From the NCBI GenBank assembly GCA_017541465.1, contig JAFXYZ010000071.1, forward strand, positions 1 through 61,276: 61,276 nt of DNA, given 5' to 3'. The notes under the pieces were generated by a model. That model was not told the DNA's origin and did not search any database. It saw nothing but the letters and a program-made list of their open reading frames with translations. How positions within the stretch are numbered: position 1 is the stretch's first letter; the number at the start of each line of letters is the position of its first letter. Positions 1 to 61,276 of this stretch are shown here, one piece after another. A program made the position numbers and the translations under genes. The stretch comes from a bacterium (GTDB taxonomy: Bacteria > Cyanobacteriota > Vampirovibrionia > Gastranaerophilales > Gastranaerophilaceae).

Positions 1-446
1 ATTCCCATTACGTCATAGAGAAGTGCCTTTATTCCGCAGACCGCAAGCCCTGCCGCGCAGAGTTTGCTTCCTCTCTTCAGGAACAAAGCGCCTGCAGAAA
101 GTGCAAGAGGAAGAGCATTATTGACTATATTGTTTCCAAAGCCGGAAAGATAACCCTTAGTATTTGCAATAAACCCGTCATAACCGCTGTTTAAACGAAT
201 ATCATACAGACCATCCTGCATTTTACCCAAAATCGTACTTCTTGAATTTGAAATTTTGGAGTCATTCAGCTGTTTAATCAAAACATCGGTCGATTCAACA
301 TACTCGGTTGTTTTTGCGTCAGCCTGACCGCATTTATGCGAGTCATAAATAATTGCCGCAGCACCGGCAAGCCCTGCCGTTCTCGCCAATAGCGAAACTG
401 CTCTTTTTGCCGCCGTAGGTATTATTAAACTTGTTGAGGTTGCCAT
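1..446 (-). CDS. Hypothetical protein, 3' end beyond window
   Basis: The reading frame is open from an ATG at 446 to the left edge (148 codons visible), so the C-terminus is missing. The start MATSTSLIIPTAAKRAVSLL is followed by Ala/Gly-rich hydrophobic stretches at about residues 18-35 and 105-135 that could be membrane-associated, with a polar helical segment between them. I do not recognise a family. It lies 24 bases downstream of the HEAT-like gene at 471-1226 on the same strand, so the two are probably co-transcribed. Base composition matches its neighbours. Confidence 0.7.
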   Translation of the reverse strand, partial: MATSTSLIIPTAAKRAVSLLARTAGLAGAAAIIYDSHKCGQADAKTTEYVESTDVLIKQLNDSKISNSRSTILGKMQDGLYDIRLNSGYDGFIANTKGYLSGFGNNIVNNALPLALSAGALFLKRGSKLCAAGLAVCGIKALLYDVMG

Positions 447-470
447 GTTCTGCTCCAATCAGTTTTGATT

Positions 471-1226
471 TTAGAGTTTATAGGTTACTGAATTATTTTT
501 GTCGGGCGAGTTATCTTCGACCACTTTTGTTTGCGCCGACATCTTCAAAAGTGCGCTGTTTGCACTCATTGCATCTATGCCGTAATTTGATGTATCTGTT
601 GTTAAGTTCTTGAGAATTTCCAAAGTCTTTTCGTCACCCTTAGCAACTCCCGAGTCCGCAAGAGAAAGTGCAAGACTTCTTACCGCCGCTGATTTATCCT
701 GAAGTGCGATATTCAAAAGTGCCGTCAGAGCCGGATCATCGTATCTTGAGTCATCTTCTTCAAATCGTTTTATAAGCTCTTTTGTGCCCTGAAGTCTTAT
801 ATCTTTATTTGGGTTTCTCAGGTAATTTTCGAGAGATTTTATATAATCATCAGTCAATTCGACAATTCTCTTTGTCTTCTTCGGCTTTTTATCCTCGATG
901 GAGGATGCCGCAGCAGGCTGAGAAGTCTGATTATTATAGTTTGGATTATTGTAATAATTAGGACCTAAATAGCCTGCAGGGTTTTGGATATAAACATTGA
1001 CCGCCGATTTTTCGCTCGGGTTTAATACAATGGCATCATCCTGCTGTGAGATGGTCGTTGCAGGATAAATGTTTTTCTGAGGATACTGGTAAATAGAGCG
1101 CGCCGGAATAAGCGAAACATTGTTGTTTTGCTCCGAAACGGCAGGCATGGGAGTCTGACTCCACGAAACCTGAGGTTTGTGAGTAACCTTCGTTGTTATT
1201 GGTTGTTGAATTTGAACATCAGACAT
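471..1226 (-). CDS. HEAT-repeat-like hypothetical protein
   Basis: This 251-residue protein has a disordered Gln/Asn/Pro-rich N-terminal half (about residues 1-110, many short polar repeats) and a helical C-terminal half. The segment around residues 125-235 (for example PDKDIR-like NPNKDIRLQGTKELIKRF and KSAAVRSLALSLADSG) has the spacing of HEAT/ARM helical repeats, which usually bind proteins. There is no signal peptide and no catalytic motif. The ATG at 1226 is preceded by a weak AGG. It is divergent from rpiB and upstream of the membrane-like gene at the left edge. The HEAT assignment is inference from helix pattern; the cellular role is unknown. Confidence 0.65.
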   Translation of the reverse strand: MSDVQIQQPITTKVTHKPQVSWSQTPMPAVSEQNNNVSLIPARSIYQYPQKNIYPATTISQQDDAIVLNPSEKSAVNVYIQNPAGYLGPNYYNNPNYNNQTSQPAAASSIEDKKPKKTKRIVELTDDYIKSLENYLRNPNKDIRLQGTKELIKRFEEDDSRYDDPALTALLNIALQDKSAAVRSLALSLADSGVAKGDEKTLEILKNLTTDTSNYGIDAMSANSALLKMSAQTKVVEDNSPDKNNSVTYKL

Positions 1227-1287
1227 AATTTACCTAATACCTTATACAATTAAATAAAGTTTTTTTAAAGGAAAATCATGATATTTT

Positions 1288-1316
1288 TTGAATAAATTTT
1301 ACATTTTTGTTACAAT
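1288..1316 (+). promoter_or_regulatory. Candidate sigma70-type promoter for rpiB
   Basis: TTGAAT at 1288-1293 and TACAAT at 1311-1316 are separated by exactly 17 bases, 29 bases upstream of the rpiB ATG at 1345. A longer in-frame start at 1288 would lie inside this promoter, which supports the shorter protein. Confidence 0.6.
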
Positions 1317-1344
1317 TAAATTTGTCATTAAGGAAGCAAAATTT

Positions 1345-1788
1345 ATGGAAAATTTAAAAATTGCAATAGGTGCTGACCACGGCGGAGTTGAACTCAAAAA
1401 AGTAATTATTGAATACCTTCAGAAAAAAGGTATAGAAACCCAAAATTTCGGAACTGACACTTCTGAAAGTGTTGATTACCCTGTCATCGCAAATAAAGTG
1501 GTCTCGGCTATTCTTAACAAAACCTGCGCCAAAGGTATTTTGATATGCGGAACGGGAATAGGAATGAGCATCAGCGCAAACAGACACAGGGGAATAAGAG
1601 CCGTTGTCTGCTCGGATACAACAAGCGCAAAATATTCAAGACTTCATAATGACGCAAATATTCTCTGCCTGGGCGGAAGAATAATCGGCACAGAAGCAGC
1701 CAAAGATATAGTTGATGTCTGGCTCTCAACCGAATTTGAAAACGAGGAAAGACACAAAAACAGAATTAATTTAATCGAGAAATTCTGA
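1345..1788 (+). CDS. rpiB: Ribose-5-phosphate isomerase B
   Basis: RpiB interconverts ribose 5-phosphate and ribulose 5-phosphate in the non-oxidative pentose phosphate pathway; the family is RpiB/LacA/LacB. Visible motifs are GADHGG near the N-terminus, the catalytic Cys region ILICGTGIGMSISANR, the phosphate-binding RHRGIRA, and HNDANILCLGGR. The 147-residue length is normal. I place the start at ATG 1345 because AAGGAAG lies 8 bases upstream and a longer in-frame start would fall inside the promoter. Its 3' end overlaps the convergent REC-STAS gene by 23 bases, so no terminator fits between them. Confidence 0.95.
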   Translation: MENLKIAIGADHGGVELKKVIIEYLQKKGIETQNFGTDTSESVDYPVIANKVVSAILNKTCAKGILICGTGIGMSISANRHRGIRAVVCSDTTSAKYSRLHNDANILCLGGRIIGTEAAKDIVDVWLSTEFENEERHKNRINLIEKF

Positions 1789-2683
1789 TTTTATTCTTGA
1801 TTAATCTCATAGCCCCTTCCATTGAAGAAGCGAGCGGAATAACACCCTCTAAATAAGCATTCGCAAGCGCGTCTTTAACCTTTTGAGGAGGATTTACGAG
1901 CACAAGCAAACCGCCGTTTGTTGCGCAGGTCTTATAAATATCCGTAAATATTCTTGTAAACTCAATATCAAAGAGAGTAACCTCCTGCATATCAAGAATA
2001 ACGTTGTTTCTCTCTGCATAAACCTCTGAGTTAATGTCCTTAATGAGCTCATCAAAAATACCGTTATCGTTAAATTTCTTAACGGAATAAGCAACGATGT
2101 TGGGATGCTCCTGAGGAAACTTCGTAAAGGCATCATTCGATTTTCTCTGGAATACATGTGAAAAGTATTTCAAAATCTCATTGTGCCAGTTAGGACCTTT
2201 CGGAACGTAAATATCAGCGCCGAGTTCATAGCAGTATTCGATTAACGATCTGTCGTCAGTGCCCGAAATAACCATAATTTTGAGGTCAGGATTTTTCTCT
2301 CTGCGGTATTTTGCAGCCTGAGAAATGACCTCAAACCCGTCTTTGCTGTCGGGGAGGAACAAATCAACGATAATACAGTCGAAAACAACCTTGTTAAATT
2401 CGGAAAGCGCATCATCCTTTTTTCTTGCAATAACAGGAACAATACCGATTTTCTTCAGCATCTGGTTAAGCTGGTAAATAGAAAGCTCAAGGTCATCGAC
2501 AATTAAAACCTTCCTGTCACCAAACATTGTCGTCTTTGAATCAGTCTGGAAAGTATGAAGTTTTCTCTCGATTTCGATTAATGCCTCAGAAATATCGTTT
2601 GGAAGCAGGGACTCGTTTTTGAGTTTGTATTCCATCGATGCCAATTCGAATAATTTTTTGATTTGATCTTTATTTAGTTCCAT
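1766..2683 (-). CDS. Response regulator: REC domain fused to STAS-like output domain
   Basis: The 305-residue protein has a helical N-terminus (1-55), a CheY-like receiver domain at about 57-180 (VLIVDD acidic pocket, phospho-acceptor Asp in CIIVDLFLPDS, conserved Ser/Thr in VISGTDD, Lys in YVPKGP) and a C-terminal region at about 195-305. That region looks like a STAS/anti-anti-sigma fold (NNVILDMQEVTLFDIEFTRI, then NGGLLVLVNPP). STAS domains usually act in partner-switching control of sigma factors or cyclases. It follows fabF on the same strand with a 70-base gap. No kinase, anti-sigma factor or phosphatase is adjacent. REC is secure; STAS is inferred from the strand-helix pattern. Confidence 0.8.
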   Translation of the reverse strand: MELNKDQIKKLFELASMEYKLKNESLLPNDISEALIEIERKLHTFQTDSKTTMFGDRKVLIVDDLELSIYQLNQMLKKIGIVPVIARKKDDALSEFNKVVFDCIIVDLFLPDSKDGFEVISQAAKYRREKNPDLKIMVISGTDDRSLIEYCYELGADIYVPKGPNWHNEILKYFSHVFQRKSNDAFTKFPQEHPNIVAYSVKKFNDNGIFDELIKDINSEVYAERNNVILDMQEVTLFDIEFTRIFTDIYKTCATNGGLLVLVNPPQKVKDALANAYLEGVIPLASSMEGAMRLIKNKIRISRLN

Positions 2684-2753
2684 TTTATACCTAGTCGATT
2701 ATTTATATAACGAAATTATAACAATTTTTTATAATTAAGACAAGCAAAATCAG

Positions 2754-4022
2754 TTATTCGGAATATTTTTTGAATAAAACAGCTGCGTTATGCCCGCCAA
2801 AGCCGAAGGAATTTGTCATTGCATACTTAACATTCATCTCTTGCGCCTTATTCGGTACATAATCTAAATCTGCCGTTTCCTCAACTCTGTTTTCAAGATT
2901 AATAGTCGGAGGAACAACTCCGTCTAAAATAGACTCAATGCAGACAATAGATTCGACAACACCCGCAGCACCGAGCAAATGTCCTGTCATTGATTTTGTT
3001 GAGCTTACTTTCAGCTTTGGATTTTCGGTTCTGTCACCAAAGACAGACTTAATCGCTCTTGATTCCGCAATATCACCAAAGTGGGTTGAAGTTCCGTGTG
3101 CGTTAATATAATCAACCTCTCTTGGTTCAATTCCAGCGTCCTTAACCGCTAACTCCATAGCCTTTGCCGCGCTTGTTCCCTCAGGATTAGGCGCAACAAT
3201 ATCATAAGCATCCGAGGTCTGACCATAGCCGACAACTTCTGCATAAATTTTAGCACCGCGCTTTTTGGCATGCTCTAATTCTTCAAGAATTAAGACCCCT
3301 GCGCCCTCGCCCATAACAAAGCCGTCTCTGTCTTTGTCAAACGGTCTTGAAGCCTTTTCCGGCTCCTCTGCGCGTCTTGAAAGCGCCTTCATAGCGCAGA
3401 AGCCTGCAATACCAATATCGCAAATGGCAGCTTCACTTCCGCCTGCGATAATAACATCGGCTTCGCCCCACTGGATAGCTCTGAAGGCATCACCCACGCA
3501 GTTTGCAGAAGTAGCACATGCGGTAACAATAGCTTTATTAATACCTTTTGCACCGAACATAATTGAAATTTTCCCTGCCGACATGTTAGCAAGCAGCATC
3601 GGAACAGTGAAGGGGGAGCACTTTGAATAGCCTTTGGCTATCATTGCTGTATGGTTTTGCTGAATTGTATGAAATCCGCCTGCGGCAGAGCCGACAATAA
3701 CACCAAATCTGTATTCATCCACATCATCTTTTGTTAAACCCGAGTCCTCATAGGCATTTTGCGCTGCTACACAGGAATACAGGATAACTTTATCGTATTT
3801 TTTGGCATCCTTAGGATCAAAATAATCTTCAGGGTTAAAAACACTTTCCTTTATTTCGCCCGCAAACTTTGCACTGTGGCTTTCGGGATGCTCTACACTT
3901 TCAATACGGGATATACTGCTTTCACCATTTTTCAAAGCAGTCCAAAACTTATCAACACCGACACCGTAAGCACTTAAAATCCCCATTCCGGTGACTACTA
4001 CTCTTTTTTTGTCATTTCCCAT
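2754..4022 (-). CDS. fabF: 3-oxoacyl-ACP synthase II (KAS II)
   Basis: FabF condenses malonyl-ACP with acyl-ACP in type II fatty-acid elongation in the cytoplasm. At 422 residues it has family-typical length and opens with VVVTGMGILSAYG. The Cys-His-His triad is visible: the nucleophile Cys in VTACATSANC, the His in NAHGTSTHFGD and the His in SMTGHLLGAAG, plus the C-terminal NSFGFGGHNA loop. It is the last fatty-acid gene of the leftward operon, 87 bases after acpP. Confidence 0.97.
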   Translation of the reverse strand: MGNDKKRVVVTGMGILSAYGVGVDKFWTALKNGESSISRIESVEHPESHSAKFAGEIKESVFNPEDYFDPKDAKKYDKVILYSCVAAQNAYEDSGLTKDDVDEYRFGVIVGSAAGGFHTIQQNHTAMIAKGYSKCSPFTVPMLLANMSAGKISIMFGAKGINKAIVTACATSANCVGDAFRAIQWGEADVIIAGGSEAAICDIGIAGFCAMKALSRRAEEPEKASRPFDKDRDGFVMGEGAGVLILEELEHAKKRGAKIYAEVVGYGQTSDAYDIVAPNPEGTSAAKAMELAVKDAGIEPREVDYINAHGTSTHFGDIAESRAIKSVFGDRTENPKLKVSSTKSMTGHLLGAAGVVESIVCIESILDGVVPPTINLENRVEETADLDYVPNKAQEMNVKYAMTNSFGFGGHNAAVLFKKYSE

Positions 4023-4109
4023 TTCTCTTGTCCCCTAAAATGACAATATGAGGAGCTTTGAATAAAACCCCTCATATTATTCTTAATCTTTCATCTTATA
4101 ATTCAACAA

Positions 4110-4343
4110 CTATGAATTTGCTTCGATATAGTTTACTGCGTCTTGAACAGTAGCGATTTTTTCTGCTTCTTCATCAGGAATATCGCAATCAAATTCATCT
4201 TCAAGAGCCATAACTAATTCAACCGTATCGAGTGAATCTGCACCGAGATCAGTAATAAAACTTGCTTCAGGTGTAACTAATGATTCATCAACACTGAGTT
4301 GGTTAGCAACTACTTTTTTTACTCTCTCAAAAATTGTACTCAT
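4110..4343 (-). CDS. acpP: Acyl carrier protein
   Basis: This is a 77-residue, strongly acidic four-helix carrier protein. The 4'-phosphopantetheine attachment Ser lies in the canonical [18 protein letters not shown] motif. It carries growing acyl chains between FabD, FabG and FabF, whose genes flank it. It has its own strong candidate promoter at 4386-4414 in addition to read-through from fabG, as is common for this abundant protein. AGAGG about ten bases upstream of the ATG is a good Shine-Dalgarno sequence. Confidence 0.98.
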
Positions 4344-4385
4344 ATTTTTCTACCTCTTGTATTCTTTACTAAATTGTACTAAAAA

Positions 4386-4414
4386 ATTATACTATCAATA
4401 TTTTTTTTTTGCAA
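4386..4414 (-). promoter_or_regulatory. Internal promoter before acpP
   Basis: On the minus strand TTGCAA and a perfect TATAAT are separated by 17 bases, much of it poly-A, about 40 bases upstream of the acpP start. It lies in the fabG-acpP gap and would let acpP-fabF be transcribed above the level of the upstream operon. Confidence 0.65.
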
Positions 4415-4424
4415 ATATGTTACA

Positions 4425-5156
4425 TTATATAACCAAACCGCCGTCAACACCGATAACCTGACCTGTTACATAATTTGCATCAAGCGCCAGAAACTTAACA
4501 ACGGATGCCACCTCTTCGGGTTCCGCAGCACGCCTCAGGGGTATATGCTCAACGATTTTTGTTATATCAAGGTCCTTTGTCATGTCCGTATTAACGAACC
4601 CAGGCGCAACGGCATTAACTCTGATATTCCTTGAACCGAGCTCTTTTGCGAGGGATTTTGTGAACCCGATTAACCCTGCTTTCGCAGCGGAATAGTTAGC
4701 CTGCCCTGCGTTGCCCATGACACCCGCTATACTTGCCATGTTTACGATAGCACCTGTTCTTTGTTTAATCATAATCTTTGAAACGGCATTTGTAACATTA
4801 TAAGCACCTTTTAAATTGGTATTTAAAACGGCATCCCATGCCTCTTCCGACATCCTTATAAATAAACCGTCTTTTGTAATTCCTGCGTTATTAACAAGAA
4901 TATCAATCCGTTCATGCTTTGAAATAATCTCGGCAACCGCACTGTCAACCTCTGCTTTTGAAGAAACATCAAAACGGACAGCCTCGGCATTAACACCTAA
5001 TGCCTTAATTTGTTCAACTGTTTCATTTGCCTTTGCTTCGTTACCTGCATAATTGACGATTACATCGCATCCTGCTTTTGCAAGTGAGAGCGCACATGCT
5101 CTGCCTATACCTCTTGAAGCTCCCGTAACGAGAGCAACTTTTCTGTTTTCTGTCAT
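4425..5156 (-). CDS. fabG: 3-oxoacyl-ACP reductase
   Basis: FabG is the NADPH-dependent reductase of the fatty-acid elongation cycle and a classical short-chain dehydrogenase. The 243-residue sequence shows the nucleotide-binding VTGASRGIGRACA, the NNAG motif in ILVNNAGITKDG, the catalytic Ser in NMASIAG and the YSAAKAG Tyr-Lys pair. VDGGLVI closes the protein as in bona fide FabG. Its start overlaps the fabD stop by one base at 5156, so translation of the two is probably coupled. Confidence 0.95.
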   Translation of the reverse strand: MTENRKVALVTGASRGIGRACALSLAKAGCDVIVNYAGNEAKANETVEQIKALGVNAEAVRFDVSSKAEVDSAVAEIISKHERIDILVNNAGITKDGLFIRMSEEAWDAVLNTNLKGAYNVTNAVSKIMIKQRTGAIVNMASIAGVMGNAGQANYSAAKAGLIGFTKSLAKELGSRNIRVNAVAPGFVNTDMTKDLDITKIVEHIPLRRAAEPEEVASVVKFLALDANYVTGQVIGVDGGLVI

Positions 5157-6085
5157 TATAAACTCACTTTCATTATTTTTATTGTTTCCTGTAAACTTTC
5201 AAGACTGTTTATATTGTATGTTTTAATATCAGGACTTATTCTTTTGTTAAGACCGGCAAGAACTTTACCCGGGCCTATCTCAACAAAAGTATCAACCCCC
5301 TGACTGATAAGATATTTTACCGACTGAACCCAGTAAACGGATGTGTGTATCTGGAAGGGAAGTTTGTGCTTTAACTCTTCGCCTTTTACGGTTTCTTTTG
5401 CGTCAATATTTGTTATAACGGGATATTTTGCATCCTTAAACTCAAAATCCTTCAGATACTGAACAAACTGGTTTGAAGCATTTTTCATAAAGGGTGAATG
5501 GAAGGCGCCCGAAACACTGAGAGGAACAACCCTCTTTGCGCCGGCTTCCTTTAACACCTGCTCGGCTTCGCTTACCGAAGAGACAAGCCCTGTTATAACA
5601 ACCTGCTCGGGGGAATTATAGTTTGCAATATAAACCCCGTCAATGTTTTTAACATACTCAGATATTATATCCGCCTTGAGTCCGATAACCGCCGCCATTG
5701 TGCCGTGATTTTCTTCGGCAGCCTCGTGCATAAGCTCAGAACGTTTTGAAATGAGCTTTACGGCACTCTCTAAATCAAAAACTCCTGCGCTGTAAAGAGC
5801 GCAGTATTCACCTAAACTGTGACCTAAAACATAGTCAGGTTCAATATCGCACATCGACTTAAAGGCTTCATACATAGCTAAAGAGGTTGTGACTATCGCA
5901 ACCTGAGAGTTATATGTAAGTTTAAGCTCTTCCTCCGTTGCTTCAAAACACAGGGTTGAAACAGGTCTGATTTTATCCGCTCTGTCATACACGTTTGAGG
6001 ATACGGAAAAGGCTTCGTAAAAATCCTTTCCCATGCCCGGAGTCTGAACACCTTGTCCGGGGAATATAAACGCTAGTTTACCCAT
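5156..6085 (-). CDS. fabD: Malonyl-CoA:ACP transacylase
   Basis: FabD transfers malonyl from CoA to ACP to supply the elongation cycle. The 309-residue sequence shows the start FIFPGQGVQTPGMGKDF, the catalytic Ser in GHSLGEYCAL, the malonate-binding Arg region (SKRSELMHEAA), the GAFHSPFM loop and the C-terminal EIGPGKVLAGL. It lies 20 bases downstream of plsX. In many bacteria fabH sits between plsX and fabD; here it does not. Confidence 0.95.
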   Translation of the reverse strand: MGKLAFIFPGQGVQTPGMGKDFYEAFSVSSNVYDRADKIRPVSTLCFEATEEELKLTYNSQVAIVTTSLAMYEAFKSMCDIEPDYVLGHSLGEYCALYSAGVFDLESAVKLISKRSELMHEAAEENHGTMAAVIGLKADIISEYVKNIDGVYIANYNSPEQVVITGLVSSVSEAEQVLKEAGAKRVVPLSVSGAFHSPFMKNASNQFVQYLKDFEFKDAKYPVITNIDAKETVKGEELKHKLPFQIHTSVYWVQSVKYLISQGVDTFVEIGPGKVLAGLNKRISPDIKTYNINSLESLQETIKIMKVSL

Positions 6086-6105
6086 ATTTGACCTTTCGCT
6101 GATTA

Positions 6106-7170
6106 TTAAGCCTGTTCGTGTTGATAATAAGCGGCAATTTTCTTGTTTATGCCCGATTCAACGGCATCATAAGCCAATTTGACGGCATTTTTAATTGCAT
6201 AAGATGAAGAGCGGCCATGCGAAATAACCGTGATACCTTTGACACCAAGCAAAAGAGCTCCGCCAAATTCTTCATAATTTATTCTCTTATAAATTCTTTT
6301 TAAAACAGGTCTTACCAAAATACCGATAATTTTTGAAATGAGGTCGCTTGAAAATTCCTGTTTAATCATATAGAACAGCATTCTCGCAACACCCTCTATT
6401 GTTTTCAGAGTAACGTTTCCGACAAAACCGTCACAGACGATGACATCGCAGTTTCCGTAGAATAACTCTTTTCCTTCAACGTTACCGACGAAATCGAGCT
6501 CGTCCTTGTTTTCTTCAAAGAGTTTGTAGGTTTCTTTTGCGAGCTCATCACCCTTGCCTGCTTCTTCACCGATATTGAGAAGAGCAATTCTCGGGTGTTC
6601 GTTGCCGAAAATACATCTTGAATAAGTTGCACCCATAACCGCAAACTGATAAAGCATCTGAGGGCTGCAATTAGTGTTTGCGCCCGAGTCAATAAGTACA
6701 AACGGCTTTTTCATTGTAGGAAGCACAGTTGCAATCGCAGGTCGTTCAATACCCGGCAGCCTGCCCATGCCAAAAAGGCTTGCGCCCATAGCTGCACCTG
6801 TTGAACCTGCCGCAACAACGGCATCCGAGCTTCCGCTGATGACGGAATTAACCGCAACAACTATCGAAGCATTACGTTTTTTTCTGATAGCCTGACCGGG
6901 AGCTTCGCCCATTTCAATAACTTCTGTTGCGTTTGTTTTCTTAATATCGAGATTTTTGAGATTAACCTTAATTCTTTTAACGGGAAGTATGCCGCCGCTT
7001 GACTGAACAATTCCCTCCTGCTCAATTCTGTCGAGTTCTCTTTCAATATCATACAACTTACCAACGAGCTCAATAGGAATGTTATGTTCTACCGCTGCCC
7101 AAACTGCACCCTCTACGGCTGCTCTGGGAGCATAGTCGCCGCCCATTGCATCTATTGCTATTCTTGTCAT
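6106..7170 (-). CDS. plsX: Phosphate acyltransferase
   Basis: PlsX makes acyl-phosphate from acyl-ACP for PlsY-dependent phospholipid synthesis at the membrane. The 354-residue sequence opens with RIAIDAMGGDYAP and contains family-typical VAAGSTGAAMGASLFGMGR, LIDSGANTNCSP, LNIGEEAGKGDE, DVIVCDGFVGNVTLKTIEG and GVKGITVISHGRSSSYAIKNA. It follows rpmF in the usual rpmF-plsX arrangement that links ribosome and lipid synthesis. Confidence 0.97.
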   Translation of the reverse strand: MTRIAIDAMGGDYAPRAAVEGAVWAAVEHNIPIELVGKLYDIERELDRIEQEGIVQSSGGILPVKRIKVNLKNLDIKKTNATEVIEMGEAPGQAIRKKRNASIVVAVNSVISGSSDAVVAAGSTGAAMGASLFGMGRLPGIERPAIATVLPTMKKPFVLIDSGANTNCSPQMLYQFAVMGATYSRCIFGNEHPRIALLNIGEEAGKGDELAKETYKLFEENKDELDFVGNVEGKELFYGNCDVIVCDGFVGNVTLKTIEGVARMLFYMIKQEFSSDLISKIIGILVRPVLKRIYKRINYEEFGGALLLGVKGITVISHGRSSSYAIKNAVKLAYDAVESGINKKIAAYYQHEQA

Positions 7171-7242
7171 CTTCCCTGATTAACCTCTTAAACTACCATA
7201 CACAATAAAAAACAAATCCCGTTATTCAAAAAAAGACAGCAT

Positions 7243-7446
7243 TTAGTTGTCTTTTTTTGCGCTTACGGTTGTAACTTTTTTGCTGACTGTTTCACCTTTG
7301 TATTGTCCGCATTCGGTACAAACTGTATGTGTTAACACAACTGCACCGCAATTTTTACAAATAGTTGTTTCGGGAACGCTTCCCTTCCAGTTAGCTCTTC
7401 TTGAAGCCTGTTTTGCTTTACCCGTTCTCTTCTTTGGTACTGCCAT
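7243..7446 (-). CDS. rpmF: 50S ribosomal protein L32
   Basis: This small basic 67-residue ribosomal protein starts AVPKKRTGKAKQASRRA after the initiator Met and carries two Cys pairs, CKNCG and CTECG, that would bind zinc. It is the zinc-containing form of L32. It is the first gene of the plsX-fab operon. An AAAAGGATAA Shine-Dalgarno region precedes the ATG at 7446. Confidence 0.97.
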   Translation of the reverse strand: MAVPKKRTGKAKQASRRANWKGSVPETTICKNCGAVVLTHTVCTECGQYKGETVSKKVTTVSAKKDN

Positions 7447-7602
7447 AATAATTATCCTTTTCTAATTTAATATACGTTTAAACCGTGTGAAATTTTTCCA
7501 CACTATATTTTTATAACACAAACAATTTTAATTTAACATTCAATATTAAAAACTTTTAAAATTTTTGTCGAAAAAAAGGGAAAAAGCGGGTATTTTCTCA
7601 AC

Positions 7603-7630
7603 AAAAAAACGGCCGTAATGACCGTTTTTT
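7603..7630 (-). terminator. Intrinsic terminator
   Basis: AAAAACGG and CCGTTTTTT form a 9-bp hairpin with a 9-base loop and a U-run on the minus strand, 29 bases after the stop of the gene at 7659-8003. It separates the helical-protein genes from rpmF. Confidence 0.75.
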
Positions 7631-7658
7631 GTTATATTTAAAGAAAATTTCTTTTTTC

Positions 7659-8003
7659 TTATGCCGCGTTGAGACCGCAATATTTCGGGGTTGAATTTTT
7701 GATACCCTGGGCAACCATCTGCTCCGCCTGGGGAAGTTCGTTGTTTGCCTGTGTCAGCTTGCTTTCATAGAGCTTTATCTGCTGGTCTATTCGCTTTTCC
7801 ATAGCTTCAAATTGTGCTTTTTTGGCATTTAATTGTTTAACAACTTGATCATTGGCATCGAGCCCGCTCATCTGAGACGCGATAGCACTCATTTGTGTGG
7901 AAATATCAGCCTTTGTTGCCATCAGATTATTCAGTTTCGTCTGGTAGTTGTTGATGTCGTTTGTCAGCATCAGTAGCTTCATTTCACCTAAAATATAGCC
8001 CAT
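7659..8003 (-). CDS. Small coiled-coil protein of unknown function
   Basis: The 114-residue protein is almost entirely predicted coiled coil: heptad-like segments run from about residue 15 (NDINNYQTKLNNLMATKADI) to 95, with a short break near GLDANDQ. There is no signal peptide, transmembrane segment or catalytic motif. The start at 8003 is supported by AAGGGGAAG a few bases upstream. It follows the basic 91-residue gene by 20 bases, and a terminator ends the unit. The shape is that of a secretion-apparatus, chaperone or structural helical-hairpin protein, but nothing in the sequence decides this. Confidence 0.7.
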   Translation of the reverse strand: MGYILGEMKLLMLTNDINNYQTKLNNLMATKADISTQMSAIASQMSGLDANDQVVKQLNAKKAQFEAMEKRIDQQIKLYESKLTQANNELPQAEQMVAQGIKNSTPKYCGLNAA

Positions 8004-8023
8004 TTTACTTCCCCTTTACTAGG

Positions 8024-8299
8024 TTAACTTGTTTTGTTAATCTTTCGCCCCTTCAAAAATACGTGATCCGAACTCTGTGCAATGATTTGCTCCATTTTGT
8101 TCATCCTGTACTTCTGGAGATTTAAGCGGTATTTAATCATCTTCATTTTCTTGTTCGTAGTCAGTATATCTTTGATAGTCTTTTCAATATTTTCCTTCAT
8201 AATCTTTATGGGATTATGACGTCTGAAATACGACTTCGTGAACATAAGAAAATTCCGAAGTTGTCGTAGTTTTGTCTGTATTATAGAGTTTACGCCCAT
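8024..8299 (-). CDS. Small basic helical protein of unknown function
   Basis: The 91-residue product is very Lys/Arg/Met-rich (for example KIMKENIEKTIKDILTTNKK and KMKMIKYRLNLQKYRMNKME) and predicted to be two long helices. I do not recognise it. It lies immediately upstream of the coiled-coil gene on the same strand, so the two may form a complex. AAAGGAT lies about 12 bases before the ATG at 8299, a little far. Internal Met starts at about residues 19 and 34 are possible. Confidence 0.55.
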   Translation of the reverse strand: MGVNSIIQTKLRQLRNFLMFTKSYFRRHNPIKIMKENIEKTIKDILTTNKKMKMIKYRLNLQKYRMNKMEQIIAQSSDHVFLKGRKINKTS

Positions 8300-8561
8300 T
8301 TTGTGTCAGTAAATCCTTTTATATAGACAGGACTACATTATTAATAAAACAAATTATTTCCGATAATTGCCATGGTTTAGGGGCACTGTTTGTTTTTCTT
8401 AACCTTTTGTTCCTGCCGTTAAATAGCTGATAATGTCCTGATTATTATGTCGGATATTGTGTTATTTTGGTTAAATCGTTTTGATTTTTTTATAAATTTT
8501 GTTACAAAAATTTACAATTTTATTTTAACAAAACTTTAAATTTACCGCAATAAATGTAAAG

Positions 8562-9857
<1,296 letters not shown>

Positions 9858-9890
9858 TTATCATAAATATATTAATAATATGGTAAAACT

Positions 9891-9914
9891 GTAGGTCGTG
9901 TTGTAAAACACGAC
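9891..9914 (+). repeat. REP-like palindrome with GTAG head
   Basis: A GTAG tetranucleotide (9891-9894) is followed by a perfect 8-bp stem GTCGTGTT / AACACGAC with a GTAA loop. It shares the head and stem-loop design of the copies at 13394, 14736-14800, 14924 and 43438. Confidence 0.7.
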
Positions 9915-9915
9915 A

Positions 9916-10080
9916 AAATGAATGTTATAAATTGTCAAAAACGGGAGCGGATTTTGGCTAGGGCGGAGTCGAGGACAGAATGTCCGAGCGAGCCCGTGTG
10001 TTCGAGAAAATTGTCGGAGCGATTGAAAATCGAAGATTTTCAAAAGCGGAGTACTCAATTTTCGAGTTGCCAATAATCCA
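9916..10080. other. Palindrome-rich non-coding stretch between ahcY and the pseudopilin gene
   Basis: No credible gene is seen here. It contains two perfect hairpins with the same GAA triloop: GGACA-GAA-TGTCC at 9973-9985 and TTGAAAATC-GAA-GATTTTCAA at 10023-10043, set in GC-richer sequence rich in GGAGCG/GAGCGAG strings. The style resembles the palindrome-rich spacers next to tRNA-Gly at 58930-59280. It may be a decayed repeat element. Confidence 0.45.
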
Positions 10081-10177
10081 AAATGTTAAAAAATTTAAAA
10101 TTGTGGTATTATAAATTTAATCAGAGAATTAAGAGAGGTTTTTAGTATGTTTAATTTAAAAAATAAACTCGTTCCTA

Positions 10178-10187
10178 CCCCCCCCCC
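10178..10187 (+). repeat. Homopolymeric C(10) tract in pseudopilin leader
   Basis: Ten consecutive Cs, ten codons after the ATG at 10147. The homologous position in the gene at 13328 has eight Cs (13359-13366). Such tracts slip during replication and are classical contingency loci. Confidence 0.85.
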
Positions 10188-10203
10188 TATAAAATTAATA
10201 ATT

Positions 10204-10280
10204 GTCATTCTGAGGGCGAAGCCCGAAGAATCGCAAGAGTAGAGTATGAAAAGAGATTCTTCGCTAACGCTCAGAATGAC
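10204..10280. repeat. 77-bp inverted-repeat element inside the pseudopilin leader
   Basis: The arms start GTCATTCTGAG and end CTCAGAATGAC, with inner GAAGAATC and GATTCTTC blocks around a 22-base centre. It occupies almost all of the sequence between the poly-C tract and the codons for GFTLAEV. It looks like a miniature palindromic element inserted in the pilin leader, of a different family from the GTAG-headed repeats. Confidence 0.65.
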
Positions 10281-10968
10281 GGATTTACGCTTGCTGAGGT
10301 TTTGATTACTCTTGTTATTATCGGTGTAATTGCTGCAATTACCGTTCCGACTTTGATAAATAAAATGCAAAGGGAAGAAGTTGAAACAAAATTAAAACGA
10401 TTTTATTCCGTAATGAATCAGGCAATGCTCAGTTCAAAACTTGAAAACGGCGATTATTCGACTTGGGAATGGTCGCTTATAGACAGCACTTATGAACACA
10501 AAAAAGAATTTTTCGATAAATATCTGAAAAAACATTTGAAATATATGAAAGTCGAACAAGATACCGAGATGAATCGTCTTGTTGTTTATATGGTAGATGG
10601 TTCTATATTTTCTATTGACGGTGATAAAGATGTCAGGTATTTTACAAGAAGTAATAAGAAAGATAATCCGACATGGGGCAGAAATGCTTTTTGGTTCAAA
10701 ATATTTCCGGGGAGCACAAATCCTTACTACAAAAATAAAGGATTTGAAACTTATGCTTATACATGGAATGGTACAATAGAAGGTGCTAAAGACCCAAGTA
10801 ATAATTATGGTTGTTACAATCCCGGCAGTGAAAGAGGGCGGCACCTTTGTTCAAGATTAATTCAAGCGAACAGTTGGAAAATACCTGACGATTATCCGTG
10901 GCTTTAATTAATAAATTTCTGATACAAAAAATTAAAATTTTTGATATAATATTTTTGGAGTTTATCAA

Positions 10969-12324
10969 ATGAAGAACACCGTCAAAACCGTTATATCAAA
11001 ATATATTGATATTACTTGCGAATCGACAATCATTGTCGGATTTTCGGGCGGGTGGGATTCTATGTGCCTTCTCGATATTATGAAGCAACTCAGAGATGAG
11101 GAAGGGTTTCTTCTGATAGCTGCCCACCTCAACCACAACTGGCGTGGGGAAGAATCCGAGCGCGAAAAAGAAAGATGCCGTGAATTTTGCGAGAAAAACG
11201 ACATCACCTTTGTTTCCCAAACACTGCCCGAGGACACGAAAGAATCGGAGGCGGTTGCAAGAGAATACAGATATAACTTCTTTATGGACTGCGCCGAAGA
11301 GTTTCAGGCTGATGTTGTCCTCACGGCCCACACAAAAAGTGACAACGCGGAAACTATTTTATACAGAATTATTAAAGGCACAGGCTTAAACGGACTTGAG
11401 GGAATAAGAGAATTAAGAGAGCTCAACGGAGTTAAAATAATAAGACCTATTTTAAACTTCACCAGAAAAGATATTGAGAACTATTGTATAACCCACGAGC
11501 TTTTCCCTAACTCGGATACAAGCAACCTGAACACGAAATATGCAAGAAACAATATCCGCCACAACATCATGCCTGCAATAAAAACCATTAACTCAAACAT
11601 CGAAAATTCGCTGATAACCCTTGCTGAAATTGCATCAGGGAATAATAAAATCATAAACGAATTAATGCAGACAATAAAAGACCAGATAACGTTAGGCGAC
11701 AAATGGCTCACCCAGAACTTTCTGATTTTAAATTCAGCCATGAAACAGCATTTTGTATATAATCTTTTGCTCGAATACGGGCTTGATCCAAGCTATGCCA
11801 AAATTCAGGAAATAGTGAATTTTATCGTTGAAAACCAGAGTTCAAAGACAGGAAAAACACTCTCAATCACAAGCGGAACGTGGCTTTTCACCTCACACAA
11901 ATACACCTACATCTATCTTGAAGCAGGCAGGAAAAAGATTGCAGAAGAATTAAAAATTGAAAAAGAAGGTGAATACACATACGCAGACACATACAAGGTA
12001 AAAATCACCCAAAACACAAAAGAGATAAAGGTTTTCCCAAAATCAATAAGCAACAAGGTTTATGTTGATTTATCCCAAATCGGTTTCCCTCTGACACTTC
12101 GGACAAGAAAAACAGGGGATATTATTCAGCCGTTTGGTATGAAGGGAAAAATGAAGCTCAAAAAATATTTCATTAACAAAAATATTCCCTCACACGACCG
12201 CGATTTAATACCGCTTCTTTGTAAAGGCAACGAAGTGCTATGGGCTGTCGGTGTCGGAGTAAGCGAAAAACTCAGGGCAGGAAATATTCCTACCCACAAA
12301 ATTAAAATTGAAAAGCAGGTTTAA
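10969..12324 (+). CDS. tilS: tRNA(Ile)-lysidine synthase
   Basis: TilS modifies C34 of the CAU-anticodon tRNA-Ile to lysidine, so that AUA is read as isoleucine. The 451-residue protein has the N-type ATP pyrophosphatase P-loop GFSGGWDSMCLLD near residue 25, HLNHNWRGEES, and TAHTKSDNAETILYRIIKGTGLNGLEG. The C-terminal substrate-binding domain carries LRTRKTGDIIQPFGMKGKMKLKKYF around residues 380-405. It overlaps no neighbour and is followed one base later by hpt, the common tilS-hpt pair. Confidence 0.95.
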   Translation: MKNTVKTVISKYIDITCESTIIVGFSGGWDSMCLLDIMKQLRDEEGFLLIAAHLNHNWRGEESEREKERCREFCEKNDITFVSQTLPEDTKESEAVAREYRYNFFMDCAEEFQADVVLTAHTKSDNAETILYRIIKGTGLNGLEGIRELRELNGVKIIRPILNFTRKDIENYCITHELFPNSDTSNLNTKYARNNIRHNIMPAIKTINSNIENSLITLAEIASGNNKIINELMQTIKDQITLGDKWLTQNFLILNSAMKQHFVYNLLLEYGLDPSYAKIQEIVNFIVENQSSKTGKTLSITSGTWLFTSHKYTYIYLEAGRKKIAEELKIEKEGEYTYADTYKVKITQNTKEIKVFPKSISNKVYVDLSQIGFPLTLRTRKTGDIIQPFGMKGKMKLKKYFINKNIPSHDRDLIPLLCKGNEVLWAVGVGVSEKLRAGNIPTHKIKIEKQV

Positions 12325-12325
12325 T

Positions 12326-12868
12326 ATGGAAATCAGAGATAAAAACACTGACGATTTAAAGGTTTTGATAGACACAAACACACTGACCGAAAGAATAAAG
12401 GAGCTTGCCTCTGCCGTTGATGAGAGTTTTAAAAACGGCGATGATGTTTATGTCGTTTGCGTTTTGAAGGGTTCCGTGATGTTCTGCGCCGAGCTCGTTA
12501 AATATATGAAAAGCAAAGTGCAAATGGAATTTATTCGAATTTCAAGCTACGGAAATGCCCAAAAATCATCGAACAAATTAAAGGCAATAGACCTTACTCT
12601 GCCTGATTTAGAGGGGAAGAACGTCGTTGTCATTGAAGATATAGTTGATACAGGCTTAACTGCAAAATATCTGATTGACTTGCTCTCACTTGAACACCGC
12701 CCCAAAAAGCTGATGTTTGTATCGCTGTTAAATAAAAAATGCGCGAGAAAAACCGATATAGAGCCCGACCTCTATGGATTTGAAGTCGATGATAAATTTG
12801 TAGTCGGCTTCGGGCTTGATTATGCAGGGTACCTAAGGAACCTGCCGTTTATCGGATATTTTCCTTAA
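12326..12868 (+). CDS. hpt: Hypoxanthine phosphoribosyltransferase
   Basis: Hpt salvages hypoxanthine and guanine to IMP/GMP using PRPP. The 180-residue protein has the PRPP loop VVVIEDIVDTGLTAKYL, the flexible-loop ISSYGN region, and KFVVGFGLDYAGYLRNLPFIG at the C-terminus (typical Hpt signature). I choose ATG 12326, just after the tilS TAA, with AGCAGGT upstream. A start 18 bases earlier would overlap tilS and lacks support. Confidence 0.93.
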   Translation: MEIRDKNTDDLKVLIDTNTLTERIKELASAVDESFKNGDDVYVVCVLKGSVMFCAELVKYMKSKVQMEFIRISSYGNAQKSSNKLKAIDLTLPDLEGKNVVVIEDIVDTGLTAKYLIDLLSLEHRPKKLMFVSLLNKKCARKTDIEPDLYGFEVDDKFVVGFGLDYAGYLRNLPFIGYFP

Positions 12869-12903
12869 ATTTTTAAGGGTTGGGCTAAAACAAGCAGAAT
12901 GCT

Positions 12904-12927
12904 GTTGGGCAGGAATGCCCAACTTAC
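12904..12927 (-). repeat. REP-like palindrome (GTAA head)
   Basis: Stem GTTGGGCA / TGCCCAAC (8 bp, perfect) with a 4-base loop, followed on the plus strand by TTAC, i.e. a GTAA head on the minus strand. It lies 35 bases after the hpt stop. Confidence 0.7.
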
Positions 12928-12960
12928 TTTAAAAATTTACTATGCCACTATAAACATACA

Positions 12961-13128
12961 TTAATCATTATATGGTGAGCCGAAAATCAGTCTGAACGGC
13001 AAAAGCATTAATTCACGTTTCTTTTTTGAAACCGGATTTTTTGAAACCTGGAGGAAGGTGATTAAGTTCTTCCAAAAGTTTTCAATTTCATATACCTCTT
13101 GTTTTATATCAAGATTTTGTGAAGCCAT
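12961..13128 (-). CDS. Small protein of 55 residues, unknown function
   Basis: An ATG at 13128 opens 55 codons ending with TAA at 12961-12963. The product starts MASQNLDIKQEVYEIENFWK, is mostly charged and helical, and ends in a hydrophobic LLPFRLIFGSPYND. A TTTAGGG sequence lies just upstream of the start as a weak ribosome-binding site. It is the only protein-like frame in the 459-base gap between hpt and the second pseudopilin. The amino-acid composition looks protein-like and not repeat-derived. I know no family for it. Confidence 0.45.
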   Translation of the reverse strand: MASQNLDIKQEVYEIENFWKNLITFLQVSKNPVSKKKRELMLLPFRLIFGSPYND

Positions 13129-13327
13129 ATAACCCTAAACCATCGTTCTGTTTACCTTACTTATATATAAAGTATTTTGATAAGGGCTGATTTCAAAGTG
13201 GTTTACAAAATGTAACATGAAAGAGATAAATATTATCGGGGAAATAAAAACTTTGTTAAATTTTTAATTTTTTTGGGAAATATGTTATTATAATAATCAG
13301 GTATTTTAGAAAAAGAGAGATTTTATT

Positions 13328-14194
13328 ATGCAAAATTTCAAAAATAAAACAGTTCATACCCCCCCCTACAGAACTAACTATTCAGAAAATAGTGTAGGTT
13401 GGGCATACTTGCCCAACAATTCACCCCACCTTAATCCTCCCCGTCCAGGGAGGGAAATTGCGTTTACACTCGCCGAAGTTCTGATAACCTTAGTCATAAT
13501 CGGTGTAATTGCAGCAATAACAGTTCCGACTCTGATGAACAAAATAGGCGACAGACAAACTGTCGTTGCCCTAAAAAAAGCATATACGGAAATTAATCAG
13601 GCTTTCAATTTGGCACAAAGTGAAAACGGGAAAATATCAACCTGGGGCTTGATTGACGAAGGAGGCGTTAACCATACGAAACTTGCCCAAATTTTAAAAC
13701 CATATTTCAAACTTATGAAAATTTGTCCTTCAAATGAAGGTCCGACTTGTTTTGCGCAAACACAATACAAAAATTTAGCCGGAGACAACTGGATAAACGG
13801 TTCAAATAGTGATGCCTGTACCTCTGCTCAAACAGTTGACGGCAAAGCCATTTCTTTTGAAGTATTTAACTACTGTGGAACTGATACTTCTGAAAGATTT
13901 GGCTCATCTCCAATCAATTCAAAGATTTGTGCAGACATATTTGTTGATATAAACGGAGCCAAAAAGCCTAACATTTTAGGAAGAGATGTTTTTTCTTTTT
14001 ACTTATCCGATTATGGTGTAGTTCCTAGAGGAACAAAAATGATGGAAAGCGGAACAGCAAATTTAGCGAAATTTTCAACTGACTGCAATCGTAATTCTAG
14101 TGGTTACTCATGTGCAGGCTGGGTAATATACAATGAAAATATGGATTATCTCCACTGTGATGATTTATCGTGGGATGGTAAACTCAAATGTTAA
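13328..14194 (+). CDS. Pseudopilin-like protein (type IV pilin/T2SS class)
   Basis: The 288-residue product has an unusually long leader of about 49 residues before FTLAEVLITLVIIGVIAAITVPTLM, the hydrophobic N-terminal helix of class III-type pilins and pseudopilins. The residue before the cleavage site is Ala, not the canonical Gly. The leader begins like that of the gene at 10147, passes through a C(8) tract and then two in-frame palindromic repeats (13394-13457). The globular part is Cys-containing and ends DDLSWDGKLKC. It should be processed by a prepilin peptidase and assembled at the inner membrane. No assembly ATPase is in the window. A strong terminator follows. Confidence 0.85.
   Translation: MQNFKNKTVHTPPYRTNYSENSVGWAYLPNNSPHLNPPRPGREIAFTLAEVLITLVIIGVIAAITVPTLMNKIGDRQTVVALKKAYTEINQAFNLAQSENGKISTWGLIDEGGVNHTKLAQILKPYFKLMKICPSNEGPTCFAQTQYKNLAGDNWINGSNSDACTSAQTVDGKAISFEVFNYCGTDTSERFGSSPINSKICADIFVDINGAKKPNILGRDVFSFYLSDYGVVPRGTKMMESGTANLAKFSTDCNRNSSGYSCAGWVIYNENMDYLHCDDLSWDGKLKC
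13394..13457 (+). repeat. Tandem GTAG-headed REP and CCCTC-type palindrome inside a coding leader
   Basis: GTAG at 13394, then the perfect stem GTTGGGCA-TACT-TGCCCAAC, is followed at 13421-13457 by a second palindrome whose core is CCTCCCCGTCCAGGGAGG. Together they encode about residues 23-43 of the pseudopilin leader without breaking its frame. Confidence 0.75.
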
Positions 14195-14197
14195 AAC

Positions 14198-14226
14198 AAA
14201 AGCCGAGATTTTCTCTCGGCTTTTAT
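14198..14226. terminator. Bidirectional intrinsic terminator
   Basis: Stem GCCGAGA / TCTCGGC flanked by AAAA and TTTT, with a TTTTC loop, between the convergent pseudopilin and Cys-rich genes. U-runs are present in both directions. Confidence 0.85.
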
Positions 14227-14228
14227 TT

Positions 14229-14714
14229 TTAGTCATCGCAATCACATTTCTTTTTAATGAGTTTTTTAAACTGTTTTTCCTGTTTATCCGAAAGAAGTTC
14301 TTCAAACTCATCTCTGTAACATTCACAGGTTTCTTTGAGTTCTTTTTTGAGCGTTTTGATTTTCTTCTTTTGGGTTTTTACCTCCAAATCGCAGGCGCAT
14401 TTTTTCATCAACTGAGAAAGCGCTTCTTCTTCGCACTTGATTTTTTCTCTTAAACTCAGAGTATCAAATTCAAAGTTATTCTGAATTTTGTCGGCTCTGC
14501 AGATTTGGGTATCGCTCAGGCAAAGGGTTTTGTAGAGTTCGCACTTTTTTATACACAAACAAAGGAAGTTGCACTCCTCATTGTTTTCGCACGATTCAAT
14601 CGGCGCTCTTTGAAGTGTGGATTTTTTCATATCCTGACAACATTCACCAAATGCAACAAGCGAAACAAAAGAAAACAGTAAACAAAATGCTGATAAAAAT
14701 ACAAGTTTTTTCAT
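14229..14714 (-). CDS. Exported cysteine-rich helical protein
   Basis: The start MKKLVFLSAFCLLFSFVSLV is a clear Sec signal peptide. I choose ATG 14714 because GAGGAG lies immediately upstream, and an earlier TTG would sit in front of that site. The mature part (about 138 residues) has 16 Cys, many as CxC or CC pairs (ECC, CLC, CAC, CEC, CDC), in a Lys/Glu-rich helical background. No lipobox or known domain is seen. It could be a disulfide-stabilised periplasmic or secreted protein, or a metal binder. The convergent neighbour is the pseudopilin gene. Confidence 0.7.
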   Translation of the reverse strand: MKKLVFLSAFCLLFSFVSLVAFGECCQDMKKSTLQRAPIESCENNEECNFLCLCIKKCELYKTLCLSDTQICRADKIQNNFEFDTLSLREKIKCEEEALSQLMKKCACDLEVKTQKKKIKTLKKELKETCECYRDEFEELLSDKQEKQFKKLIKKKCDCDD

Positions 14715-14735
14715 AAAAATTCTCCTCAAAAAGTT

Positions 14736-14800
14736 GTCGGGTTAGTAAAACCGACCTACTTTGAAATCCCTGAACCGTAGGTCGGCATTACTATGCCGAC
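14736..14800. repeat. Inverted doublet of GTAG-headed REPs (REPIN-like)
   Basis: A minus-strand copy at 14736-14759 (loop TACT read on that strand, one stem mismatch) and a plus-strand copy at 14777-14800 (GTAG then GTCGGCAT-TACT-ATGCCGAC, perfect) face each other head to head across 17 bases. This is the arrangement of paired REP elements in other bacteria. Confidence 0.7.
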
Positions 14801-14881
14801 TTATTACTTAATATAATTTATTATTGAATTTTTATAAAAAATAAAAAATTAGCCGAGAGGGCAGAAAAAAGTATTATTTAT

Positions 14882-14912
14882 AAAAAACAGGGGCATCAAA
14901 CGATGCACCCTG
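14882..14912 (-). terminator. Intrinsic terminator of rplJ-rplL
   Basis: On the minus strand CAGGG-GCATC pairs with GATGC-CCCTG (one bulged base, 4-base loop), followed by a run of six U. It lies 62 bases after the rplL stop. Confidence 0.8.
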
Positions 14913-14923
14913 CTTTTATGTTT

Positions 14924-14945
14924 GGTAGACTAAAGTCTACCCTAC
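14924..14945 (-). repeat. GTAG-headed palindrome 3' of rplL
   Basis: GGTAGAC-TAAA-GTCTACC followed by CTAC (GTAG head on the minus strand). The same 22 bases recur 3' of rplT at 43438-43459. Confidence 0.75.
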
Positions 14946-14973
14946 TGTTTTAATATTTTCGATTAAACCGAAA

Positions 14974-15345
14974 CTATTTGATTTCAACTGTAGCGCCTGC
15001 AGCTTCGAGTTGTTTCTTCATAGCTTCTGCTTCTTCTTTCTTAACGCCTTCTTTAAGAGCTTTAGGAGCAGCATCAACTAAGTCTTTAGCTTCTTTAAGT
15101 CCGAGACCTGTGATAGCTCTAACTTCTTTAAGAACAGCGATTTTGTTAGCACCTGCAGAAGCGAGGATTACGTTAACTTCGCTAGCTTCTTCAGCAGCGG
15201 GAGCAGCACCTGCAGCGGGAGCAGCAGCAACTGCAACGGGAGCAGCAGCAGAAACGCCGAATTTTTCTTCCATAGCTTTTACTAATTCAGCAGCTTCAAT
15301 CAATGTTAATTTTTCGATTTCTTCTAAAATAGTTTGTACACTCAT
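14974..15345 (-). CDS. rplL: 50S ribosomal protein L7/L12
   Basis: This is the stalk protein that recruits translational GTPases to the ribosome. The 123-residue sequence has the N-terminal dimerisation domain ([20 protein letters not shown]), an Ala-rich hinge ([20 protein letters not shown]) and the globular C-terminal domain with [20 protein letters not shown]. It lies 57 bases after rplJ in the usual order and ends in an intrinsic terminator. Confidence 0.98.
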
Positions 15346-15402
15346 TTTAATTCTCCTTTTTTATTTTTTTAGTGTAATTTTTTGTAATAACTTTTGGGTT
15401 AA

Positions 15403-15924
15403 CTAAGCTGATTTTTTCTTAGCAACCGCATCAATAGCCCTGACAAGCGAGCTCATAACAGCATTCAAGCTGCCAACGATACCTGTTGCAGGGGAGTTGA
15501 CACAACCGAGCATTTTCGCATAAAGTTCTTGTTTGCTCGGAAGGCTTGCGAGTTTTTCGGTTTCGCTCTTAGAGAGCAATTTACCGTCAAGAGCGCAGCC
15601 GATGATTTCACCTTTTTTAGTATCTTTGATAAACTTAGTTACTATTTTTGCAGGTGCAACTTCATCACCGAAGCCAAAAGCAATAGCGATAGGGCCTTTG
15701 AATGTGTCGTTTAAAACTTCAAAATCCGAACCTTTAGCGGCGAGTTTAGCCAAAGTGTTTTTTGTTACCATATAATCAGAGTTTTCTTTCTGAAGTTCAC
15801 GTCTGAGGTTTGTGATTTCTTCAACGGTAAACCCTTTATATTCGGTAACAACGGCTACTTTTGCCTTTTGAAAATCGGATTTCATTTTTTCGATTTTTTC
15901 TTGTTTAAATGCTTTTGTTGACAT
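15403..15924 (-). CDS. rplJ: 50S ribosomal protein L10
   Basis: L10 anchors the L7/L12 stalk to 23S rRNA. The 173-residue protein shows the family N-terminus (AFKQEKIEKMKSDFQKAKVA, then VTEYKGFTVEEITNLRRELQ), VTKNTLAKLA, and the C-terminal helix that binds L7/L12 dimers. A 270-base leader with an attenuator-like hairpin precedes it. No rplK-rplA genes lie upstream; infC is divergent instead. Confidence 0.97.
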   Translation of the reverse strand: MSTKAFKQEKIEKMKSDFQKAKVAVVTEYKGFTVEEITNLRRELQKENSDYMVTKNTLAKLAAKGSDFEVLNDTFKGPIAIAFGFGDEVAPAKIVTKFIKDTKKGEIIGCALDGKLLSKSETEKLASLPSKQELYAKMLGCVNSPATGIVGSLNAVMSSLVRAIDAVAKKKSA

Positions 15925-16194
15925 TTTTTCACCTCTTGTTGTTTGTTATCGACCTTTAATTTTTGGCATAAAAAAAAATTTACGCCAAACCGTAAATTTT
16001 CTCTAATAGTCTTATAACAAGGCAAATGCCTTTTCATTTCCTGACTACCTCGACAAGCTGTTATTTTAAGGAGTTTGGCTATAAAAGAACACCGCCGTGC
16101 CCTATTTCCTATTGCACCTTCTCTCATTGATTATTTTGTAACCACTCGAGAGGGTTTTTCTATCGCACCCACCCCGCTTGTTTTCTACGGTTGT
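15925..16194 (-). promoter_or_regulatory. Long structured 5' leader of rplJ (L10 leader type)
   Basis: About 270 bases separate the predicted transcription start from the rplJ ATG, with no credible gene. On the minus strand it holds motifs such as GGTGCAATAGG and GGGCACGGCGGTG and several complementary segments, and ends in a terminator-like hairpin. This matches the known logic of L10 leaders, where excess L10(L12)4 binding controls termination or translation. The match to the Rfam model was not tested. Confidence 0.6.
15970..15999 (-). terminator. Attenuator hairpin in the rplJ leader
   Basis: AAATTTACG-CCAAAC-CGTAAATTT forms a perfect 9-bp hairpin followed by a run of U on the minus strand, 46 bases before the rplJ start. 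A terminator placed before the gene it serves suggests regulated attenuation. Confidence 0.7.
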
Positions 16195-16200
16195 GAGAGT

Positions 16201-16229
16201 ATATTAGGATGAACATAAATGAAAATCAA
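16201..16229 (-). promoter_or_regulatory. Promoter of rplJ-rplL
   Basis: TTGATT and TAATAT with a 17-base spacer on the minus strand. The rpmI-rplT candidate promoter (44182-44209) uses the same TTGATT -35 element. Confidence 0.55.
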
Positions 16230-16247
16230 GAAAAAATTTATAAATAC

Positions 16248-16277
16248 TTTACAAATTATATATTTATTTGATAAAAT
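16248..16277 (+). promoter_or_regulatory. Promoter of infC
   Basis: TTTACA and TAAAAT with an 18-base spacer, 30 bases before the proposed infC start codon. Confidence 0.5.
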
Positions 16278-16307
16278 AGTCATTGACAGAAAATGGAGGA
16301 CACAACT

Positions 16308-16829
16308 ATTAGCAGAGAATCAAGCCAAGTAAACCCTAACTTGAACCGTAACATAAGGGCAAAAGAAGTAAGATTAATTGATAATGAAGGCGATAATCAC
16401 GGAGTTATATCGACCGAGAAAGCCTTGCAGATGGCAGAAGAGAGGGGACTTGATTTAGTTTTGGTTTCACCAAACCAGGAACCTCCCGTTGCAAAGATTC
16501 TGGACTATGCAAAATACCGTTACGAGACGGAAAAGAGGGCAAAGGAGTCCAAGAAGAAGCAGCATGTAGTTGATGTCAAAGAAGTGAAGATGAGATATAA
16601 AATCGATGTTCACGATTATAATGTCAAGATGAAGAGTGTAAAGAAGTTTTTGGCTGCAGGGAACAAGGTCAAAGTGGTTATAATGCTGAGAGGCAGGGAA
16701 ATGCAGCACAGTCACCTTGCTTTTGAGCTTGCTGAAAGGTTTTTAAATGATATGTCAGAGGACAAATTCACTCTTGAGAAGAAGCCTTCGATGGATGGAA
16801 GAAACCTTGTTATCATTCTTGCACCTTAA
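16308..16829 (+). CDS. infC: Translation initiation factor IF-3, AUU start
   Basis: IF-3 binds the 30S subunit and discriminates against wrong start codons. The protein has the N-domain (RNIRAKEVRLIDNEGDNHGV), the linker region KRAKESKKKQHVVDVKEVKM, and the C-domain with VKVVIMLRGREMQHSHLAFEL. I choose the ATT codon at 16308 as start: GGAGG (16295-16299) lies exactly 8 bases before it. The upstream in-frame ATG at 16293 overlaps that Shine-Dalgarno site and has none of its own. AUU starts on infC are known in other bacteria and allow autoregulation. rpmI-rplT, which often follow, are 27 kb away. Confidence 0.9.
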   Translation: MSRESSQVNPNLNRNIRAKEVRLIDNEGDNHGVISTEKALQMAEERGLDLVLVSPNQEPPVAKILDYAKYRYETEKRAKESKKKQHVVDVKEVKMRYKIDVHDYNVKMKSVKKFLAAGNKVKVVIMLRGREMQHSHLAFELAERFLNDMSEDKFTLEKKPSMDGRNLVIILAP

Positions 16830-16860
16830 TAAAATATGAATTAATAAAAATATAAAAAAG

Positions 16861-16890
16861 ATGTCCGTTCGTTTATAACGGACATTTTTT
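16861..16890 (+). terminator. Intrinsic terminator of infC
   Basis: ATGTCCGTT-CGTTTAT-AACGGACAT forms a perfect 9-bp stem followed by a T-run. Confidence 0.88.
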
Positions 16891-17145
16891 GTGGCAATAA
16901 TACATTTATTGTATAAATTAATGTCAATAATTCAGGGAGTTTATCTCATCCGAAGTATTTTTTGAATTATGGTTGACAATCTGATTTTTCTTATAAACAT
17001 TGACTTTTTTCCAAAATATCAATCCAAAGATTTAGATAGATTTATTTAAGGAAAAGTGGAAATATAAATCCTTTTAATGATGAAGAAATACTGCGTTTAG
17101 TTGTAATATGCTCATAGGATGAGCGGATATGCAAGGAGTTAAACA
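16891..17145. other. Intergenic region before the response regulator
   Basis: AT-rich, with two TTGAC strings (near 16972 and 17000) but no -10 element at good spacing. AAGGAGTT lies before the ATG at 17146. I see no gene, repeat or clear promoter. Confidence 0.5.
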
Positions 17146-17856
17146 ATGAGACGTGAAGTAGAGTTTGGGAAAAAGACCAGAATTATTCTTGTCGATGACA
17201 ATGTTGAGCACTTACTGGGTATCAGAGAATTACTCACAATGGAAAACAACTATGACGTAATTGCAACGGCGACAAATGCAGATGTTGCTGTCAGTCTGGT
17301 TAAGAAATATCAGCCCGACATTGTGCTGATGGACATCAATATGCCGGAAAAAGACGGTTTGACGACAATTTGTGAGATAGAAAAACTGAACCTCGGTGTT
17401 AAAATTATTGCACTTACGGGATATGACGATCCTGATTTAATCTTCAGGGCGATGAAAATAGGTGCAAAAGGGTATATTTTAAAGACGATGGCATCGGCAC
17501 AGCTTATGTATGCCATTGAAGAAATCAAACAGGGCAAGATTTATCTTCCTTCGGGCTTATCGTCAAGGTTCTTTGAATACTTCCAAAAATCGTTCAAAGA
17601 AGACAATATGCAAAACCAGGAACAGGGAAATCTGCTTCAGTACTTAACCCCGAGAGAAGAAGAGGTACTCGACCTTTTAACTCAGGGTGTAACCTATAAA
17701 GGTGTAGCCGGAAGACTGTTTATCAGTGAAACAACGGTAAAAACACATGTTAACAATATCTTCCAGAAACTTCAGGTAAATGACAGAACCCAGGCAGTTC
17801 TTTATGCACTCAACAACGGGTTTGCTAACAGAAGAAAACTGAAGATGGCTATTTAA
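17146..17856 (+). CDS. NarL/LuxR-family response regulator
   Basis: The 236-residue protein has an N-terminal receiver domain (IILVDDNVEHLLG; phospho-acceptor Asp in IVLMDINMPEKDG; Thr in ALTGYDD; Lys in YILKTM) and a C-terminal LuxR-type helix-turn-helix (LTPREEEVLDLLTQG, then ISETTVKTHVNNIFQKLQV). It should bind DNA as a dimer after phosphorylation. The likely partner kinase is encoded 57 bases downstream, separated only by a palindromic repeat. Confidence 0.93.
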   Translation: MRREVEFGKKTRIILVDDNVEHLLGIRELLTMENNYDVIATATNADVAVSLVKKYQPDIVLMDINMPEKDGLTTICEIEKLNLGVKIIALTGYDDPDLIFRAMKIGAKGYILKTMASAQLMYAIEEIKQGKIYLPSGLSSRFFEYFQKSFKEDNMQNQEQGNLLQYLTPREEEVLDLLTQGVTYKGVAGRLFISETTVKTHVNNIFQKLQVNDRTQAVLYALNNGFANRRKLKMAI

Positions 17857-17860
17857 GATT

Positions 17861-17900
17861 ACTCCCTCTCCTATGGAGAGGGTAGGGGAGAGGGTTTTGC
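17861..17900 (+). repeat. CCCTC-type palindromic repeat
   Basis: CCCTCTCC-TAT-GGAGAGGG followed by TAGGGGAGAGGG. Related copies lie at 13421, 30711, 31097, 37972, 47837 and 51751. This one fills the gap between the response regulator and kinase genes. Confidence 0.75.
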
Positions 17901-17913
17901 AAAAGGAAAGAGT

Positions 17914-19188
17914 ATGACAAATAATCAAAAGAAATCAAACCACCTCAGAACCATTATTTTTGAAAAATCAAATAAAGAATACAGCAAACAGACCATTAAC
18001 GGTCTGTTTCGCTCGATTATAGAGCCCTTAATTGAAACCAACGGAGAGAAAGCGCTTGTATTTGTAAGATTAAAAAAATCGCTTGAGCTAAAGACGGCAG
18101 TGAAGCGATTGACCTTCAGCGAAGCGAAGATTTATTCGTTTTCGGAGGTTATAACGGAGGAAAAAGTCGGGAATGTTGAAAAAGAGGAGATTTGGGGAAA
18201 TTGTGAATTTTTGCTTGTTCTCTCTCCGAGGTATTCCGTTGCTTTGATGTGGGATTATGAAACCTCTCAAAATGAAGGTATGTCTGAGGTTTGCCTTCTT
18301 TATAACACCAAAAGCATTCTGGATATAGCAAAGGCGATTTGTTCAAATTCAAAAGTCGATTTTTCGGAATTTTTGAAGAAATTCCAGCCCGACAGACGTG
18401 AAAATACGGAGCTAAATTCTTCCATCGGCAAATTAGCGGGGCTTGTTGATGATTTAAACAGGGAGCTTATTATAAACTCTTTATCCCAGGCGGAGTACAC
18501 CGAATCAGAAAAAAATCTTGAAAACTATGAAATGGCGAACGAAAACATAAGATTTATCTGCCATGAAATCAAAAATCACCTTTCTATTATTAATCTTTAT
18601 TCGAGTATTACCGAGAAAAGGTTTGAAAAATTAACCCTTGATGATGAAACTTCAGGCTCGGTAGAAGGGGCGATAAGCAATATTAAAAAGTCATCTGAGA
18701 CGATTTCCGCACTGTTAAATGACCTCAAATGCTTTGCCAAACCTGTTCTCGAGCAAATTGACGCTTCAAGAGTTATTGAGAGCGCGGTTAAACTCACGAA
18801 AGCAAGGGCAGAAGAGAAGAATAGTGAAATAATTTTTGAAGACAAAGAAGAGCTTTTTGTTCTCGCAGATGAGATGAAACTGCAAAATATTATTATCAAC
18901 CTTATCTATAACTCGCTTGATGCGGTAAAAGAGAAGGGAAGAGTTGAAATATCACTAAGCAGACAGGGGAATTATGCACAAATATTAGTGCAGGACAATG
19001 GAGAAGGAATAGAAGATAATATTATAAGCAAAATTTTTGATATTAATTTTACAACCAAAGAACACGGAAACGGCTTAGGGCTTGCTATTTGCAAAACTTT
19101 AACAAAAGAGCAGAAGGGCGAATTAAACCTTCTTATGACAGGCAAAAAAGGAACAACCTTTGAGCTTTTGCTACCGCTCAGCGAATAA
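17914..19188 (+). CDS. Soluble sensor histidine kinase
   Basis: The 424-residue protein has no transmembrane segment. Residues 1-170 form a sensory domain I cannot name; the core LLVLSPRYSVALMWDY is hydrophobic. The dimerisation helix has the phospho-acceptor His in ICHEIKNHLSIINL (about 211), and the ATPase domain has the N-box IIINLIYNSLDAV, G1 DNGEGIED and G2 GNGLGLAICKTL. As a cytoplasmic kinase it would sense an internal signal or a protein partner. It is paired with the upstream NarL-type regulator. Confidence 0.92.
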   Translation: MTNNQKKSNHLRTIIFEKSNKEYSKQTINGLFRSIIEPLIETNGEKALVFVRLKKSLELKTAVKRLTFSEAKIYSFSEVITEEKVGNVEKEEIWGNCEFLLVLSPRYSVALMWDYETSQNEGMSEVCLLYNTKSILDIAKAICSNSKVDFSEFLKKFQPDRRENTELNSSIGKLAGLVDDLNRELIINSLSQAEYTESEKNLENYEMANENIRFICHEIKNHLSIINLYSSITEKRFEKLTLDDETSGSVEGAISNIKKSSETISALLNDLKCFAKPVLEQIDASRVIESAVKLTKARAEEKNSEIIFEDKEELFVLADEMKLQNIIINLIYNSLDAVKEKGRVEISLSRQGNYAQILVQDNGEGIEDNIISKIFDINFTTKEHGNGLGLAICKTLTKEQKGELNLLMTGKKGTTFELLLPLSE

Positions 19189-19216
19189 AATTCTTTTTCA
19201 CATATCTTAAACACTG

Positions 19217-19243
19217 GTAGTATAAGTATTTTATTTATACTAC
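19217..19243. promoter_or_regulatory. Dyad upstream of the export operon
   Basis: GTAGTATAA and TTATACTAC are perfect 9-base arms separated by 9 bases, 25 bases before the outer-membrane factor gene. It could be an operator for a dimeric regulator or a weak terminator of the kinase gene; there is no long U-run. Confidence 0.4.
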
Positions 19244-19268
19244 TATTTAAAAAAACAGGAATTTTGAA

Positions 19269-20612
19269 ATGAAGAATATTTTAAACAAATTTATAATTTT
19301 ATCACTTGTGTTTATGGCCATGAACCAGGCATACGGCTCTGAAACACTGTCTTTTGAAGATGCTTATTCTCTGATGATGCAGAATAATAAGGGTTTAAAG
19401 GCTATTATGAAGAGCGTTGAAGAGAAGAAATACAAAAGAAGAGCCGCGGTCGGGCATTTTCTTCCTACTGTAGGGCTTAATTCAACCTATGCACACCTTG
19501 ACGATAATCAGGGTTTTAACATTATGGGCTTTTCTATGGATATCCAAAAGCAAAATCTCTGGTATTTAGGAGCGGGAGCGAATTGGAATATCTTTACGGG
19601 CGGAAAAATTCTCGCTTATAACTCCGCCGCAAGAGCAAATTTTGATGGTGCGAACCAAAAGTTAAGGGAAAAAACAAACGAACTGACGGTTGAACTCATA
19701 AAAAGATACTACGGTTTAAGGCTCGCCGAAGACGTTGTAAAGGTCAGAGAGCAGGTCTTAGAGTCTGTTCAGGGGCACTTGGAAGATGCCTTAAAACTCG
19801 AAAAAGCAGGTATCATAGCAAGAACAGAAAGACTACATGCTGAAGTTGCACTCTCTGAGGCGGAAAGAGAACTAAAAGCCGCCATAAGAGATAAAAATGT
19901 AGTTGAAAAAAGCCTTTATAATCTTGTTCAGAGCAGGGATAAAGAAAGCGGAAGCGATGAATTTACGGCAGCTTCAGACCTCTTTATTTATACGGGTGAA
20001 CTGAAAAGTCAGGAGGAATTTTTAGAGGCAACTCTTAAAAACAACACTTCTTTAAAACTTCTCGATGTCAAAAAACGGCTTGCTAAGGCTAATTTCAGAA
20101 GTGAAGTCGGAAATTATTCACCCACAGTAAGCCTTTTTGCTTATGACATTATGGCATCAGACGATTTAACACAACTTGCACCAAGATGGGCATTAGGGGG
20201 AACCGTAAACTTTACTGTTTTTGACGGACTATCGAGATATAACAACGTCAGAGCCGCAAAAGCACTCAAAGAACAAACCCAATACGAAATAGAGGACGCA
20301 AAAGAAGGTATTGAACTCCTTGTAAATAAATACTATCAGGAATTATTAAAATATCAGGAACAGTACGAAAGTACCGATAAATCAATAGAAAGAGCGCAGG
20401 AGGCGCTTCGCGTGAGCAAAATCAGTTTTAAAGAAGGACTTTCAACCTCTCTGTCGGTAACAGATGCCCAGAGTGCACTTGCAGGGGTAAAAATCGCAAG
20501 ACTGAGCTCTGTTTATAACTATGATGTCACTCTTGCAGAGCTTTTAAGTCTCAAAGGCTATGCAGGGGAGATAATCGAATATATGAAAACTTCAAAAACA
20601 GAAAAACTCTAA
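19269..20612 (+). CDS. TolC-family outer-membrane efflux protein
   Basis: The 447-residue protein has a signal peptide (MKNILNKFIILSLVFMAMNQ, cleavage near AYG-S) and two OEP repeats of long helices with alternating strands, as in TolC. KAGIIARTERLHAEVALSEA and KEGLSTSLSVTDAQSALAGV are the typical internal-repeat turns. It would form the outer-membrane channel of the exporter encoded by the next three genes, 12 bases downstream. It is shorter than and distinct from the second TolC-like protein at 31310. Confidence 0.92.
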   Translation: MKNILNKFIILSLVFMAMNQAYGSETLSFEDAYSLMMQNNKGLKAIMKSVEEKKYKRRAAVGHFLPTVGLNSTYAHLDDNQGFNIMGFSMDIQKQNLWYLGAGANWNIFTGGKILAYNSAARANFDGANQKLREKTNELTVELIKRYYGLRLAEDVVKVREQVLESVQGHLEDALKLEKAGIIARTERLHAEVALSEAERELKAAIRDKNVVEKSLYNLVQSRDKESGSDEFTAASDLFIYTGELKSQEEFLEATLKNNTSLKLLDVKKRLAKANFRSEVGNYSPTVSLFAYDIMASDDLTQLAPRWALGGTVNFTVFDGLSRYNNVRAAKALKEQTQYEIEDAKEGIELLVNKYYQELLKYQEQYESTDKSIERAQEALRVSKISFKEGLSTSLSVTDAQSALAGVKIARLSSVYNYDVTLAELLSLKGYAGEIIEYMKTSKTEKL

Positions 20613-20624
20613 AAGGATAAAATA

Positions 20625-21605
20625 ATGGAAAAGAACAAACTTTCGGCAATAATTATAATCGCCCTTGTTATCTGCATAACAAGTATATATGCGGTTACAA
20701 AGTCACATGATTACACCCTTCAGGGCGAAATTGACATGCAGACGATAAACGTATCCTCGAAAGTACCGGGGAGAATAGCCGACCTTCAGGTTAAAAAAGG
20801 CGATATTGTTGAAAAAGACAAGGTGCTCGCAATTCTTGACACTCCAGAAATACAGGCTAAACTGGAACAGACAAATGCTCTTCTTGATGCAGCCAAAGCG
20901 CAGAATACAAAAGCGGAAACAGGGGCAAGAAACGAGCAGATTGCAATGGCTCTCAATACTTTAAAACAGGCTCAGGCAGGTCAGGAGCTTGCGAATAAGA
21001 CATATTTGAGAATGAAAAATCTATATGAAGAAGGTGTTATCCCGGCACAAAAAATGGATGAGGCACTTGCCGCTTATAACAGCGCGAACTCAATGGTCGC
21101 AGTTGCTAAGTCTAATTATGAAATGCTCCTGAACGGAACAAGGAAAGAAGATAAATCAACTGCAGCAGCAAACGTCAAACTGGCAGAAGGGGCAGTCAGC
21201 GAGGTTGAATCCTTCTTAAACGAAAATCAATTAAAAGCACCTATCAACGGTGAGGTTACACAAATCAACTCTGAAGTCGGCGAACTCGTTGCAACGGGTT
21301 TTCCCGTTGTTGTAATTTCAAATCCTGACGATGTTTGGGCAACTTTTAACATCAGAGAAGATATGCTCAAAAAAATCAGAGTAGGGAAGATCGTTAAGGT
21401 TAAAATTCCTGCCATAAGCAATAAACCCTTTGAATTTAAGGTCAATTATATATCTGTTTTAGGTAATTTTGCCACATGGAAGGCTACAAGAGCAAAAGGC
21501 GAATTCGATATGAAAACTTTTGAAGTCAGAATGGTTCCGACTGAGAAGATTGACGGATTAAGAGCAGGGATGAGCACTCTTGTTGATTGGAATAAGATTA
21601 AATGA
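20625..21605 (+). CDS. HlyD/EmrA-type membrane fusion protein
   Basis: The 326-residue protein has one N-terminal membrane anchor (residues 7-23) and a split lipoyl-like domain (VSSKVPGRIADLQVKKGDIV and LKAPINGEVTQINSEVGELV). A helical hairpin lies between the halves and a C-terminal beta-barrel follows (MLKKIRVGKIVKVKIPAIS). It bridges an inner-membrane transporter to the TolC-like channel. Its stop overlaps the next gene by four bases. Confidence 0.92.
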   Translation: MEKNKLSAIIIIALVICITSIYAVTKSHDYTLQGEIDMQTINVSSKVPGRIADLQVKKGDIVEKDKVLAILDTPEIQAKLEQTNALLDAAKAQNTKAETGARNEQIAMALNTLKQAQAGQELANKTYLRMKNLYEEGVIPAQKMDEALAAYNSANSMVAVAKSNYEMLLNGTRKEDKSTAAANVKLAEGAVSEVESFLNENQLKAPINGEVTQINSEVGELVATGFPVVVISNPDDVWATFNIREDMLKKIRVGKIVKVKIPAISNKPFEFKVNYISVLGNFATWKATRAKGEFDMKTFEVRMVPTEKIDGLRAGMSTLVDWNKIK

Positions 21606-22771
21606 ACACCCTTTTTGCACTGATTAAAAGAGAAATAGATAGGATGTCAAGGTCAAAACTGCTTTTGGTGGTAATGATTTTGCTTCCTTTATTTTTCTGC
21701 TGGATCAGTTGCGAAACCTTTTCAAAAGGCTACTCAAGGAATATTCCGATAGGGGTAATTGATTACGATAACTCAAATATTTCCAGGAAAATGACGAGAA
21801 TGCTCTCTGCGTGCCCGTCTCTGAGTGTTGATTTTAGACCTTTGAACCTCGAAGAAGGGAAAGATTTAATTTTACGAACGAAAATTTACGCGCTTTTGGT
21901 TATTCCGAAGGACTTTGAAAAGGATATTTATTCAAAAAAGCAGCCGCAGGTTGTTTCTTACTATAATAACCAGTATATGTTAATCGGTTCAATGGTTTCA
22001 AAGGATATAACAGCCGCGATAACCACTCTGCAAACTCAGTTAGCGGCAGGGGCAAAGGTAAAAATGCAGAATATAAGCCCAAAACAGGCTGTTGTTGAAA
22101 CGTTGCCCATTCAGGTAGTGGATTATATCAAAGGAAACCCGTATTTAAATTACTCGTATTTTCTTTCTGCGTCTGCGTTTATCCAGATTTTTCATATAAT
22201 CGCGTGTTTTGTGACGATTTGGGCATTCGGCTCGGAATATAAAGAGGGAAGCGCGAAGGAGTGGCTTGAGAAGGCAAATAATTCGCTCGCACTTGCAATG
22301 TTTAGTAAATGGCTCGTGTATTTCGTTATTTTTATGGTGCTTCTGCTTCTTTGCTACCAGATAATGTTTGTCTTTTACGGGCTTCCGCTTAAAGGAAGTT
22401 TTGTATTTCTTATGCTTGCAACTGCGGTATTTTTGCTGTCTTATCAGGGGGCAGGAATTGCGTTTGTTGAGGTTTTGGGGAATTTAAGATTTTCGCTGAG
22501 TACAGGTGCATTTTATACCTCACTTGGCTTCACTTTTGCGGGGCTGACATATCCTGCAACCTCGATGCCTCTATTGATAAAATTTTACACCTATTTAATT
22601 CCTCTAAAGTCTTACCTGAAGATATTTTATGACCAGACTTTAAAATCTATAAACCCGATTTATGATATAAAACCGCTTATTTTAATGGCTATAATCATTC
22701 TGCCATCTATTATTCTGTCGTTCAGACTAAGGCAAATGGCAAATGATTCAAAGTATTGGGGGCTCGAATAA
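21602..22771 (+). CDS. ABC-2 type transport permease
   Basis: The 389-residue protein has the YhhJ/YbhR layout: one membrane helix near residues 20-36, a large periplasmic domain to about 180 (GVIDYDNSNISRKMTRML, YALLVIPKDFEKDI), then five helices. It pairs with the related permease that overlaps it by one base. The proteins of this family normally need an ATPase; none is encoded here. Confidence 0.88.
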   Translation: MNTLFALIKREIDRMSRSKLLLVVMILLPLFFCWISCETFSKGYSRNIPIGVIDYDNSNISRKMTRMLSACPSLSVDFRPLNLEEGKDLILRTKIYALLVIPKDFEKDIYSKKQPQVVSYYNNQYMLIGSMVSKDITAAITTLQTQLAAGAKVKMQNISPKQAVVETLPIQVVDYIKGNPYLNYSYFLSASAFIQIFHIIACFVTIWAFGSEYKEGSAKEWLEKANNSLALAMFSKWLVYFVIFMVLLLLCYQIMFVFYGLPLKGSFVFLMLATAVFLLSYQGAGIAFVEVLGNLRFSLSTGAFYTSLGFTFAGLTYPATSMPLLIKFYTYLIPLKSYLKIFYDQTLKSINPIYDIKPLILMAIIILPSIILSFRLRQMANDSKYWGLE

Positions 22772-23934
22772 TGTTTTGGAGCAATATTTCAAAAATATTT
22801 TTCGCAGAACTCAAAAAAATCTTCACCGACAAGGGTGCGTTTTTGATAATGTTTATAGGAATTATTCTTTACTCAGTCGCTTACGGGCTGACGTATTATA
22901 ACCAGGTAGTAAGGAATGTTCCTGTCGGGGTTATAGACCTCGATAACAGCCAAATGTCAAGACAGCTGATAAGAGACCTCGATGCAACCGAGCAAATCAG
23001 TGTGGCAATAAGACCTGAGAGCATCCCTGAAGCAAAGAAGGACTACGAAAAAGACAAAATCAAAGCCTTTGTTATTATTCCGACCGATTTTGAAAAGGAT
23101 ATTCTGTCGGGGAAGGGCTCAAACATAGTGCTTGAAGCTGATTCATCTTATATGATAGTTTACAGGCAAGTCTATACAGGTGTTATGACAACGGTTTCTA
23201 CCATGTCCGCAAAAATTGCCATAGTTAAAAATTCAATGAAAACAGGTGATATGAACACCTCGCTTGCGGGGCAGATACCGTTTGAATTTATACAAATTCC
23301 GCTTTTTAACCCTTCAAGCGGTTATGAGAATTATGTTTTCCCGACAATTCTGATTTTGGCGCTTCAACAGACAATGCTTGTCGGAGTGGGGCTTTTAATA
23401 GGCAGAAGAAGGGAAAAAGAGGACAGATTCTGCGAGTTTACAGATGATTCAACCCAAATTGTTCTCGGGCGCGGATTTGCTTATGTATTTTTATACACAA
23501 TCTATGCCTCCGTTTATTTTCTCGTTTACCCTTCGCTCTTCGGCTACGGACTATATATAAATCTGCCTTTAATGTTTCCCGTTATGTTTTTGTTCCTGTT
23601 CGCAACTGCCTTTTGCGCTCAGTCACTCGGAATTTTCTATAACAATAAAGAAGATTCACTGCTTGCGCTCGTTATGTCATCAATAACGCTCGTGTTTTTG
23701 GCAGGTGTTGTATGGCGAAAAGAAGATATACCGTTCCTGCTCAGAGTAGTTTCAGACTTTATTCCTTCTACCAAAGGGGTGGATGCGCTGGTCAGAATAA
23801 ACCAGATGGGCGCAAATCTCTCTGAGGTGCTCACCTCCGTCTTATGGCTCGCCGCCTTAACCGTTTTATTCTTCTTCCTCGCTCAAATGACAACGAAAAA
23901 ACTCGTGGAAGAAAAAGTAAAAAAAGAAGTTTAA
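22771..23934 (+). CDS. ABC-2 type transport permease (paralogue)
   Basis: The 387-residue protein has the same architecture as the upstream permease (GVIDLDNSQMSRQLIRDL; FVIIPTDFEKDILSG; five C-terminal helices). I choose ATG 22771 because it overlaps the upstream stop as TAATG. An earlier in-frame TTG at 22756 lies deep in the previous gene. The two permeases probably form a heterodimer. The gene ends with a Lys/Glu-rich cytoplasmic tail. Confidence 0.87.
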   Translation: MFWSNISKIFFAELKKIFTDKGAFLIMFIGIILYSVAYGLTYYNQVVRNVPVGVIDLDNSQMSRQLIRDLDATEQISVAIRPESIPEAKKDYEKDKIKAFVIIPTDFEKDILSGKGSNIVLEADSSYMIVYRQVYTGVMTTVSTMSAKIAIVKNSMKTGDMNTSLAGQIPFEFIQIPLFNPSSGYENYVFPTILILALQQTMLVGVGLLIGRRREKEDRFCEFTDDSTQIVLGRGFAYVFLYTIYASVYFLVYPSLFGYGLYINLPLMFPVMFLFLFATAFCAQSLGIFYNNKEDSLLALVMSSITLVFLAGVVWRKEDIPFLLRVVSDFIPSTKGVDALVRINQMGANLSEVLTSVLWLAALTVLFFFLAQMTTKKLVEEKVKKEV

Positions 23935-23938
23935 AATA

Positions 23939-23967
23939 TTTATATTCCCCCGATTTTATGGTAGAAT
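23939..23967 (+). promoter_or_regulatory. Possible promoter of the mur operon
   Basis: TTTATA and TAGAAT with a 17-base spacer, 31 bases before the murF start. The -35 element is weak. Confidence 0.35.
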
Positions 23968-23998
23968 TAACTCATAAATACTGAGATTGGGGATGAGG

Positions 23999-25321
23999 AT
24001 GCGTTTAAGTTTTTCCGAGATAGTTGAAGCAACAAAATGTGAAGTTATAAAAGGGAAAGAAAACGGCTTAGGGTTTGAATTTTCAACAGATTCAAGAACA
24101 ATTAAGGACGGAGATATTTATATCGCTCTGTCGGGCGAAAAATTTGACGGACATGATTTTCTTGAAAATATTAAAGAGCAGGGTGCAAAGGGTTGTATAA
24201 TAAGTGATAAATCAAAGCTGGCAGAAGATTTTGACTATATTTTTCTCGTTCAAGACACTAAAATTGCCTACCTTGAACTTTCTTCATTTTATAAACAAAA
24301 AACAGGTGTTAAGACTGTCGCAATAACAGGGAGCAACGGCAAAACCACCACAAAAGAGATGATGTATAGTGTCTGCGCTCAAAAATTCAGAACGGTAAAG
24401 ACAAAACTCAATCACAACAATGAAATCGGACTTTGCCAGACAATGTCGGAGCTCACTAAAGACGATGAAGTTTTAATCGTTGAAATGGGAATGAGGGGCC
24501 TGGGCGAAATTGAACTGCTCTCAAGATACGCTAAGCCCGACCTTGCAATTATAGTAAACGTAACGGAAACCCACATAGGAAGGCTCGGAAGCATCGAAAA
24601 TATAGCAAAAGCAAAATGCGAGATAACTTCTCACCTTAACCCTGACGGCACTTTAATCGCACTTGATTCCGATTTAATCAGAAACGCAAATACTTATAAA
24701 GGTGAAACAATTTATTTTTCCCTGTCTTCGCCTGAACTAAAAATACTTGAAACTACAATAAATTCAAGCAAATTTGAATATAAGGGGCAGGTTTATGAAC
24801 TCAATATCGCAGGTGAATACAACGTTCAAAACGCGCTCGGAGTAATTGAAACAGCCCTTAAACTCGGTATTGAGCCTGAACTGATAGCAAAAGGGCTGAA
24901 GGAATTTAAGCAAATCGAGAAAAGATGGGAAGAAATTAAATTAAAGGGCTTCAATATTATTAACGACAGTTATAACGCAAGCCCCGCCTCGGTAAGAGCT
25001 TCCGTCAAGACCTTTTTAACTTATACCCCTTCCCCAAAAGTCATTGTTTTCGGAAACATGGGTGAGCTCGGTGATAACGAAATCAGATACCACAGAGAAA
25101 TCGGGGAGTACATCGACAATTTTGAATGCGATAATCTTCTGACACTCGGCGATCTTGCGAAGAACGCAGAGCCGAAAAAGATTGACACGCACCATTTTGA
25201 AACAAAAGAAGATTTGGTAAATTATATGCTTCAGAACCTCAAACAGGGCTCAAATGTACTGTTAAAGGCATCGAGGTCGATGAAATTTGAGGAAATAATT
25301 AAGGAGCTTGAACAAAGATGA
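23999..25321 (+). CDS. murF: UDP-MurNAc-tripeptide:D-Ala-D-Ala ligase
   Basis: MurF adds D-Ala-D-Ala to the peptidoglycan precursor in the cytoplasm. The sequence has FSTDSRTIKDGDIYIALSGE (MurF N-domain), the ATP-binding ITGSNGKTTTKEM at about 110, NHNNEIGLC, and INDSYNASPASVRAS. The start is uncertain among TTG 23987, ATG 23993 and ATG 23999; I prefer 23999, with GGGGATGAGG in front. The stop overlaps mraY by four bases. Together the operon covers late cytoplasmic and membrane steps. Confidence 0.92.
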   Translation: MRLSFSEIVEATKCEVIKGKENGLGFEFSTDSRTIKDGDIYIALSGEKFDGHDFLENIKEQGAKGCIISDKSKLAEDFDYIFLVQDTKIAYLELSSFYKQKTGVKTVAITGSNGKTTTKEMMYSVCAQKFRTVKTKLNHNNEIGLCQTMSELTKDDEVLIVEMGMRGLGEIELLSRYAKPDLAIIVNVTETHIGRLGSIENIAKAKCEITSHLNPDGTLIALDSDLIRNANTYKGETIYFSLSSPELKILETTINSSKFEYKGQVYELNIAGEYNVQNALGVIETALKLGIEPELIAKGLKEFKQIEKRWEEIKLKGFNIINDSYNASPASVRASVKTFLTYTPSPKVIVFGNMGELGDNEIRYHREIGEYIDNFECDNLLTLGDLAKNAEPKKIDTHHFETKEDLVNYMLQNLKQGSNVLLKASRSMKFEEIIKELEQR

Positions 25322-26286
25322 TATTAATAATAGTTGCAGGCTTGGTAGCACTGGTTTTATCCCTCCTCCTCGGGGTTGTATATATTGATTTTCTGAAGAA
25401 AAAAATGCTTCAGCAGTATGTTCTTGAAGATGCGCCCGAAACTCACGCACAAAAAGCAGGCACACCAACCACAGGGGGCGTGTTTATAATCGTATCAATA
25501 CTTGCTGCTTCACTTGCGGCACTCTTTATGGAGCTAAAGATGACACCTCAGGCACAGGTCGTTTTGCTGACACTCATTTTCTATGCTCTGACAGGGCTGA
25601 AGGACGATTTATCGAAAATCAGAAAGAAAAAAAACCAGGGACTGACACCGAAGGGAAAATTGTCATTGCAAATCGCCATAGCCATTTTGCCCGCGATTTA
25701 TGTAATGATGACAGGTCAGACGGTTGTTTCTTTGGGCTCGTGGAGTCTTGACCTCGGGTGGATATATCCTCTGTTTGTTATATTTCTTATGACAGGGGTT
25801 TCAAACGCGGTTAATCTGACGGACGGACTTGACGGTTTGGCTGCTTCAACCGTAGCAATATCAATGCTCGCCTGCTGTATGATTTGCTATTTTATCGGTG
25901 ATATTGATATAGCAATAATCTGCTCGGCAACGGCAGGAGCTTTAATCGGATTTTTATACTACAACAGACACCCTGCGAAGGTGTTTATGGGTGATACAGG
26001 CTCACTTGCGCTTGGCGGAATGCTTGCAGTTATTGCGGTTATCGGAAAATTTGAGCTCTGGCTTTTGCTTATAGGCTTTATTTATATGACAGAGACACTT
26101 TCGGTTATTATTCAGGTAACAAGTTTTAAACTTACAGGCAAGAGAGTATTCAAGATGAGCCCTATTCATCATCATTTTGAGCTTTGCGGCTGGAAAGAAA
26201 CAAAAGTGGTAACGGTTTTTGCACTTGTCACTCTTCTGACATCCGCAGCGGCAGTGGTTTTATTTAAAATGTTTTACGCAGGATAA
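25318..26286 (+). CDS. mraY: Phospho-MurNAc-pentapeptide transferase
   Basis: MraY transfers phospho-MurNAc-pentapeptide to undecaprenyl phosphate, forming lipid I. It has 322 residues and about ten membrane helices. Signature motifs are PTTGGVFI, the catalytic DDLSK, NLTDGLDGLA, FMGDTGSLALGG and the His cluster PIHHHFELCGW. It overlaps murF by an ATGA and precedes murD by six bases. Confidence 0.97.
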   Translation: MILIIVAGLVALVLSLLLGVVYIDFLKKKMLQQYVLEDAPETHAQKAGTPTTGGVFIIVSILAASLAALFMELKMTPQAQVVLLTLIFYALTGLKDDLSKIRKKKNQGLTPKGKLSLQIAIAILPAIYVMMTGQTVVSLGSWSLDLGWIYPLFVIFLMTGVSNAVNLTDGLDGLAASTVAISMLACCMICYFIGDIDIAIICSATAGALIGFLYYNRHPAKVFMGDTGSLALGGMLAVIAVIGKFELWLLLIGFIYMTETLSVIIQVTSFKLTGKRVFKMSPIHHHFELCGWKETKVVTVFALVTLLTSAAAVVLFKMFYAG

Positions 26287-26292
26287 CAAACA

Positions 26293-27645
26293 ATGAAAAG
26301 AAAATGGTTTGATAAAAAAGTTTTAATCTTAGGTCTTTCAAAAAGCGGTATTTCAGCAGCAAAATACCTCAACGAACTCGGGGCGGAATGCTGGATTTCA
26401 GAAAAAAATCCGTTTAAGGAAGAGGACAGAGAAAAAATTGAAGAGCTCAAAAAACTCGGAATAAAAGTCGAAAATGACGGACACTCTGATGAATTCATCA
26501 GAGGCTCTTATCTCGCCGTAACAAGCCCGGGTATCCCTCAGCACAACGAAATTTTTAAGAGATTAAGAGAGGAAAAGATACCTTATATAAGCGAAATCGA
26601 ACTTGCATTTGAAGAAGCGCAAAGTCCGTTTATTGCAATAACGGGAACTAACGGAAAAACGACCACCACCGCGCTTGTTTCCCACATTCTATCAACGGAA
26701 TATAAAGCCCCTGCGTGCGGAAATATAGGTACACCGCCGACTTCACTGATTTTAGACAAGCCCGATTATTATGTTTGTGAGGTAAGTTCTTATCAGCTTG
26801 CAATGAGCCCTACCTTCAGACCGCAGATAGCCTGCTTTTTGAACTTCACCCCCGACCATATTGACTGGCACGAAGGACTTGAGAACTATTTTAAAGCGAA
26901 AGCCTCGATGTTCAGAGAGGATAAGAAGCCTGCGTTTGCCGTCTTTAATTATAATGATGAGAAAATCAGGCAATTTGCTCTCGAATACGGCGGAGAGAAG
27001 TATTTCTTCGGAAAAGAACTCTCTCAAAACTGCGCCTTCGTTGAAAACGGAGTAATTTACTTTAAAAAACAGGGTGAAAAAGAGGAAATAATAAGGACAG
27101 ACGAGCTTCAGCTTGTCGGAGAACACAATTTTGAAAACGTTATGTGCGCAATTATCTGTGCAAAAATAATAGGGCTCGAAAATGACAAACTCAAAGATGC
27201 CCTGAAGTCTTTTAAACCCGTTGAACACAGAATTGAATATGTTGCAACAATTGACGGCAAAATGTATTATAACGATTCAAAAGGTACAAACCCTGAAGCT
27301 ACAATGGTTGCGATGAAGTCTTTCCCGAATAAAAAAGTCGTGCTTATTGCGGGCGGAAGGGATAAAAACACAGATTTAACAGAGTTTTGCAGCTATGCTA
27401 ACAAATATATTTCGCAAATTATTCTGATAGGTGAAGCGACTGAGCGGTTCAGAGAAAATTTAGCCAAAAACGGCTTCAATAATATAATTTACGCAGGTTC
27501 ACTCGAGGAAGCTACAGATAAAGCGGCGCAAACAGATGCGGAAATAGTCCTTCTTTCCCCTGCCTGCGCAAGTTTTGATATGTTCAAGAGTTACGAACAA
27601 AGAGGTGAGGTATTCAAGAATTATGTCCTATCCAAAGCACATTAA
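26293..27645 (+). CDS. murD: UDP-MurNAc-L-Ala:D-Glu ligase
   Basis: MurD adds D-glutamate to UDP-MurNAc-L-Ala. The 450-residue protein has the N-terminal LILGLSKSGISAAKYL, the P-loop ITGTNGKTTTTALVSH, EVSSYQLAM, FTPDHIDWH, YNDSKGTNPEATMVA and LLSPACASFDMFKSYEQRG. All are family hallmarks. ftsW begins inside its last codons. Confidence 0.96.
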   Translation: MKRKWFDKKVLILGLSKSGISAAKYLNELGAECWISEKNPFKEEDREKIEELKKLGIKVENDGHSDEFIRGSYLAVTSPGIPQHNEIFKRLREEKIPYISEIELAFEEAQSPFIAITGTNGKTTTTALVSHILSTEYKAPACGNIGTPPTSLILDKPDYYVCEVSSYQLAMSPTFRPQIACFLNFTPDHIDWHEGLENYFKAKASMFREDKKPAFAVFNYNDEKIRQFALEYGGEKYFFGKELSQNCAFVENGVIYFKKQGEKEEIIRTDELQLVGEHNFENVMCAIICAKIIGLENDKLKDALKSFKPVEHRIEYVATIDGKMYYNDSKGTNPEATMVAMKSFPNKKVVLIAGGRDKNTDLTEFCSYANKYISQIILIGEATERFRENLAKNGFNNIIYAGSLEEATDKAAQTDAEIVLLSPACASFDMFKSYEQRGEVFKNYVLSKAH

Positions 27646-28771
27646 ACGCGACAGACTGGTTTCTCATGAGCCGAAAACAAGTTCAGCGGACACTTCGCTT
27701 CTTTTTATAGTCATTTTTCTTCTGATTATAGGCATTATGACTATCTTTTCGGCTGCTGCGCCAAAGTGTATCAGTCAGGGGCTCGGACAGTTTGAGTTTG
27801 TCAAAAAACAGGCTATAATGGTGATAATCGGGCTCGTGGTAATGTGCGGATGCACGAAAATCGACTACAAAAAACTCGAACCCTTCACTCTGCCTTTTGC
27901 CTGGTTTGTTGTCGGGCTGTTGCTTCTCGTACTTATGTGCGGTGTAACGGTAAACGGCGCAACCAGGTGGATTTCAATAGGCGGTATTCAGTTTCAGCCC
28001 TCAGAAATGGCAAAACTGTCTGTAGTATTGCTTCTCGCCTGCGCTTTTAAGGATAACGCACAAATTACTTACGAAAAAACGGTTAAATACTTCTTCCCGA
28101 TAGGAATAATGCTGCTTTTGATTTTAAAACAGCCAAATTTAAGTATGATAATTATACTTGCGCTCTTAGGGGTGCAAATGTTTTTTATTGCCGGCGGTTC
28201 GATAAAATTACTGCTCTCGGCTTTTGTAGTCGGCACCTGCGGGGTTATTTTATCCATCAAACACTCTGCCTATCAGATGCAGAGAATTACCTCGTGGCTT
28301 CATCCCGAGCTCGATCCTTACGGAAAAGGCTACAACATCATTCAGTCCATTATGGCATTTGTTGCAGGCGGTTTCTACGGAACTGGCTATGGCAATTCGC
28401 GGCAAAAACTCGGCTGGCTTCCTGAGGCGCACACCGACTTCATTTTCCCTGTATTTGCGGAAGAATTCGGCTTTTTAGGCTGCCTTCTTATAATCGGTTT
28501 ATTCCTCGCCTTTTTGCAAAGAGGTTTAATTATATCTCAAAAATGCCCTAACCAATTCGGAAAACTTCTCGCTTCGGGGATAACGCTTGTCATCTGCACT
28601 CAGGCAGCAATAAACATAGCGGTTTCAAGTTCAATGATTCCTGCAACGGGTGTTCCTCTTCCGTTTGTCAGCTACGGCGGAACTTCGGTCATCATCTCAC
28701 TTGCAATGGTAGGAATACTTTTGAATATTTCAAAGAAAAGAATGAGGACAATAAGAACTTATGAGCGATAA
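27623..28771 (+). CDS. ftsW: SEDS-family peptidoglycan glycosyltransferase FtsW
   Basis: This is a polytopic septal glycan polymerase of 382 residues with about ten membrane helices. It shows NGATRWISIGGIQFQPSEMAK, TDFIFPVFAEEFGFLG and GVPLPFVSYGGTSVI. I choose ATG 27623, preceded by GAGGTGAGG and overlapping murD by 23 bases; a longer frame begins deep inside murD. The mur/murG context favours FtsW over RodA. The start of murG overlaps its end by 11 bases. Confidence 0.92.
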   Translation: MSYPKHIKRDRLVSHEPKTSSADTSLLFIVIFLLIIGIMTIFSAAAPKCISQGLGQFEFVKKQAIMVIIGLVVMCGCTKIDYKKLEPFTLPFAWFVVGLLLLVLMCGVTVNGATRWISIGGIQFQPSEMAKLSVVLLLACAFKDNAQITYEKTVKYFFPIGIMLLLILKQPNLSMIIILALLGVQMFFIAGGSIKLLLSAFVVGTCGVILSIKHSAYQMQRITSWLHPELDPYGKGYNIIQSIMAFVAGGFYGTGYGNSRQKLGWLPEAHTDFIFPVFAEEFGFLGCLLIIGLFLAFLQRGLIISQKCPNQFGKLLASGITLVICTQAAINIAVSSSMIPATGVPLPFVSYGGTSVIISLAMVGILLNISKKRMRTIRTYER

Positions 28772-29891
28772 AAAGGGAATAACGTATTTTCTCTCGGGAG
28801 GCGGAACGGGAGGTCATATTTATCCTGTAATAAGTGTTTTAGAGAGGATTTTAAAGGATGATGAGACTGAAAAAGTCTATTATATCGGCAACCCGAAAAA
28901 TCTTGAAGCCGAAATCTTAAAGCAGTTCCCGTCTGTAAAGTTTCTTCCCGTCAATTTTCAGGGTATGCCGAGAAAATTCGGGTTTAAATTTATCAAATGG
29001 CTTTGCCACCTTGAAATTTCGCTCTGGCGCGCGCTCTATTATACCTTCAAATATAAGCCCGATGTTGTGTTTACAACAGGCGGATATGTCAGTGCGCCTA
29101 TTGCCTTTTCAACTTTGCTCACAAAAGTTCCCCTGATGATACACGACTGTGATGCTCAGCCCGGGCTTGTTTCAAAGACCGTTGCGCCGTTTGCAAAAAT
29201 CGTTTCGGTCGCATTTGAAGATTCCGTAAACCTGTTAGATTCAAAAAACATTCATTTTAACGGAAACCCCGTCAGAGAAGCATTTTTGAAGGTAAATAAA
29301 GAAGAAGCCCTAAAAGAATTAAATTTTACGCCATCTAAAAAGACAGTGCTGGTTATGGGCGGCTCTCAGGGGGCAAAGACAATTAATTCAGCGGTTGTAA
29401 GCATCGCAAAAGCGCTCGTTGAAGAGAAAAATGTTCAGCTAATTTTCCAGACGGGAAAGAAAAACTTTGAAGAGGTTGTATCTGAACTCAAAAAAGTGTT
29501 CCCCAAGTTTGAAGAGAATAAGAATTTAATTGTCAGACCTTATTTTGACAACATGTTTATCCCGCTTAGCGCGGCAGATGTTGTTATTTCGAGAGCTGGC
29601 TCGGTTAGTCTGTCTGAAATCTGTCTTTCAAATTCCCCCTCGATTTTAATTCCCTATCCTCACGCAGCCCAAGACCACCAGAGAAAGAATGCAAAAAAAA
29701 TGGTGGAGAAGGGCGCAGCGCTTTATCTTGAAGATGATGACTGCAAAGGCGAAAATCTCGATAATTTACTTGAAGAGCTTTTGCTGAGTGAAGAAAGACT
29801 GGCGGAAATGTCGCAGGCAGCTTCAAAACTGGCAAAAAGAGACGGGGCAGAACGTATTTTAGAACAACTAAAGAGTATTGTCAGAAAATGA
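28761..29891 (+). CDS. murG: UDP-GlcNAc:lipid I GlcNAc transferase
   Basis: MurG makes lipid II on the inner face of the membrane. It is a 376-residue GT-B fold enzyme with the N-terminal Gly-rich GGGTGGHIYPV, TTGGYVSAPIAF, VMGGSQGAKTIN and the UDP-binding SRAGSVSLSEICLSNSPSI with PHAAQDHQRKNA. It overlaps ftsW upstream and folC downstream (ATGA), so translation is coupled through this operon. Confidence 0.97.
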   Translation: MSDKKGITYFLSGGGTGGHIYPVISVLERILKDDETEKVYYIGNPKNLEAEILKQFPSVKFLPVNFQGMPRKFGFKFIKWLCHLEISLWRALYYTFKYKPDVVFTTGGYVSAPIAFSTLLTKVPLMIHDCDAQPGLVSKTVAPFAKIVSVAFEDSVNLLDSKNIHFNGNPVREAFLKVNKEEALKELNFTPSKKTVLVMGGSQGAKTINSAVVSIAKALVEEKNVQLIFQTGKKNFEEVVSELKKVFPKFEENKNLIVRPYFDNMFIPLSAADVVISRAGSVSLSEICLSNSPSILIPYPHAAQDHQRKNAKKMVEKGAALYLEDDDCKGENLDNLLEELLLSEERLAEMSQAASKLAKRDGAERILEQLKSIVRK

Positions 29892-31234
29892 GTGATAATT
29901 ACCAAAGCGCAGTCAGGCTTTTGACCTCAAAAGGCAGGTTCAGAATTGAACTCGGGCTTGAGCGGATAAAAAAAATTCTCGGCTTATTAAATGAGCCACA
30001 AAACGATTTTAAGATAATACACATCGCGGGAACAAACGGCAAGGGTTCTGTCTGTTCAATAACCGCAAAGATTTTAGAGTGCGCGGGCTTTAAAACTGCG
30101 CTCTACACAAGCCCTCACCTCATCGACTATACAGAGAGAATAAAAATCAACTCCGCTGATATTCCAAAAGAAGATTTTTCAAAGTATCTTGATTTTGTTG
30201 TCGGTTTAGCGGACAAAAACTCAATAGAATTGACCGAGTTTGAGATTTTGACGGCAGTTGCGTTTAAATATTTTTCGGATAAAAAGGTTGATTATGCGCT
30301 CATTGAAACAGGTTTAGGGGGAAGGTTTGACGCTACAAATGCGGCAGATAACAAAATATTGACTGTTATAACCTCGATTTCCGCTGACCATAAAGCACAA
30401 TTAGGTGACACCATTGAAAAAATCGCATTTGAAAAAGCGGGGATAATGAGAGAAAATACCCCCGTAATAGTTGGCAAAAATAACAAGGGCTTCAGCATTA
30501 TAAAAGAAAAGGCAGAAAAAATTAATGCCACTTTGATTATTCCAAAAAGCGAAGTTAAAATTGAGTTTAAAAACAATAAAAACTATGCGGTTATTGACGG
30601 AAAAGAGTATGAATTTCCGCTTCTCGGCCTATACCAGAAGGAAAATCTTGAGCTTGTTTATGAGATTATTAATTATTTATCTTCAACAAAATATAGCCCT
30701 ACGGGTAAACCCTCACACCAACCCTCTCCCATAGAAGAGGAGGCAGATTGCAGGTTGGGTTTTAATCCAACATTAAATTTTGAGAGCGCAATCAGAGAAG
30801 GGCTCAAAACCGTTCAGTGGAATTCAAGATTTCAGTATATAAAAGAAAAAAAACTCATCATAGATGGCGCACATAACGAGGACGGGGCGAAAAAACTGAG
30901 AGAAAGTCTTGATTTTTATTTTCCTTCCGAAAACCGCCGATTTATCTTTGGAGCAATGAACACAAAGGAATATCAAAAAGTCGCAAAGATTTTGTTCAGA
31001 CCTCAGGACAGAGTTTATTTTTATCAATTTAAAGACAAACGCTCAATAAGTTTTGAGGAGTTTAAACCCTGCTGCGAAAAAGCAATTGAAATATGTTCTC
31101 CCTCTCCGAGGGAGAGGGCTGGGGAGATGGTTTTGCCCAAAATTCAGGATATAATTAATTCAAACATAAAAGATACAATAACAATATCCTGCGGTTCATT
31201 TTATGTTACGGGTGAAGTGCTGAATTTATTATAA
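29888..31234 (+). CDS. folC: Dihydrofolate/folylpolyglutamate synthase with repeat insertions
   Basis: FolC adds glutamate to dihydropteroate or folates. The 448-residue Mur-ligase-like protein has IIHIAGTNGKGSVCSI, YTSPHLIDYTERI, ETGLGGRFDATNA, EKAGIMRENTPVI and IIDGAHNEDGAKKL. Two segments look foreign. Residues about 274-295 are encoded by a CCCTC palindrome plus a degenerate REP (30711-30771), and residues about 404-416 by another palindrome (31097-31135). Both keep the reading frame and probably form surface loops. The gene ends the mur operon, a less usual place for folC. Confidence 0.92.
   Translation: MSDNYQSAVRLLTSKGRFRIELGLERIKKILGLLNEPQNDFKIIHIAGTNGKGSVCSITAKILECAGFKTALYTSPHLIDYTERIKINSADIPKEDFSKYLDFVVGLADKNSIELTEFEILTAVAFKYFSDKKVDYALIETGLGGRFDATNAADNKILTVITSISADHKAQLGDTIEKIAFEKAGIMRENTPVIVGKNNKGFSIIKEKAEKINATLIIPKSEVKIEFKNNKNYAVIDGKEYEFPLLGLYQKENLELVYEIINYLSSTKYSPTGKPSHQPSPIEEEADCRLGFNPTLNFESAIREGLKTVQWNSRFQYIKEKKLIIDGAHNEDGAKKLRESLDFYFPSENRRFIFGAMNTKEYQKVAKILFRPQDRVYFYQFKDKRSISFEEFKPCCEKAIEICSPSPRERAGEMVLPKIQDIINSNIKDTITISCGSFYVTGEVLNLL
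30711..30771 (+). repeat. Two palindromic repeats in frame inside folC
   Basis: A CCCTC-type palindrome (30711-30741, partly degenerate) is followed by a REP-like stem GTTGGGTT / AATCCAAC at 30754-30771 with a decayed head (GCAG). Confidence 0.65.
31097..31135 (+). repeat. CCCTC-type palindrome in frame inside folC
   Basis: CCCTCTCC-GA-GGGAGAGGG followed by CTGGGGAGATGGTTTTGCC. The layout and tail match the intergenic copy at 17861-17900. Confidence 0.75.
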
Positions 31235-31240
31235 CTAAAT

Positions 31241-31266
31241 CGGGTTCAGTAATTTAACTGAACCCG
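31241..31266. terminator. Terminator-like hairpin between convergent folC and tolC
   Basis: CGGGTTCAG-TAATTTAA-CTGAACCCG is a perfect 9-bp stem. There is no U-run after it on the plus strand, so factor-independent termination is uncertain. Confidence 0.45.
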
Positions 31267-31279
31267 AAAAAAACAAAAC

Positions 31280-31302
31280 GTAAGTTGGGCTTTCAGCCCG
31301 AC
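31280..31302 (+). repeat. REP-like palindrome (GTAA head)
   Basis: GTAA followed by GTTGGGCT-TTC-AGCCCGAC, with one wobble pair. It lies just 3' of the tolC-like stop codon. Confidence 0.6.
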
Positions 31303-31309
31303 AAAAAAA

Positions 31310-32842
31310 TTACAATTTTTCTTCTGATGATTTAATCGGTTTACCTATCATATTTTCAAGGTTTGCTGCGGAAACGTGGTAGTTCAGAACTGTCTGGTAG
31401 TATTGTAGCTGAGAATTTCTGTAAGTTGTCTCTGCATCTTTTAATTCTATAGCAGTTCCCAAACCGACCTTATATCTTCCGCTTGCCTGGTCATACTGCT
31501 CTTTTGCGGTGTTCATCGCAAGTCTTGCAACCCCGATTGAGTCCTGAGCATTGACCAAATCAAGATAACCTTCCTTAACCTCAAGATAAACCTGCTGTTT
31601 AACCACCTCATAAGCCGCCAAATCTCTCTTATGAGTTGCTTTTGCCTCATCTACCTGTTTCTTTAATCTCATAAGATTAACGCCGGAATAAGAAAGCTGA
31701 CCGCCAAACTGGTATCCCTGGTCAGTATCGAGGTTTTTACCGCCTCTGTTATAAGACGCAAACGCACTCAAATCAGGAGTAAATGCTCTCAGAGAAGACT
31801 TAACGAGAAGTTCTGACGCATCTGATTTTTTCTTGGCCGCCAAAAGCGCAGGACGGGTTTCAAACGCAGTCTTTAAGGCATTATTGAGCTCTACATCATA
31901 AGCATTCATTTTAAATTCATCTTTAACCGTAAAATTGGTAAACTCGGGAAGCCCCATTGCATTTGAAAGCTGGGCACTCGCCACCTTAACGGTATTTTGG
32001 GCTTTGATAAGGTTCAATTTAGCATTACCCAAATTATATTCCGCCGTCAAAACGTCTATCTTCGGCTTTGTTCCGATTTGATAATAAGCCTGTGCCTGCT
32101 TTAAATGAAGTTCAAAGTCCTGAACGGTGTCTTCATAAAGTTTTTCCTGCTGAAGCGCAAACAACAAATGATAATAAGCACTTTTTACATTAAAAATTAC
32201 GTTCAGGATAGTTGTCTGAACATCAAGCTCAGTCGCTTCATAAGTTTTCTTAGCCATTTTAGCCAGAGCGCTTGTCTTTCCGAAGTCGAAAACCAGCATA
32301 TTTGCGGAAAGCTGAGGATCATAAAACAGGTTATATCTCGATTTGGGTATATCCATACCCCCGAAAGTTCCTCTGAACATTTCATTTCTGGAATAAGACA
32401 CCCCCGCTGAGAAGGTAGGGAAGAAGGCAGACCAAGCCTGACCTATCTTTGTTTTGTATATCTCGGAAGTGCCCATTGCATTTTCGATAGCGGGGTTATT
32501 TTCAAGCGCAAACCTTATGCAGTCATCAACAGACATAATTTTTGTTTCGGAAACTCCGCCTTTTATCTGCGCGCTGTTATCAGGGGAAACGGCATCGACT
32601 TCTTCGCCTAAATCAGGCTCGGGAAGTTTTGTCTCTTCCGTTTGTTTTTTCTGCTTTTTAGCCTTCTTTATCCATGAAAACAGTCTCTTTTTCTCTTTTT
32701 TAACAGTCTGATTATCCAAATTAAGCTGAGGTGCTTCCTCTGCAACAGGAGTATCAGAAAGTGCCTGCTCGGGCTCTGCAAATGCGCAGGGCATAACCGT
32801 CAAAAGCGAAAGCACCGAAATAAATAATATTTTCTTTTTCAT
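31310..32842 (-). CDS. TolC-family outer-membrane channel of RND system
   Basis: The 510-residue protein has a signal peptide (MKKKILFISVLSLLTVMPCA) and then a Lys/Glu/Asp-rich insert of about 75 residues. The OEP domain begins at MSVDDCIRFALENNPAIENA. Helical repeats such as KQAQAYYQIGTKPKIDVLTA and YDQASGRYKVGLGTAIELKD are typical. ATG 32842 has GTGGAAA in front; the longer TTG start at 32863 has no support. It lies 21 bases after the RND pump gene and completes the tripartite system. Confidence 0.92.
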   Translation of the reverse strand: MKKKILFISVLSLLTVMPCAFAEPEQALSDTPVAEEAPQLNLDNQTVKKEKKRLFSWIKKAKKQKKQTEETKLPEPDLGEEVDAVSPDNSAQIKGGVSETKIMSVDDCIRFALENNPAIENAMGTSEIYKTKIGQAWSAFFPTFSAGVSYSRNEMFRGTFGGMDIPKSRYNLFYDPQLSANMLVFDFGKTSALAKMAKKTYEATELDVQTTILNVIFNVKSAYYHLLFALQQEKLYEDTVQDFELHLKQAQAYYQIGTKPKIDVLTAEYNLGNAKLNLIKAQNTVKVASAQLSNAMGLPEFTNFTVKDEFKMNAYDVELNNALKTAFETRPALLAAKKKSDASELLVKSSLRAFTPDLSAFASYNRGGKNLDTDQGYQFGGQLSYSGVNLMRLKKQVDEAKATHKRDLAAYEVVKQQVYLEVKEGYLDLVNAQDSIGVARLAMNTAKEQYDQASGRYKVGLGTAIELKDAETTYRNSQLQYYQTVLNYHVSAANLENMIGKPIKSSEEKL

Positions 32843-32863
32843 AATTTCCACGAATCCTATCAA

Positions 32864-35800
32864 TTAAGATTTATTTTTTCTTTTCATCATAATTTTATCA
32901 ACTACGGACTGAACGAGTACATAGAAGGCAGGTGTAAGGAGTGTACCCAAAGTACCTGCCGCAACCATACCGCCAAATACCGTACTACCAACTGAAATAC
33001 GGCTCTGAGCACCTGCGCCTGAAGCGAGTACCATCGGCAGAACGCCTAAAACAAAGGCCATAACCGTCATCATAATGGCTCTGAACCTCAGTTTTGCCGC
33101 CATAATCGCAGCATCTTCAATACTGAGCCCGTGTTCTTCGTGCTGAACCTTTGCAAATTCAACAATAAGAATTGCCTGCTTAGCCGCCAAACCAACGAGG
33201 GCAATCATACCGACCTGAGAATAGAGGTCAAAGGACTGACCTATCATAAGCTGGAAGATTAAAGCACCGATAGCGGCAACAGGAGCAATAAGCAGAACCG
33301 CAAGAGGAATTGTCCAGCTCTCATACAGTGCAACGAGGAACAGGTAAACGAACATAATCGCCAAAGCAATAACAAGAGTTGTCTGACCTGCCGATTCTCT
33401 TTCCTGGAGAGACTGACCTGACCATTCATAGCCCATATCGGCAGGCAAAATCTTCTGTGCAACCTCTTCCATAGCTTTCATCGCTTCACCCGAGCTTCTT
33501 CCGGCTGACGGCTGGCCTGAGAACTGTACGGAGTTATAGAGGTTAAATCTCGTAATAGACGCTGAACCTATGCTCTGTTTAACATTAATCATCGTCATCA
33601 ACGGCACCATCTTGCCCTTATTGTTTTTAACATATATTTTCGATAAATCGGAAACGGTATTTCTGTACTGGTCCTCTGCCTGAAGCTGAACCCTGAATAC
33701 GCGTCCCGCCATATTGAAGTCATTTACATAAAAAGTACCCAAAACAGAAGCCAGGGTTGCGTTCAGCTCCGAGATGGGAACATCCTGCGCAAGTACCTTT
33801 TCATAGTCTATCATCAGTGTATATTGAGGAACATTTGCCTGGAAGGTTGTATAAACACTGGTCATTCTTGAATCCTGGTTTGCTGCAGCCCTCAGCTGAG
33901 TAGCATATTTTTCAATTTCCTGGATACTGTAATCGCCCTTTGAAAGCATCTGAAATTCAAAACCGCCCAAAAAGCCCATACCTGAAATTGCAGGAGGTGA
34001 AAAGACCGCAATAGAAGCCTCAGGTATCTGAGAGAGCCTCTGTCTGATAATCCTCAGAATTGCGTTATGTGAAAGATTTGTCGGTTTGCCCGTCAGCTTT
34101 CTGTAAAACCAGTTATGGTCATCAAGCGCTAAGGGGCTTATGCTTCTTTCATCCCAGTTTTTCAGTTTAACAATGGAAATAGCCTGGTTAGATGGTCCGA
34201 CACCCGCAAAAGCAACGCATTTTGAGTGGTCAATACCCTCTATATCTTCTGTCAGCGCGGTAAACTTTTCCATTATCTCTCTTGTTCTCGACAAAGATGC
34301 ACCCGCAGGAAGGTTAATCTGTGAAATCAAAACACCCTGGTCCTCATCGGGAATAAATCCTGTCGGGATAATCTTAAACGCAAAGAGCATAACCGCAACC
34401 AAAACAACATACAAAATTATGGTTGCTTTTTTGCCATATACAAAATATTCAACACCTTTTAAATATATTCTTGTGAGCTTTTCAAACAAAACGTTGAAGG
34501 CTTTAAAGGTCGTTTTAATCGCCGCAGTAAAGAAATTTGACGGCTTTCTGTCCGGATCCTCTTCTCTTAAAATAGATGAACACATTGCAGGTGAAAGAGA
34601 AAGCGCACAAACCGCGGAAAGAGCGATTGATGCCGCAATACAAACCGCGAACTGCTTATACATTAAACCTGTCAGCCCTGTCATGAAGGTTACCGGAACG
34701 AATACCGCCATAAGAACAAGCGCCATCGCAACGAGAGCACCGCCAACCTCCTGCATAGTCAACTGAGTTGCCTCAATAGGAGTTTTTCCGTCCTCTAAGT
34801 GCCTCTTAACATTCTCAATTACAACGATAGCATCATCGACTACAACCGCAACCGCCAAAACCATTGCAAACAGGGTTAAGAGGTTAATTGACATCCCGAA
34901 CATCGCAATAACAAAGAAAGTACCTATCAAAGATACAGGAATTGTTACGCAGGGAACCAAAGTCGCTCTCCAGTCGCCCAGGAATACAAATATAATTAAA
35001 ATAACGATTAAAGAAGTCATTAAAATCGTTGTTTCAACTTCGTGCAAAGACTCTCTGACGAAAATAGAATCATCGTGCATAACAGCAAGTTTAAGACCAT
35101 GGGGAAGGGTTTTGTTAATCTGGTTCATCTTCTTTACAACGAGATTTACAACGTCAATTGTATTTGCATCGGGAAGAGGAACAACCTGAATAACCGCCGC
35201 AGGCTTACCATCAACCATACCGACCGAGGTATAGGATTGAGCACCGAGTTCAACCCTTGCAATATCTTTAATTTTTACGTTCGAGCCATCCTCATTTGAG
35301 CGGATAATAATATTTTCAAACTCATCTTCCTTAACCAGACGGCCTTTAGTCAGAAGAGTAATCTTCATAGCCGCCTTAACGGAGTTTGGCTCCTGACCGA
35401 GCGCTCCCGCAGGAACGAGAGTGTTTTGGGCAGCAATAGCGCTCTGAACCTCATATACGGAAACCCCGAGGTTTGCCATTTTCTGAGGATCAAGCCAAAT
35501 TCTCATACTGTAGTTGCCGGCGCCAAAGACCTGAACATCACTGACACCGTCAAGACGTTTTAATTCGTCTTTGATATAAATATTACCGTAGTTTGTTAGT
35601 TTAAGCTGAGACCAGGAGGGATCATCGGAAGCGAGTTGAAGAATACAGGCACCCGAACCGCCTGTGTTGTTCGTGGCGGTAACACCGACTTTGCGGACCT
35701 CCTCAGGCAACAGCGCCGTAATCTGTTGAAGCCTGTTATTAACGTTTACAAGGTTAGTATCCTTATTTGAACCGACCTTAAAAAATATTCTCAGCTGATA

Positions 35801-36079
35801 GGATTCATCTGCGCAGGTTGAGGTCATATATATCATATTCTCAACACCGTTGACCTGAGATTCAATAATCGTTGCAACCGAGGATTCGATAACACTTGCA
35901 CTTGCACCTGCATAAGAAGCCTGAACAAGTACCTGGGGCGGAGTAACATTCGGATATTTCTCAAGCCTTAAAGCCAGAAGTGAAATTGCTCCGACTAACA
36001 CCAGTAAAATAGAAATGACCATCGCAAAACGAGGTCGTTGTATAAAGAAATACAGATTTTTTTTATTTTGTTCGCTCAT
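32864..36079 (-). CDS. RND efflux pump, HAE-1 (AcrB/MexB) type
   Basis: This 1071-residue proton-driven inner-membrane pump expels hydrophobic and amphipathic compounds. Twelve membrane helices are recognisable. The proton-relay Asp pair is in TM4 ([13 protein letters not shown]), and the two large periplasmic loops have the expected [12 protein letters not shown] and [19 protein letters not shown] motifs. TM11-12 show [17 protein letters not shown]. It is full length and lies 12 bases after the fusion-protein gene. Confidence 0.95.
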
Positions 36080-36091
36080 TATTATTGCCTG

Positions 36092-37342
36092 TTATTTTTT
36101 GTCTTTATTAAATATTTTTATAACTTTAGCGCCGATTTTCCGGAAAATATTTTTCTTGGGCTCCTGTTTTTTCTGAGGTTGAGCCTGTTGTCCTTCAGCA
36201 GCTTCAGGTTCTTCAATGATAACCTTTTGCCCGTCCATAAATACACGCTGGATACCTTTTACAACAACCTTGTCGCCATAATCAAGACCGCTCTCGACAA
36301 CCCAGTTATTATCAACATCATCCGAAACAATAATGGTTCTCTTTTCAATGGTATCGTCCTCCTTAACAACCCATACATAATAGCCTTCGGATTCGTCCAT
36401 CGCTGCCGCCTGGGGAATTAACATAACCGTTTTCGGTACAACCGTAGTGGCAACAACCTGGATATAATCGCCGGGAACAAGCAAGCCTTCTTTGTTTTCA
36501 AAAGTCGCTCTCAGAGCTATCGTACCCGAGGACATATCAACCTCGTTATTTACAAACTCAATTTTGCCCTCTTCGGGGTATTCACTGCCGTCAGCAAGTT
36601 TTACAGTAACCTTCATATTATCGAGGTTAGCATTAGTTCCTGCCTTTTTGAATTTAAGGTAATCGGCACTTTTGAGGTTAAAAGTTGCATAAATAGGGCT
36701 TGTGCTGACTATTCTCGCCAGAGGTCCCGTTTGTGCATTTACGAGGTTACCCTCTGTAATCATTATTTTACCGATTTTTCCGTCTATCGGGGAAACTACT
36801 TTTGTATAGCTTAAATTAAGTTTCGCGTTTGACAAAGCTGCTTTAGCGGCTTCAAAAGCTGCTTTATTTCCATCTCTTGCGGCAAGCGCCTGGTCGTAAT
36901 AAGACTTGCTTACATAATCGTTTTTGACAAGCTCAACGGCTCTTTTTAATTCCTTTTCGGCATTAACATAAGCAGCCTCAGCCTGTTTAACGGAAGCCTG
37001 TGCGTTTGATACGGCTATTTCATATTCGTTAGGTTCAATGAGAAAAAGTGTCTGACCTGCTTTTACCATAGCGCCTTCAGCAAAATAGCGTTTCTGAAGC
37101 CATCCGTTAATTCTTGCAACAACATCAACCGTATATTTTGCTTCAATTCTTCCCGCAGATTCCGTTGAGATAAAAATATCCTGTTTGACGGGATTAGCAA
37201 CCTGGACAGCCTGCGGCTGTGCCATTGCTTTTCTCATCATACTCTCACCTATCATTGCGGTGACTTTATTGAACAAAATCGGGGTAACGATTAAAATAAT
37301 TATCCATAATATTATACGAAATTTCAGGGTTTTCATTGCCAT
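36092..37342 (-). CDS. RND periplasmic adaptor (AcrA type)
   Basis: The 416-residue membrane fusion protein has an N-terminal anchor (LKFRIILWIIILIVTPILF), lipoyl halves (VDVVARINGWLQKRYFAEGA and SYTKVVSPIDGKIGKIMITE), an alpha-hairpin and a C-terminal barrel, then a Gln/Lys-rich tail. I choose ATG 37342: GAGGA lies 8 bases upstream and the promoter at 37382-37410 precedes it. It is first in the adaptor-pump-channel operon. Confidence 0.93.
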   Translation of the reverse strand: MAMKTLKFRIILWIIILIVTPILFNKVTAMIGESMMRKAMAQPQAVQVANPVKQDIFISTESAGRIEAKYTVDVVARINGWLQKRYFAEGAMVKAGQTLFLIEPNEYEIAVSNAQASVKQAEAAYVNAEKELKRAVELVKNDYVSKSYYDQALAARDGNKAAFEAAKAALSNAKLNLSYTKVVSPIDGKIGKIMITEGNLVNAQTGPLARIVSTSPIYATFNLKSADYLKFKKAGTNANLDNMKVTVKLADGSEYPEEGKIEFVNNEVDMSSGTIALRATFENKEGLLVPGDYIQVVATTVVPKTVMLIPQAAAMDESEGYYVWVVKEDDTIEKRTIIVSDDVDNNWVVESGLDYGDKVVVKGIQRVFMDGQKVIIEEPEAAEGQQAQPQKKQEPKKNIFRKIGAKVIKIFNKDKK

Positions 37343-37381
37343 AGTATTAATCCTCAGCATAAGTGTAAATCATAATAAAGT

Positions 37382-37410
37382 ATGATACTATAAACAAAAC
37401 TTAATTGCAA
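37382..37410 (-). promoter_or_regulatory. Promoter of the RND operon
   Basis: TTGCAA and TATCAT with a 17-base spacer on the minus strand. A TAACGTTA dyad lies immediately upstream of the -35 (37411-37418). Confidence 0.5.
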
Positions 37411-37479
37411 TAACGTTACAAATCAACAATTTACGGGATTTTTAGGGAATAATATATTTCTTAACAAGAACTTTTCTTA

Positions 37480-37485
37480 TATAAT
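37480..37485 (+). promoter_or_regulatory. -10 element of rlmH, predicted leaderless start
   Basis: A perfect TATAAT ends 6 bases before the rlmH ATG. No Shine-Dalgarno sequence is present, and the -35 region is poor. Confidence 0.45.
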
Positions 37486-37491
37486 ATTTCT

Positions 37492-37962
37492 ATGAACATA
37501 AAAATTGTAGCAATAGGAAAAATTAAAGAAAAATATTTTATAGAAGCCCTGAAGGAATATGAAAAAAGACTTCAGAAATTCTGCTCGCTTGAAATCATTG
37601 AACTTCCGCCCGAAGAAATTTCGGATGAGTCGATGTCAGAGAAGTACAAAAAACTTGAGGGTGAGAGAATTTTAAAACAGATAAAAGATAATTCCTTTGT
37701 CATTACCCTTGAAATTAAAGGAAAAGCTCTGTCTTCAGAAGGTTTTGCGCAGAAAATAAAAGAGCTTTCCGCTGAAGGAAACAACGAAATCGTATTTATT
37801 ATAGGAGGTGCAAACGGGCTTGATAACAGTGTCTCAGAGAGAGCCGACCTCAAGCTGAGTTTTTCACCTATGACTTTTACCCATCAGATGTTCAGGGTTA
37901 TTCTATTAGAGCAAATCTACAGAGCTTTTAAAATCAACTCAAATGAGAGTTATCACAGATAA
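37492..37962 (+). CDS. rlmH: 23S rRNA (pseudouridine1915-N3)-methyltransferase
   Basis: RlmH methylates pseudouridine 1915 in helix 69 of 23S rRNA using SAM; it is a SPOUT-fold dimer. The 156-residue protein opens MNIKIVAIGKIKEKYF and has the knot region IVFIIGGANGLDNSV and the C-terminus MTFTHQMFRVILLEQIYRAF, ending SYHR, as in the family. Its -10 box sits right before the ATG, suggesting a leaderless mRNA. Confidence 0.96.
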   Translation: MNIKIVAIGKIKEKYFIEALKEYEKRLQKFCSLEIIELPPEEISDESMSEKYKKLEGERILKQIKDNSFVITLEIKGKALSSEGFAQKIKELSAEGNNEIVFIIGGANGLDNSVSERADLKLSFSPMTFTHQMFRVILLEQIYRAFKINSNESYHR

Positions 37963-37971
37963 TAAACATAT

Positions 37972-38007
37972 CACCCCACCCTAACCCGCCCCGTCCAGGG
38001 CGGGAAA
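37972..38007 (+). repeat. CCCTC-type palindromic repeat
   Basis: Starts CACCCCACCCTAACC and has a CCCGCCC / GGGCGGG-like core (CCCGCCCCGTCCAGGGCGGG). It is very similar to the copy inside the pseudopilin gene at 13421-13457. Confidence 0.7.
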
Positions 38008-38020
38008 TAAATTTACAATA

Positions 38021-38048
38021 AAAACCGCCCCAAAAAGAGGCGGTTTTT
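38021..38048. terminator. Bidirectional intrinsic terminator
   Basis: AAAACCGCC and GGCGGTTTT form a perfect 9-bp stem, with U-runs in both directions, between the convergent rlmH and SLH genes. Confidence 0.88.
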
Positions 38049-38070
38049 ATAGGTTTGGATTAATTCTCAA

Positions 38071-39324
38071 TTAGTTTTTGGGAATTGATAAATCCTGAGT
38101 CAATTCTAACCAGAGAGAATCATTTTCATCTGCTTTGTATGCTAAACCTTTTGTTACAAAGCCGGCAACAGCACCGACACCTGCACCAACAGGAATACCA
38201 ACTGCAAGACCTTCAGGAATTTGTTCGTTGTTAGCAGTGATAGCAATACTTGTACCTGTACCGACAGCTGCACCTGCTACTGTATAAGTAAGAGGTTTAA
38301 CCCACCAGTTTCTTGTCAAGATACCATCATTGTCAAGAACTCTTGCGCTGAAAGGAAGAACTCTTCCGTTCGGAAGTGTCATGCTGACAAAATCAAGAGT
38401 AACTTCTGCGTTCTTGTTGAACCATCTTTGTTCTTGAAGAGTGTTAACCTTTGAAAGCATTGTTGTTCCCTGGGGAATAAGCAATGTACCTTCATCAGAA
38501 TAGATGTCTTTCTTTGCAACGAATACAACTTCATCACCTTCAGATGATTTCTTTGAGTTGTAGTAAGCATTGAAGTAACCTTTGATTACGTTACCTGAAA
38601 GAATGATGTTTCTGAGGTTAGTAACTTTAACTTCATTGTTTGCAGCCTTTTTGTAAAGACTTAAATGTTCAACACCGAGGAGTGTTTCCTGTGCAACATA
38701 CTGTTCTTTAACTGCATCTAATTTGAGTTTTAACTTGTAAAGAAGAACTGCAGCTTCTGCTCTGTTCAATTCTTTAACAGGTAATAAGTAGTTTTCATCA
38801 GGGTAGTTTACATATACACCAAGGTCAATAGTCTTAGCATATTGTCTTTTTGCCCATGACGGAACATCATTTTTATCAGCGAAGGGTGCTAAAGCAGCAG
38901 TTGAAGAAACTCTGTCTTTAGTGATGTGGCTGATAATTGATGCAGTTTCAGCTTTGTTGATATTGTTATCAGGTCTGAAAGTACCGTCATTATAACCGTA
39001 AATCAAACCGATGCTTTCTGACAACAAGATGTCGCTGTAATCTTTTCTTGAAGAATCAACATCTGAGAATTTGTTGTCAGGAGATACTGTTGAAGTCGGG
39101 TGACCTAAAGTTCTTAATAATGCTGAGTTGAAGTCTGATCTTGTCATCAGGCTCTCAGGATTAAATTTACCTTTTTGGAGGTCTAAGATACCCCACTTAA
39201 CAACGCCTGTAATTTCTTTGTTTGCCCAGTAGTCTGCAGGTACATCTTTATAAACATCTGCAAAAACATTCTGAGAAGCAACAAGAGCGAAAATTACGGC
39301 AAAAATTGATAGAAGTTTTTTCAT
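38071..39324 (-). CDS. SLH-domain envelope protein with VirB10/TrbI-like C-terminal region
   Basis: The 417-residue protein has a signal peptide (MKKLLSIFAVIFALVASQNV, cleavage near FA-D). Two to three S-layer homology repeats follow at about residues 24-200 (DVYKDVPADYWANKEITGVV; NKFSDVDSS, IGLIYGYNDGTFRPDNNINK; PSWAKRQYAKTIDLGVYVNY). The C-terminal part has LLIPQGTTMLSKV, AEVTLDFVSMTLPNGRVLPF, a Gly/Ala-rich stretch and LWLELTQDLSIP, which recalls VirB10/TrbI barrels. SLH domains attach proteins to peptidoglycan-linked polymers and are frequent in cyanobacterial envelope proteins. A strong promoter precedes it. Confidence 0.85.
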   Translation of the reverse strand: MKKLLSIFAVIFALVASQNVFADVYKDVPADYWANKEITGVVKWGILDLQKGKFNPESLMTRSDFNSALLRTLGHPTSTVSPDNKFSDVDSSRKDYSDILLSESIGLIYGYNDGTFRPDNNINKAETASIISHITKDRVSSTAALAPFADKNDVPSWAKRQYAKTIDLGVYVNYPDENYLLPVKELNRAEAAVLLYKLKLKLDAVKEQYVAQETLLGVEHLSLYKKAANNEVKVTNLRNIILSGNVIKGYFNAYYNSKKSSEGDEVVFVAKKDIYSDEGTLLIPQGTTMLSKVNTLQEQRWFNKNAEVTLDFVSMTLPNGRVLPFSARVLDNDGILTRNWWVKPLTYTVAGAAVGTGTSIAITANNEQIPEGLAVGIPVGAGVGAVAGFVTKGLAYKADENDSLWLELTQDLSIPKN

Positions 39325-39368
39325 TTTTTTCTCCATATTTCACTACCAACACTTCTTTTTATAAACCG

Positions 39369-39397
39369 ATTATACTCTCATAAAAAAATATATGCAA
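39369..39397 (-). promoter_or_regulatory. Strong promoter of the SLH gene
   Basis: TTGCAT and a perfect TATAAT with a 17-base spacer. GGAG lies 6 bases before ATG 39324. This is among the best consensus matches in the window and suggests high expression. Confidence 0.75.
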
Positions 39398-39459
39398 GAT
39401 ACGAAAAAAATTTTACATAAAATTTTACGTTATGTATAAATAATTTTTTCTGTTGATAC

Positions 39460-39465
39460 TATAAT
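39460..39465 (+). promoter_or_regulatory. -10 element, predicted leaderless start
   Basis: TATAAT ends 7 bases before the ATG at 39473; no Shine-Dalgarno sequence is present. Same layout as rlmH. Confidence 0.4.
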
Positions 39466-39472
39466 TATATAT

Positions 39473-40603
39473 ATGAACAAAAAAGTCGCAATTATAACTA
39501 AATATTTTATAGAAATAACCTCTGAATCAGATGGTGTCAGAGGTGCAGGGTTATATATCTGCAGTTTTATATACAGCCTTTCGCTCTGCTGTGATGTTGA
39601 TGTTTACTGTGAAGAAAATACCCCTGTGAGGGAAGGCTCCAATATAAAAAATATTTTTCACTACGAAAAAGGCAACCCCCCTTCAGCGGAAGATTTAGAA
39701 AAGGGCGGATACGATTTTGTCTGGAGTCTTACGGATAAAGTTTACAAAAGCGATAAATTTTTAACCTTTACCCTTCAGCATTCACACTCAAGGCTATACA
39801 GACAAAAATACATAAGACGCCCTTATGAATTATTTATAAAAAGAATTTTTAACCCCAGCAGATACTATACAAAAAGCAAGATAAAAGAGTATAAAAAGGT
39901 TTTTAAAACAACAGATATTCTGTTTGCTAACTCAAAAATAGCTTATAATGACTATATAAACCTTTGTGAACTTCCCCCTGAAGAGATTCCTCTTTTAAAC
40001 CCGATGATACCCAAAGCAAAAAGTATAAAAAAAGAAAAGCATGACCTCTTCACCTTCGGAATGAGCGCCGTAACCTTTGACCTCAAGGGCGGATATATCT
40101 TTTTGGAAGCGCTTTATAACCTCAAAAAAACAACAAAAAACTTCAGGGCAAAAGTTATTTACCCGCACTTTAAAAAGAATTTCATTCTGAGATTTTTCTA
40201 TGCACTGTGGGGACTTAAAAAATATGTTGAAGTTCTTGATTTTCAAAAATCAATGGACAATTTTTACAACTCCGTTGACTGCATAGTTATGCCCTCCCGT
40301 GAAGAAACCTTCGGTTTTGTTGCGGCAGAAGGCATGGCGCATAAACTCCCCGTCATCGTTTCAAGTGCTTCAGGTATTTGTGATATAATAGAAAACGAAA
40401 AAAACGGATTTATTTTTGACATCAGAAAGCACCCCGTTTAAAACCTTACTCAGGTACTTCTGAAGGTTTTAAACTCTGAAAATCTTGAAGAAATTGCGCA
40501 AAAGGGCTACGAAACCGCACAGAATAATTCAGTTGAGCACCACAGTCAAAAACTTAACAAAATTCTTGATAATATTTTGTCCGAAAAGAGAAAAAACAAA
40601 TGA
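39473..40603 (+). pseudogene. GT4-family glycosyltransferase interrupted by in-frame TAA
   Basis: The first 322 codons encode most of a GT-B glycosyltransferase. The donor-site motif MPSREETFGFVAAEGMA with its E-x7-E pair is intact, followed by PVIVSSASGICDIIENEKNG. TAA at 40439-40441 stops translation. The same frame continues for another 53 codons with protein-like sequence (NLTQVLLKVLNSENLEEIAQ) to TGA 40601-40603, overlapping the next ATG as ATGA. A single GAA-to-TAA change would explain this. The truncated product might still act, since only the last helices are lost. Confidence 0.85.
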
Positions 40604-41334
40604 GCATGAGACAAATAATCTATAAATATATTATCCCGAGGTTTTACCATATTATTTTTGGTGTTAACTGCACAACCAGTGAACTGAACCTGAGCAACTC
40701 AAAATGTCTCTGTCTTGCGCCCCACCCGGATGATGAAAGTATCGGCATGGGCGGAACGATAAGGAAATACAGGGACAACTTTGATGTAATCTGCCTCACT
40801 GACGGCTCAAGAGCAGGCTCAGAACTGACAAAAGAAGAACTTATAAAGAAAAGAGCAGACGAATTTGAAAAAGCTATGAAAATTGCAGGTGTTAAGAACT
40901 GCAGAATGCTTAATCTGCCTGACAGAGAAATGCTTGTTAATTCTTATGACCACAAAATCGACATCTCCTGTTATGACTACATCTTTATCCCTAATATTTT
41001 AGACCAGCACAGAGACCATAAATCAACAAGCGCTTACATAAAAATGCTGTTAAAAACACAACCTCACAAAAAAGATTTAAAAATCGCTTTCTATGAAGTC
41101 TGGACAGCTCTTGCACTTCCAAATTATTTTGTTGACATAACACAGGAAAAAGACTGCAAATTAGAAATGATAAATGCTCATCAATCACAACTTAAAGGGT
41201 TTGATTACGCAAACAAATCAATTGCGCTTAATAAATACCGTGGATTAAATTGCGGAAAAGAATTTGTTGAAAGTTTTACAGTCTGCGATAAAAAGTTATT
41301 CCTTAAAATTTTAAAAGCCTGCGGAATGATTTAA
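40600..41334 (+). CDS. PIG-L/LmbE-family deacetylase
   Basis: The 244-residue zinc-dependent N-deacetylase-like protein shows CLAPHPDDESIGMGG (zinc ligands in HPDDE) and the downstream metal His in LDQHRDHKSTSAY. Family members deacetylate GlcNAc in sugar lipids and glycoconjugates. It overlaps the broken glycosyltransferase by four bases, so both probably acted on one glycan. ATG 40606 is an alternative start. A bidirectional terminator follows. Confidence 0.9.
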   Translation: MSMRQIIYKYIIPRFYHIIFGVNCTTSELNLSNSKCLCLAPHPDDESIGMGGTIRKYRDNFDVICLTDGSRAGSELTKEELIKKRADEFEKAMKIAGVKNCRMLNLPDREMLVNSYDHKIDISCYDYIFIPNILDQHRDHKSTSAYIKMLLKTQPHKKDLKIAFYEVWTALALPNYFVDITQEKDCKLEMINAHQSQLKGFDYANKSIALNKYRGLNCGKEFVESFTVCDKKLFLKILKACGMI

Positions 41335-41350
41335 AAAATAATATAATTAA

Positions 41351-41380
41351 AAGGGAAGGCTTTAAATCCTTCCCTTTTTT
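41351..41380. terminator. Bidirectional intrinsic terminator
   Basis: AAGGGAAGG-CTTTAAAT-CCTTCCCTT with U-runs on both sides, between convergent genes. Confidence 0.88.
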
Positions 41381-41386
41381 AATCTG

Positions 41387-42160
41387 TTACTCTCTTTTTC
41401 CCTCTTTAACTTCTTTTTCCCAAAGTTTTGCGAGTGCCATAAACTTATAATTTGCACCGATTATGGCGAAAATATAACCTCTTATCCCGTCTCTGAAACC
41501 TTGTTTGAGGAAATAAAGTTTAATAAATTCGCCGAGTGGACGGAAAACAAGCGCAGAAAGTTTGAATTTTCTTCTTCCGTTAGCAAACTTTTCCTTAACT
41601 TCATAAGCGGTATATTGGTTCCATTTAGCCTGATGCTCTGTTATATCGGTAACCATATCGTGAGTTATATTAGCAACTTTGCCCTGATTTAAAAATTCTT
41701 CTCTTCCGCTTACAACAGGCGCAGAGTGAATTATCGGGGGATAGTTTACGCAGCCCTTTTTATAGCAGCGCAAAATACCTTTTTTGGAATAGGATTTTAA
41801 AACCTTGCCCAAAATCGCATTTTTATAATAAATTCTTATACCCTCGGGAGGATTTTCCTGACTTCCTATGAACTCCTTCAAAGTCTTAACCAGGCCCTCT
41901 GAAGCATATTCATCGGCATCAAGAATTAAAGAATAATCACTTGTCGCATTTGATAGTGCAAAGTTTCTTGCAGGATCGCAGTGTCCGACATTTTCATGAT
42001 AGACCACCTTTGCCCCGTATTTTTCAGCTATTTCGATTGTCTTATCCGTTGAGTGCATATCGCAAACAACAATTTCATCACAGTCTTTAAGCGAGGCAAG
42101 GCATCTTTCGAGTGTTGCATCGTTATTATAAGTGTTAATTACACCTGAAATTGTTACCAT
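41387..42160 (-). CDS. GT2-family glycosyltransferase (WaaE/KdtX-like)
   Basis: The 257-residue protein is GT-A fold: ISGVINTYNNDATLERCLAS at the N-terminus, DEIVVCDMHSTDKT, and the DxD-like LILDADEYAS. Its overall pattern (NVGHCDPARNFALSNA; YTAYEVKEKFANGRRKF) matches lipopolysaccharide core glucosyltransferases of the WaaE/LgtF group. It is two bases downstream of the WecE-like gene. The acceptor is unknown. Confidence 0.88.
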   Translation of the reverse strand: MVTISGVINTYNNDATLERCLASLKDCDEIVVCDMHSTDKTIEIAEKYGAKVVYHENVGHCDPARNFALSNATSDYSLILDADEYASEGLVKTLKEFIGSQENPPEGIRIYYKNAILGKVLKSYSKKGILRCYKKGCVNYPPIIHSAPVVSGREEFLNQGKVANITHDMVTDITEHQAKWNQYTAYEVKEKFANGRRKFKLSALVFRPLGEFIKLYFLKQGFRDGIRGYIFAIIGANYKFMALAKLWEKEVKEGKRE

Positions 42161-42162
42161 AT

Positions 42163-43305
42163 CTATTCTCCCAATTTATCCATAAAATTTTGCGTTAATT
42201 CAAAAATATAATTTAAATCTTCATCCTCAAGCTCATAATACAAAGGAAGCCGAAGAAGAGTATCGGAAACCCTGTTTGTGTTTTCCATTGAAGTAGCTGA
42301 TCTGCAGTATTTTTCTCCCATCGGTGCGCTGTGAAGAGGAATGTAGTGGAAAACAGCACTGATTCCGTGCTCCTTCAGAGATGAAATATACTGAGTTCTT
42401 GTCTCAAGGTCGTTAAAAAGAATATAGAACATATGCGCATTGTGTTCACATTCCTCAGGAACTATCGGACATCTTATCAAGCCCTTCTTTTCATAAGTTT
42501 TAAAGAAATCATTGTATCTGTTCCAGATTTTCATTCTCTTTTGGGTTATTTCTTCCGCCTTATCCAGCTGAGCATAGAGAAAAGCGGCAATAATATCCGA
42601 AGGAAGGTAAGAAGAACCTATATCAACCCAGGTATATTTATCCACCTGACCTCTGAAAAATCTCGAGCGGTTTGTTCCTTTTTCCCTTATGATTTCGCTT
42701 CTGTCCTCATAGTCTTTATTGTTTATAATTAAAGCGCCGCCTTCACCAGAAACAATGTTCTTCGTTTCGTGAAAACTGTAAGCGCCCAAATCACCTATTG
42801 TACCTAAAGGTCTGCCTTTATATTTCGACATAACCCCCTGAGCCGCATCTTCAATGACTTTAAGATTATGCTTTTTGGCAATATTTAAAATACTGTCCAT
42901 TTCGCAACCGACACCCGCATAGTGAACAGGAGCTATCGCAACAGTTTTATCCGTTATTGCATCTTCAATAAGTTTTTCGTCAATATTTAAAGTATCAGGG
43001 CGAATATCAACAAAAACAGGTTTTAAACCTCTTAAAACAAAAGCATTTGCGGTTGATACAAAGGTATAAGAGGGCATAATAACTTCTGAGCCTACAGGTG
43101 CGTCCAGCAATATAGCCGACATTTCAAGCGCAGCAGTACACGAATGCGTCAAAAGACTTTTTCTGTCAAGATGTTTCAAAAACCATTCGTTGCATAGTTT
43201 GGTATATTTTCCATCCCCTGAAATTTTATCCCCTTTTAGTGCATCAGTTACTGAATTTATCTCTTCCTGAGCTACATACGGCTTATTAAAACTGATTTTC
43301 TTCAT
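42163..43305 (-). CDS. wecE: dTDP-4-amino-4,6-dideoxygalactose transaminase
   Basis: WecE/RffA converts dTDP-4-keto-6-deoxyglucose to dTDP-Fuc4N using glutamate and PLP. The 380-residue protein follows the enterobacterial enzyme very closely: EVIMPSYTFVSTANAFVLRG, FVDIRPDTLNIDE, PVHYAGVGCEMD, EDAAQGVMSKYKGRPLGTIG, the PLP-Lys in SFHETKN, and REKGTNRSRFFRGQVDKYTW. No other common-antigen genes adjoin it, so its sugar probably enters another surface glycan. Confidence 0.92.
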   Translation of the reverse strand: MKKISFNKPYVAQEEINSVTDALKGDKISGDGKYTKLCNEWFLKHLDRKSLLTHSCTAALEMSAILLDAPVGSEVIMPSYTFVSTANAFVLRGLKPVFVDIRPDTLNIDEKLIEDAITDKTVAIAPVHYAGVGCEMDSILNIAKKHNLKVIEDAAQGVMSKYKGRPLGTIGDLGAYSFHETKNIVSGEGGALIINNKDYEDRSEIIREKGTNRSRFFRGQVDKYTWVDIGSSYLPSDIIAAFLYAQLDKAEEITQKRMKIWNRYNDFFKTYEKKGLIRCPIVPEECEHNAHMFYILFNDLETRTQYISSLKEHGISAVFHYIPLHSAPMGEKYCRSATSMENTNRVSDTLLRLPLYYELEDEDLNYIFELTQNFMDKLGE

Positions 43306-43384
43306 ATTTCCCTCATATTAACCGTGATTTTATCACAAATACAAAACAGAGTAAAAAACATTAAGAAAAATACAAAAAACGTAT

Positions 43385-43414
43385 AAAAACCGTCTGAAAT
43401 TCAGACGGCTTTTT
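43385..43414. terminator. Intrinsic terminator of rpmI-rplT
   Basis: CCGTCTGA-AAT-TCAGACGG flanked by AAAAA and CTTTTT. It gives U-runs on both strands and ends the ribosomal operon before wecE. Confidence 0.85.
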
Positions 43415-43437
43415 AATTTTTTTGTTCTTTTATGTTC

Positions 43438-43459
43438 GGTAGACTAAAGTCTACCCTAC
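43438..43459 (-). repeat. GTAG-headed palindrome 3' of rplT
   Basis: GGTAGAC-TAAA-GTCTACC-CTAC, identical over 22 bases to the copy 3' of rplL (14924-14945); flanking bases are also similar. Confidence 0.75.
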
Positions 43460-43464
43460 TGTTG

Positions 43465-43815
43465 CTAATTTGCTGATTTAGCCTGTTCAACTACGATAGC
43501 AAATGCTTCAGGTTCATTGACAGCAAGGTCAGCGAGCATCTTTCTGTTTACTGTAACATTAGATTTCTTAAGAGCATTCATAAACTTTGAATAGCTCAAA
43601 CCATGTTGTCTTGCGGCAGCATTGATTCTGACAATCCAGAGTCTTCTCATACTTCTCTTTAAGTTTCTTCTGTCTCTGTACTGATACTTCAGAGCCTTCA
43701 TTACAGCTGTGTTTGCAACCTTGAAGATTCTGCTTCTTGCACCTTTAAAGTGCTTAGCAAGTTTTAATATTTTTTTATGTCTGTTTCTAAGAACATTTCC
43801 ACGTTTAACTCTCAT
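43465..43815 (-). CDS. rplT: 50S ribosomal protein L20
   Basis: L20 binds 23S rRNA early in assembly and often represses its own operon. The 116-residue basic protein has [40 protein letters not shown] and [20 protein letters not shown]. It follows rpmI by 33 bases. Confidence 0.98.
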
Positions 43816-43848
43816 TTTAAAATTTCCTTTCTTCTTTTCACTTAATTA

Positions 43849-44058
43849 CTATTTTGAGTAGCCTGCATAGGGCAATTCTTTAAGGACCAGCTTTCTGTGA
43901 GTAGCTGAAACCTCAATCATAGAAGAAAGTTTTCTTTTTCTTGAAGCAGATTTGTGCTGAAGTAAGTGACCTTTACCTGCTTTTCTTCTGAGGATTTTAC
44001 CGCCGGCAGTAACGTGATACCTTTTTGCACCGGAGCGATGTGTTTTCATCTTTGGCAT
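43849..44058 (-). CDS. rpmI: 50S ribosomal protein L35
   Basis: The 69-residue basic protein has MPKMKTHRSGAKRYHVTAGG, then KAGKGHLLQHKSASRKRKL. It is the first gene of the rpmI-rplT pair, preceded by AAAAAAGGAG. The usual upstream partner infC is elsewhere (16308). The 5' leader of about 115 bases may carry L20 control, with a GTGCC-ATA-GGCAC hairpin at 44098-44110. Confidence 0.97.
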   Translation of the reverse strand: MPKMKTHRSGAKRYHVTAGGKILRRKAGKGHLLQHKSASRKRKLSSMIEVSATHRKLVLKELPYAGYSK

Positions 44059-44181
44059 AGTTTTTTCTCCTTTTTTAACTTATTTCGACTTTAAACAGTG
44101 CCTATGGCACGAGGAAGGATAACCGTTCCCCCTGACTGAATATAACGACATGCCACCGCATACTCTTATCAGTATATTTTT

Positions 44182-44209
44182 ATTCTATATCAAACATTTC
44201 CATAATCAA
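44182..44209 (-). promoter_or_regulatory. Promoter of rpmI-rplT
   Basis: TTGATT and TAGAAT with a 16-base spacer on the minus strand, about 125 bases upstream of rpmI. Confidence 0.5.
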
Positions 44210-44243
44210 CACTCAATTTTTGTTTGATTAAGATTTGTTAGTC

Positions 44244-45191
44244 TCAAAGGGATAATTTTTTTATTAATTTTGGAGTTAATTCAGCCCACGCCTTTGCAGA
44301 AGGGTGGATATTGTCTCCCGCCCAGTAGCTTTGGTCGTCTGAAATATCATGCCCGAACAAATCCTCCGCACTGAGATATATAACCCCCATCTCTTCAAGT
44401 TTCTTTATTTCCTCCTCGGGAAGTCTGGTATTATTATTCTTCTGAGGATAATCAAGAAGAACAAATTTGGGGTTATCATATTTCTCTTCAACAACTTTTT
44501 TCGATTCCTCAATAAGTTTGTTGAAAAGAGGGTAGCCCTGCTGAAGCTCTCTATCGCGCTCAGAGGTTTCAATTCTTCTTGCAAGCTGTTTTATACTGTA
44601 GAGAGAATACAAATGATTAATAATAGAGCGCTCCTCAGCTAATTTATCATCTTTGATTTTATATCTGGTATTTTCAATATACATAAGTGTCTCAAACGCA
44701 AACAGCCTTCTTATATGGTCTGAAATATAGATATATATAAAATATTCGGGGTTGTTATAATCTGATTTATCCCCTTCCATCTGCAATCTTTTATAAAACC
44801 AGTTTATTGAAGTCGCCGCAACCCCGAGGTTATAAGTTGTTCTGCCGGTTTCTTCGGCAACAAGCGAGGGTATTCTTTCCTCCGGCTCAATTTCAAGCCC
44901 CTCAGCAAAAGAACAGCCTATAAAAACTACAGGGCGCTTTTGAGGATTATTCCCTTCATACACCTGAAGTTTTTCGTTTAAATTTTCAAGGGTTAATTTT
45001 TGCGTGAGCCTATACTCTGCCTTTATTACGTCATCAGTCGTAACACCTTTATCTTTCCAGAACTGATTTACTGCTTTAAAATTTTCGGAAAGCTCTTTTG
45101 CTTCACGTCTGAAGCAGATAAATTCATATATTGCAAACATAAAAGCAAGAATAAAAATATTAACAATTATAATCGAAAGAATTTTTTTCAT
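44244..45191 (-). CDS. Membrane-anchored SGNH/GDSL hydrolase-like protein
   Basis: The 315-residue protein has an N-terminal membrane anchor (MKKILSIIIVNIFILAFMFA) and a catalytic domain. Block I is VFIGCSFAEGLEI (GxS nucleophile), Gly/Asn elements are in TYNLGVAATSINW, and the Asp-His pair is in WAGDNIHPSAKAW. Such proteins add or remove acyl groups on surface polysaccharides. It is the last gene of the pseudaminic-acid locus, 14 bases after the glycosyltransferase. Confidence 0.8.
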   Translation of the reverse strand: MKKILSIIIVNIFILAFMFAIYEFICFRREAKELSENFKAVNQFWKDKGVTTDDVIKAEYRLTQKLTLENLNEKLQVYEGNNPQKRPVVFIGCSFAEGLEIEPEERIPSLVAEETGRTTYNLGVAATSINWFYKRLQMEGDKSDYNNPEYFIYIYISDHIRRLFAFETLMYIENTRYKIKDDKLAEERSIINHLYSLYSIKQLARRIETSERDRELQQGYPLFNKLIEESKKVVEEKYDNPKFVLLDYPQKNNNTRLPEEEIKKLEEMGVIYLSAEDLFGHDISDDQSYWAGDNIHPSAKAWAELTPKLIKKLSL

Positions 45192-45205
45192 AAGACAAAT
45201 TTCCT

Positions 45206-46087
45206 TTAATTAGCCCAAATAAATTTCCAAAGTTTAAAAATCATCTTCGGGGAAGAAAACAGCCTCAGAAAATGGGAAAGCATACAAATTATTCTTATCT
45301 GAAAGAGTTTTGACGGTGGATTTGTCTTTTTTAAATACAAATATTCACCCCTCAAAAACTCATACCGCCTTGATTTTCGGTTTTTAGTCGTCGTTGCACC
45401 CTCAAGATGATATATTTCGCTGTTTGGGACTATAAATATTTTATACCCTGCTTTTCTTATCCTGAACTGAAGTTCCGTTTCTTCAAAGTACAAAAAGAAG
45501 TCAGAATCAAAAACTCCGACCTCATCAAGCACTGATTTTCTTATCATCAGGTCGGCTCCGCTTATAACCTCAACTTCCTTCAGCTCATTATTTTCATTAA
45601 ATCCTTTTTCCTTCAGCCTTGCTTTTACATCAGGAAAGAAATTAGTCAGGCAAAGGGTTTTGACCGTTTTCGTTTTTAAATTAAGTGCGTTAAAATAAGA
45701 AATTGTGTGTTTATCCTCTTTATTGAAAAGATTTCCGCCGCACGCACCGACAGTTTCATTTTCTTCCATAAAATCAAAAAGGATTTTGACGGCATTATTT
45801 TTTAAAATCGTATCAGAGTTAAGGAGAAAGACATATTTTGCACCCGACTCTTTAATTGCAAGGTTATTTGCCCTGCCAAACCCGAGGTTTTCTTCTGATT
45901 TTATCAGTTTTACCTCAGGGAAAGTCTGTTCAATCAGTTCGCAGGAATTGTCTTTTGAGGCATTATCGACAACAAAAATATCAAAATCAAGCCCGTTTGT
46001 CTTTTCATAAACGGATTTTATACTCTCTGCGGTCATTTGCGCCGTATTATAGTTAACGATAATTACGGAAACATCTTTGCTGCTCAT
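45206..46087 (-). CDS. GT2-family glycosyltransferase (rhamnosyltransferase-like)
   Basis: The 293-residue protein has SVIIVNYNTAQMTAESIKSV, FVVDNASKDNSCELI, GFGRANNLAIKES, the DxD region FLLNSDTILK, GGNLFN and GADLMIRKSVLDEVG, and YFEETELQFRIRKAGY. This is the WbbL/RfbN-like subgroup that elongates O-antigen or capsule units. It overlaps the PseHI gene by four bases, so it may transfer pseudaminic acid or the next sugar. Confidence 0.88.
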   Translation of the reverse strand: MSSKDVSVIIVNYNTAQMTAESIKSVYEKTNGLDFDIFVVDNASKDNSCELIEQTFPEVKLIKSEENLGFGRANNLAIKESGAKYVFLLNSDTILKNNAVKILFDFMEENETVGACGGNLFNKEDKHTISYFNALNLKTKTVKTLCLTNFFPDVKARLKEKGFNENNELKEVEVISGADLMIRKSVLDEVGVFDSDFFLYFEETELQFRIRKAGYKIFIVPNSEIYHLEGATTTKNRKSRRYEFLRGEYLYLKKTNPPSKLFQIRIICMLSHFLRLFSSPKMIFKLWKFIWAN

Positions 46088-47541
46088 TCCTGCTCCAGAT
46101 ACTCAAGTTTCAATGGTGTTCCGAATTTTATATCTTCTTTTGCCTTTTTCCCTAAAACTTCTTCATAATATTCAGGCAATAAACCGTTTGAGGGGCGAAT
46201 TGAACGGATATTTTCCTTAGTCAGAATTTCACCTTTTTTAATGTCTTTAACAACATACAGGGAACGTGCAAACTTTCTGTTCTTTTTGTTTATTGAATAA
46301 TCAACACTGCCCAGTACTTTTTCCGTATCACGAACAGCCTTAATCATTTCCTCAAATTCTTTCGGCTCAAGTGAAAAACCGCTATCTGCACCGCCAAGAG
46401 AACGGTCAAGTGTCAGATGTTTTTCAATCACCTTTGCCCCAAGCACAACTGCGCTGACGGGCGGCACAATACTCATTGAATGGTCTGATAAACCGACTTT
46501 TACTCCCTGAGAACCAAACTTTTCAACCATATCTTTAATTGTTTTAAGGTTCATATCCTCTAATTTTGCAGGATACGCTGAAGTACATTTTAAAATGGTT
46601 ATATCATTATTCCCGACCGAACGGCAGGCATCTATTGCTTTTTGTATTTCTTCAAAAGACGAAATACCGGTTGAAATAATCATCGGCTTGCCTTTTGAGG
46701 CTGCGTATTTAATTAAAGGATAGTCTATCGCCTCAAAACTTGCTATTTTGTAGAGCGGAACATTAATACTTTCAAGAAAATCAACGGCACTATAATCAAA
46801 CGGAGTCGAAAAGAAATCTATCCCAATTTCATCTGCGTATTTTTTGAGTTCACCCTGCCACTCCCAGGGAGTATAAGCTTTTTGATACAGTTTATATAAA
46901 TTTTCACCGTTCCAAAGACTGTTTTCATCGTTAATCCGAAATTCTTCATTATTGCAGTCAATAGTAATGGTATCAGCGGTATAGGTCTGAATTTTAACGG
47001 CATCAGCCCCAATTTCTTTTGCTTTTTTAATTATTTTTTTAGCTAACTCCATATCACCGCAGTGATTAGCCGACATTTCCGCAATTATATAAACTCTATC
47101 CTGATTAAATTCTAATTTATAGTATCCGTCTTTTGTTCCTGTCTGTTTATACCCCGCATTAATAAAACTCTTTAAAGATGCCTGATTTTCGGGTTTTACA
47201 TAAGCAATAATATTTCTAAAACCTGCTTTTTGGGAACACTCCCTTATTATATACCGTGCTAAACCCCTGCCCCTAAAGTGTTCCGTTATACTAATTGAAA
47301 TTGTTGTTTCTTCTTTTTTGTCAATTCTGACCTGAGCGATAAAATTTCCGTTGCTATCTTCAGCAATAAAAAAGGGCTCATTTGTGTTCTTTATTCGTTC
47401 GTTAAACCATTTTGTATGGTCATCCCATTTTATTTTCTCTTTGTTGAATGAATATTGTCTGACCGTATCATCATTAGAGAGGTTAAACACTTTTTTTATA
47501 TCGTTTTCATTTGCTAATCTTACTGAAAATTCCTGAGCCAT
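46084..47541 (-). CDS. pseI: Fusion of GNAT acetyltransferase (PseH-like) and pseudaminic acid synthase (PseI)
   Basis: This is a single 485-residue chain. Residues 1-145 are a GNAT domain (RLANENDIKKVFNLS; acetyl-CoA site FRGRGLARYIIREC). Residues about 150-420 are a NeuB-like TIM barrel (IIAEMSANHCGDMELAKKII; DAVKIQTYTADTITIDCNNE; KIASFEAIDYPLIKYAASKG; STGISSFEEIQ; SDHSMSIV; EKHLTLDRSLGG). A C-terminal SAF domain follows (RSLYVVKDIKKGEILTKENI). The wording of the barrel favours PseI over NeuB or LegI. The fusion joins acetyl-CoA-dependent N-acetylation and PEP condensation. It overlaps both neighbours. Confidence 0.9.
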   Translation of the reverse strand: MAQEFSVRLANENDIKKVFNLSNDDTVRQYSFNKEKIKWDDHTKWFNERIKNTNEPFFIAEDSNGNFIAQVRIDKKEETTISISITEHFRGRGLARYIIRECSQKAGFRNIIAYVKPENQASLKSFINAGYKQTGTKDGYYKLEFNQDRVYIIAEMSANHCGDMELAKKIIKKAKEIGADAVKIQTYTADTITIDCNNEEFRINDENSLWNGENLYKLYQKAYTPWEWQGELKKYADEIGIDFFSTPFDYSAVDFLESINVPLYKIASFEAIDYPLIKYAASKGKPMIISTGISSFEEIQKAIDACRSVGNNDITILKCTSAYPAKLEDMNLKTIKDMVEKFGSQGVKVGLSDHSMSIVPPVSAVVLGAKVIEKHLTLDRSLGGADSGFSLEPKEFEEMIKAVRDTEKVLGSVDYSINKKNRKFARSLYVVKDIKKGEILTKENIRSIRPSNGLLPEYYEEVLGKKAKEDIKFGTPLKLEYLEQE

Positions 47542-48401
47542 TTCATATCCTCAACAAAATCGTTTAAGTTTTCTTTGGAATTTTTGACGGTTTCAAAAGT
47601 GATATAACTATCATAGGGTATCATATCAAAAATACGTTTAAAATCAAGTTGTCCCGTCCCGAGATGTGGATGAGAATCATAAGGCGAAGTAATATCATTT
47701 ATATCTGTCAGATGAAACATATTTGGGTTCATCGGAAGAAAGGTTTCAAGATAGGAGTATATGAATTCATGTCTTGATAAACCCTTCCCCGAAATCAAAG
47801 ATTCCGACACTCCTTCAAGGGGCGGATAATTAACTGCTCCCTCTCCCCCTGAGGGATAGGGTTGGGGTGAGGGGTAATTCATATCATACATAGAGTTAGC
47901 AGCGCAGATTGCATGCCCGAAATCAAAACAAAATCCGCAGTTTGCGACTTCCATAACCGTCTTTATTTCGTCAACACTATATCCTCTGCAAAATTCGCCA
48001 CCCATTCTGTTCGGCAGAGCAACATAAGGCTTATTCTCAATCAAAGCTCTCTGTTCCTTAAAAGAGGCAAGTTGTTTTGCCGTTTCTTCGATATTCCCGT
48101 CAATTCCTCCGTGGAAAATGATATATTTTGCATTTAATTCATCTGCAAAATGCTTTGTTTGTTCATATATTTCCCTGTTCCTCTGCGCTTTTTCGGACTT
48201 TGCAAGATTAAACCCCTGCGCAAAATGAGAGTTGTGTATAATAAACGGGATATTTAACTTTTTCCATGCACTCAGAGTTTCGAGGCTTTCAGGCACAACG
48301 TAGAGTTCAATGTAATCAAAAATGCCGTTTTCATAGAGTTTTACGGCTTCTTTCAAATAAAAATCTGTATTTATTGACCAAAGTTTTAACCCTCGTTTCA
48401 T
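47520..48401 (-). CDS. TIM-barrel sugar isomerase/epimerase-like protein with palindromic insert
   Basis: The 293-residue protein is xylose-isomerase-like (AP endonuclease 2 fold): FIIHNSHFAQGFNL, AKYIIFHGGIDGN, CGFCFDFGHAICAANS, MFHLTDINDI and HPHLGTGQLDF supply His/Asp/Glu metal ligands. Residues about 176-205 (YPSPQPYPSGGEGAV, then NYPPLEGVSESL) are encoded by palindromic repeats and look like an extra loop. It overlaps pseHI by 22 bases. The substrate is unknown; it may be a sugar in this glycan pathway. Confidence 0.78.
   Translation of the reverse strand: MKRGLKLWSINTDFYLKEAVKLYENGIFDYIELYVVPESLETLSAWKKLNIPFIIHNSHFAQGFNLAKSEKAQRNREIYEQTKHFADELNAKYIIFHGGIDGNIEETAKQLASFKEQRALIENKPYVALPNRMGGEFCRGYSVDEIKTVMEVANCGFCFDFGHAICAANSMYDMNYPSPQPYPSGGEGAVNYPPLEGVSESLISGKGLSRHEFIYSYLETFLPMNPNMFHLTDINDITSPYDSHPHLGTGQLDFKRIFDMIPYDSYITFETVKNSKENLNDFVEDMKWLRNFQ
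47806..47874. repeat. Palindromic repeats in frame inside the TIM-barrel gene
   Basis: A CCCTC-type element (47837-47874; CTCCCTCTCCCCCTGAGGG then GGTTGGGGTGAGGGG) abuts a second short palindromic segment around CTCCTTCAAGGGGCGG. Together they add about 23 codons without breaking the frame. Confidence 0.65.
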
Positions 48402-48402
48402 A

Positions 48403-49029
48403 TTATTTCCCCTGTTTAATTTTATAAGAATATGGAGAAAGAGTGTCCCAGTTTACCCCTCTTTTATAAACACTTGCGGGGTTTCCTCCTATAACAACAT
48501 TTGGTTCTTTAAATTTCCCATACACAACACTTCCCCACGAAACAATTGAATTATCAGAAATATAAACCGATTTTCCGATTTTTACATCATCAGCAACCCA
48601 GACATGGTTGCCTATAAAAACACCTTTTGCCCAATTAGTCAGTTCATTGTTCTCAATATTATAAACACTATGAGTATCGCTTGCCTGTATTCTTATGTTT
48701 GTTGCAAACATACAGTTTTCACCGATTTCAACCTTAGTATCAGGTTCAAGGACCAAAATATCAACAGAACCTATATGCGTATTTTTTCCTATCTGAACCG
48801 TTGCACCGTTGCAGCGATTCTTTGCCTTTACACCTATTGTCAAAGAACCTCTTATCGTAACTCCATCTTCAATAATAACCCTGTTATTGTCTCCCCCAAT
48901 AGTTATATTAAAGTTTTCGGTATTAACGGAATCAGAAATCTCCAAAATATTGCCTTCACCTTGTACTTTAAAGATTCTGTGCTTTCTTCTGAATCTGTCA
49001 ATCATATCCTGAATAAATTGAATTCTCAT
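48403..49029 (-). CDS. Left-handed beta-helix O-acyltransferase (WbbJ-like)
   Basis: The 208-residue protein has hexapeptide repeats from about residue 40 (VIIEDGVTIRGSLTIG; VQIGKNTHIGS; VEIGENCMFATNIRI) and the acetyltransferase signature DTHSVYN...GNHVWVADDVKIGKSVYISD, then VIGGNPASVYKRGV. It probably O-acetylates a surface sugar in the cytoplasm. It is one base from both neighbours in the locus. Confidence 0.88.
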   Translation of the reverse strand: MRIQFIQDMIDRFRRKHRIFKVQGEGNILEISDSVNTENFNITIGGDNNRVIIEDGVTIRGSLTIGVKAKNRCNGATVQIGKNTHIGSVDILVLEPDTKVEIGENCMFATNIRIQASDTHSVYNIENNELTNWAKGVFIGNHVWVADDVKIGKSVYISDNSIVSWGSVVYGKFKEPNVVIGGNPASVYKRGVNWDTLSPYSYKIKQGK

Positions 49030-49030
49030 T

Positions 49031-49951
49031 TTAAAACCATTTTTTAACCTTATTCAAAACTTTTTTTAACTCTTCCTTATTCAAACTGTTATTTAGCCCA
49101 AGTTCAGAGTAAACAAAGTCTTTTTGCTCCTGAGTAATTTCTCCGTAAGGTTTATGTGAAAACAAATCAAACGCAATTTTTCCGTACTTATAATCCAAAA
49201 TTGACATATTCTTTTTTGCTTCAACATTTTTGTCTGCGCCCTGAGAATTATCTGTTACAGAAGGTTCGCCCAAAATAAAGAACGGAATACCCATTTCCAC
49301 CGAATAAAAAGAATAAGAGCCGGGCTCATTTGAGGTTGTATATCTGAAATTCTTCAAAATATCATAAAATGCCTCATAGAACTGTTTATCACCCTGACCA
49401 TAAGATGCACAAACTGTTTTGAGACCTCTTTTTTCATACTCTTTATCCATATTATATTCATCAATGTCACTATGATGAAGAGATATTGTTACAGGCTGAA
49501 ATTCTTCAGGCAGACTTCTTAATAACTCACAGTATTTATCAATATCATATTGCGCCTTTTTACCTTTAATCGAGTGTGCAGGATATGCAAGAGTACCTTT
49601 TGCATCTTTACTCCGTTCGATTTTATTCTCACGTCGGTATATAACAAAAGGTGCTGTAATTATTTCACAGGGAACTTTGCTCTTTTGAACCCAATCCTCC
49701 TGAAATCTTTTGTTCCAGCATAGCATCAAATCCAAATCTCTCTCTAAATCAACAGCCAAAGCACCATCCAAAGGTGTCCAGCCGTGCTGAATTTCCCATC
49801 TTTTTAATTTCGTTTTAACCCCGCAGTAATTTTCGATAATCCTTTTCATATCATATAAGCCGCGGCGTTTTTCTCCCGAACGGAAAATTGTTCTCCCAAA
49901 AAGCCTGTAAACTTTCCTTTTTTCTTTCTGTTCAACGGTAAAAATTTTCAC
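49031..49951 (-). CDS. Putative surface-glycan protein, possibly a GT-B transferase
   Basis: This 306-residue protein occupies the position where pseG is expected (after pseF), but lacks the GTGHVMRC motif of PseG. It contains ITAPFVIYRRENK, TLAYPAHSIKGK, VTISLHHSDIDEY and TTSNEPGSYSFYSVEMGIPF. The last resembles donor-binding C-terminal halves of GT-B enzymes acting on sialic-acid-like sugars. I infer a glycosyltransferase or a substitute hydrolase; neither is shown. No membrane segment is seen. Confidence 0.6.
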   Translation of the reverse strand: MKIFTVEQKEKRKVYRLFGRTIFRSGEKRRGLYDMKRIIENYCGVKTKLKRWEIQHGWTPLDGALAVDLERDLDLMLCWNKRFQEDWVQKSKVPCEIITAPFVIYRRENKIERSKDAKGTLAYPAHSIKGKKAQYDIDKYCELLRSLPEEFQPVTISLHHSDIDEYNMDKEYEKRGLKTVCASYGQGDKQFYEAFYDILKNFRYTTSNEPGSYSFYSVEMGIPFFILGEPSVTDNSQGADKNVEAKKNMSILDYKYGKIAFDLFSHKPYGEITQEQKDFVYSELGLNNSLNKEELKKVLNKVKKWF

Positions 49952-49953
49952 GT

Positions 49954-50628
49954 TTATCCCTCGCTGTGCATAATTTTATATTTCATTTCGGCCATCCTCC
50001 AGTCATCCTCGGTGTCGATGTCCTGAATATACCTCTCGTCCATTAGATATGGGGCTCTTCCTTTTAAGTTAAGTTTCTCATCTGCAAAGAAATAGAACAT
50101 CCCGACATCGTGATACATAGGCTCTAAATCCTGAGAGCGTTTTGGTGCATTGTCAGGCTCTCTATATTCAAGACTTCCACCTTCAATTTTAAAGGCTCTC
50201 TGAATAGGAAATGAAAACTTTACCACCGGGGTAAGAGAAGCTTTTCCTGAAGTCTTAAAGGTTTGATAGGCTTCTTTTAAGATATTACCCGTCAAAAAGG
50301 GAACACAGGGGTATATACAGCAAATAGTATCGAACTCTTTCCCTCTTTTTTTATATTCCTCTTTAACCTCTTTTAAGACATCAGCAGTTGTGGCAAAATC
50401 ATTTGATGTCTTTTCACTTCTCATAAAAGGTACTTTGGCACCGTATTTTTTTGCAATTTCTGATATTTCAAGGTCGTCTGTCGAAACCATAACCTCATCA
50501 AAAATTTCAGAGGATAATGCCGCTTCTATTGCATAAGAGAGCATGGGTTTTCCCATAAACTCTTTGATATTCTTTCTCGGGATTCTTTTACTTCCCCCTC
50601 TTGCCGTAATAACCGCAACAACTGACAT
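49954..50628 (-). CDS. pseF: Pseudaminic acid cytidylyltransferase
   Basis: PseF activates pseudaminic acid with CTP. The 224-residue protein has the NeuA-family start VVAVITARGGSKRIPRKNIK, GKPMLSYAIEAAL, VMVSTDDLEISEIAKKYGA, RSEKTSNDFATTADVL and CCIYPCVPFLT. Sequence details match PseF better than NeuA, in keeping with the flanking pseB and pseC. It abuts pseC directly. Confidence 0.92.
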   Translation of the reverse strand: MSVVAVITARGGSKRIPRKNIKEFMGKPMLSYAIEAALSSEIFDEVMVSTDDLEISEIAKKYGAKVPFMRSEKTSNDFATTADVLKEVKEEYKKRGKEFDTICCIYPCVPFLTGNILKEAYQTFKTSGKASLTPVVKFSFPIQRAFKIEGGSLEYREPDNAPKRSQDLEPMYHDVGMFYFFADEKLNLKGRAPYLMDERYIQDIDTEDDWRMAEMKYKIMHSEG

Positions 50629-51744
50629 TTATAAAATACCTTTTATTCTTCTGACTATTTCTTCCAAATCTTCATCCGTTAAATCGGGATAGAGAGGAAG
50701 CGAAATACAGTGTTTATAATAATTTTCAGCATTAGGGAAATCACCCCAGTTATACCCGAATTGTCTGTAATATGGCTGAGTATGAACAGGGATATAGTGA
50801 ACCTGTAAATTTAACCCGGCTTTTCTTGCGTCAAAATAAAACTTTTCTCTGTCCTCAACCAAAATCGGATAGAGGTGAAAACAGGCATTTGAAAAATCTT
50901 TTTCGGTTAAATGAGGAAGTTTTAATTCTCTGTTATAAAAATCAACTATCTCACGTCTGCGCTTTTTGAATTTATCGAGCCTTTTCATCTGGGAAATACC
51001 AAGAGCCGCCTGAACATCGGTCATTCGGTAATTATACCCGAGTTCTCTCATCTCATATTTCCAGTTATTGACCATATCACCGTCTTTGTGCATCCCGTGA
51101 GCCCTGAAGGCGCAGAGTTTTTTATAGAGCTCTTCATCATTTGTCGTTACTGCACCGCCCTCACAGGTCGTAATAGTTTTAACAGGATGGAAGGAAAAAA
51201 CCGTCATATCGGAATATTTACACGAGCCGACCTTTGTATCCTTATAGTCTGAACCTATTGCGTGGGCAGCGTCTTCTATAACAAACAAATTGTGCTCTTT
51301 TGCAATTTCGTGTATTTTTTCCATATCGCAGGACTGCCCAGCAAAATGAACGGGAACAACCGCTTTGGTTTTTGGTGAAATATGCTTTTTAATTTCCTGC
51401 GCATCAATATTTGCAGTTTCCTTTTCAACATCCGCAAATTTAACATCAGCACCGCAAAATCTTGCGCAGTTTGCACTTGCAAGAAAGGTCATGGGTGAAG
51501 TAATAACTTCATCACCCTCTTTTACTCCTGCCGCCATCATTGCAATATGAAGCCCCGAGGTTGCACTGTTAACGGCAACACAGTATTTTGCTCCCGTATA
51601 ATCACAGATTGTCTGTTCAAATGCCTTAACATTAGGCCCGCAGGTCAAATAGGGCGACTTCAAAACCTCAACAACAGCGTCAATATCCTCCTGAGTTATA
51701 TTTTGTCTGCCATAGCCGTATGTTTTCATATCTTGTGTCTGCAT
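50629..51744 (-). CDS. pseC: UDP-4-keto sugar aminotransferase
   Basis: PseC transfers an amino group to the C4 keto product of PseB. The 371-residue DegT-type PLP enzyme shows YGRQNITQEDIDAVVEVL, NSATSGLHIAMMAAG, TSPMTFLASANCARFCGADV, EDAAHAIGSDYK and the PLP-Lys in FSFHPVKTITTCEGGAV. It is separated from pseB by a palindromic repeat of about 36 bases. Confidence 0.93.
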   Translation of the reverse strand: MQTQDMKTYGYGRQNITQEDIDAVVEVLKSPYLTCGPNVKAFEQTICDYTGAKYCVAVNSATSGLHIAMMAAGVKEGDEVITSPMTFLASANCARFCGADVKFADVEKETANIDAQEIKKHISPKTKAVVPVHFAGQSCDMEKIHEIAKEHNLFVIEDAAHAIGSDYKDTKVGSCKYSDMTVFSFHPVKTITTCEGGAVTTNDEELYKKLCAFRAHGMHKDGDMVNNWKYEMRELGYNYRMTDVQAALGISQMKRLDKFKKRRREIVDFYNRELKLPHLTEKDFSNACFHLYPILVEDREKFYFDARKAGLNLQVHYIPVHTQPYYRQFGYNWGDFPNAENYYKHCISLPLYPDLTDEDLEEIVRRIKGIL

Positions 51745-51750
51745 GAATAA

Positions 51751-51786
51751 CCCCTCACCCTGTCCCTCTCCCTCAAGGGGCGAGGG
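51751..51786 (-). repeat. CCCTC-type palindromic repeat between pseB and pseC
   Basis: On the plus strand CCCCTCACCCTGTCCCTC, then CCCTC-AAGGGGCGAGGG. It is the reverse orientation of the copies at 17861 and 31097. Confidence 0.7.
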
Positions 51787-51795
51787 AAAATTTAT

Positions 51796-52794
51796 TTATA
51801 TCTCGCTAATCAGTTTTCTCATATCTTCAACTGTAAGCCATTTGTCGTTATTTCCCGAATGGTATTCAAAATCAGGTGCAACCTTCTTCGCATCGGGGTA
51901 ATCATATTTTATCCCTGCAAACTGCATCTGGGGAAGAATAATATAAAAATCTTTAAATTCAATCGTATTTGGAGCATCTTCTTTTGTAATCATCTGCTCA
52001 TGTATTTTTTCACCCGGCCTGATACCGACTTCTTTGATTTTTAAATCGGGCGCTATGGCTTTAGCCAAATCAGGCATACGCATTGAAGGAATTTTCTTAA
52101 CGTAAAGTTCACCGCCACGCATATTTTCGATAGCCTCTAAGACCATTTCAACAGCCTGCTCTAACTTTAACCAAAATCTTGTCATTCTCAAATCCGTTAT
52201 GGGAAGTTCGGTTGCGCCTTCTTCAACAAGTTTTTGGAAAAACGGAATGACGCTGCCTCTTGAGCCTGCGACATTTCCGTATCTTACAACAGAAAATCTT
52301 GTATCTTTTCCTCCGGAATAGGAGTTACCTGCTATGAACAACTTATCAGAGCAGAGTTTTGTTGCGCCATAAAGGTTAATCGGTGCGCACGCCTTGTCTG
52401 TCGAAAGTGCAACAACCTTTTTAACCCCTCTATCTATTGAAACATCAATGATATTCTGCGCTCCTAGGACATTTGTTTTGACAGCCTCAAACGGATTGTA
52501 CTCACAGGCAGGCACCTGTTTGAGTGCGGCTGCATGAACAACTATATCAACGCCCTCAAACGCCCTCATAAGTCTTTCTTTATCCCTGACATCACCGATA
52601 AAGTATCTGAGCTTGCTCTCATGAGCTTTAAATTCAGGCATGTTAGACATCATAAACTGCTTAAATTCATCACGGGAATAAACTATGACCTTTTTCACAT
52701 CAGGATATTTGTCAAAAACAGTTTTGATAAATTTCTTTCCAAAACTCCCTGTTCCGCCTGTTACAAGTATTGTTTTCCCGCTCAACATATCCAA
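51796..52794 (-). CDS. pseB: UDP-GlcNAc 4,6-dehydratase (5-inverting)
   Basis: PseB starts pseudaminic acid synthesis from UDP-GlcNAc. The 332-residue extended SDR has the NADP site ILVTGGTGSFGKKFI, VYSRDEFKQFMM, GDVRDKERL, HAAALKQVPACEYNPFEAVK, the catalytic LSTDKACAPINLYGATK (Tyr-x3-Lys variant) and RYGNVAGSRGSVIPFF. It is first in the leftward pse operon, just after tRNA-Lys. Confidence 0.95.
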   Translation of the reverse strand: MDMLSGKTILVTGGTGSFGKKFIKTVFDKYPDVKKVIVYSRDEFKQFMMSNMPEFKAHESKLRYFIGDVRDKERLMRAFEGVDIVVHAAALKQVPACEYNPFEAVKTNVLGAQNIIDVSIDRGVKKVVALSTDKACAPINLYGATKLCSDKLFIAGNSYSGGKDTRFSVVRYGNVAGSRGSVIPFFQKLVEEGATELPITDLRMTRFWLKLEQAVEMVLEAIENMRGGELYVKKIPSMRMPDLAKAIAPDLKIKEVGIRPGEKIHEQMITKEDAPNTIEFKDFYIILPQMQFAGIKYDYPDAKKVAPDFEYHSGNNDKWLTVEDMRKLISEI

Positions 52795-52831
52795 AACCTC
52801 TCATTTTATAAAAATCAAGACATAAAAAAAT

Positions 52832-52904
<73 letters not shown>

Positions 52905-52971
52905 AAATTATTTATGTGATACAAAAATTCTATTAAAAACACTCTGAAATTGCAAGATATTTTTTCCCGTC

Positions 52972-54075
52972 TCAAATTTTGAACTTCTTCTTTAAAAAAT
53001 CCGAAAACGGCTTTTCAAAAAGATGATAAACAATAACACCGATTAAAATACTTGAAATTATGTATATTAAAGTGTGAAGAAGGATATGTTGTTCAACAAA
53101 CATCCTGTGTTTCAGGAAAAACGAAATGAGAGCATCCACAATGAAATTGTGAAAGACATAAATTGCAAAAACATACCTTCCGAGTTTTTCGCTAAGCCCT
53201 GTTTCAAAGAGATTTGAAACCGCCCCCTTCTTCAGAAGAAAACAAACAACAAGCAAAATCTGAACAAAAATAAATTCATTATTGGAAATTTTAGGAAACC
53301 CTACCGTGCAATAGCAAAGAGCGAACAATAGCGCAATTTCAATTAAACTCCATAAAAAGAACCCAAAGGATTTATAATCAATTTCCTCCCTTCTTTTTTC
53401 GGAAAGATTAAATTTGTCAAAAAGAAGATAAGAAACCAAATACCCGAATCCTACCCCGCTTATACCTTTTAAAAGAAAGACATCAAAGATGACATATACA
53501 TTCTGAAAATAATTTGTCGGAATTTGCTCAAAAGCATAATTAAAATAAAAAAGGGTTGTAATTATTGTTATAAGAGAAATTGCAAAAAGCGAATATTTTT
53601 CCTCCAGAAACCGCCTCAGAGAATAAACGATTACAGATGCCCAAAACAAAGACGAAAGAAAATTCATAACACTGAAGCTCAAATCCATAACAGGAAGCCC
53701 GGTTGAATTTAAAAGAAAGAGATATAAAAAGGAATTTGAAACGGTTGAGACTGAAAAATTATTATTGTGAATAACAATCAAAACCGCAACAAGAATATAC
53801 AAAAATACAAGCGGGAAAAACCGAAGATACCGTTTTACCGTATATTTTGTAACAGACCAAACCTCTTTGTTTCTGTTTGTATAATAGAGGAAAATTCCCG
53901 AGATAAAATAAAAAATATAGGCACCCAGCCCTGTAACCATATATTTTTCCGCACCTTCAGAATATAAATCCGGAAAAAAGGTTGTCAGGCTTCCCCAGGT
54001 TGTCAGAAGATGAGAGATAATAACTATAAAAATAAAAAGAAACTTCAAAAACTCTATATTTTTAATTTTATCCAT
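52972..54075 (-). CDS. Acyltransferase family 3 membrane protein (OafA-like)
   Basis: The 367-residue polytopic protein has about ten membrane helices. The start KNIEFLKFLFIFIVIISHLL carries the His that family-3 acyltransferases need, and FYFISGIFLYY matches the second conserved segment. It probably O-acylates a lipid-linked or surface polysaccharide. It is separated from pseB by tRNA-Lys and from the upstream WavE-like gene by 85 bases. Confidence 0.85.
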   Translation of the reverse strand: MDKIKNIEFLKFLFIFIVIISHLLTTWGSLTTFFPDLYSEGAEKYMVTGLGAYIFYFISGIFLYYTNRNKEVWSVTKYTVKRYLRFFPLVFLYILVAVLIVIHNNNFSVSTVSNSFLYLFLLNSTGLPVMDLSFSVMNFLSSLFWASVIVYSLRRFLEEKYSLFAISLITIITTLFYFNYAFEQIPTNYFQNVYVIFDVFLLKGISGVGFGYLVSYLLFDKFNLSEKRREEIDYKSFGFFLWSLIEIALLFALCYCTVGFPKISNNEFIFVQILLVVCFLLKKGAVSNLFETGLSEKLGRYVFAIYVFHNFIVDALISFFLKHRMFVEQHILLHTLIYIISSILIGVIVYHLFEKPFSDFLKKKFKI

Positions 54076-54160
54076 AAAATTTTCTCAAGATATAATCTAT
54101 ACCTGAAGATTTTAGCATAAATACGGCTATAGCGCAAAATTAACCATACTATTTTCCATT

Positions 54161-54805
54161 TCAGTCTCTCTGATATTTGTCATAAACAAAATTAACCTTA
54201 TCTTCTAAAATTTCAGAAAAATTTTCAGGATGTTTAAACCACATATAATTCATATTATTTGCTTCTAAAATAGGGATAATGTATCTTACTTTTTCGTCCT
54301 TAAAATGTTTAAAATAACTTTTTTTAATATAATATTCAGGATATTTTGTATTCAGAAATCTGAATTTCGTCGGAATACTCCACAATTTAATCATTTTATC
54401 TATGGGACCAAACATAAAATAATCTATAAAGTATCCTTCTTCTCTCAGGTGGTATGCGGGAAAATAGAGAGTATCATCAAATTTTAATTTTGAAATTAAC
54501 AATTTTAAATCGCTGAAGGCAATATCCGAACGGATTTTAAACACATATTTTGCACCCAGATTTTTTGCATATTTTAGTCCCGCTAAAGTTGATTTTACCT
54601 GATAATTAATATTCTGCTTTCCCGTGAACAGCGGATAAGAGCTTAAAACCTTATGTTTTTCGTTTTTGATTTTTTTCTCTTCATTTTTCCAGGTTGACCA
54701 AATGACATTATCAAACCCCGAATAAGACGGCCTGACTTCATCGTAGTATGTCAGCGGTCCCTGGATAATTAACCAAAAATTATTTATTCCCAAATTATTT
54801 TCCAT
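54161..54805 (-). CDS. WavE-family lipopolysaccharide synthesis protein
   Basis: The 214-residue protein has the WavE pattern: WLIIQGPLTYY, NVIWSTWKNEEKK, INYQVKSTLAGLKYAKNLGA and VFKIRSDIAFSDL, the last as a probable sugar-nucleotide-binding acidic motif. WavE proteins are putative glycosyltransferases of the lipopolysaccharide core. This gene is notably AT-rich (poly-Lys/Ile/Asn codons) compared with the mur genes, as are its neighbours to 55.7 kb. Confidence 0.78.
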   Translation of the reverse strand: MENNLGINNFWLIIQGPLTYYDEVRPSYSGFDNVIWSTWKNEEKKIKNEKHKVLSSYPLFTGKQNINYQVKSTLAGLKYAKNLGAKYVFKIRSDIAFSDLKLLISKLKFDDTLYFPAYHLREEGYFIDYFMFGPIDKMIKLWSIPTKFRFLNTKYPEYYIKKSYFKHFKDEKVRYIIPILEANNMNYMWFKHPENFSEILEDKVNFVYDKYQRD

Positions 54806-54839
54806 TCGCGTTTTTATCCGTTTAAAACATTAAAAATAT

Positions 54840-55685
54840 TTACTCTTCAGATTCATATATACCTGAAAGATATTTCTTTTTAACAAACGTTACATCGTAT
54901 TCTGTTGTATATCCGCATTCAAGATTTTCTACGGATACAAACTTTGTATTTAATTCCCTGTAAGCAGGATTTATATGTAAAGGAACAAATCCGCAGCAGT
55001 CCAAGAAATTAATAATATCTGTATATGAAGGTTGCCCGATATATTTTTCAATCGTTATCAATTCAATATAAATCACATCAATATTATCATTAATCAAATA
55101 TTCCTTTAAATTTTTTAAGATTTCCAATTCATAACCCTGAACATCAATTTTCAGAATTTTTATATCTGTATTAAAAGAATTCCAATACTCAGTTTCAGAA
55201 TTAGCCTCTATCATTGAAACAGAATAATTAACGGTTGGAATATCCCTGCCGAAATATTTATAATTTGAATTGAGTTTGAAAACACTGCTCAATCCCGTAT
55301 CATTATATGCTTCATTTATTGATATTTCCTTAGTTTCAGCGCCAAGGGCAACATTTTTAAACTCAAAATTATCGTAGAGTTTTTTTAAATCTTCAAGTTC
55401 TTTATAACTTGATTTTAACGGTTCATAAGAAATCACAAAGCAGTTTTTGAAAAAATGCTTTGCCATTTTCACACTATACCCTTTATTTGCGCCAATATCT
55501 ATAAACAAACAACTTTTATCTTTAACAATCAGATTTTGTATATTTTTATAATCAAATGTATAATACTGACTGATATACATATCATCTATTTTTTCTTTTT
55601 CATATCCGCCAAAGATACATCGTGTTGTATAACTTTTTATACGGCTGATTTTATTTATTATTTTCTTTTCCAACTCGAGAAGCAT
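54840..55685 (-). CDS. FkbM-family methyltransferase
   Basis: The 281-residue SAM-dependent enzyme has the binding loop LFIDIGANKGYSV, then SYEPLKSSYKELEDL, FKNVALGAETKEISI and ILKIDVQGYELEILKNL. FkbM enzymes O-methylate sugars or lipids. The surface-glycan context suggests sugar O-methylation. It is five bases after the cupin gene. It is AT-rich like its neighbour. Confidence 0.88.
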   Translation of the reverse strand: MLLELEKKIINKISRIKSYTTRCIFGGYEKEKIDDMYISQYYTFDYKNIQNLIVKDKSCLFIDIGANKGYSVKMAKHFFKNCFVISYEPLKSSYKELEDLKKLYDNFEFKNVALGAETKEISINEAYNDTGLSSVFKLNSNYKYFGRDIPTVNYSVSMIEANSETEYWNSFNTDIKILKIDVQGYELEILKNLKEYLINDNIDVIYIELITIEKYIGQPSYTDIINFLDCCGFVPLHINPAYRELNTKFVSVENLECGYTTEYDVTFVKKKYLSGIYESEE

Positions 55686-55690
55686 TATAC

Positions 55691-56017
55691 TTAACCCCCA
55701 ATATACTTATCATTATTAGCACCCGGAAATTTAACAACTACATTTTGTGTTCCGTCTTCAAGACATTCAAAATCAGTTGCTTCATTCGGCTCCATAACGA
55801 TTATATCCCCTTTTTGATATTCAACACCGTTCATTTTCACTCTGCCTTGGGTAATCACCGTTATTTCCGTTGCAATTTTGTGATAGTGTCTTTCTTCATA
55901 ATCACCTTTTTTATATTCTTTAACCGCAACTTCAACATCGTTCGTCTTTAAAAGTGTCGGCTCAAAATTCCCGACAAACCAGCCTTTTGTCATATTTTCC
56001 AATTTTGCGGTTTTCAT
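55691..56017 (-). CDS. Cupin-domain protein
   Basis: The 108-residue protein is a single small beta-barrel. The metal-binding cupin motif is ERHYHKIATEITVITQGRVK and the second is KGDIIVMEPNEATDFECLED. It could be a sugar isomerase/epimerase-like cupin or a sensor. It is one base downstream of a nucleotidyltransferase in a tight five-gene cassette. Confidence 0.85.
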   Translation of the reverse strand: MKTAKLENMTKGWFVGNFEPTLLKTNDVEVAVKEYKKGDYEERHYHKIATEITVITQGRVKMNGVEYQKGDIIVMEPNEATDFECLEDGTQNVVVKFPGANNDKYIGG

Positions 56018-56018
56018 T

Positions 56019-56753
56019 TTAAACTAATTCCCCTGTTTTTATTTTAATGTATTTATCCAAATCCTCGGGAGTTCCCGTTCCGTGCATTTGATTTTTATCA
56101 ATGGAATAAATACCGAATTTCCTGCCCTTTTCGATTGCATAATTATATACGGGCGCGACATAAAATTCATTGTTTACCCGTTCATTTCTGACAATCATAT
56201 CAATGGCATTTTCAACAAAATCTCTGCCTTTTCTGAAATAATAAATCCCTACGGTTGCGTTTTCAGAGATAACTTCTTTTTCTCTTATCATTGTAATGAA
56301 GCCGTTATCATCAAGTTTTGCATAGGACCATTTTGTGTCCGTAGCATAAAAACAAAGAACAGAACCGTCAAGGTTTCTGGTTTCACTGTCATTTATATAA
56401 TCAGAAATATTCATATCAACAATCTGGTCTGAATTTGCAATAAGTAAAGGCTCATCATTATTGATTAAACGGTGTGCATATAGAACTGTGCAGGCTGCAC
56501 CTTCCGTTAATTTGTCAATCAAAACAAACTCGGCATTATAGTTTTGTTTAATATAATTAACAGTTTCCTCTTCACTGTTATAGTGTTCGGAGCGCGCAAG
56601 AAGAATAAATTTAGCATTATCTGTCTTTAAATTATCCAAAACATGGCAAATCATCGGTTTGCCCAGAACATCAATAAACGGCTTTGGCTTTTTATATCCT
56701 GCTTTTAAGAACCTCGAACCTGCACCTGCCATCGGGATTACAAGGTTTATCAT
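56019..56753 (-). CDS. Sugar/alcohol-phosphate nucleotidyltransferase (second copy)
   Basis: The 244-residue GT-A-like nucleotidyltransferase has INLVIPMAGAGSRFLKAGY, KPKPFIDVLGKPMICHVLDN, EGAACTVLYAH, IANSDQIVDM and NEFYVAPVYNYAIEKGRKFG. I choose ATG 56753, preceded by AGGAGG at about 8 bases, because longer frames start inside the upstream gene. It is paralogous to the next gene upstream. The activated substrate is unknown. Confidence 0.85.
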   Translation of the reverse strand: MINLVIPMAGAGSRFLKAGYKKPKPFIDVLGKPMICHVLDNLKTDNAKFILLARSEHYNSEEETVNYIKQNYNAEFVLIDKLTEGAACTVLYAHRLINNDEPLLIANSDQIVDMNISDYINDSETRNLDGSVLCFYATDTKWSYAKLDDNGFITMIREKEVISENATVGIYYFRKGRDFVENAIDMIVRNERVNNEFYVAPVYNYAIEKGRKFGIYSIDKNQMHGTGTPEDLDKYIKIKTGELV

Positions 56754-56754
56754 C

Positions 56755-57477
56755 TTACCCCCTCCTGTGCGCCAGATAATTTTCGTACATTTGGTATGTT
56801 GAAAAAGAAATATAATCTTTCCTCGGGATTTCAAAAATTCCTATTCTTTTCTGCTCTAAAATCATTTCATTAAAAGTCGAGCTTATATAATACTGTCCCT
56901 GGGTATTAGAATCTTTTTCAATAACTTTAAAAGCTGCCTGAACAAAATCTCTGCCGTCTTTAAAATAACAGCAACCCGTTGAAGCCATATCAGAAATCGG
57001 ATGTTTTTCACTTGTCTGAACAACCATATCATTTTCATCAAGCAAGACTGAACTGTATTTTGGATGAATTGCTTTCATCGTAACAATTCCGCCATCAAGT
57101 TTTCTTTCTCTGAAATCGTTTATTGCCTTTAATAAATCAGCCTTTATATACTGATCACCATTTAAAATAACCAGTTCTTCATCTTGGTTTATATCATCAA
57201 TCGCAAACAAGGCACTGCATACAGCACCTTTTGTTTCGCCTGAAACTTCAAGCACTCTGCATTTATCTGACAAAATTTTCAGGGTATCCCCTAAAAAGAA
57301 TTTTTCCTGATCGGATTTACGGATAATACAGGTGATGTGTTCGCCAAAGCCCTCCAAAGATTCAATTATTCTCTGAATAATCGGCTTATTATGTAATTCA
57401 ATTAAATACTTTGGATAAGGATAACCTTTTTCTTCAAAATCTTTTGCACCGCCGGCCATTAATACTAAAATATTCAT
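56755..57477 (-). CDS. Sugar/alcohol-phosphate nucleotidyltransferase (first copy)
   Basis: The 240-residue protein has NILVLMAGGAKDFEEKGYPY, PKYLIELHNKPIIQRIIESL, EVSGETKGAVCSALFAI, LVILNGDQYIKADL and GQYYISSTFNEMILEQKRIG. The first Gly-rich loop is atypical (AGGAKDFEEKG for AGxGxRF). It ends one base before its paralogue begins. The pair may use different nucleotides or act as heterodimer. Confidence 0.83.
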   Translation of the reverse strand: MNILVLMAGGAKDFEEKGYPYPKYLIELHNKPIIQRIIESLEGFGEHITCIIRKSDQEKFFLGDTLKILSDKCRVLEVSGETKGAVCSALFAIDDINQDEELVILNGDQYIKADLLKAINDFRERKLDGGIVTMKAIHPKYSSVLLDENDMVVQTSEKHPISDMASTGCCYFKDGRDFVQAAFKVIEKDSNTQGQYYISSTFNEMILEQKRIGIFEIPRKDYISFSTYQMYENYLAHRRG

Positions 57478-58128
57478 CTATTCGCCTCCCGCAACAAGAT
57501 TTTCCTGCTCTATTTCATTAATTTTTTTCTTTATGTTTTGATAAGTTACATCATAAACAGTTTCAACTTTTAAAAGTTTTGCACCGCTCATAAGAGCCGC
57601 TTTAACACCGTTTTGGTTATCTTCCACGACAAGACACTCTGAAGGGTTATATCCGAAACGATTAATTGCTGTCTGATATATCTCAGGATCAGGTTTTGAC
57701 TTCTTTACATCCTGGTTAGAGAGGGTAAAATCAAAATACTTCTGTAAATCGGCTTTTTCCATCATCATATCAATTGTTGCTCTGACGGAATTTGAAGCTA
57801 ATGCAAGGCCGTATCCTTCCTTTTTTAGCCTTGCCAAAGCATACTGATGATTAAATAAGGGTTTACACTTCATATAAACATACTCTAAAGTGTAAATCTG
57901 TTTCATGTGATTAATAAAATTATGCAACCCCCTCGGCAAACCTTTTTCGAGGGTTAACATTTCAAGTTTTTTGCTTGTCGGCAGTCCGTCAAAAGTAACG
58001 AGATGGTCGTAGCGTGAAATATTATAGCCAAACAGGTTTAATGCCTTATTTAAAGCCTCATAGTGCCAGTCTTTGGCATCAATTAATACTCCATCCATAT
58101 CGAAAATAATAGCTTTTATTTTAGTCAT
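57478..58128 (-). CDS. HAD-superfamily phosphatase/phosphomutase
   Basis: The 216-residue protein shows all four HAD motifs: IIFDMDGVLIDAKDWHYEAL, LALASNSVRATID, KKSKPDPEIYQTAINRFG and CLVVEDNQNGVKAALMSGAK. The cap is the C1 type of beta-phosphoglucomutase relatives. In this cassette it probably dephosphorylates or isomerises the precursor that the nucleotidyltransferases activate. It abuts the next gene and overlaps the upstream one by eight bases. Confidence 0.88.
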   Translation of the reverse strand: MTKIKAIIFDMDGVLIDAKDWHYEALNKALNLFGYNISRYDHLVTFDGLPTSKKLEMLTLEKGLPRGLHNFINHMKQIYTLEYVYMKCKPLFNHQYALARLKKEGYGLALASNSVRATIDMMMEKADLQKYFDFTLSNQDVKKSKPDPEIYQTAINRFGYNPSECLVVEDNQNGVKAALMSGAKLLKVETVYDVTYQNIKKKINEIEQENLVAGGE

Positions 58129-58735
58129 TAAAAAATTCCTTCGCGCCCATGGGATTATCCGTGCACAACATCAAATTTGGGTTATTGATATTTTTATATC
58201 TGTTCCAGATTTCTTTGTATTCACGGTTGTGCAATTCAGGTGACACTATACAAACCTGCTTGTTTTTATTCAGCAGGGAATTAATTTCTTTTTCACAGAA
58301 CCAGTCAGAATTGAAACTGTCCAGCCAAACACCTTTTGCCTGATTAAGCAAGACAGGATTTGTTATTATATCGCTATATCCCGTAAAAACATTGAGTTTC
58401 AGGGCAAGCTGGCAAACCATATCGGGAATACTCATATCAAATGTGAAGTAGTTTTTATGATTATACTTTTTTAAAAGCTTTTTTATTTCTTCACCCTGTC
58501 CGTCGGCTTTTATATTAAGAGCCAGAAGAATATTACTTCCCCGAATAAGCTGAAGAAACTCTTCAAACGTCATTTCATCACCCTGGGGCATGTTATGGGA
58601 AATAACTATTTTGCCTGAAATATCTCTTAAATCTGTTTCAATACCAAAACCATACTCAACGGCTCGTTCAAAAGCTGTCTTAGAATTTTTTTCTTTTTCT
58701 GTTTCCCAATAGCCCCGATGAGCAATAATATGCAC
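58121..58735 (-). CDS. Glycerophosphodiester phosphodiesterase-like protein
   Basis: This short 204-residue member of the GDPD/PI-PLC barrel has HIIAHRGYWETEKEKNSKTA with the catalytic His-Arg, GFGIETDLRDI (metal-binding Glu and Asp) and IVISHNMPQGDE (catalytic His; Asn replaces the usual Asp). There is no signal peptide, so it acts inside the cell. It is the first gene of the cassette and could supply or remodel a phosphodiester intermediate. Confidence 0.82.
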   Translation of the reverse strand: MHIIAHRGYWETEKEKNSKTAFERAVEYGFGIETDLRDISGKIVISHNMPQGDEMTFEEFLQLIRGSNILLALNIKADGQGEEIKKLLKKYNHKNYFTFDMSIPDMVCQLALKLNVFTGYSDIITNPVLLNQAKGVWLDSFNSDWFCEKEINSLLNKNKQVCIVSPELHNREYKEIWNRYKNINNPNLMLCTDNPMGAKEFFND

Positions 58736-58875
58736 TTTTCGTTCCTTAAATTCCTGCTGAATTATTTATCTTCAATAAGCTCCAAGACTATTGTATTTCA
58801 AGAACTATACAAATTCAAATATTTTATTTTTCTTATTGAAAAATAAGGAAGAGAAAAATTTTGAAGAACAATAAT

Positions 58876-58907
58876 AAAAAAGACCTGCCTGTTAGCAAGT
58901 CTTTTTT
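58876..58907 (-). terminator. Terminator-like hairpin of module 2
   Basis: AAAAAAGAC / GTCTTTTTT, extended by TGC / GCA across one mismatch, directly 3' (minus strand) of the tRNA-Gly fragment at 58911. Confidence 0.7.
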
Positions 58908-58910
58908 ATT

Positions 58911-58928
58911 AGCGGGAGACGAGGCTCG
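58911..58928 (-). repeat. Copy of tRNA-Gly 3' end (18 bases)
   Basis: AGCGGGAGACGAGGCTCG is identical to 59324-59341 of tRNA-Gly (T-arm 3' half, acceptor 3' strand, discriminator base). Confidence 0.8.
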
Positions 58929-59060
58929 TGTCTTGAAAAATTTGCATTAAACGTGTCTTCGGTTTTTCTTTACCCAAAATGTATTTGTAAAGAAAAGACC
59001 TCCGCACTCTGCAAATTTTTCGCAACTCGCTCTGTCGCTCGTTCTTCGCCTTTGCCAAAA

Positions 59061-59102
59061 TAATAAAGAACCGATGAACAAAAGTCCATCGGTTCTTTAT
59101 TA
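59061..59102. terminator. Terminator-like hairpin of module 1
   Basis: TAATAAAGAACCGATG and CATCGGTTCTTTATTA are perfect 16-base arms around a 10-base loop, ending exactly where the tRNA-Gly fragment at 59102 begins. Confidence 0.75.
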
Positions 59103-59117
59103 GCGGGAGACGAGGCT
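59102..59117 (-). repeat. Copy of tRNA-Gly 3' end (16 bases)
   Basis: AGCGGGAGACGAGGCT, identical to 59324-59339 of tRNA-Gly; the next base diverges. Confidence 0.8.
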
Positions 59118-59289
59118 GTCTTGGAATTTCTTCACGCTCAAGCAGTCGTCCTTTTGGGGCTTTGCCCCGGTCGGACTTTTGCTTTCGCTACCCGAGTTTC
59201 ACTCCGTTCCACTCGTCCGAAATTCCGCTCGAACTCTGAGACAAAACTCCGTTTTGTTGAGTTCTCACCTCGTTTCACGAACATTAAAA

Positions 59290-59309
59290 AAAGCACCTAT
59301 CGGTGCTTT
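59290..59309 (-). terminator. Intrinsic terminator of tRNA-Gly
   Basis: AAAGCACC-TATC-GGTGCTTT, followed on the minus strand by seven U. Confidence 0.85.
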
Positions 59310-59320
59310 ATTGTTTTAAA

Positions 59321-59395
59321 TGGAGCGGGAGACGAGGCTCGAACTCGCGACATCTTCCTTGGCAAGGAAGCATTCTACCACTGAATTACTCCCGC
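59321..59395 (-). tRNA. tRNA-Gly(GCC), CCA encoded
   Basis: A 75-base cloverleaf with acceptor GCGGGAG / CTCCCGC, anticodon stem CTTCC / GGAAG with loop TTGCCAA (GCC at 59361-59363), T-loop GTTCGAGCC, and a 3' TCCA. Its 3' end is duplicated twice downstream (59102, 58911). Confidence 0.94.
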
Positions 59396-59465
59396 ATTTA
59401 TGACTTAATTTTAATATGCACATATTTTAAAATCAAGTCTTTTTTATTTCTAATTTTCAGAAATT

Positions 59466-59702
59466 CTATTGTCCCGAATTTTCAAGCATTTCGCGGGGAA
59501 TATAATTATTATTCTCTTTCTTTTTCTCTGACTTATTCACATGGTCATCAAAGCGCTGTTGAGTCTGTTCCACCGCAGTTTTATGTTTTACCGGGGCAGA
59601 TTTCGGATTTGTAAAAAAATGATACCCGAAGAAGATAACCAAAATCACGAGCACACAATCAATTATATTTCTTACCGTATTATTATTTTCGCTATTTGCC
59701 AT
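59466..59702 (-). CDS. Small single-pass membrane protein, unknown function
   Basis: The 78-residue protein has one hydrophobic segment (IDCVLVILVIFFGYHFF, residues about 14-30) with a short polar N-terminus and a charged Lys/Gln/Asn-rich tail. No family is recognised. It lies between tRNA-Gly and the divergent polyprenyl synthase gene. A topology with the tail in the periplasm or cytoplasm cannot be decided. Confidence 0.6.
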   Translation of the reverse strand: MANSENNNTVRNIIDCVLVILVIFFGYHFFTNPKSAPVKHKTAVEQTQQRFDDHVNKSEKKKENNNYIPREMLENSGQ

Positions 59703-59794
59703 GCCTGAACCTCATTTTTCTGTTGTACTGACTTTATTATATACTATTTCTGAAAAGATAGCGACATGTTTGTTACTATTTATTTTCATCATGT

Positions 59795-59800
59795 TATAAT
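59795..59800 (+). promoter_or_regulatory. -10 element before the polyprenyl synthase
   Basis: A perfect TATAAT lies 15 bases before ATG 59816. The -35 candidate TTGTTA is 19 bases upstream, slightly too far. Confidence 0.4.
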
Positions 59801-59815
59801 AAAAATAACAAAGAC

Positions 59816-60730
59816 ATGGGGAGAGATGTGTTAAACACCGAGTTTAAACTGCTTGAAAACGAGATACGACTGTTAATAAACAATTATTATTCCGTTAACA
59901 GTGATTTGGGCAACTTTATTTTTGCAAAATCAAAAAGAATCCGCTCAACTCTCATCTTTCTCTTCACAAAAGCACTGTTTAAAACGGTAAATGAAGAGGT
60001 CATCAAACTCGCCGCAGCAACAGAGCTGCTTCACGCGGCAACTCTCATTCACGATGACGTTATCGATGAAGCTAAAGTCAGAAGAGGACTTCAGACCTTT
60101 AACACCACCTTCGATTCAAAATATGCCGTTTTAATGGGCGATTTGGTTTTAACTATGGTTAATTCGGAATTGTTAAGCCTTAACAACCCGAAAATCTTCG
60201 ATATTTTCTCTTCCGCTATGGCTAATTTATGCCTGGGCGAAATAAAGCAATACCAGACAAAAGGTGAAGTTCCGAGCTTTAGTGAATATGTTGAGAAATC
60301 AAAATCGAAAACCTCCTCGCTGTTTATCGCAGCCCTCAACTCGCTCGGGGTTTTGTTAAATCAGACAAACTCCTGCGCCTCTCTCGTTAATTTTGCAATA
60401 AACTTCGGAATAGCCTTTCAGATTAAAGACGATTTGATGAACTTCATCAGCGCTGATGACCTCAAACCCGCTATGAACGACTTTAAAAACGGAACGTATA
60501 GCGCTCCCGTCTTATTCTACCTGCAAAACGGCGGAAAACTTGTCCGCTTCCCTTATGCCTTCAAATACCACGAAGATTTAAAAGAGAAAATAATAGCCCA
60601 AACCTGCGATATGATAGGGGAATACTCAAACAAAGCACTCCAGTCACTAAGACCGCTTTATGCAAGCCCCGAAAAAACAGAAATTGAAAACCTATGCGAA
60701 GAACTCAGGAGAATCCCGACCAATGTTTAA
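59816..60730 (+). CDS. Polyprenyl diphosphate synthase
   Basis: The 304-residue trans-isoprenyl chain-elongating enzyme has KRIRSTLIFL, the first Asp-rich motif in LIHDDVIDEAKVRRG, and GDLVLTMVNSELLSL. The second Asp-rich region reads FQIKDDLMNF, where the last Asp of DDxxD is Asn. Length and pattern fit octaprenyl/solanesyl-type synthases more than FPP synthase. The start may be ATG 59816 or GTG 59828, since GGGGAGAG lies just after the ATG. Its end overlaps the signal peptidase gene by eight bases. Confidence 0.88.
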   Translation: MGRDVLNTEFKLLENEIRLLINNYYSVNSDLGNFIFAKSKRIRSTLIFLFTKALFKTVNEEVIKLAAATELLHAATLIHDDVIDEAKVRRGLQTFNTTFDSKYAVLMGDLVLTMVNSELLSLNNPKIFDIFSSAMANLCLGEIKQYQTKGEVPSFSEYVEKSKSKTSSLFIAALNSLGVLLNQTNSCASLVNFAINFGIAFQIKDDLMNFISADDLKPAMNDFKNGTYSAPVLFYLQNGGKLVRFPYAFKYHEDLKEKIIAQTCDMIGEYSNKALQSLRPLYASPEKTEIENLCEELRRIPTNV

Positions 60731-61276
60731 AGACAAAATAGAAGAATTAAAAACAAAATTAAAGGATAAAGAATTTGTTAAATCACAGATAAAAGCGTTC
60801 CTTAAAGATACGCTCGATATGGTTGTTTTTGTCCTTGTGACAGTAACAGTCATAAGATTTTTTCTGGGAGAGCTGAGACTTATCCCCTCTGAATCCATGG
60901 TGCCGACCATTATTGCAAAAGACAGAGTAGTTGTAGATAGAGCTTCAAGATTTTTCAGAACACCTCAAAGAGGTGAGATTATGGTCTTTTATCCGCCTTC
61001 AACAGAGTTAAAATACACACCCTGGGCGCTTTTTAAACGATATGTCGGTATAGGCTGCGATGATATAGCATACATAAAAAGGGTAATCGGGATGCCGCAC
61101 GATAAACTCGAAATCAAAGAAGCCGAGGATGGTTCATACCAGGTTTTAATCAACGATACGGCAATAGAAGAGCCTTATATTTACGATAAATTCGACTATA
61201 TGCCCTGCAACGAAAACATGTACTGCGGCCCTATGACACTTGGCGACGACGAATACTTTATGATGGGCGATAACAG
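60723..61276 (+). CDS. lepB: Signal peptidase I, 5' part
   Basis: The frame is open from ATG 60723 to the right edge (184 codons visible). One N-terminal membrane helix (residues about 36-52, VVFVLVTVTVIRFF) is followed by the catalytic Ser in LIPSESMVPTI, the catalytic Lys in YIKRVIGMPHDKLEIK, and the start of the conserved YFMMGDN box at the edge. It removes Sec signal peptides on the periplasmic face. The C-terminus is outside the window. Confidence 0.93.
   Translation, partial: MFKDKIEELKTKLKDKEFVKSQIKAFLKDTLDMVVFVLVTVTVIRFFLGELRLIPSESMVPTIIAKDRVVVDRASRFFRTPQRGEIMVFYPPSTELKYTPWALFKRYVGIGCDDIAYIKRVIGMPHDKLEIKEAEDGSYQVLINDTAIEEPYIYDKFDYMPCNENMYCGPMTLGDDEYFMMGDN

Follow-up and report, generated by a model that had tools for sequence, protein, structure and literature searches.

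Units ending in copies of tRNA 3' ends behind tRNA genes of a gut bacterial family: candidate stacked mini-integrative elements

Why should a tRNA gene be followed by further copies of its own 3' end? In the window, that is, the whole 61,276-nucleotide stretch of DNA analysed here (contig 36 of a draft Gastranaerophilaceae genome, 2.1 Mb in size), the tRNA-Gly(GCC) gene (59321..59395, minus strand; ARAGORN; Rfam RF00005, 66.2 bits) is succeeded by two such copies. The last 16 bases of the gene before CCA, which read AGCGGGAGACGAGGCT on the plus strand, recur as an exact 16-nt copy at 59102..59117 and as part of an exact 18-nt copy at 58911..58928 (16-nt part 58911-58926), both on the minus strand and with start-to-start spacings of 222 and 191 bp. 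A preliminary description of the locus had reported these copies, each with its own differing terminator-like hairpin, and we could confirm both points: the hairpins behind the two copies are unrelated in sequence, and for the whole window the chance expectation of tail sites with up to 2 mismatches is 0.04, three sites being obtained in none of 100 shuffles. The same description placed the array beside a surface-glycan locus. The genes at 54840-58735, on one side of the array, do look like surface-glycan genes, a call that rests on reading their translations and not on a family search, but their adjacency is incidental. Most of the relatives retrieved through the polyprenyl-synthase gene nearby bear the name Candidatus Gastranaerophilales.

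The array consists of two units, all features of which lie on the minus strand. Unit 1 (59102..59320) displays the full plan, namely a terminator, a flank, an inverted T-arm, a hairpin, a core, the motif CAAGACA and the tRNA 3' end copy. Its terminator-like hairpin (~59290-59309), an inverted repeat read directly from the sequence, stands immediately behind the tRNA and upstream of the structured part. There follow the 5' strand of stem P1 (59267..59273; the inverted T-arm, ACGAGGT), with 12 of 17 bases equal to the reverse complement of the tRNA-Gly T-arm; the stem-loop P2 (59231..59264; GAACTC..GAGTTC, apical loop C-GGA-G), assigned by its loop class and by a match to the family-wide motif at 59226-59266; the P3 core (59123..59226), closed by GGAATTTC/GAAATTCC and belonging to a repeat family dispersed in the same genome; and the right end CAAGACA (59117..59123), identified from per-position conservation in 41 modules. 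Folded as single-stranded DNA, unit 1 has a z of -3.1, and the window module adopts a three-way junction. Unit 2 (58911..59101) has diverged, its alignable identity to unit 1 being ~61%, and has the GCG-core-CAAGACA part in common with it. It begins with a different terminator-like hairpin (59061..59102; arms 59061-59079/59084-59102, inverted repeat I1, 19 nt, 95%), continues with a diverged left part and a different P3 core (58935..59021), closed in the fold by the 12-nt perfect inverted repeat I5 (58935-58946/59010-59021), and finishes with CAAGACA and the second tRNA 3' end copy. Past this last copy, a further terminator-like hairpin (58872..58911; inverted repeat I2, arms 58872-58888/58895-58911) is probably the original terminator of tRNA-Gly, because its position parallels the empty-site comparison presented below.

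These units are not peculiar to tRNA-Gly. A scan of the 46 tRNAs of the host genome for 3'-end copies downstream revealed similar units behind about 10 of them, and across the family they were found at no fewer than 14 isoacceptors. Besides the two copies at tRNA-Gly(GCC), the host genome contains copies behind Ala-TGC (+214), Ala-GGC (+256), Ser-CGA (+186), Ser-GGA (+182) and Asp (+176) and, at shorter spacing, behind Met (+86) and Pro-TGG (+88), and units at contig ends terminate in Leu-CAG and Val-TAC tails. The sequence between tRNA and copy forms a repeat family that is present elsewhere in this genome too.

Some related arrangements were recorded alongside. At tRNA-Asp (L030, G000:C56:20378-20606), the P3 core is inverted between the tRNA and the tail copy. 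Away from tRNAs, further copies of the P3 core (GCG-stem..stem'-CAAGACA) were seen (L097, L099, L100, L109 and L110 of G000, and L002-L004), repeatedly right behind terminator T-runs and within CTCC..GGAG hairpins, and often nested. As a mirror image, copies of the tRNA 5' end (12-20 nt), broken in the D-loop, were seen 100-130 bp upstream of the tRNA at Val-TAC, Val-GAC, Pro-CGG and Pro-GGG of G000 (L015, L031, L034 and L036, respectively) and also upstream of a tRNA-Thr (L123); in the Val-GAC, Pro-CGG and Pro-GGG copies the break is a conserved insert, ACTCTGCCGA..hairpin..GAGAGG.

To what extent are the units shared by other bacteria? The motif GAGAACY-N(10-30)-RGTTCGAGCG matched 139 of the 288 genomes of the host family, representing 26 of its 41 genera, as compared with ~13 matches for the reversed pattern used as control; outside the family, in the rest of the phylum, matches were at control or chance level. 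A same-strand tRNA (Ser, His, Asn, Met, Leu, Gly, Gln, Lys, Thr or Asp) lay upstream in 26 of the 30 motif loci fetched, the motif starting 31-72 bp behind it in 22 of these and further downstream in the other four. Most of the genomes compared are metagenome assemblies, whose contigs often break within these repeats, and the comparisons are drawn from genera of the family other than that of the host. The 206 loci obtained from viral contigs in two motif scans were all devoid of a unit, which speaks against a viral origin. The P2 hairpins are slightly homogenised within genomes (0.494 vs 0.466, p ~0.02), a weak sign of within-genome spreading.

A typical unit is geneless and measures ~150-220 bp, and the distance from tRNA to copy is 144-258 bp in nearly all geneless units. 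Counted from the tRNA, a unit comprises a flank of 20-65 bp, in some cases including a terminator, then the inverted T-arm, the perfectly paired hairpin P2 with its triloop of the GNA type, GTTCGA as the 5' strand of the T-arm, GCG, the variable stem-loop core P3, CAAGACA and, as the tRNA tail, the 3' strands of T-stem and acceptor. Among the 41 modules recognised by their tail copy, the inverted T-arm agreed with the local tRNA in, on average, 11.9 of its 17 positions (other tRNAs, 9.9; shuffled, 9.2) and fitted its local tRNA in 39, and the right end was kept across 16 tRNA types (per position: C31 A34 A36 G34 A33 C27 A37). The motif with which many loci were fetched prescribes GAGAAC and GTTCGAGCG but makes no demand on the right end or on linkage to a tRNA. 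The centre TC of the T-arm is usually changed to GA in the inverted copy, and therefore GA faces GA in the folded strand; inverted and direct T-arm, once paired, reproduce the target duplex within one folded strand, with its centre unpaired.

Such folding raises the question of whether the units act as RNA, that is, as a structured RNA transcribed with the tRNA, having a role in tRNA processing or regulation, whose folding or processing the tail copies would serve. The folds are strong (mean z of -4.2 against shuffles in 37 modules), the tRNA-sense strand has a lower fold energy than its complement in 32 of these 37, and the junctions are conserved, all of which would suit an RNA. However, in the window, as at several other tRNAs, the structured part is separated from the tRNA by a terminator, and in the window it need therefore not be co-transcribed with the tRNA. 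Furthermore, G-U pairs account for only 12 of the 679 inner pairs of P2 stems, and their share over whole modules (sense 4.7%, antisense 7.1%) contrasts with that of the tRNAs of the same loci (8.7% and 4.2%). The apical triloops are C-[AG]NA-G in 33 of 35 cases and C-GNA-G in 29 of 35, and the GNA class is extraordinarily stable in DNA mini-hairpins (PMC4686876). On these three counts, the hairpins look DNA-like. In addition, the units had no match in Rfam, the motif is missing in half of the family genomes, and many congeners are devoid of the unit at the same tRNA. Overall, we consider a role as structured RNA very unlikely.

The number of units proved to vary. At tRNA-Thr(CGT), genomes of a single genus carry three units (G069), two (G296 and G325), one (G318, G300, G326 and G271) or none (for example G301, G322, G320 and G244). 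Modules constant in all relatives, with no recombinase, would in the preliminary description have indicated simple old tRNA duplications; the numbers do vary among relatives, but the units could not be connected with any recombinase. Alignment of G318 with G301 (L481 and L484) disclosed exactly 160 bp inserted between TTCG and AGTCTCCCCATCGGCA, with a 16-bp direct repeat represented once at each end, and in one of the two species the native flank follows the copy, whereas in the other it follows the tRNA. The inserted unit brings its own tail, GGCACCA, the native tail being without CCA, and carries a flank unrelated to the native one. The alignment shows the pattern of site-specific insertion, but the same empty site would result if the segment between the repeats were precisely deleted. 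In the units generally, a direct repeat of the tRNA 3' end stands at both borders, as is expected of a tRNA-integrated element. A second, weaker empty-site pair was also found (L503 vs L489).

Could the arrays nevertheless be old tandem duplications of a tRNA 3' end and its terminator, inherited vertically and without integration, the number of which changed by slippage or unequal crossing over? Several features agree with this, namely near-identical tandem arrays (96-100%) at Leu, Ser, Gly and Thr, arrays ending in truncated units, repeats whose 15-18 bp are long enough for slippage, and the lack of any recombinase association. Duplication does not sit well, however, with an identical anatomy at 14 or more isoacceptors and in 26 genera, with the foreign flank carried by the unit of the empty-site pair, with cargo genes between units, or with the stacking of differing units at one tRNA. 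In some arrays, including that of the window, the units have 53-73% alignable identity, and because they differ to this degree, these arrays are not simple tandem duplications. Since some arrays are near-identical and others mixed, stacking and tandem amplification probably both occur. Some of the variation is accounted for by slippage among old duplications; the spread over many tRNAs, the mixed arrays and the cargo are not, and we hold it unlikely that the units are duplications of this kind.

As to cargo, two units at tRNA-Ser(CGA) of the host genome enclose a 4-kb island that encodes an HNH nuclease and two C5-methyltransferases, and units at tRNA-Ser(GGA) of a relative enclose the genes of a Gp49-like toxin and an HI1420-like antidote. 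At two more loci, a GIY-YIG gene and a 334-aa gene devoid of a Pfam match, respectively, stand between tail repeats, and neither locus has a complete unit to itself. The units might then be the attP arm pairs of ordinary genomic islands whose cargo was deleted: the tRNA T-loop is a known target of integrases, and the restriction-modification and toxin-antitoxin islands carry the same unit beside the tRNA copy. Yet integrase-bearing islands at tRNA-Val and tRNA-Ile in relatives lack the unit, and geneless units, nearly all within the range of tRNA-to-copy distances given above, far outnumber those with cargo. We judge this origin to be distinctly unlikely. The related suggestion of the preliminary description, that the modules are remnants of stacked islands, holds to the extent that a few real cargo islands use the same site, but the anatomy is conserved and is not that of random leftovers.

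The search for a tyrosine recombinase, advised in the preliminary description, yielded candidates in the genome, none of which was linked to the units. The units, being too short for an integrase, encode none. Five tyrosine recombinases are present in the host genome, two of them Xer-like, one phage-type beside tRNA-Glu, one of 425 aa and one of 185 aa consisting of the catalytic domain only. The first four were scanned for the integron integrase (TIGR02249), and all fell below the 265-bit cut-off. Among 20 recombinase neighbourhoods of the family, none held a unit. The phage-type integrase gene (L130, G000:C40), beside tRNA-Glu(TTC) at 3073-3145, apparently belongs to an ordinary integrase-bearing island. 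The 185-aa type represents a conserved family of orphan tyrosine recombinases of ~180 aa (L509, G000:C21:35185-35739), with homologues in 65 of 97 family genomes, up to 6 copies per genome and 46-80% identity between genera. This conservation made it an attractive candidate, but it was rejected as the mover: its presence was not associated with that of the units in the 97 genomes (Fisher p = 0.28) or in the more complete ones (p = 0.80), and it did not adjoin units in the recombinase neighbourhoods inspected. Two RAYT-type transposase genes (L133 and L134; G000:C25:34682 and C18:26249) are flanked by palindromic repeats, GTAGGTTGGGC..GCCCAAC. These repeats form a different family from the units, and mobilisation of the RAYT/REP type was likewise discarded.

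On balance, we think it just probable that the window modules are stacked non-autonomous mini-integrative elements, which insert at the tRNA T-loop and are moved in trans. The tiny integrating elements envisaged in the preliminary description are the reading best supported by the dispersal over many tRNAs, the varying number, the possession of an own tRNA tail and the empty site. Each unit, endowed with a tRNA 3' end copy of its own, would insert in the T-loop or 3' half of the tRNA gene that matches it; the tRNA would be rebuilt with the tail of the incoming unit, and the old tail, together with the old terminator, would be displaced downstream; and repeated insertion, with later slippage between the 15-18 bp repeats, would produce arrays of 0 to 3 units. 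Anatomy, dispersal, variable number, insertion boundaries and, at some loci, cargo are what we observed; the units would in addition move actively, through a site-specific recombinase presumed to act in trans, for which the folded hairpin may be the substrate. Weighing against mini-elements are the finding of no recombinase in or near the units, with the orphan recombinase unassociated, the possible origin of clean empty sites by precise deletion, the 96-100% identity of several arrays, as tandem duplication would give, the two cargo islands that have bordering repeats but no complete unit, and the lack of units in the viral-contig loci.

If mobile, the units would, to our knowledge, be among the smallest site-specific integrating elements described. 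A landing site and a folded DNA signal would be enough for mobility, the enzyme being supplied in trans, and the units would occupy tRNA genes throughout one animal-gut bacterial family, offering a handle on the entry of restriction and toxin-antitoxin genes into recombinase-poor genomes. A bolder proposal, suggested because the hairpins look DNA-like and the T-arm copies fold into the target duplex, is an integron-like system private to this one gut bacterial family. In such a system, tRNA genes would be the fixed target, and small cassettes, either empty or carrying toxin-antitoxin or restriction genes, would be inserted via a single-stranded DNA hairpin that mimics the T-arm, without an integron integrase. 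We regard this proposal as speculative and, taken whole, unlikely. The inverted T-arm hairpin with its DNA-type loops makes a single-strand mechanism of the integron kind directly testable.

Our literature searches found no paper describing such units, and four known systems invite comparison. Islands and prophages integrated in tRNA genes by tyrosine integrases, with att sites in the T-loop or 3' end, likewise show a tail repeat, a restored tRNA, stacking, variable presence and precise insertion; the units differ from them in their size of ~150-220 bp, the absence of an integrase, the conserved inverted T-arm hairpin and the many tRNAs used by a single family of units. At the E. coli tyrT/rtT locus, 178-bp repeats each contain the last 19 nt of tRNA-Tyr, and they are usually assumed to result from slippage or unequal crossing over with vertical inheritance. 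Like the units, they follow a tRNA, are of comparable size and contain a tRNA 3' end each. The units differ in that they lack a match to Rfam RtT, occupy many tRNAs, are heterogeneous, contain an inverted T-arm and in some cases hold cargo. REP elements mobilised by RAYT, which bear a GTAG-type tag, and the Rickettsia palindromic elements resemble the units in being short, structured, non-autonomous and genome-wide (PMC3733652); unlike REP/RAYT, the units have neither the GTAG tag nor a RAYT linkage and are site-specific at tRNA T-loops. Lastly, integron attC sites are folded, inverted site copies with an unpaired centre (PMC2727003). The units are set apart from integrons by their tRNA target, by the lack of an integron integrase over the cut-off, by an attC sequence consensus that was not shown in them, and by a core of roughly 70-190 nt inserted in the centre, on one side. 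In architecture only, they share with attC the folded inverted copies, the unpaired centre, where the fold with its GA/GA mismatch may be likened to the attC single-strand site, and the hairpin end, and they share with integron cassettes the small cassettes, including ones with toxin-antitoxin or restriction genes, and the growth of arrays beside a fixed target (PMC2727003).
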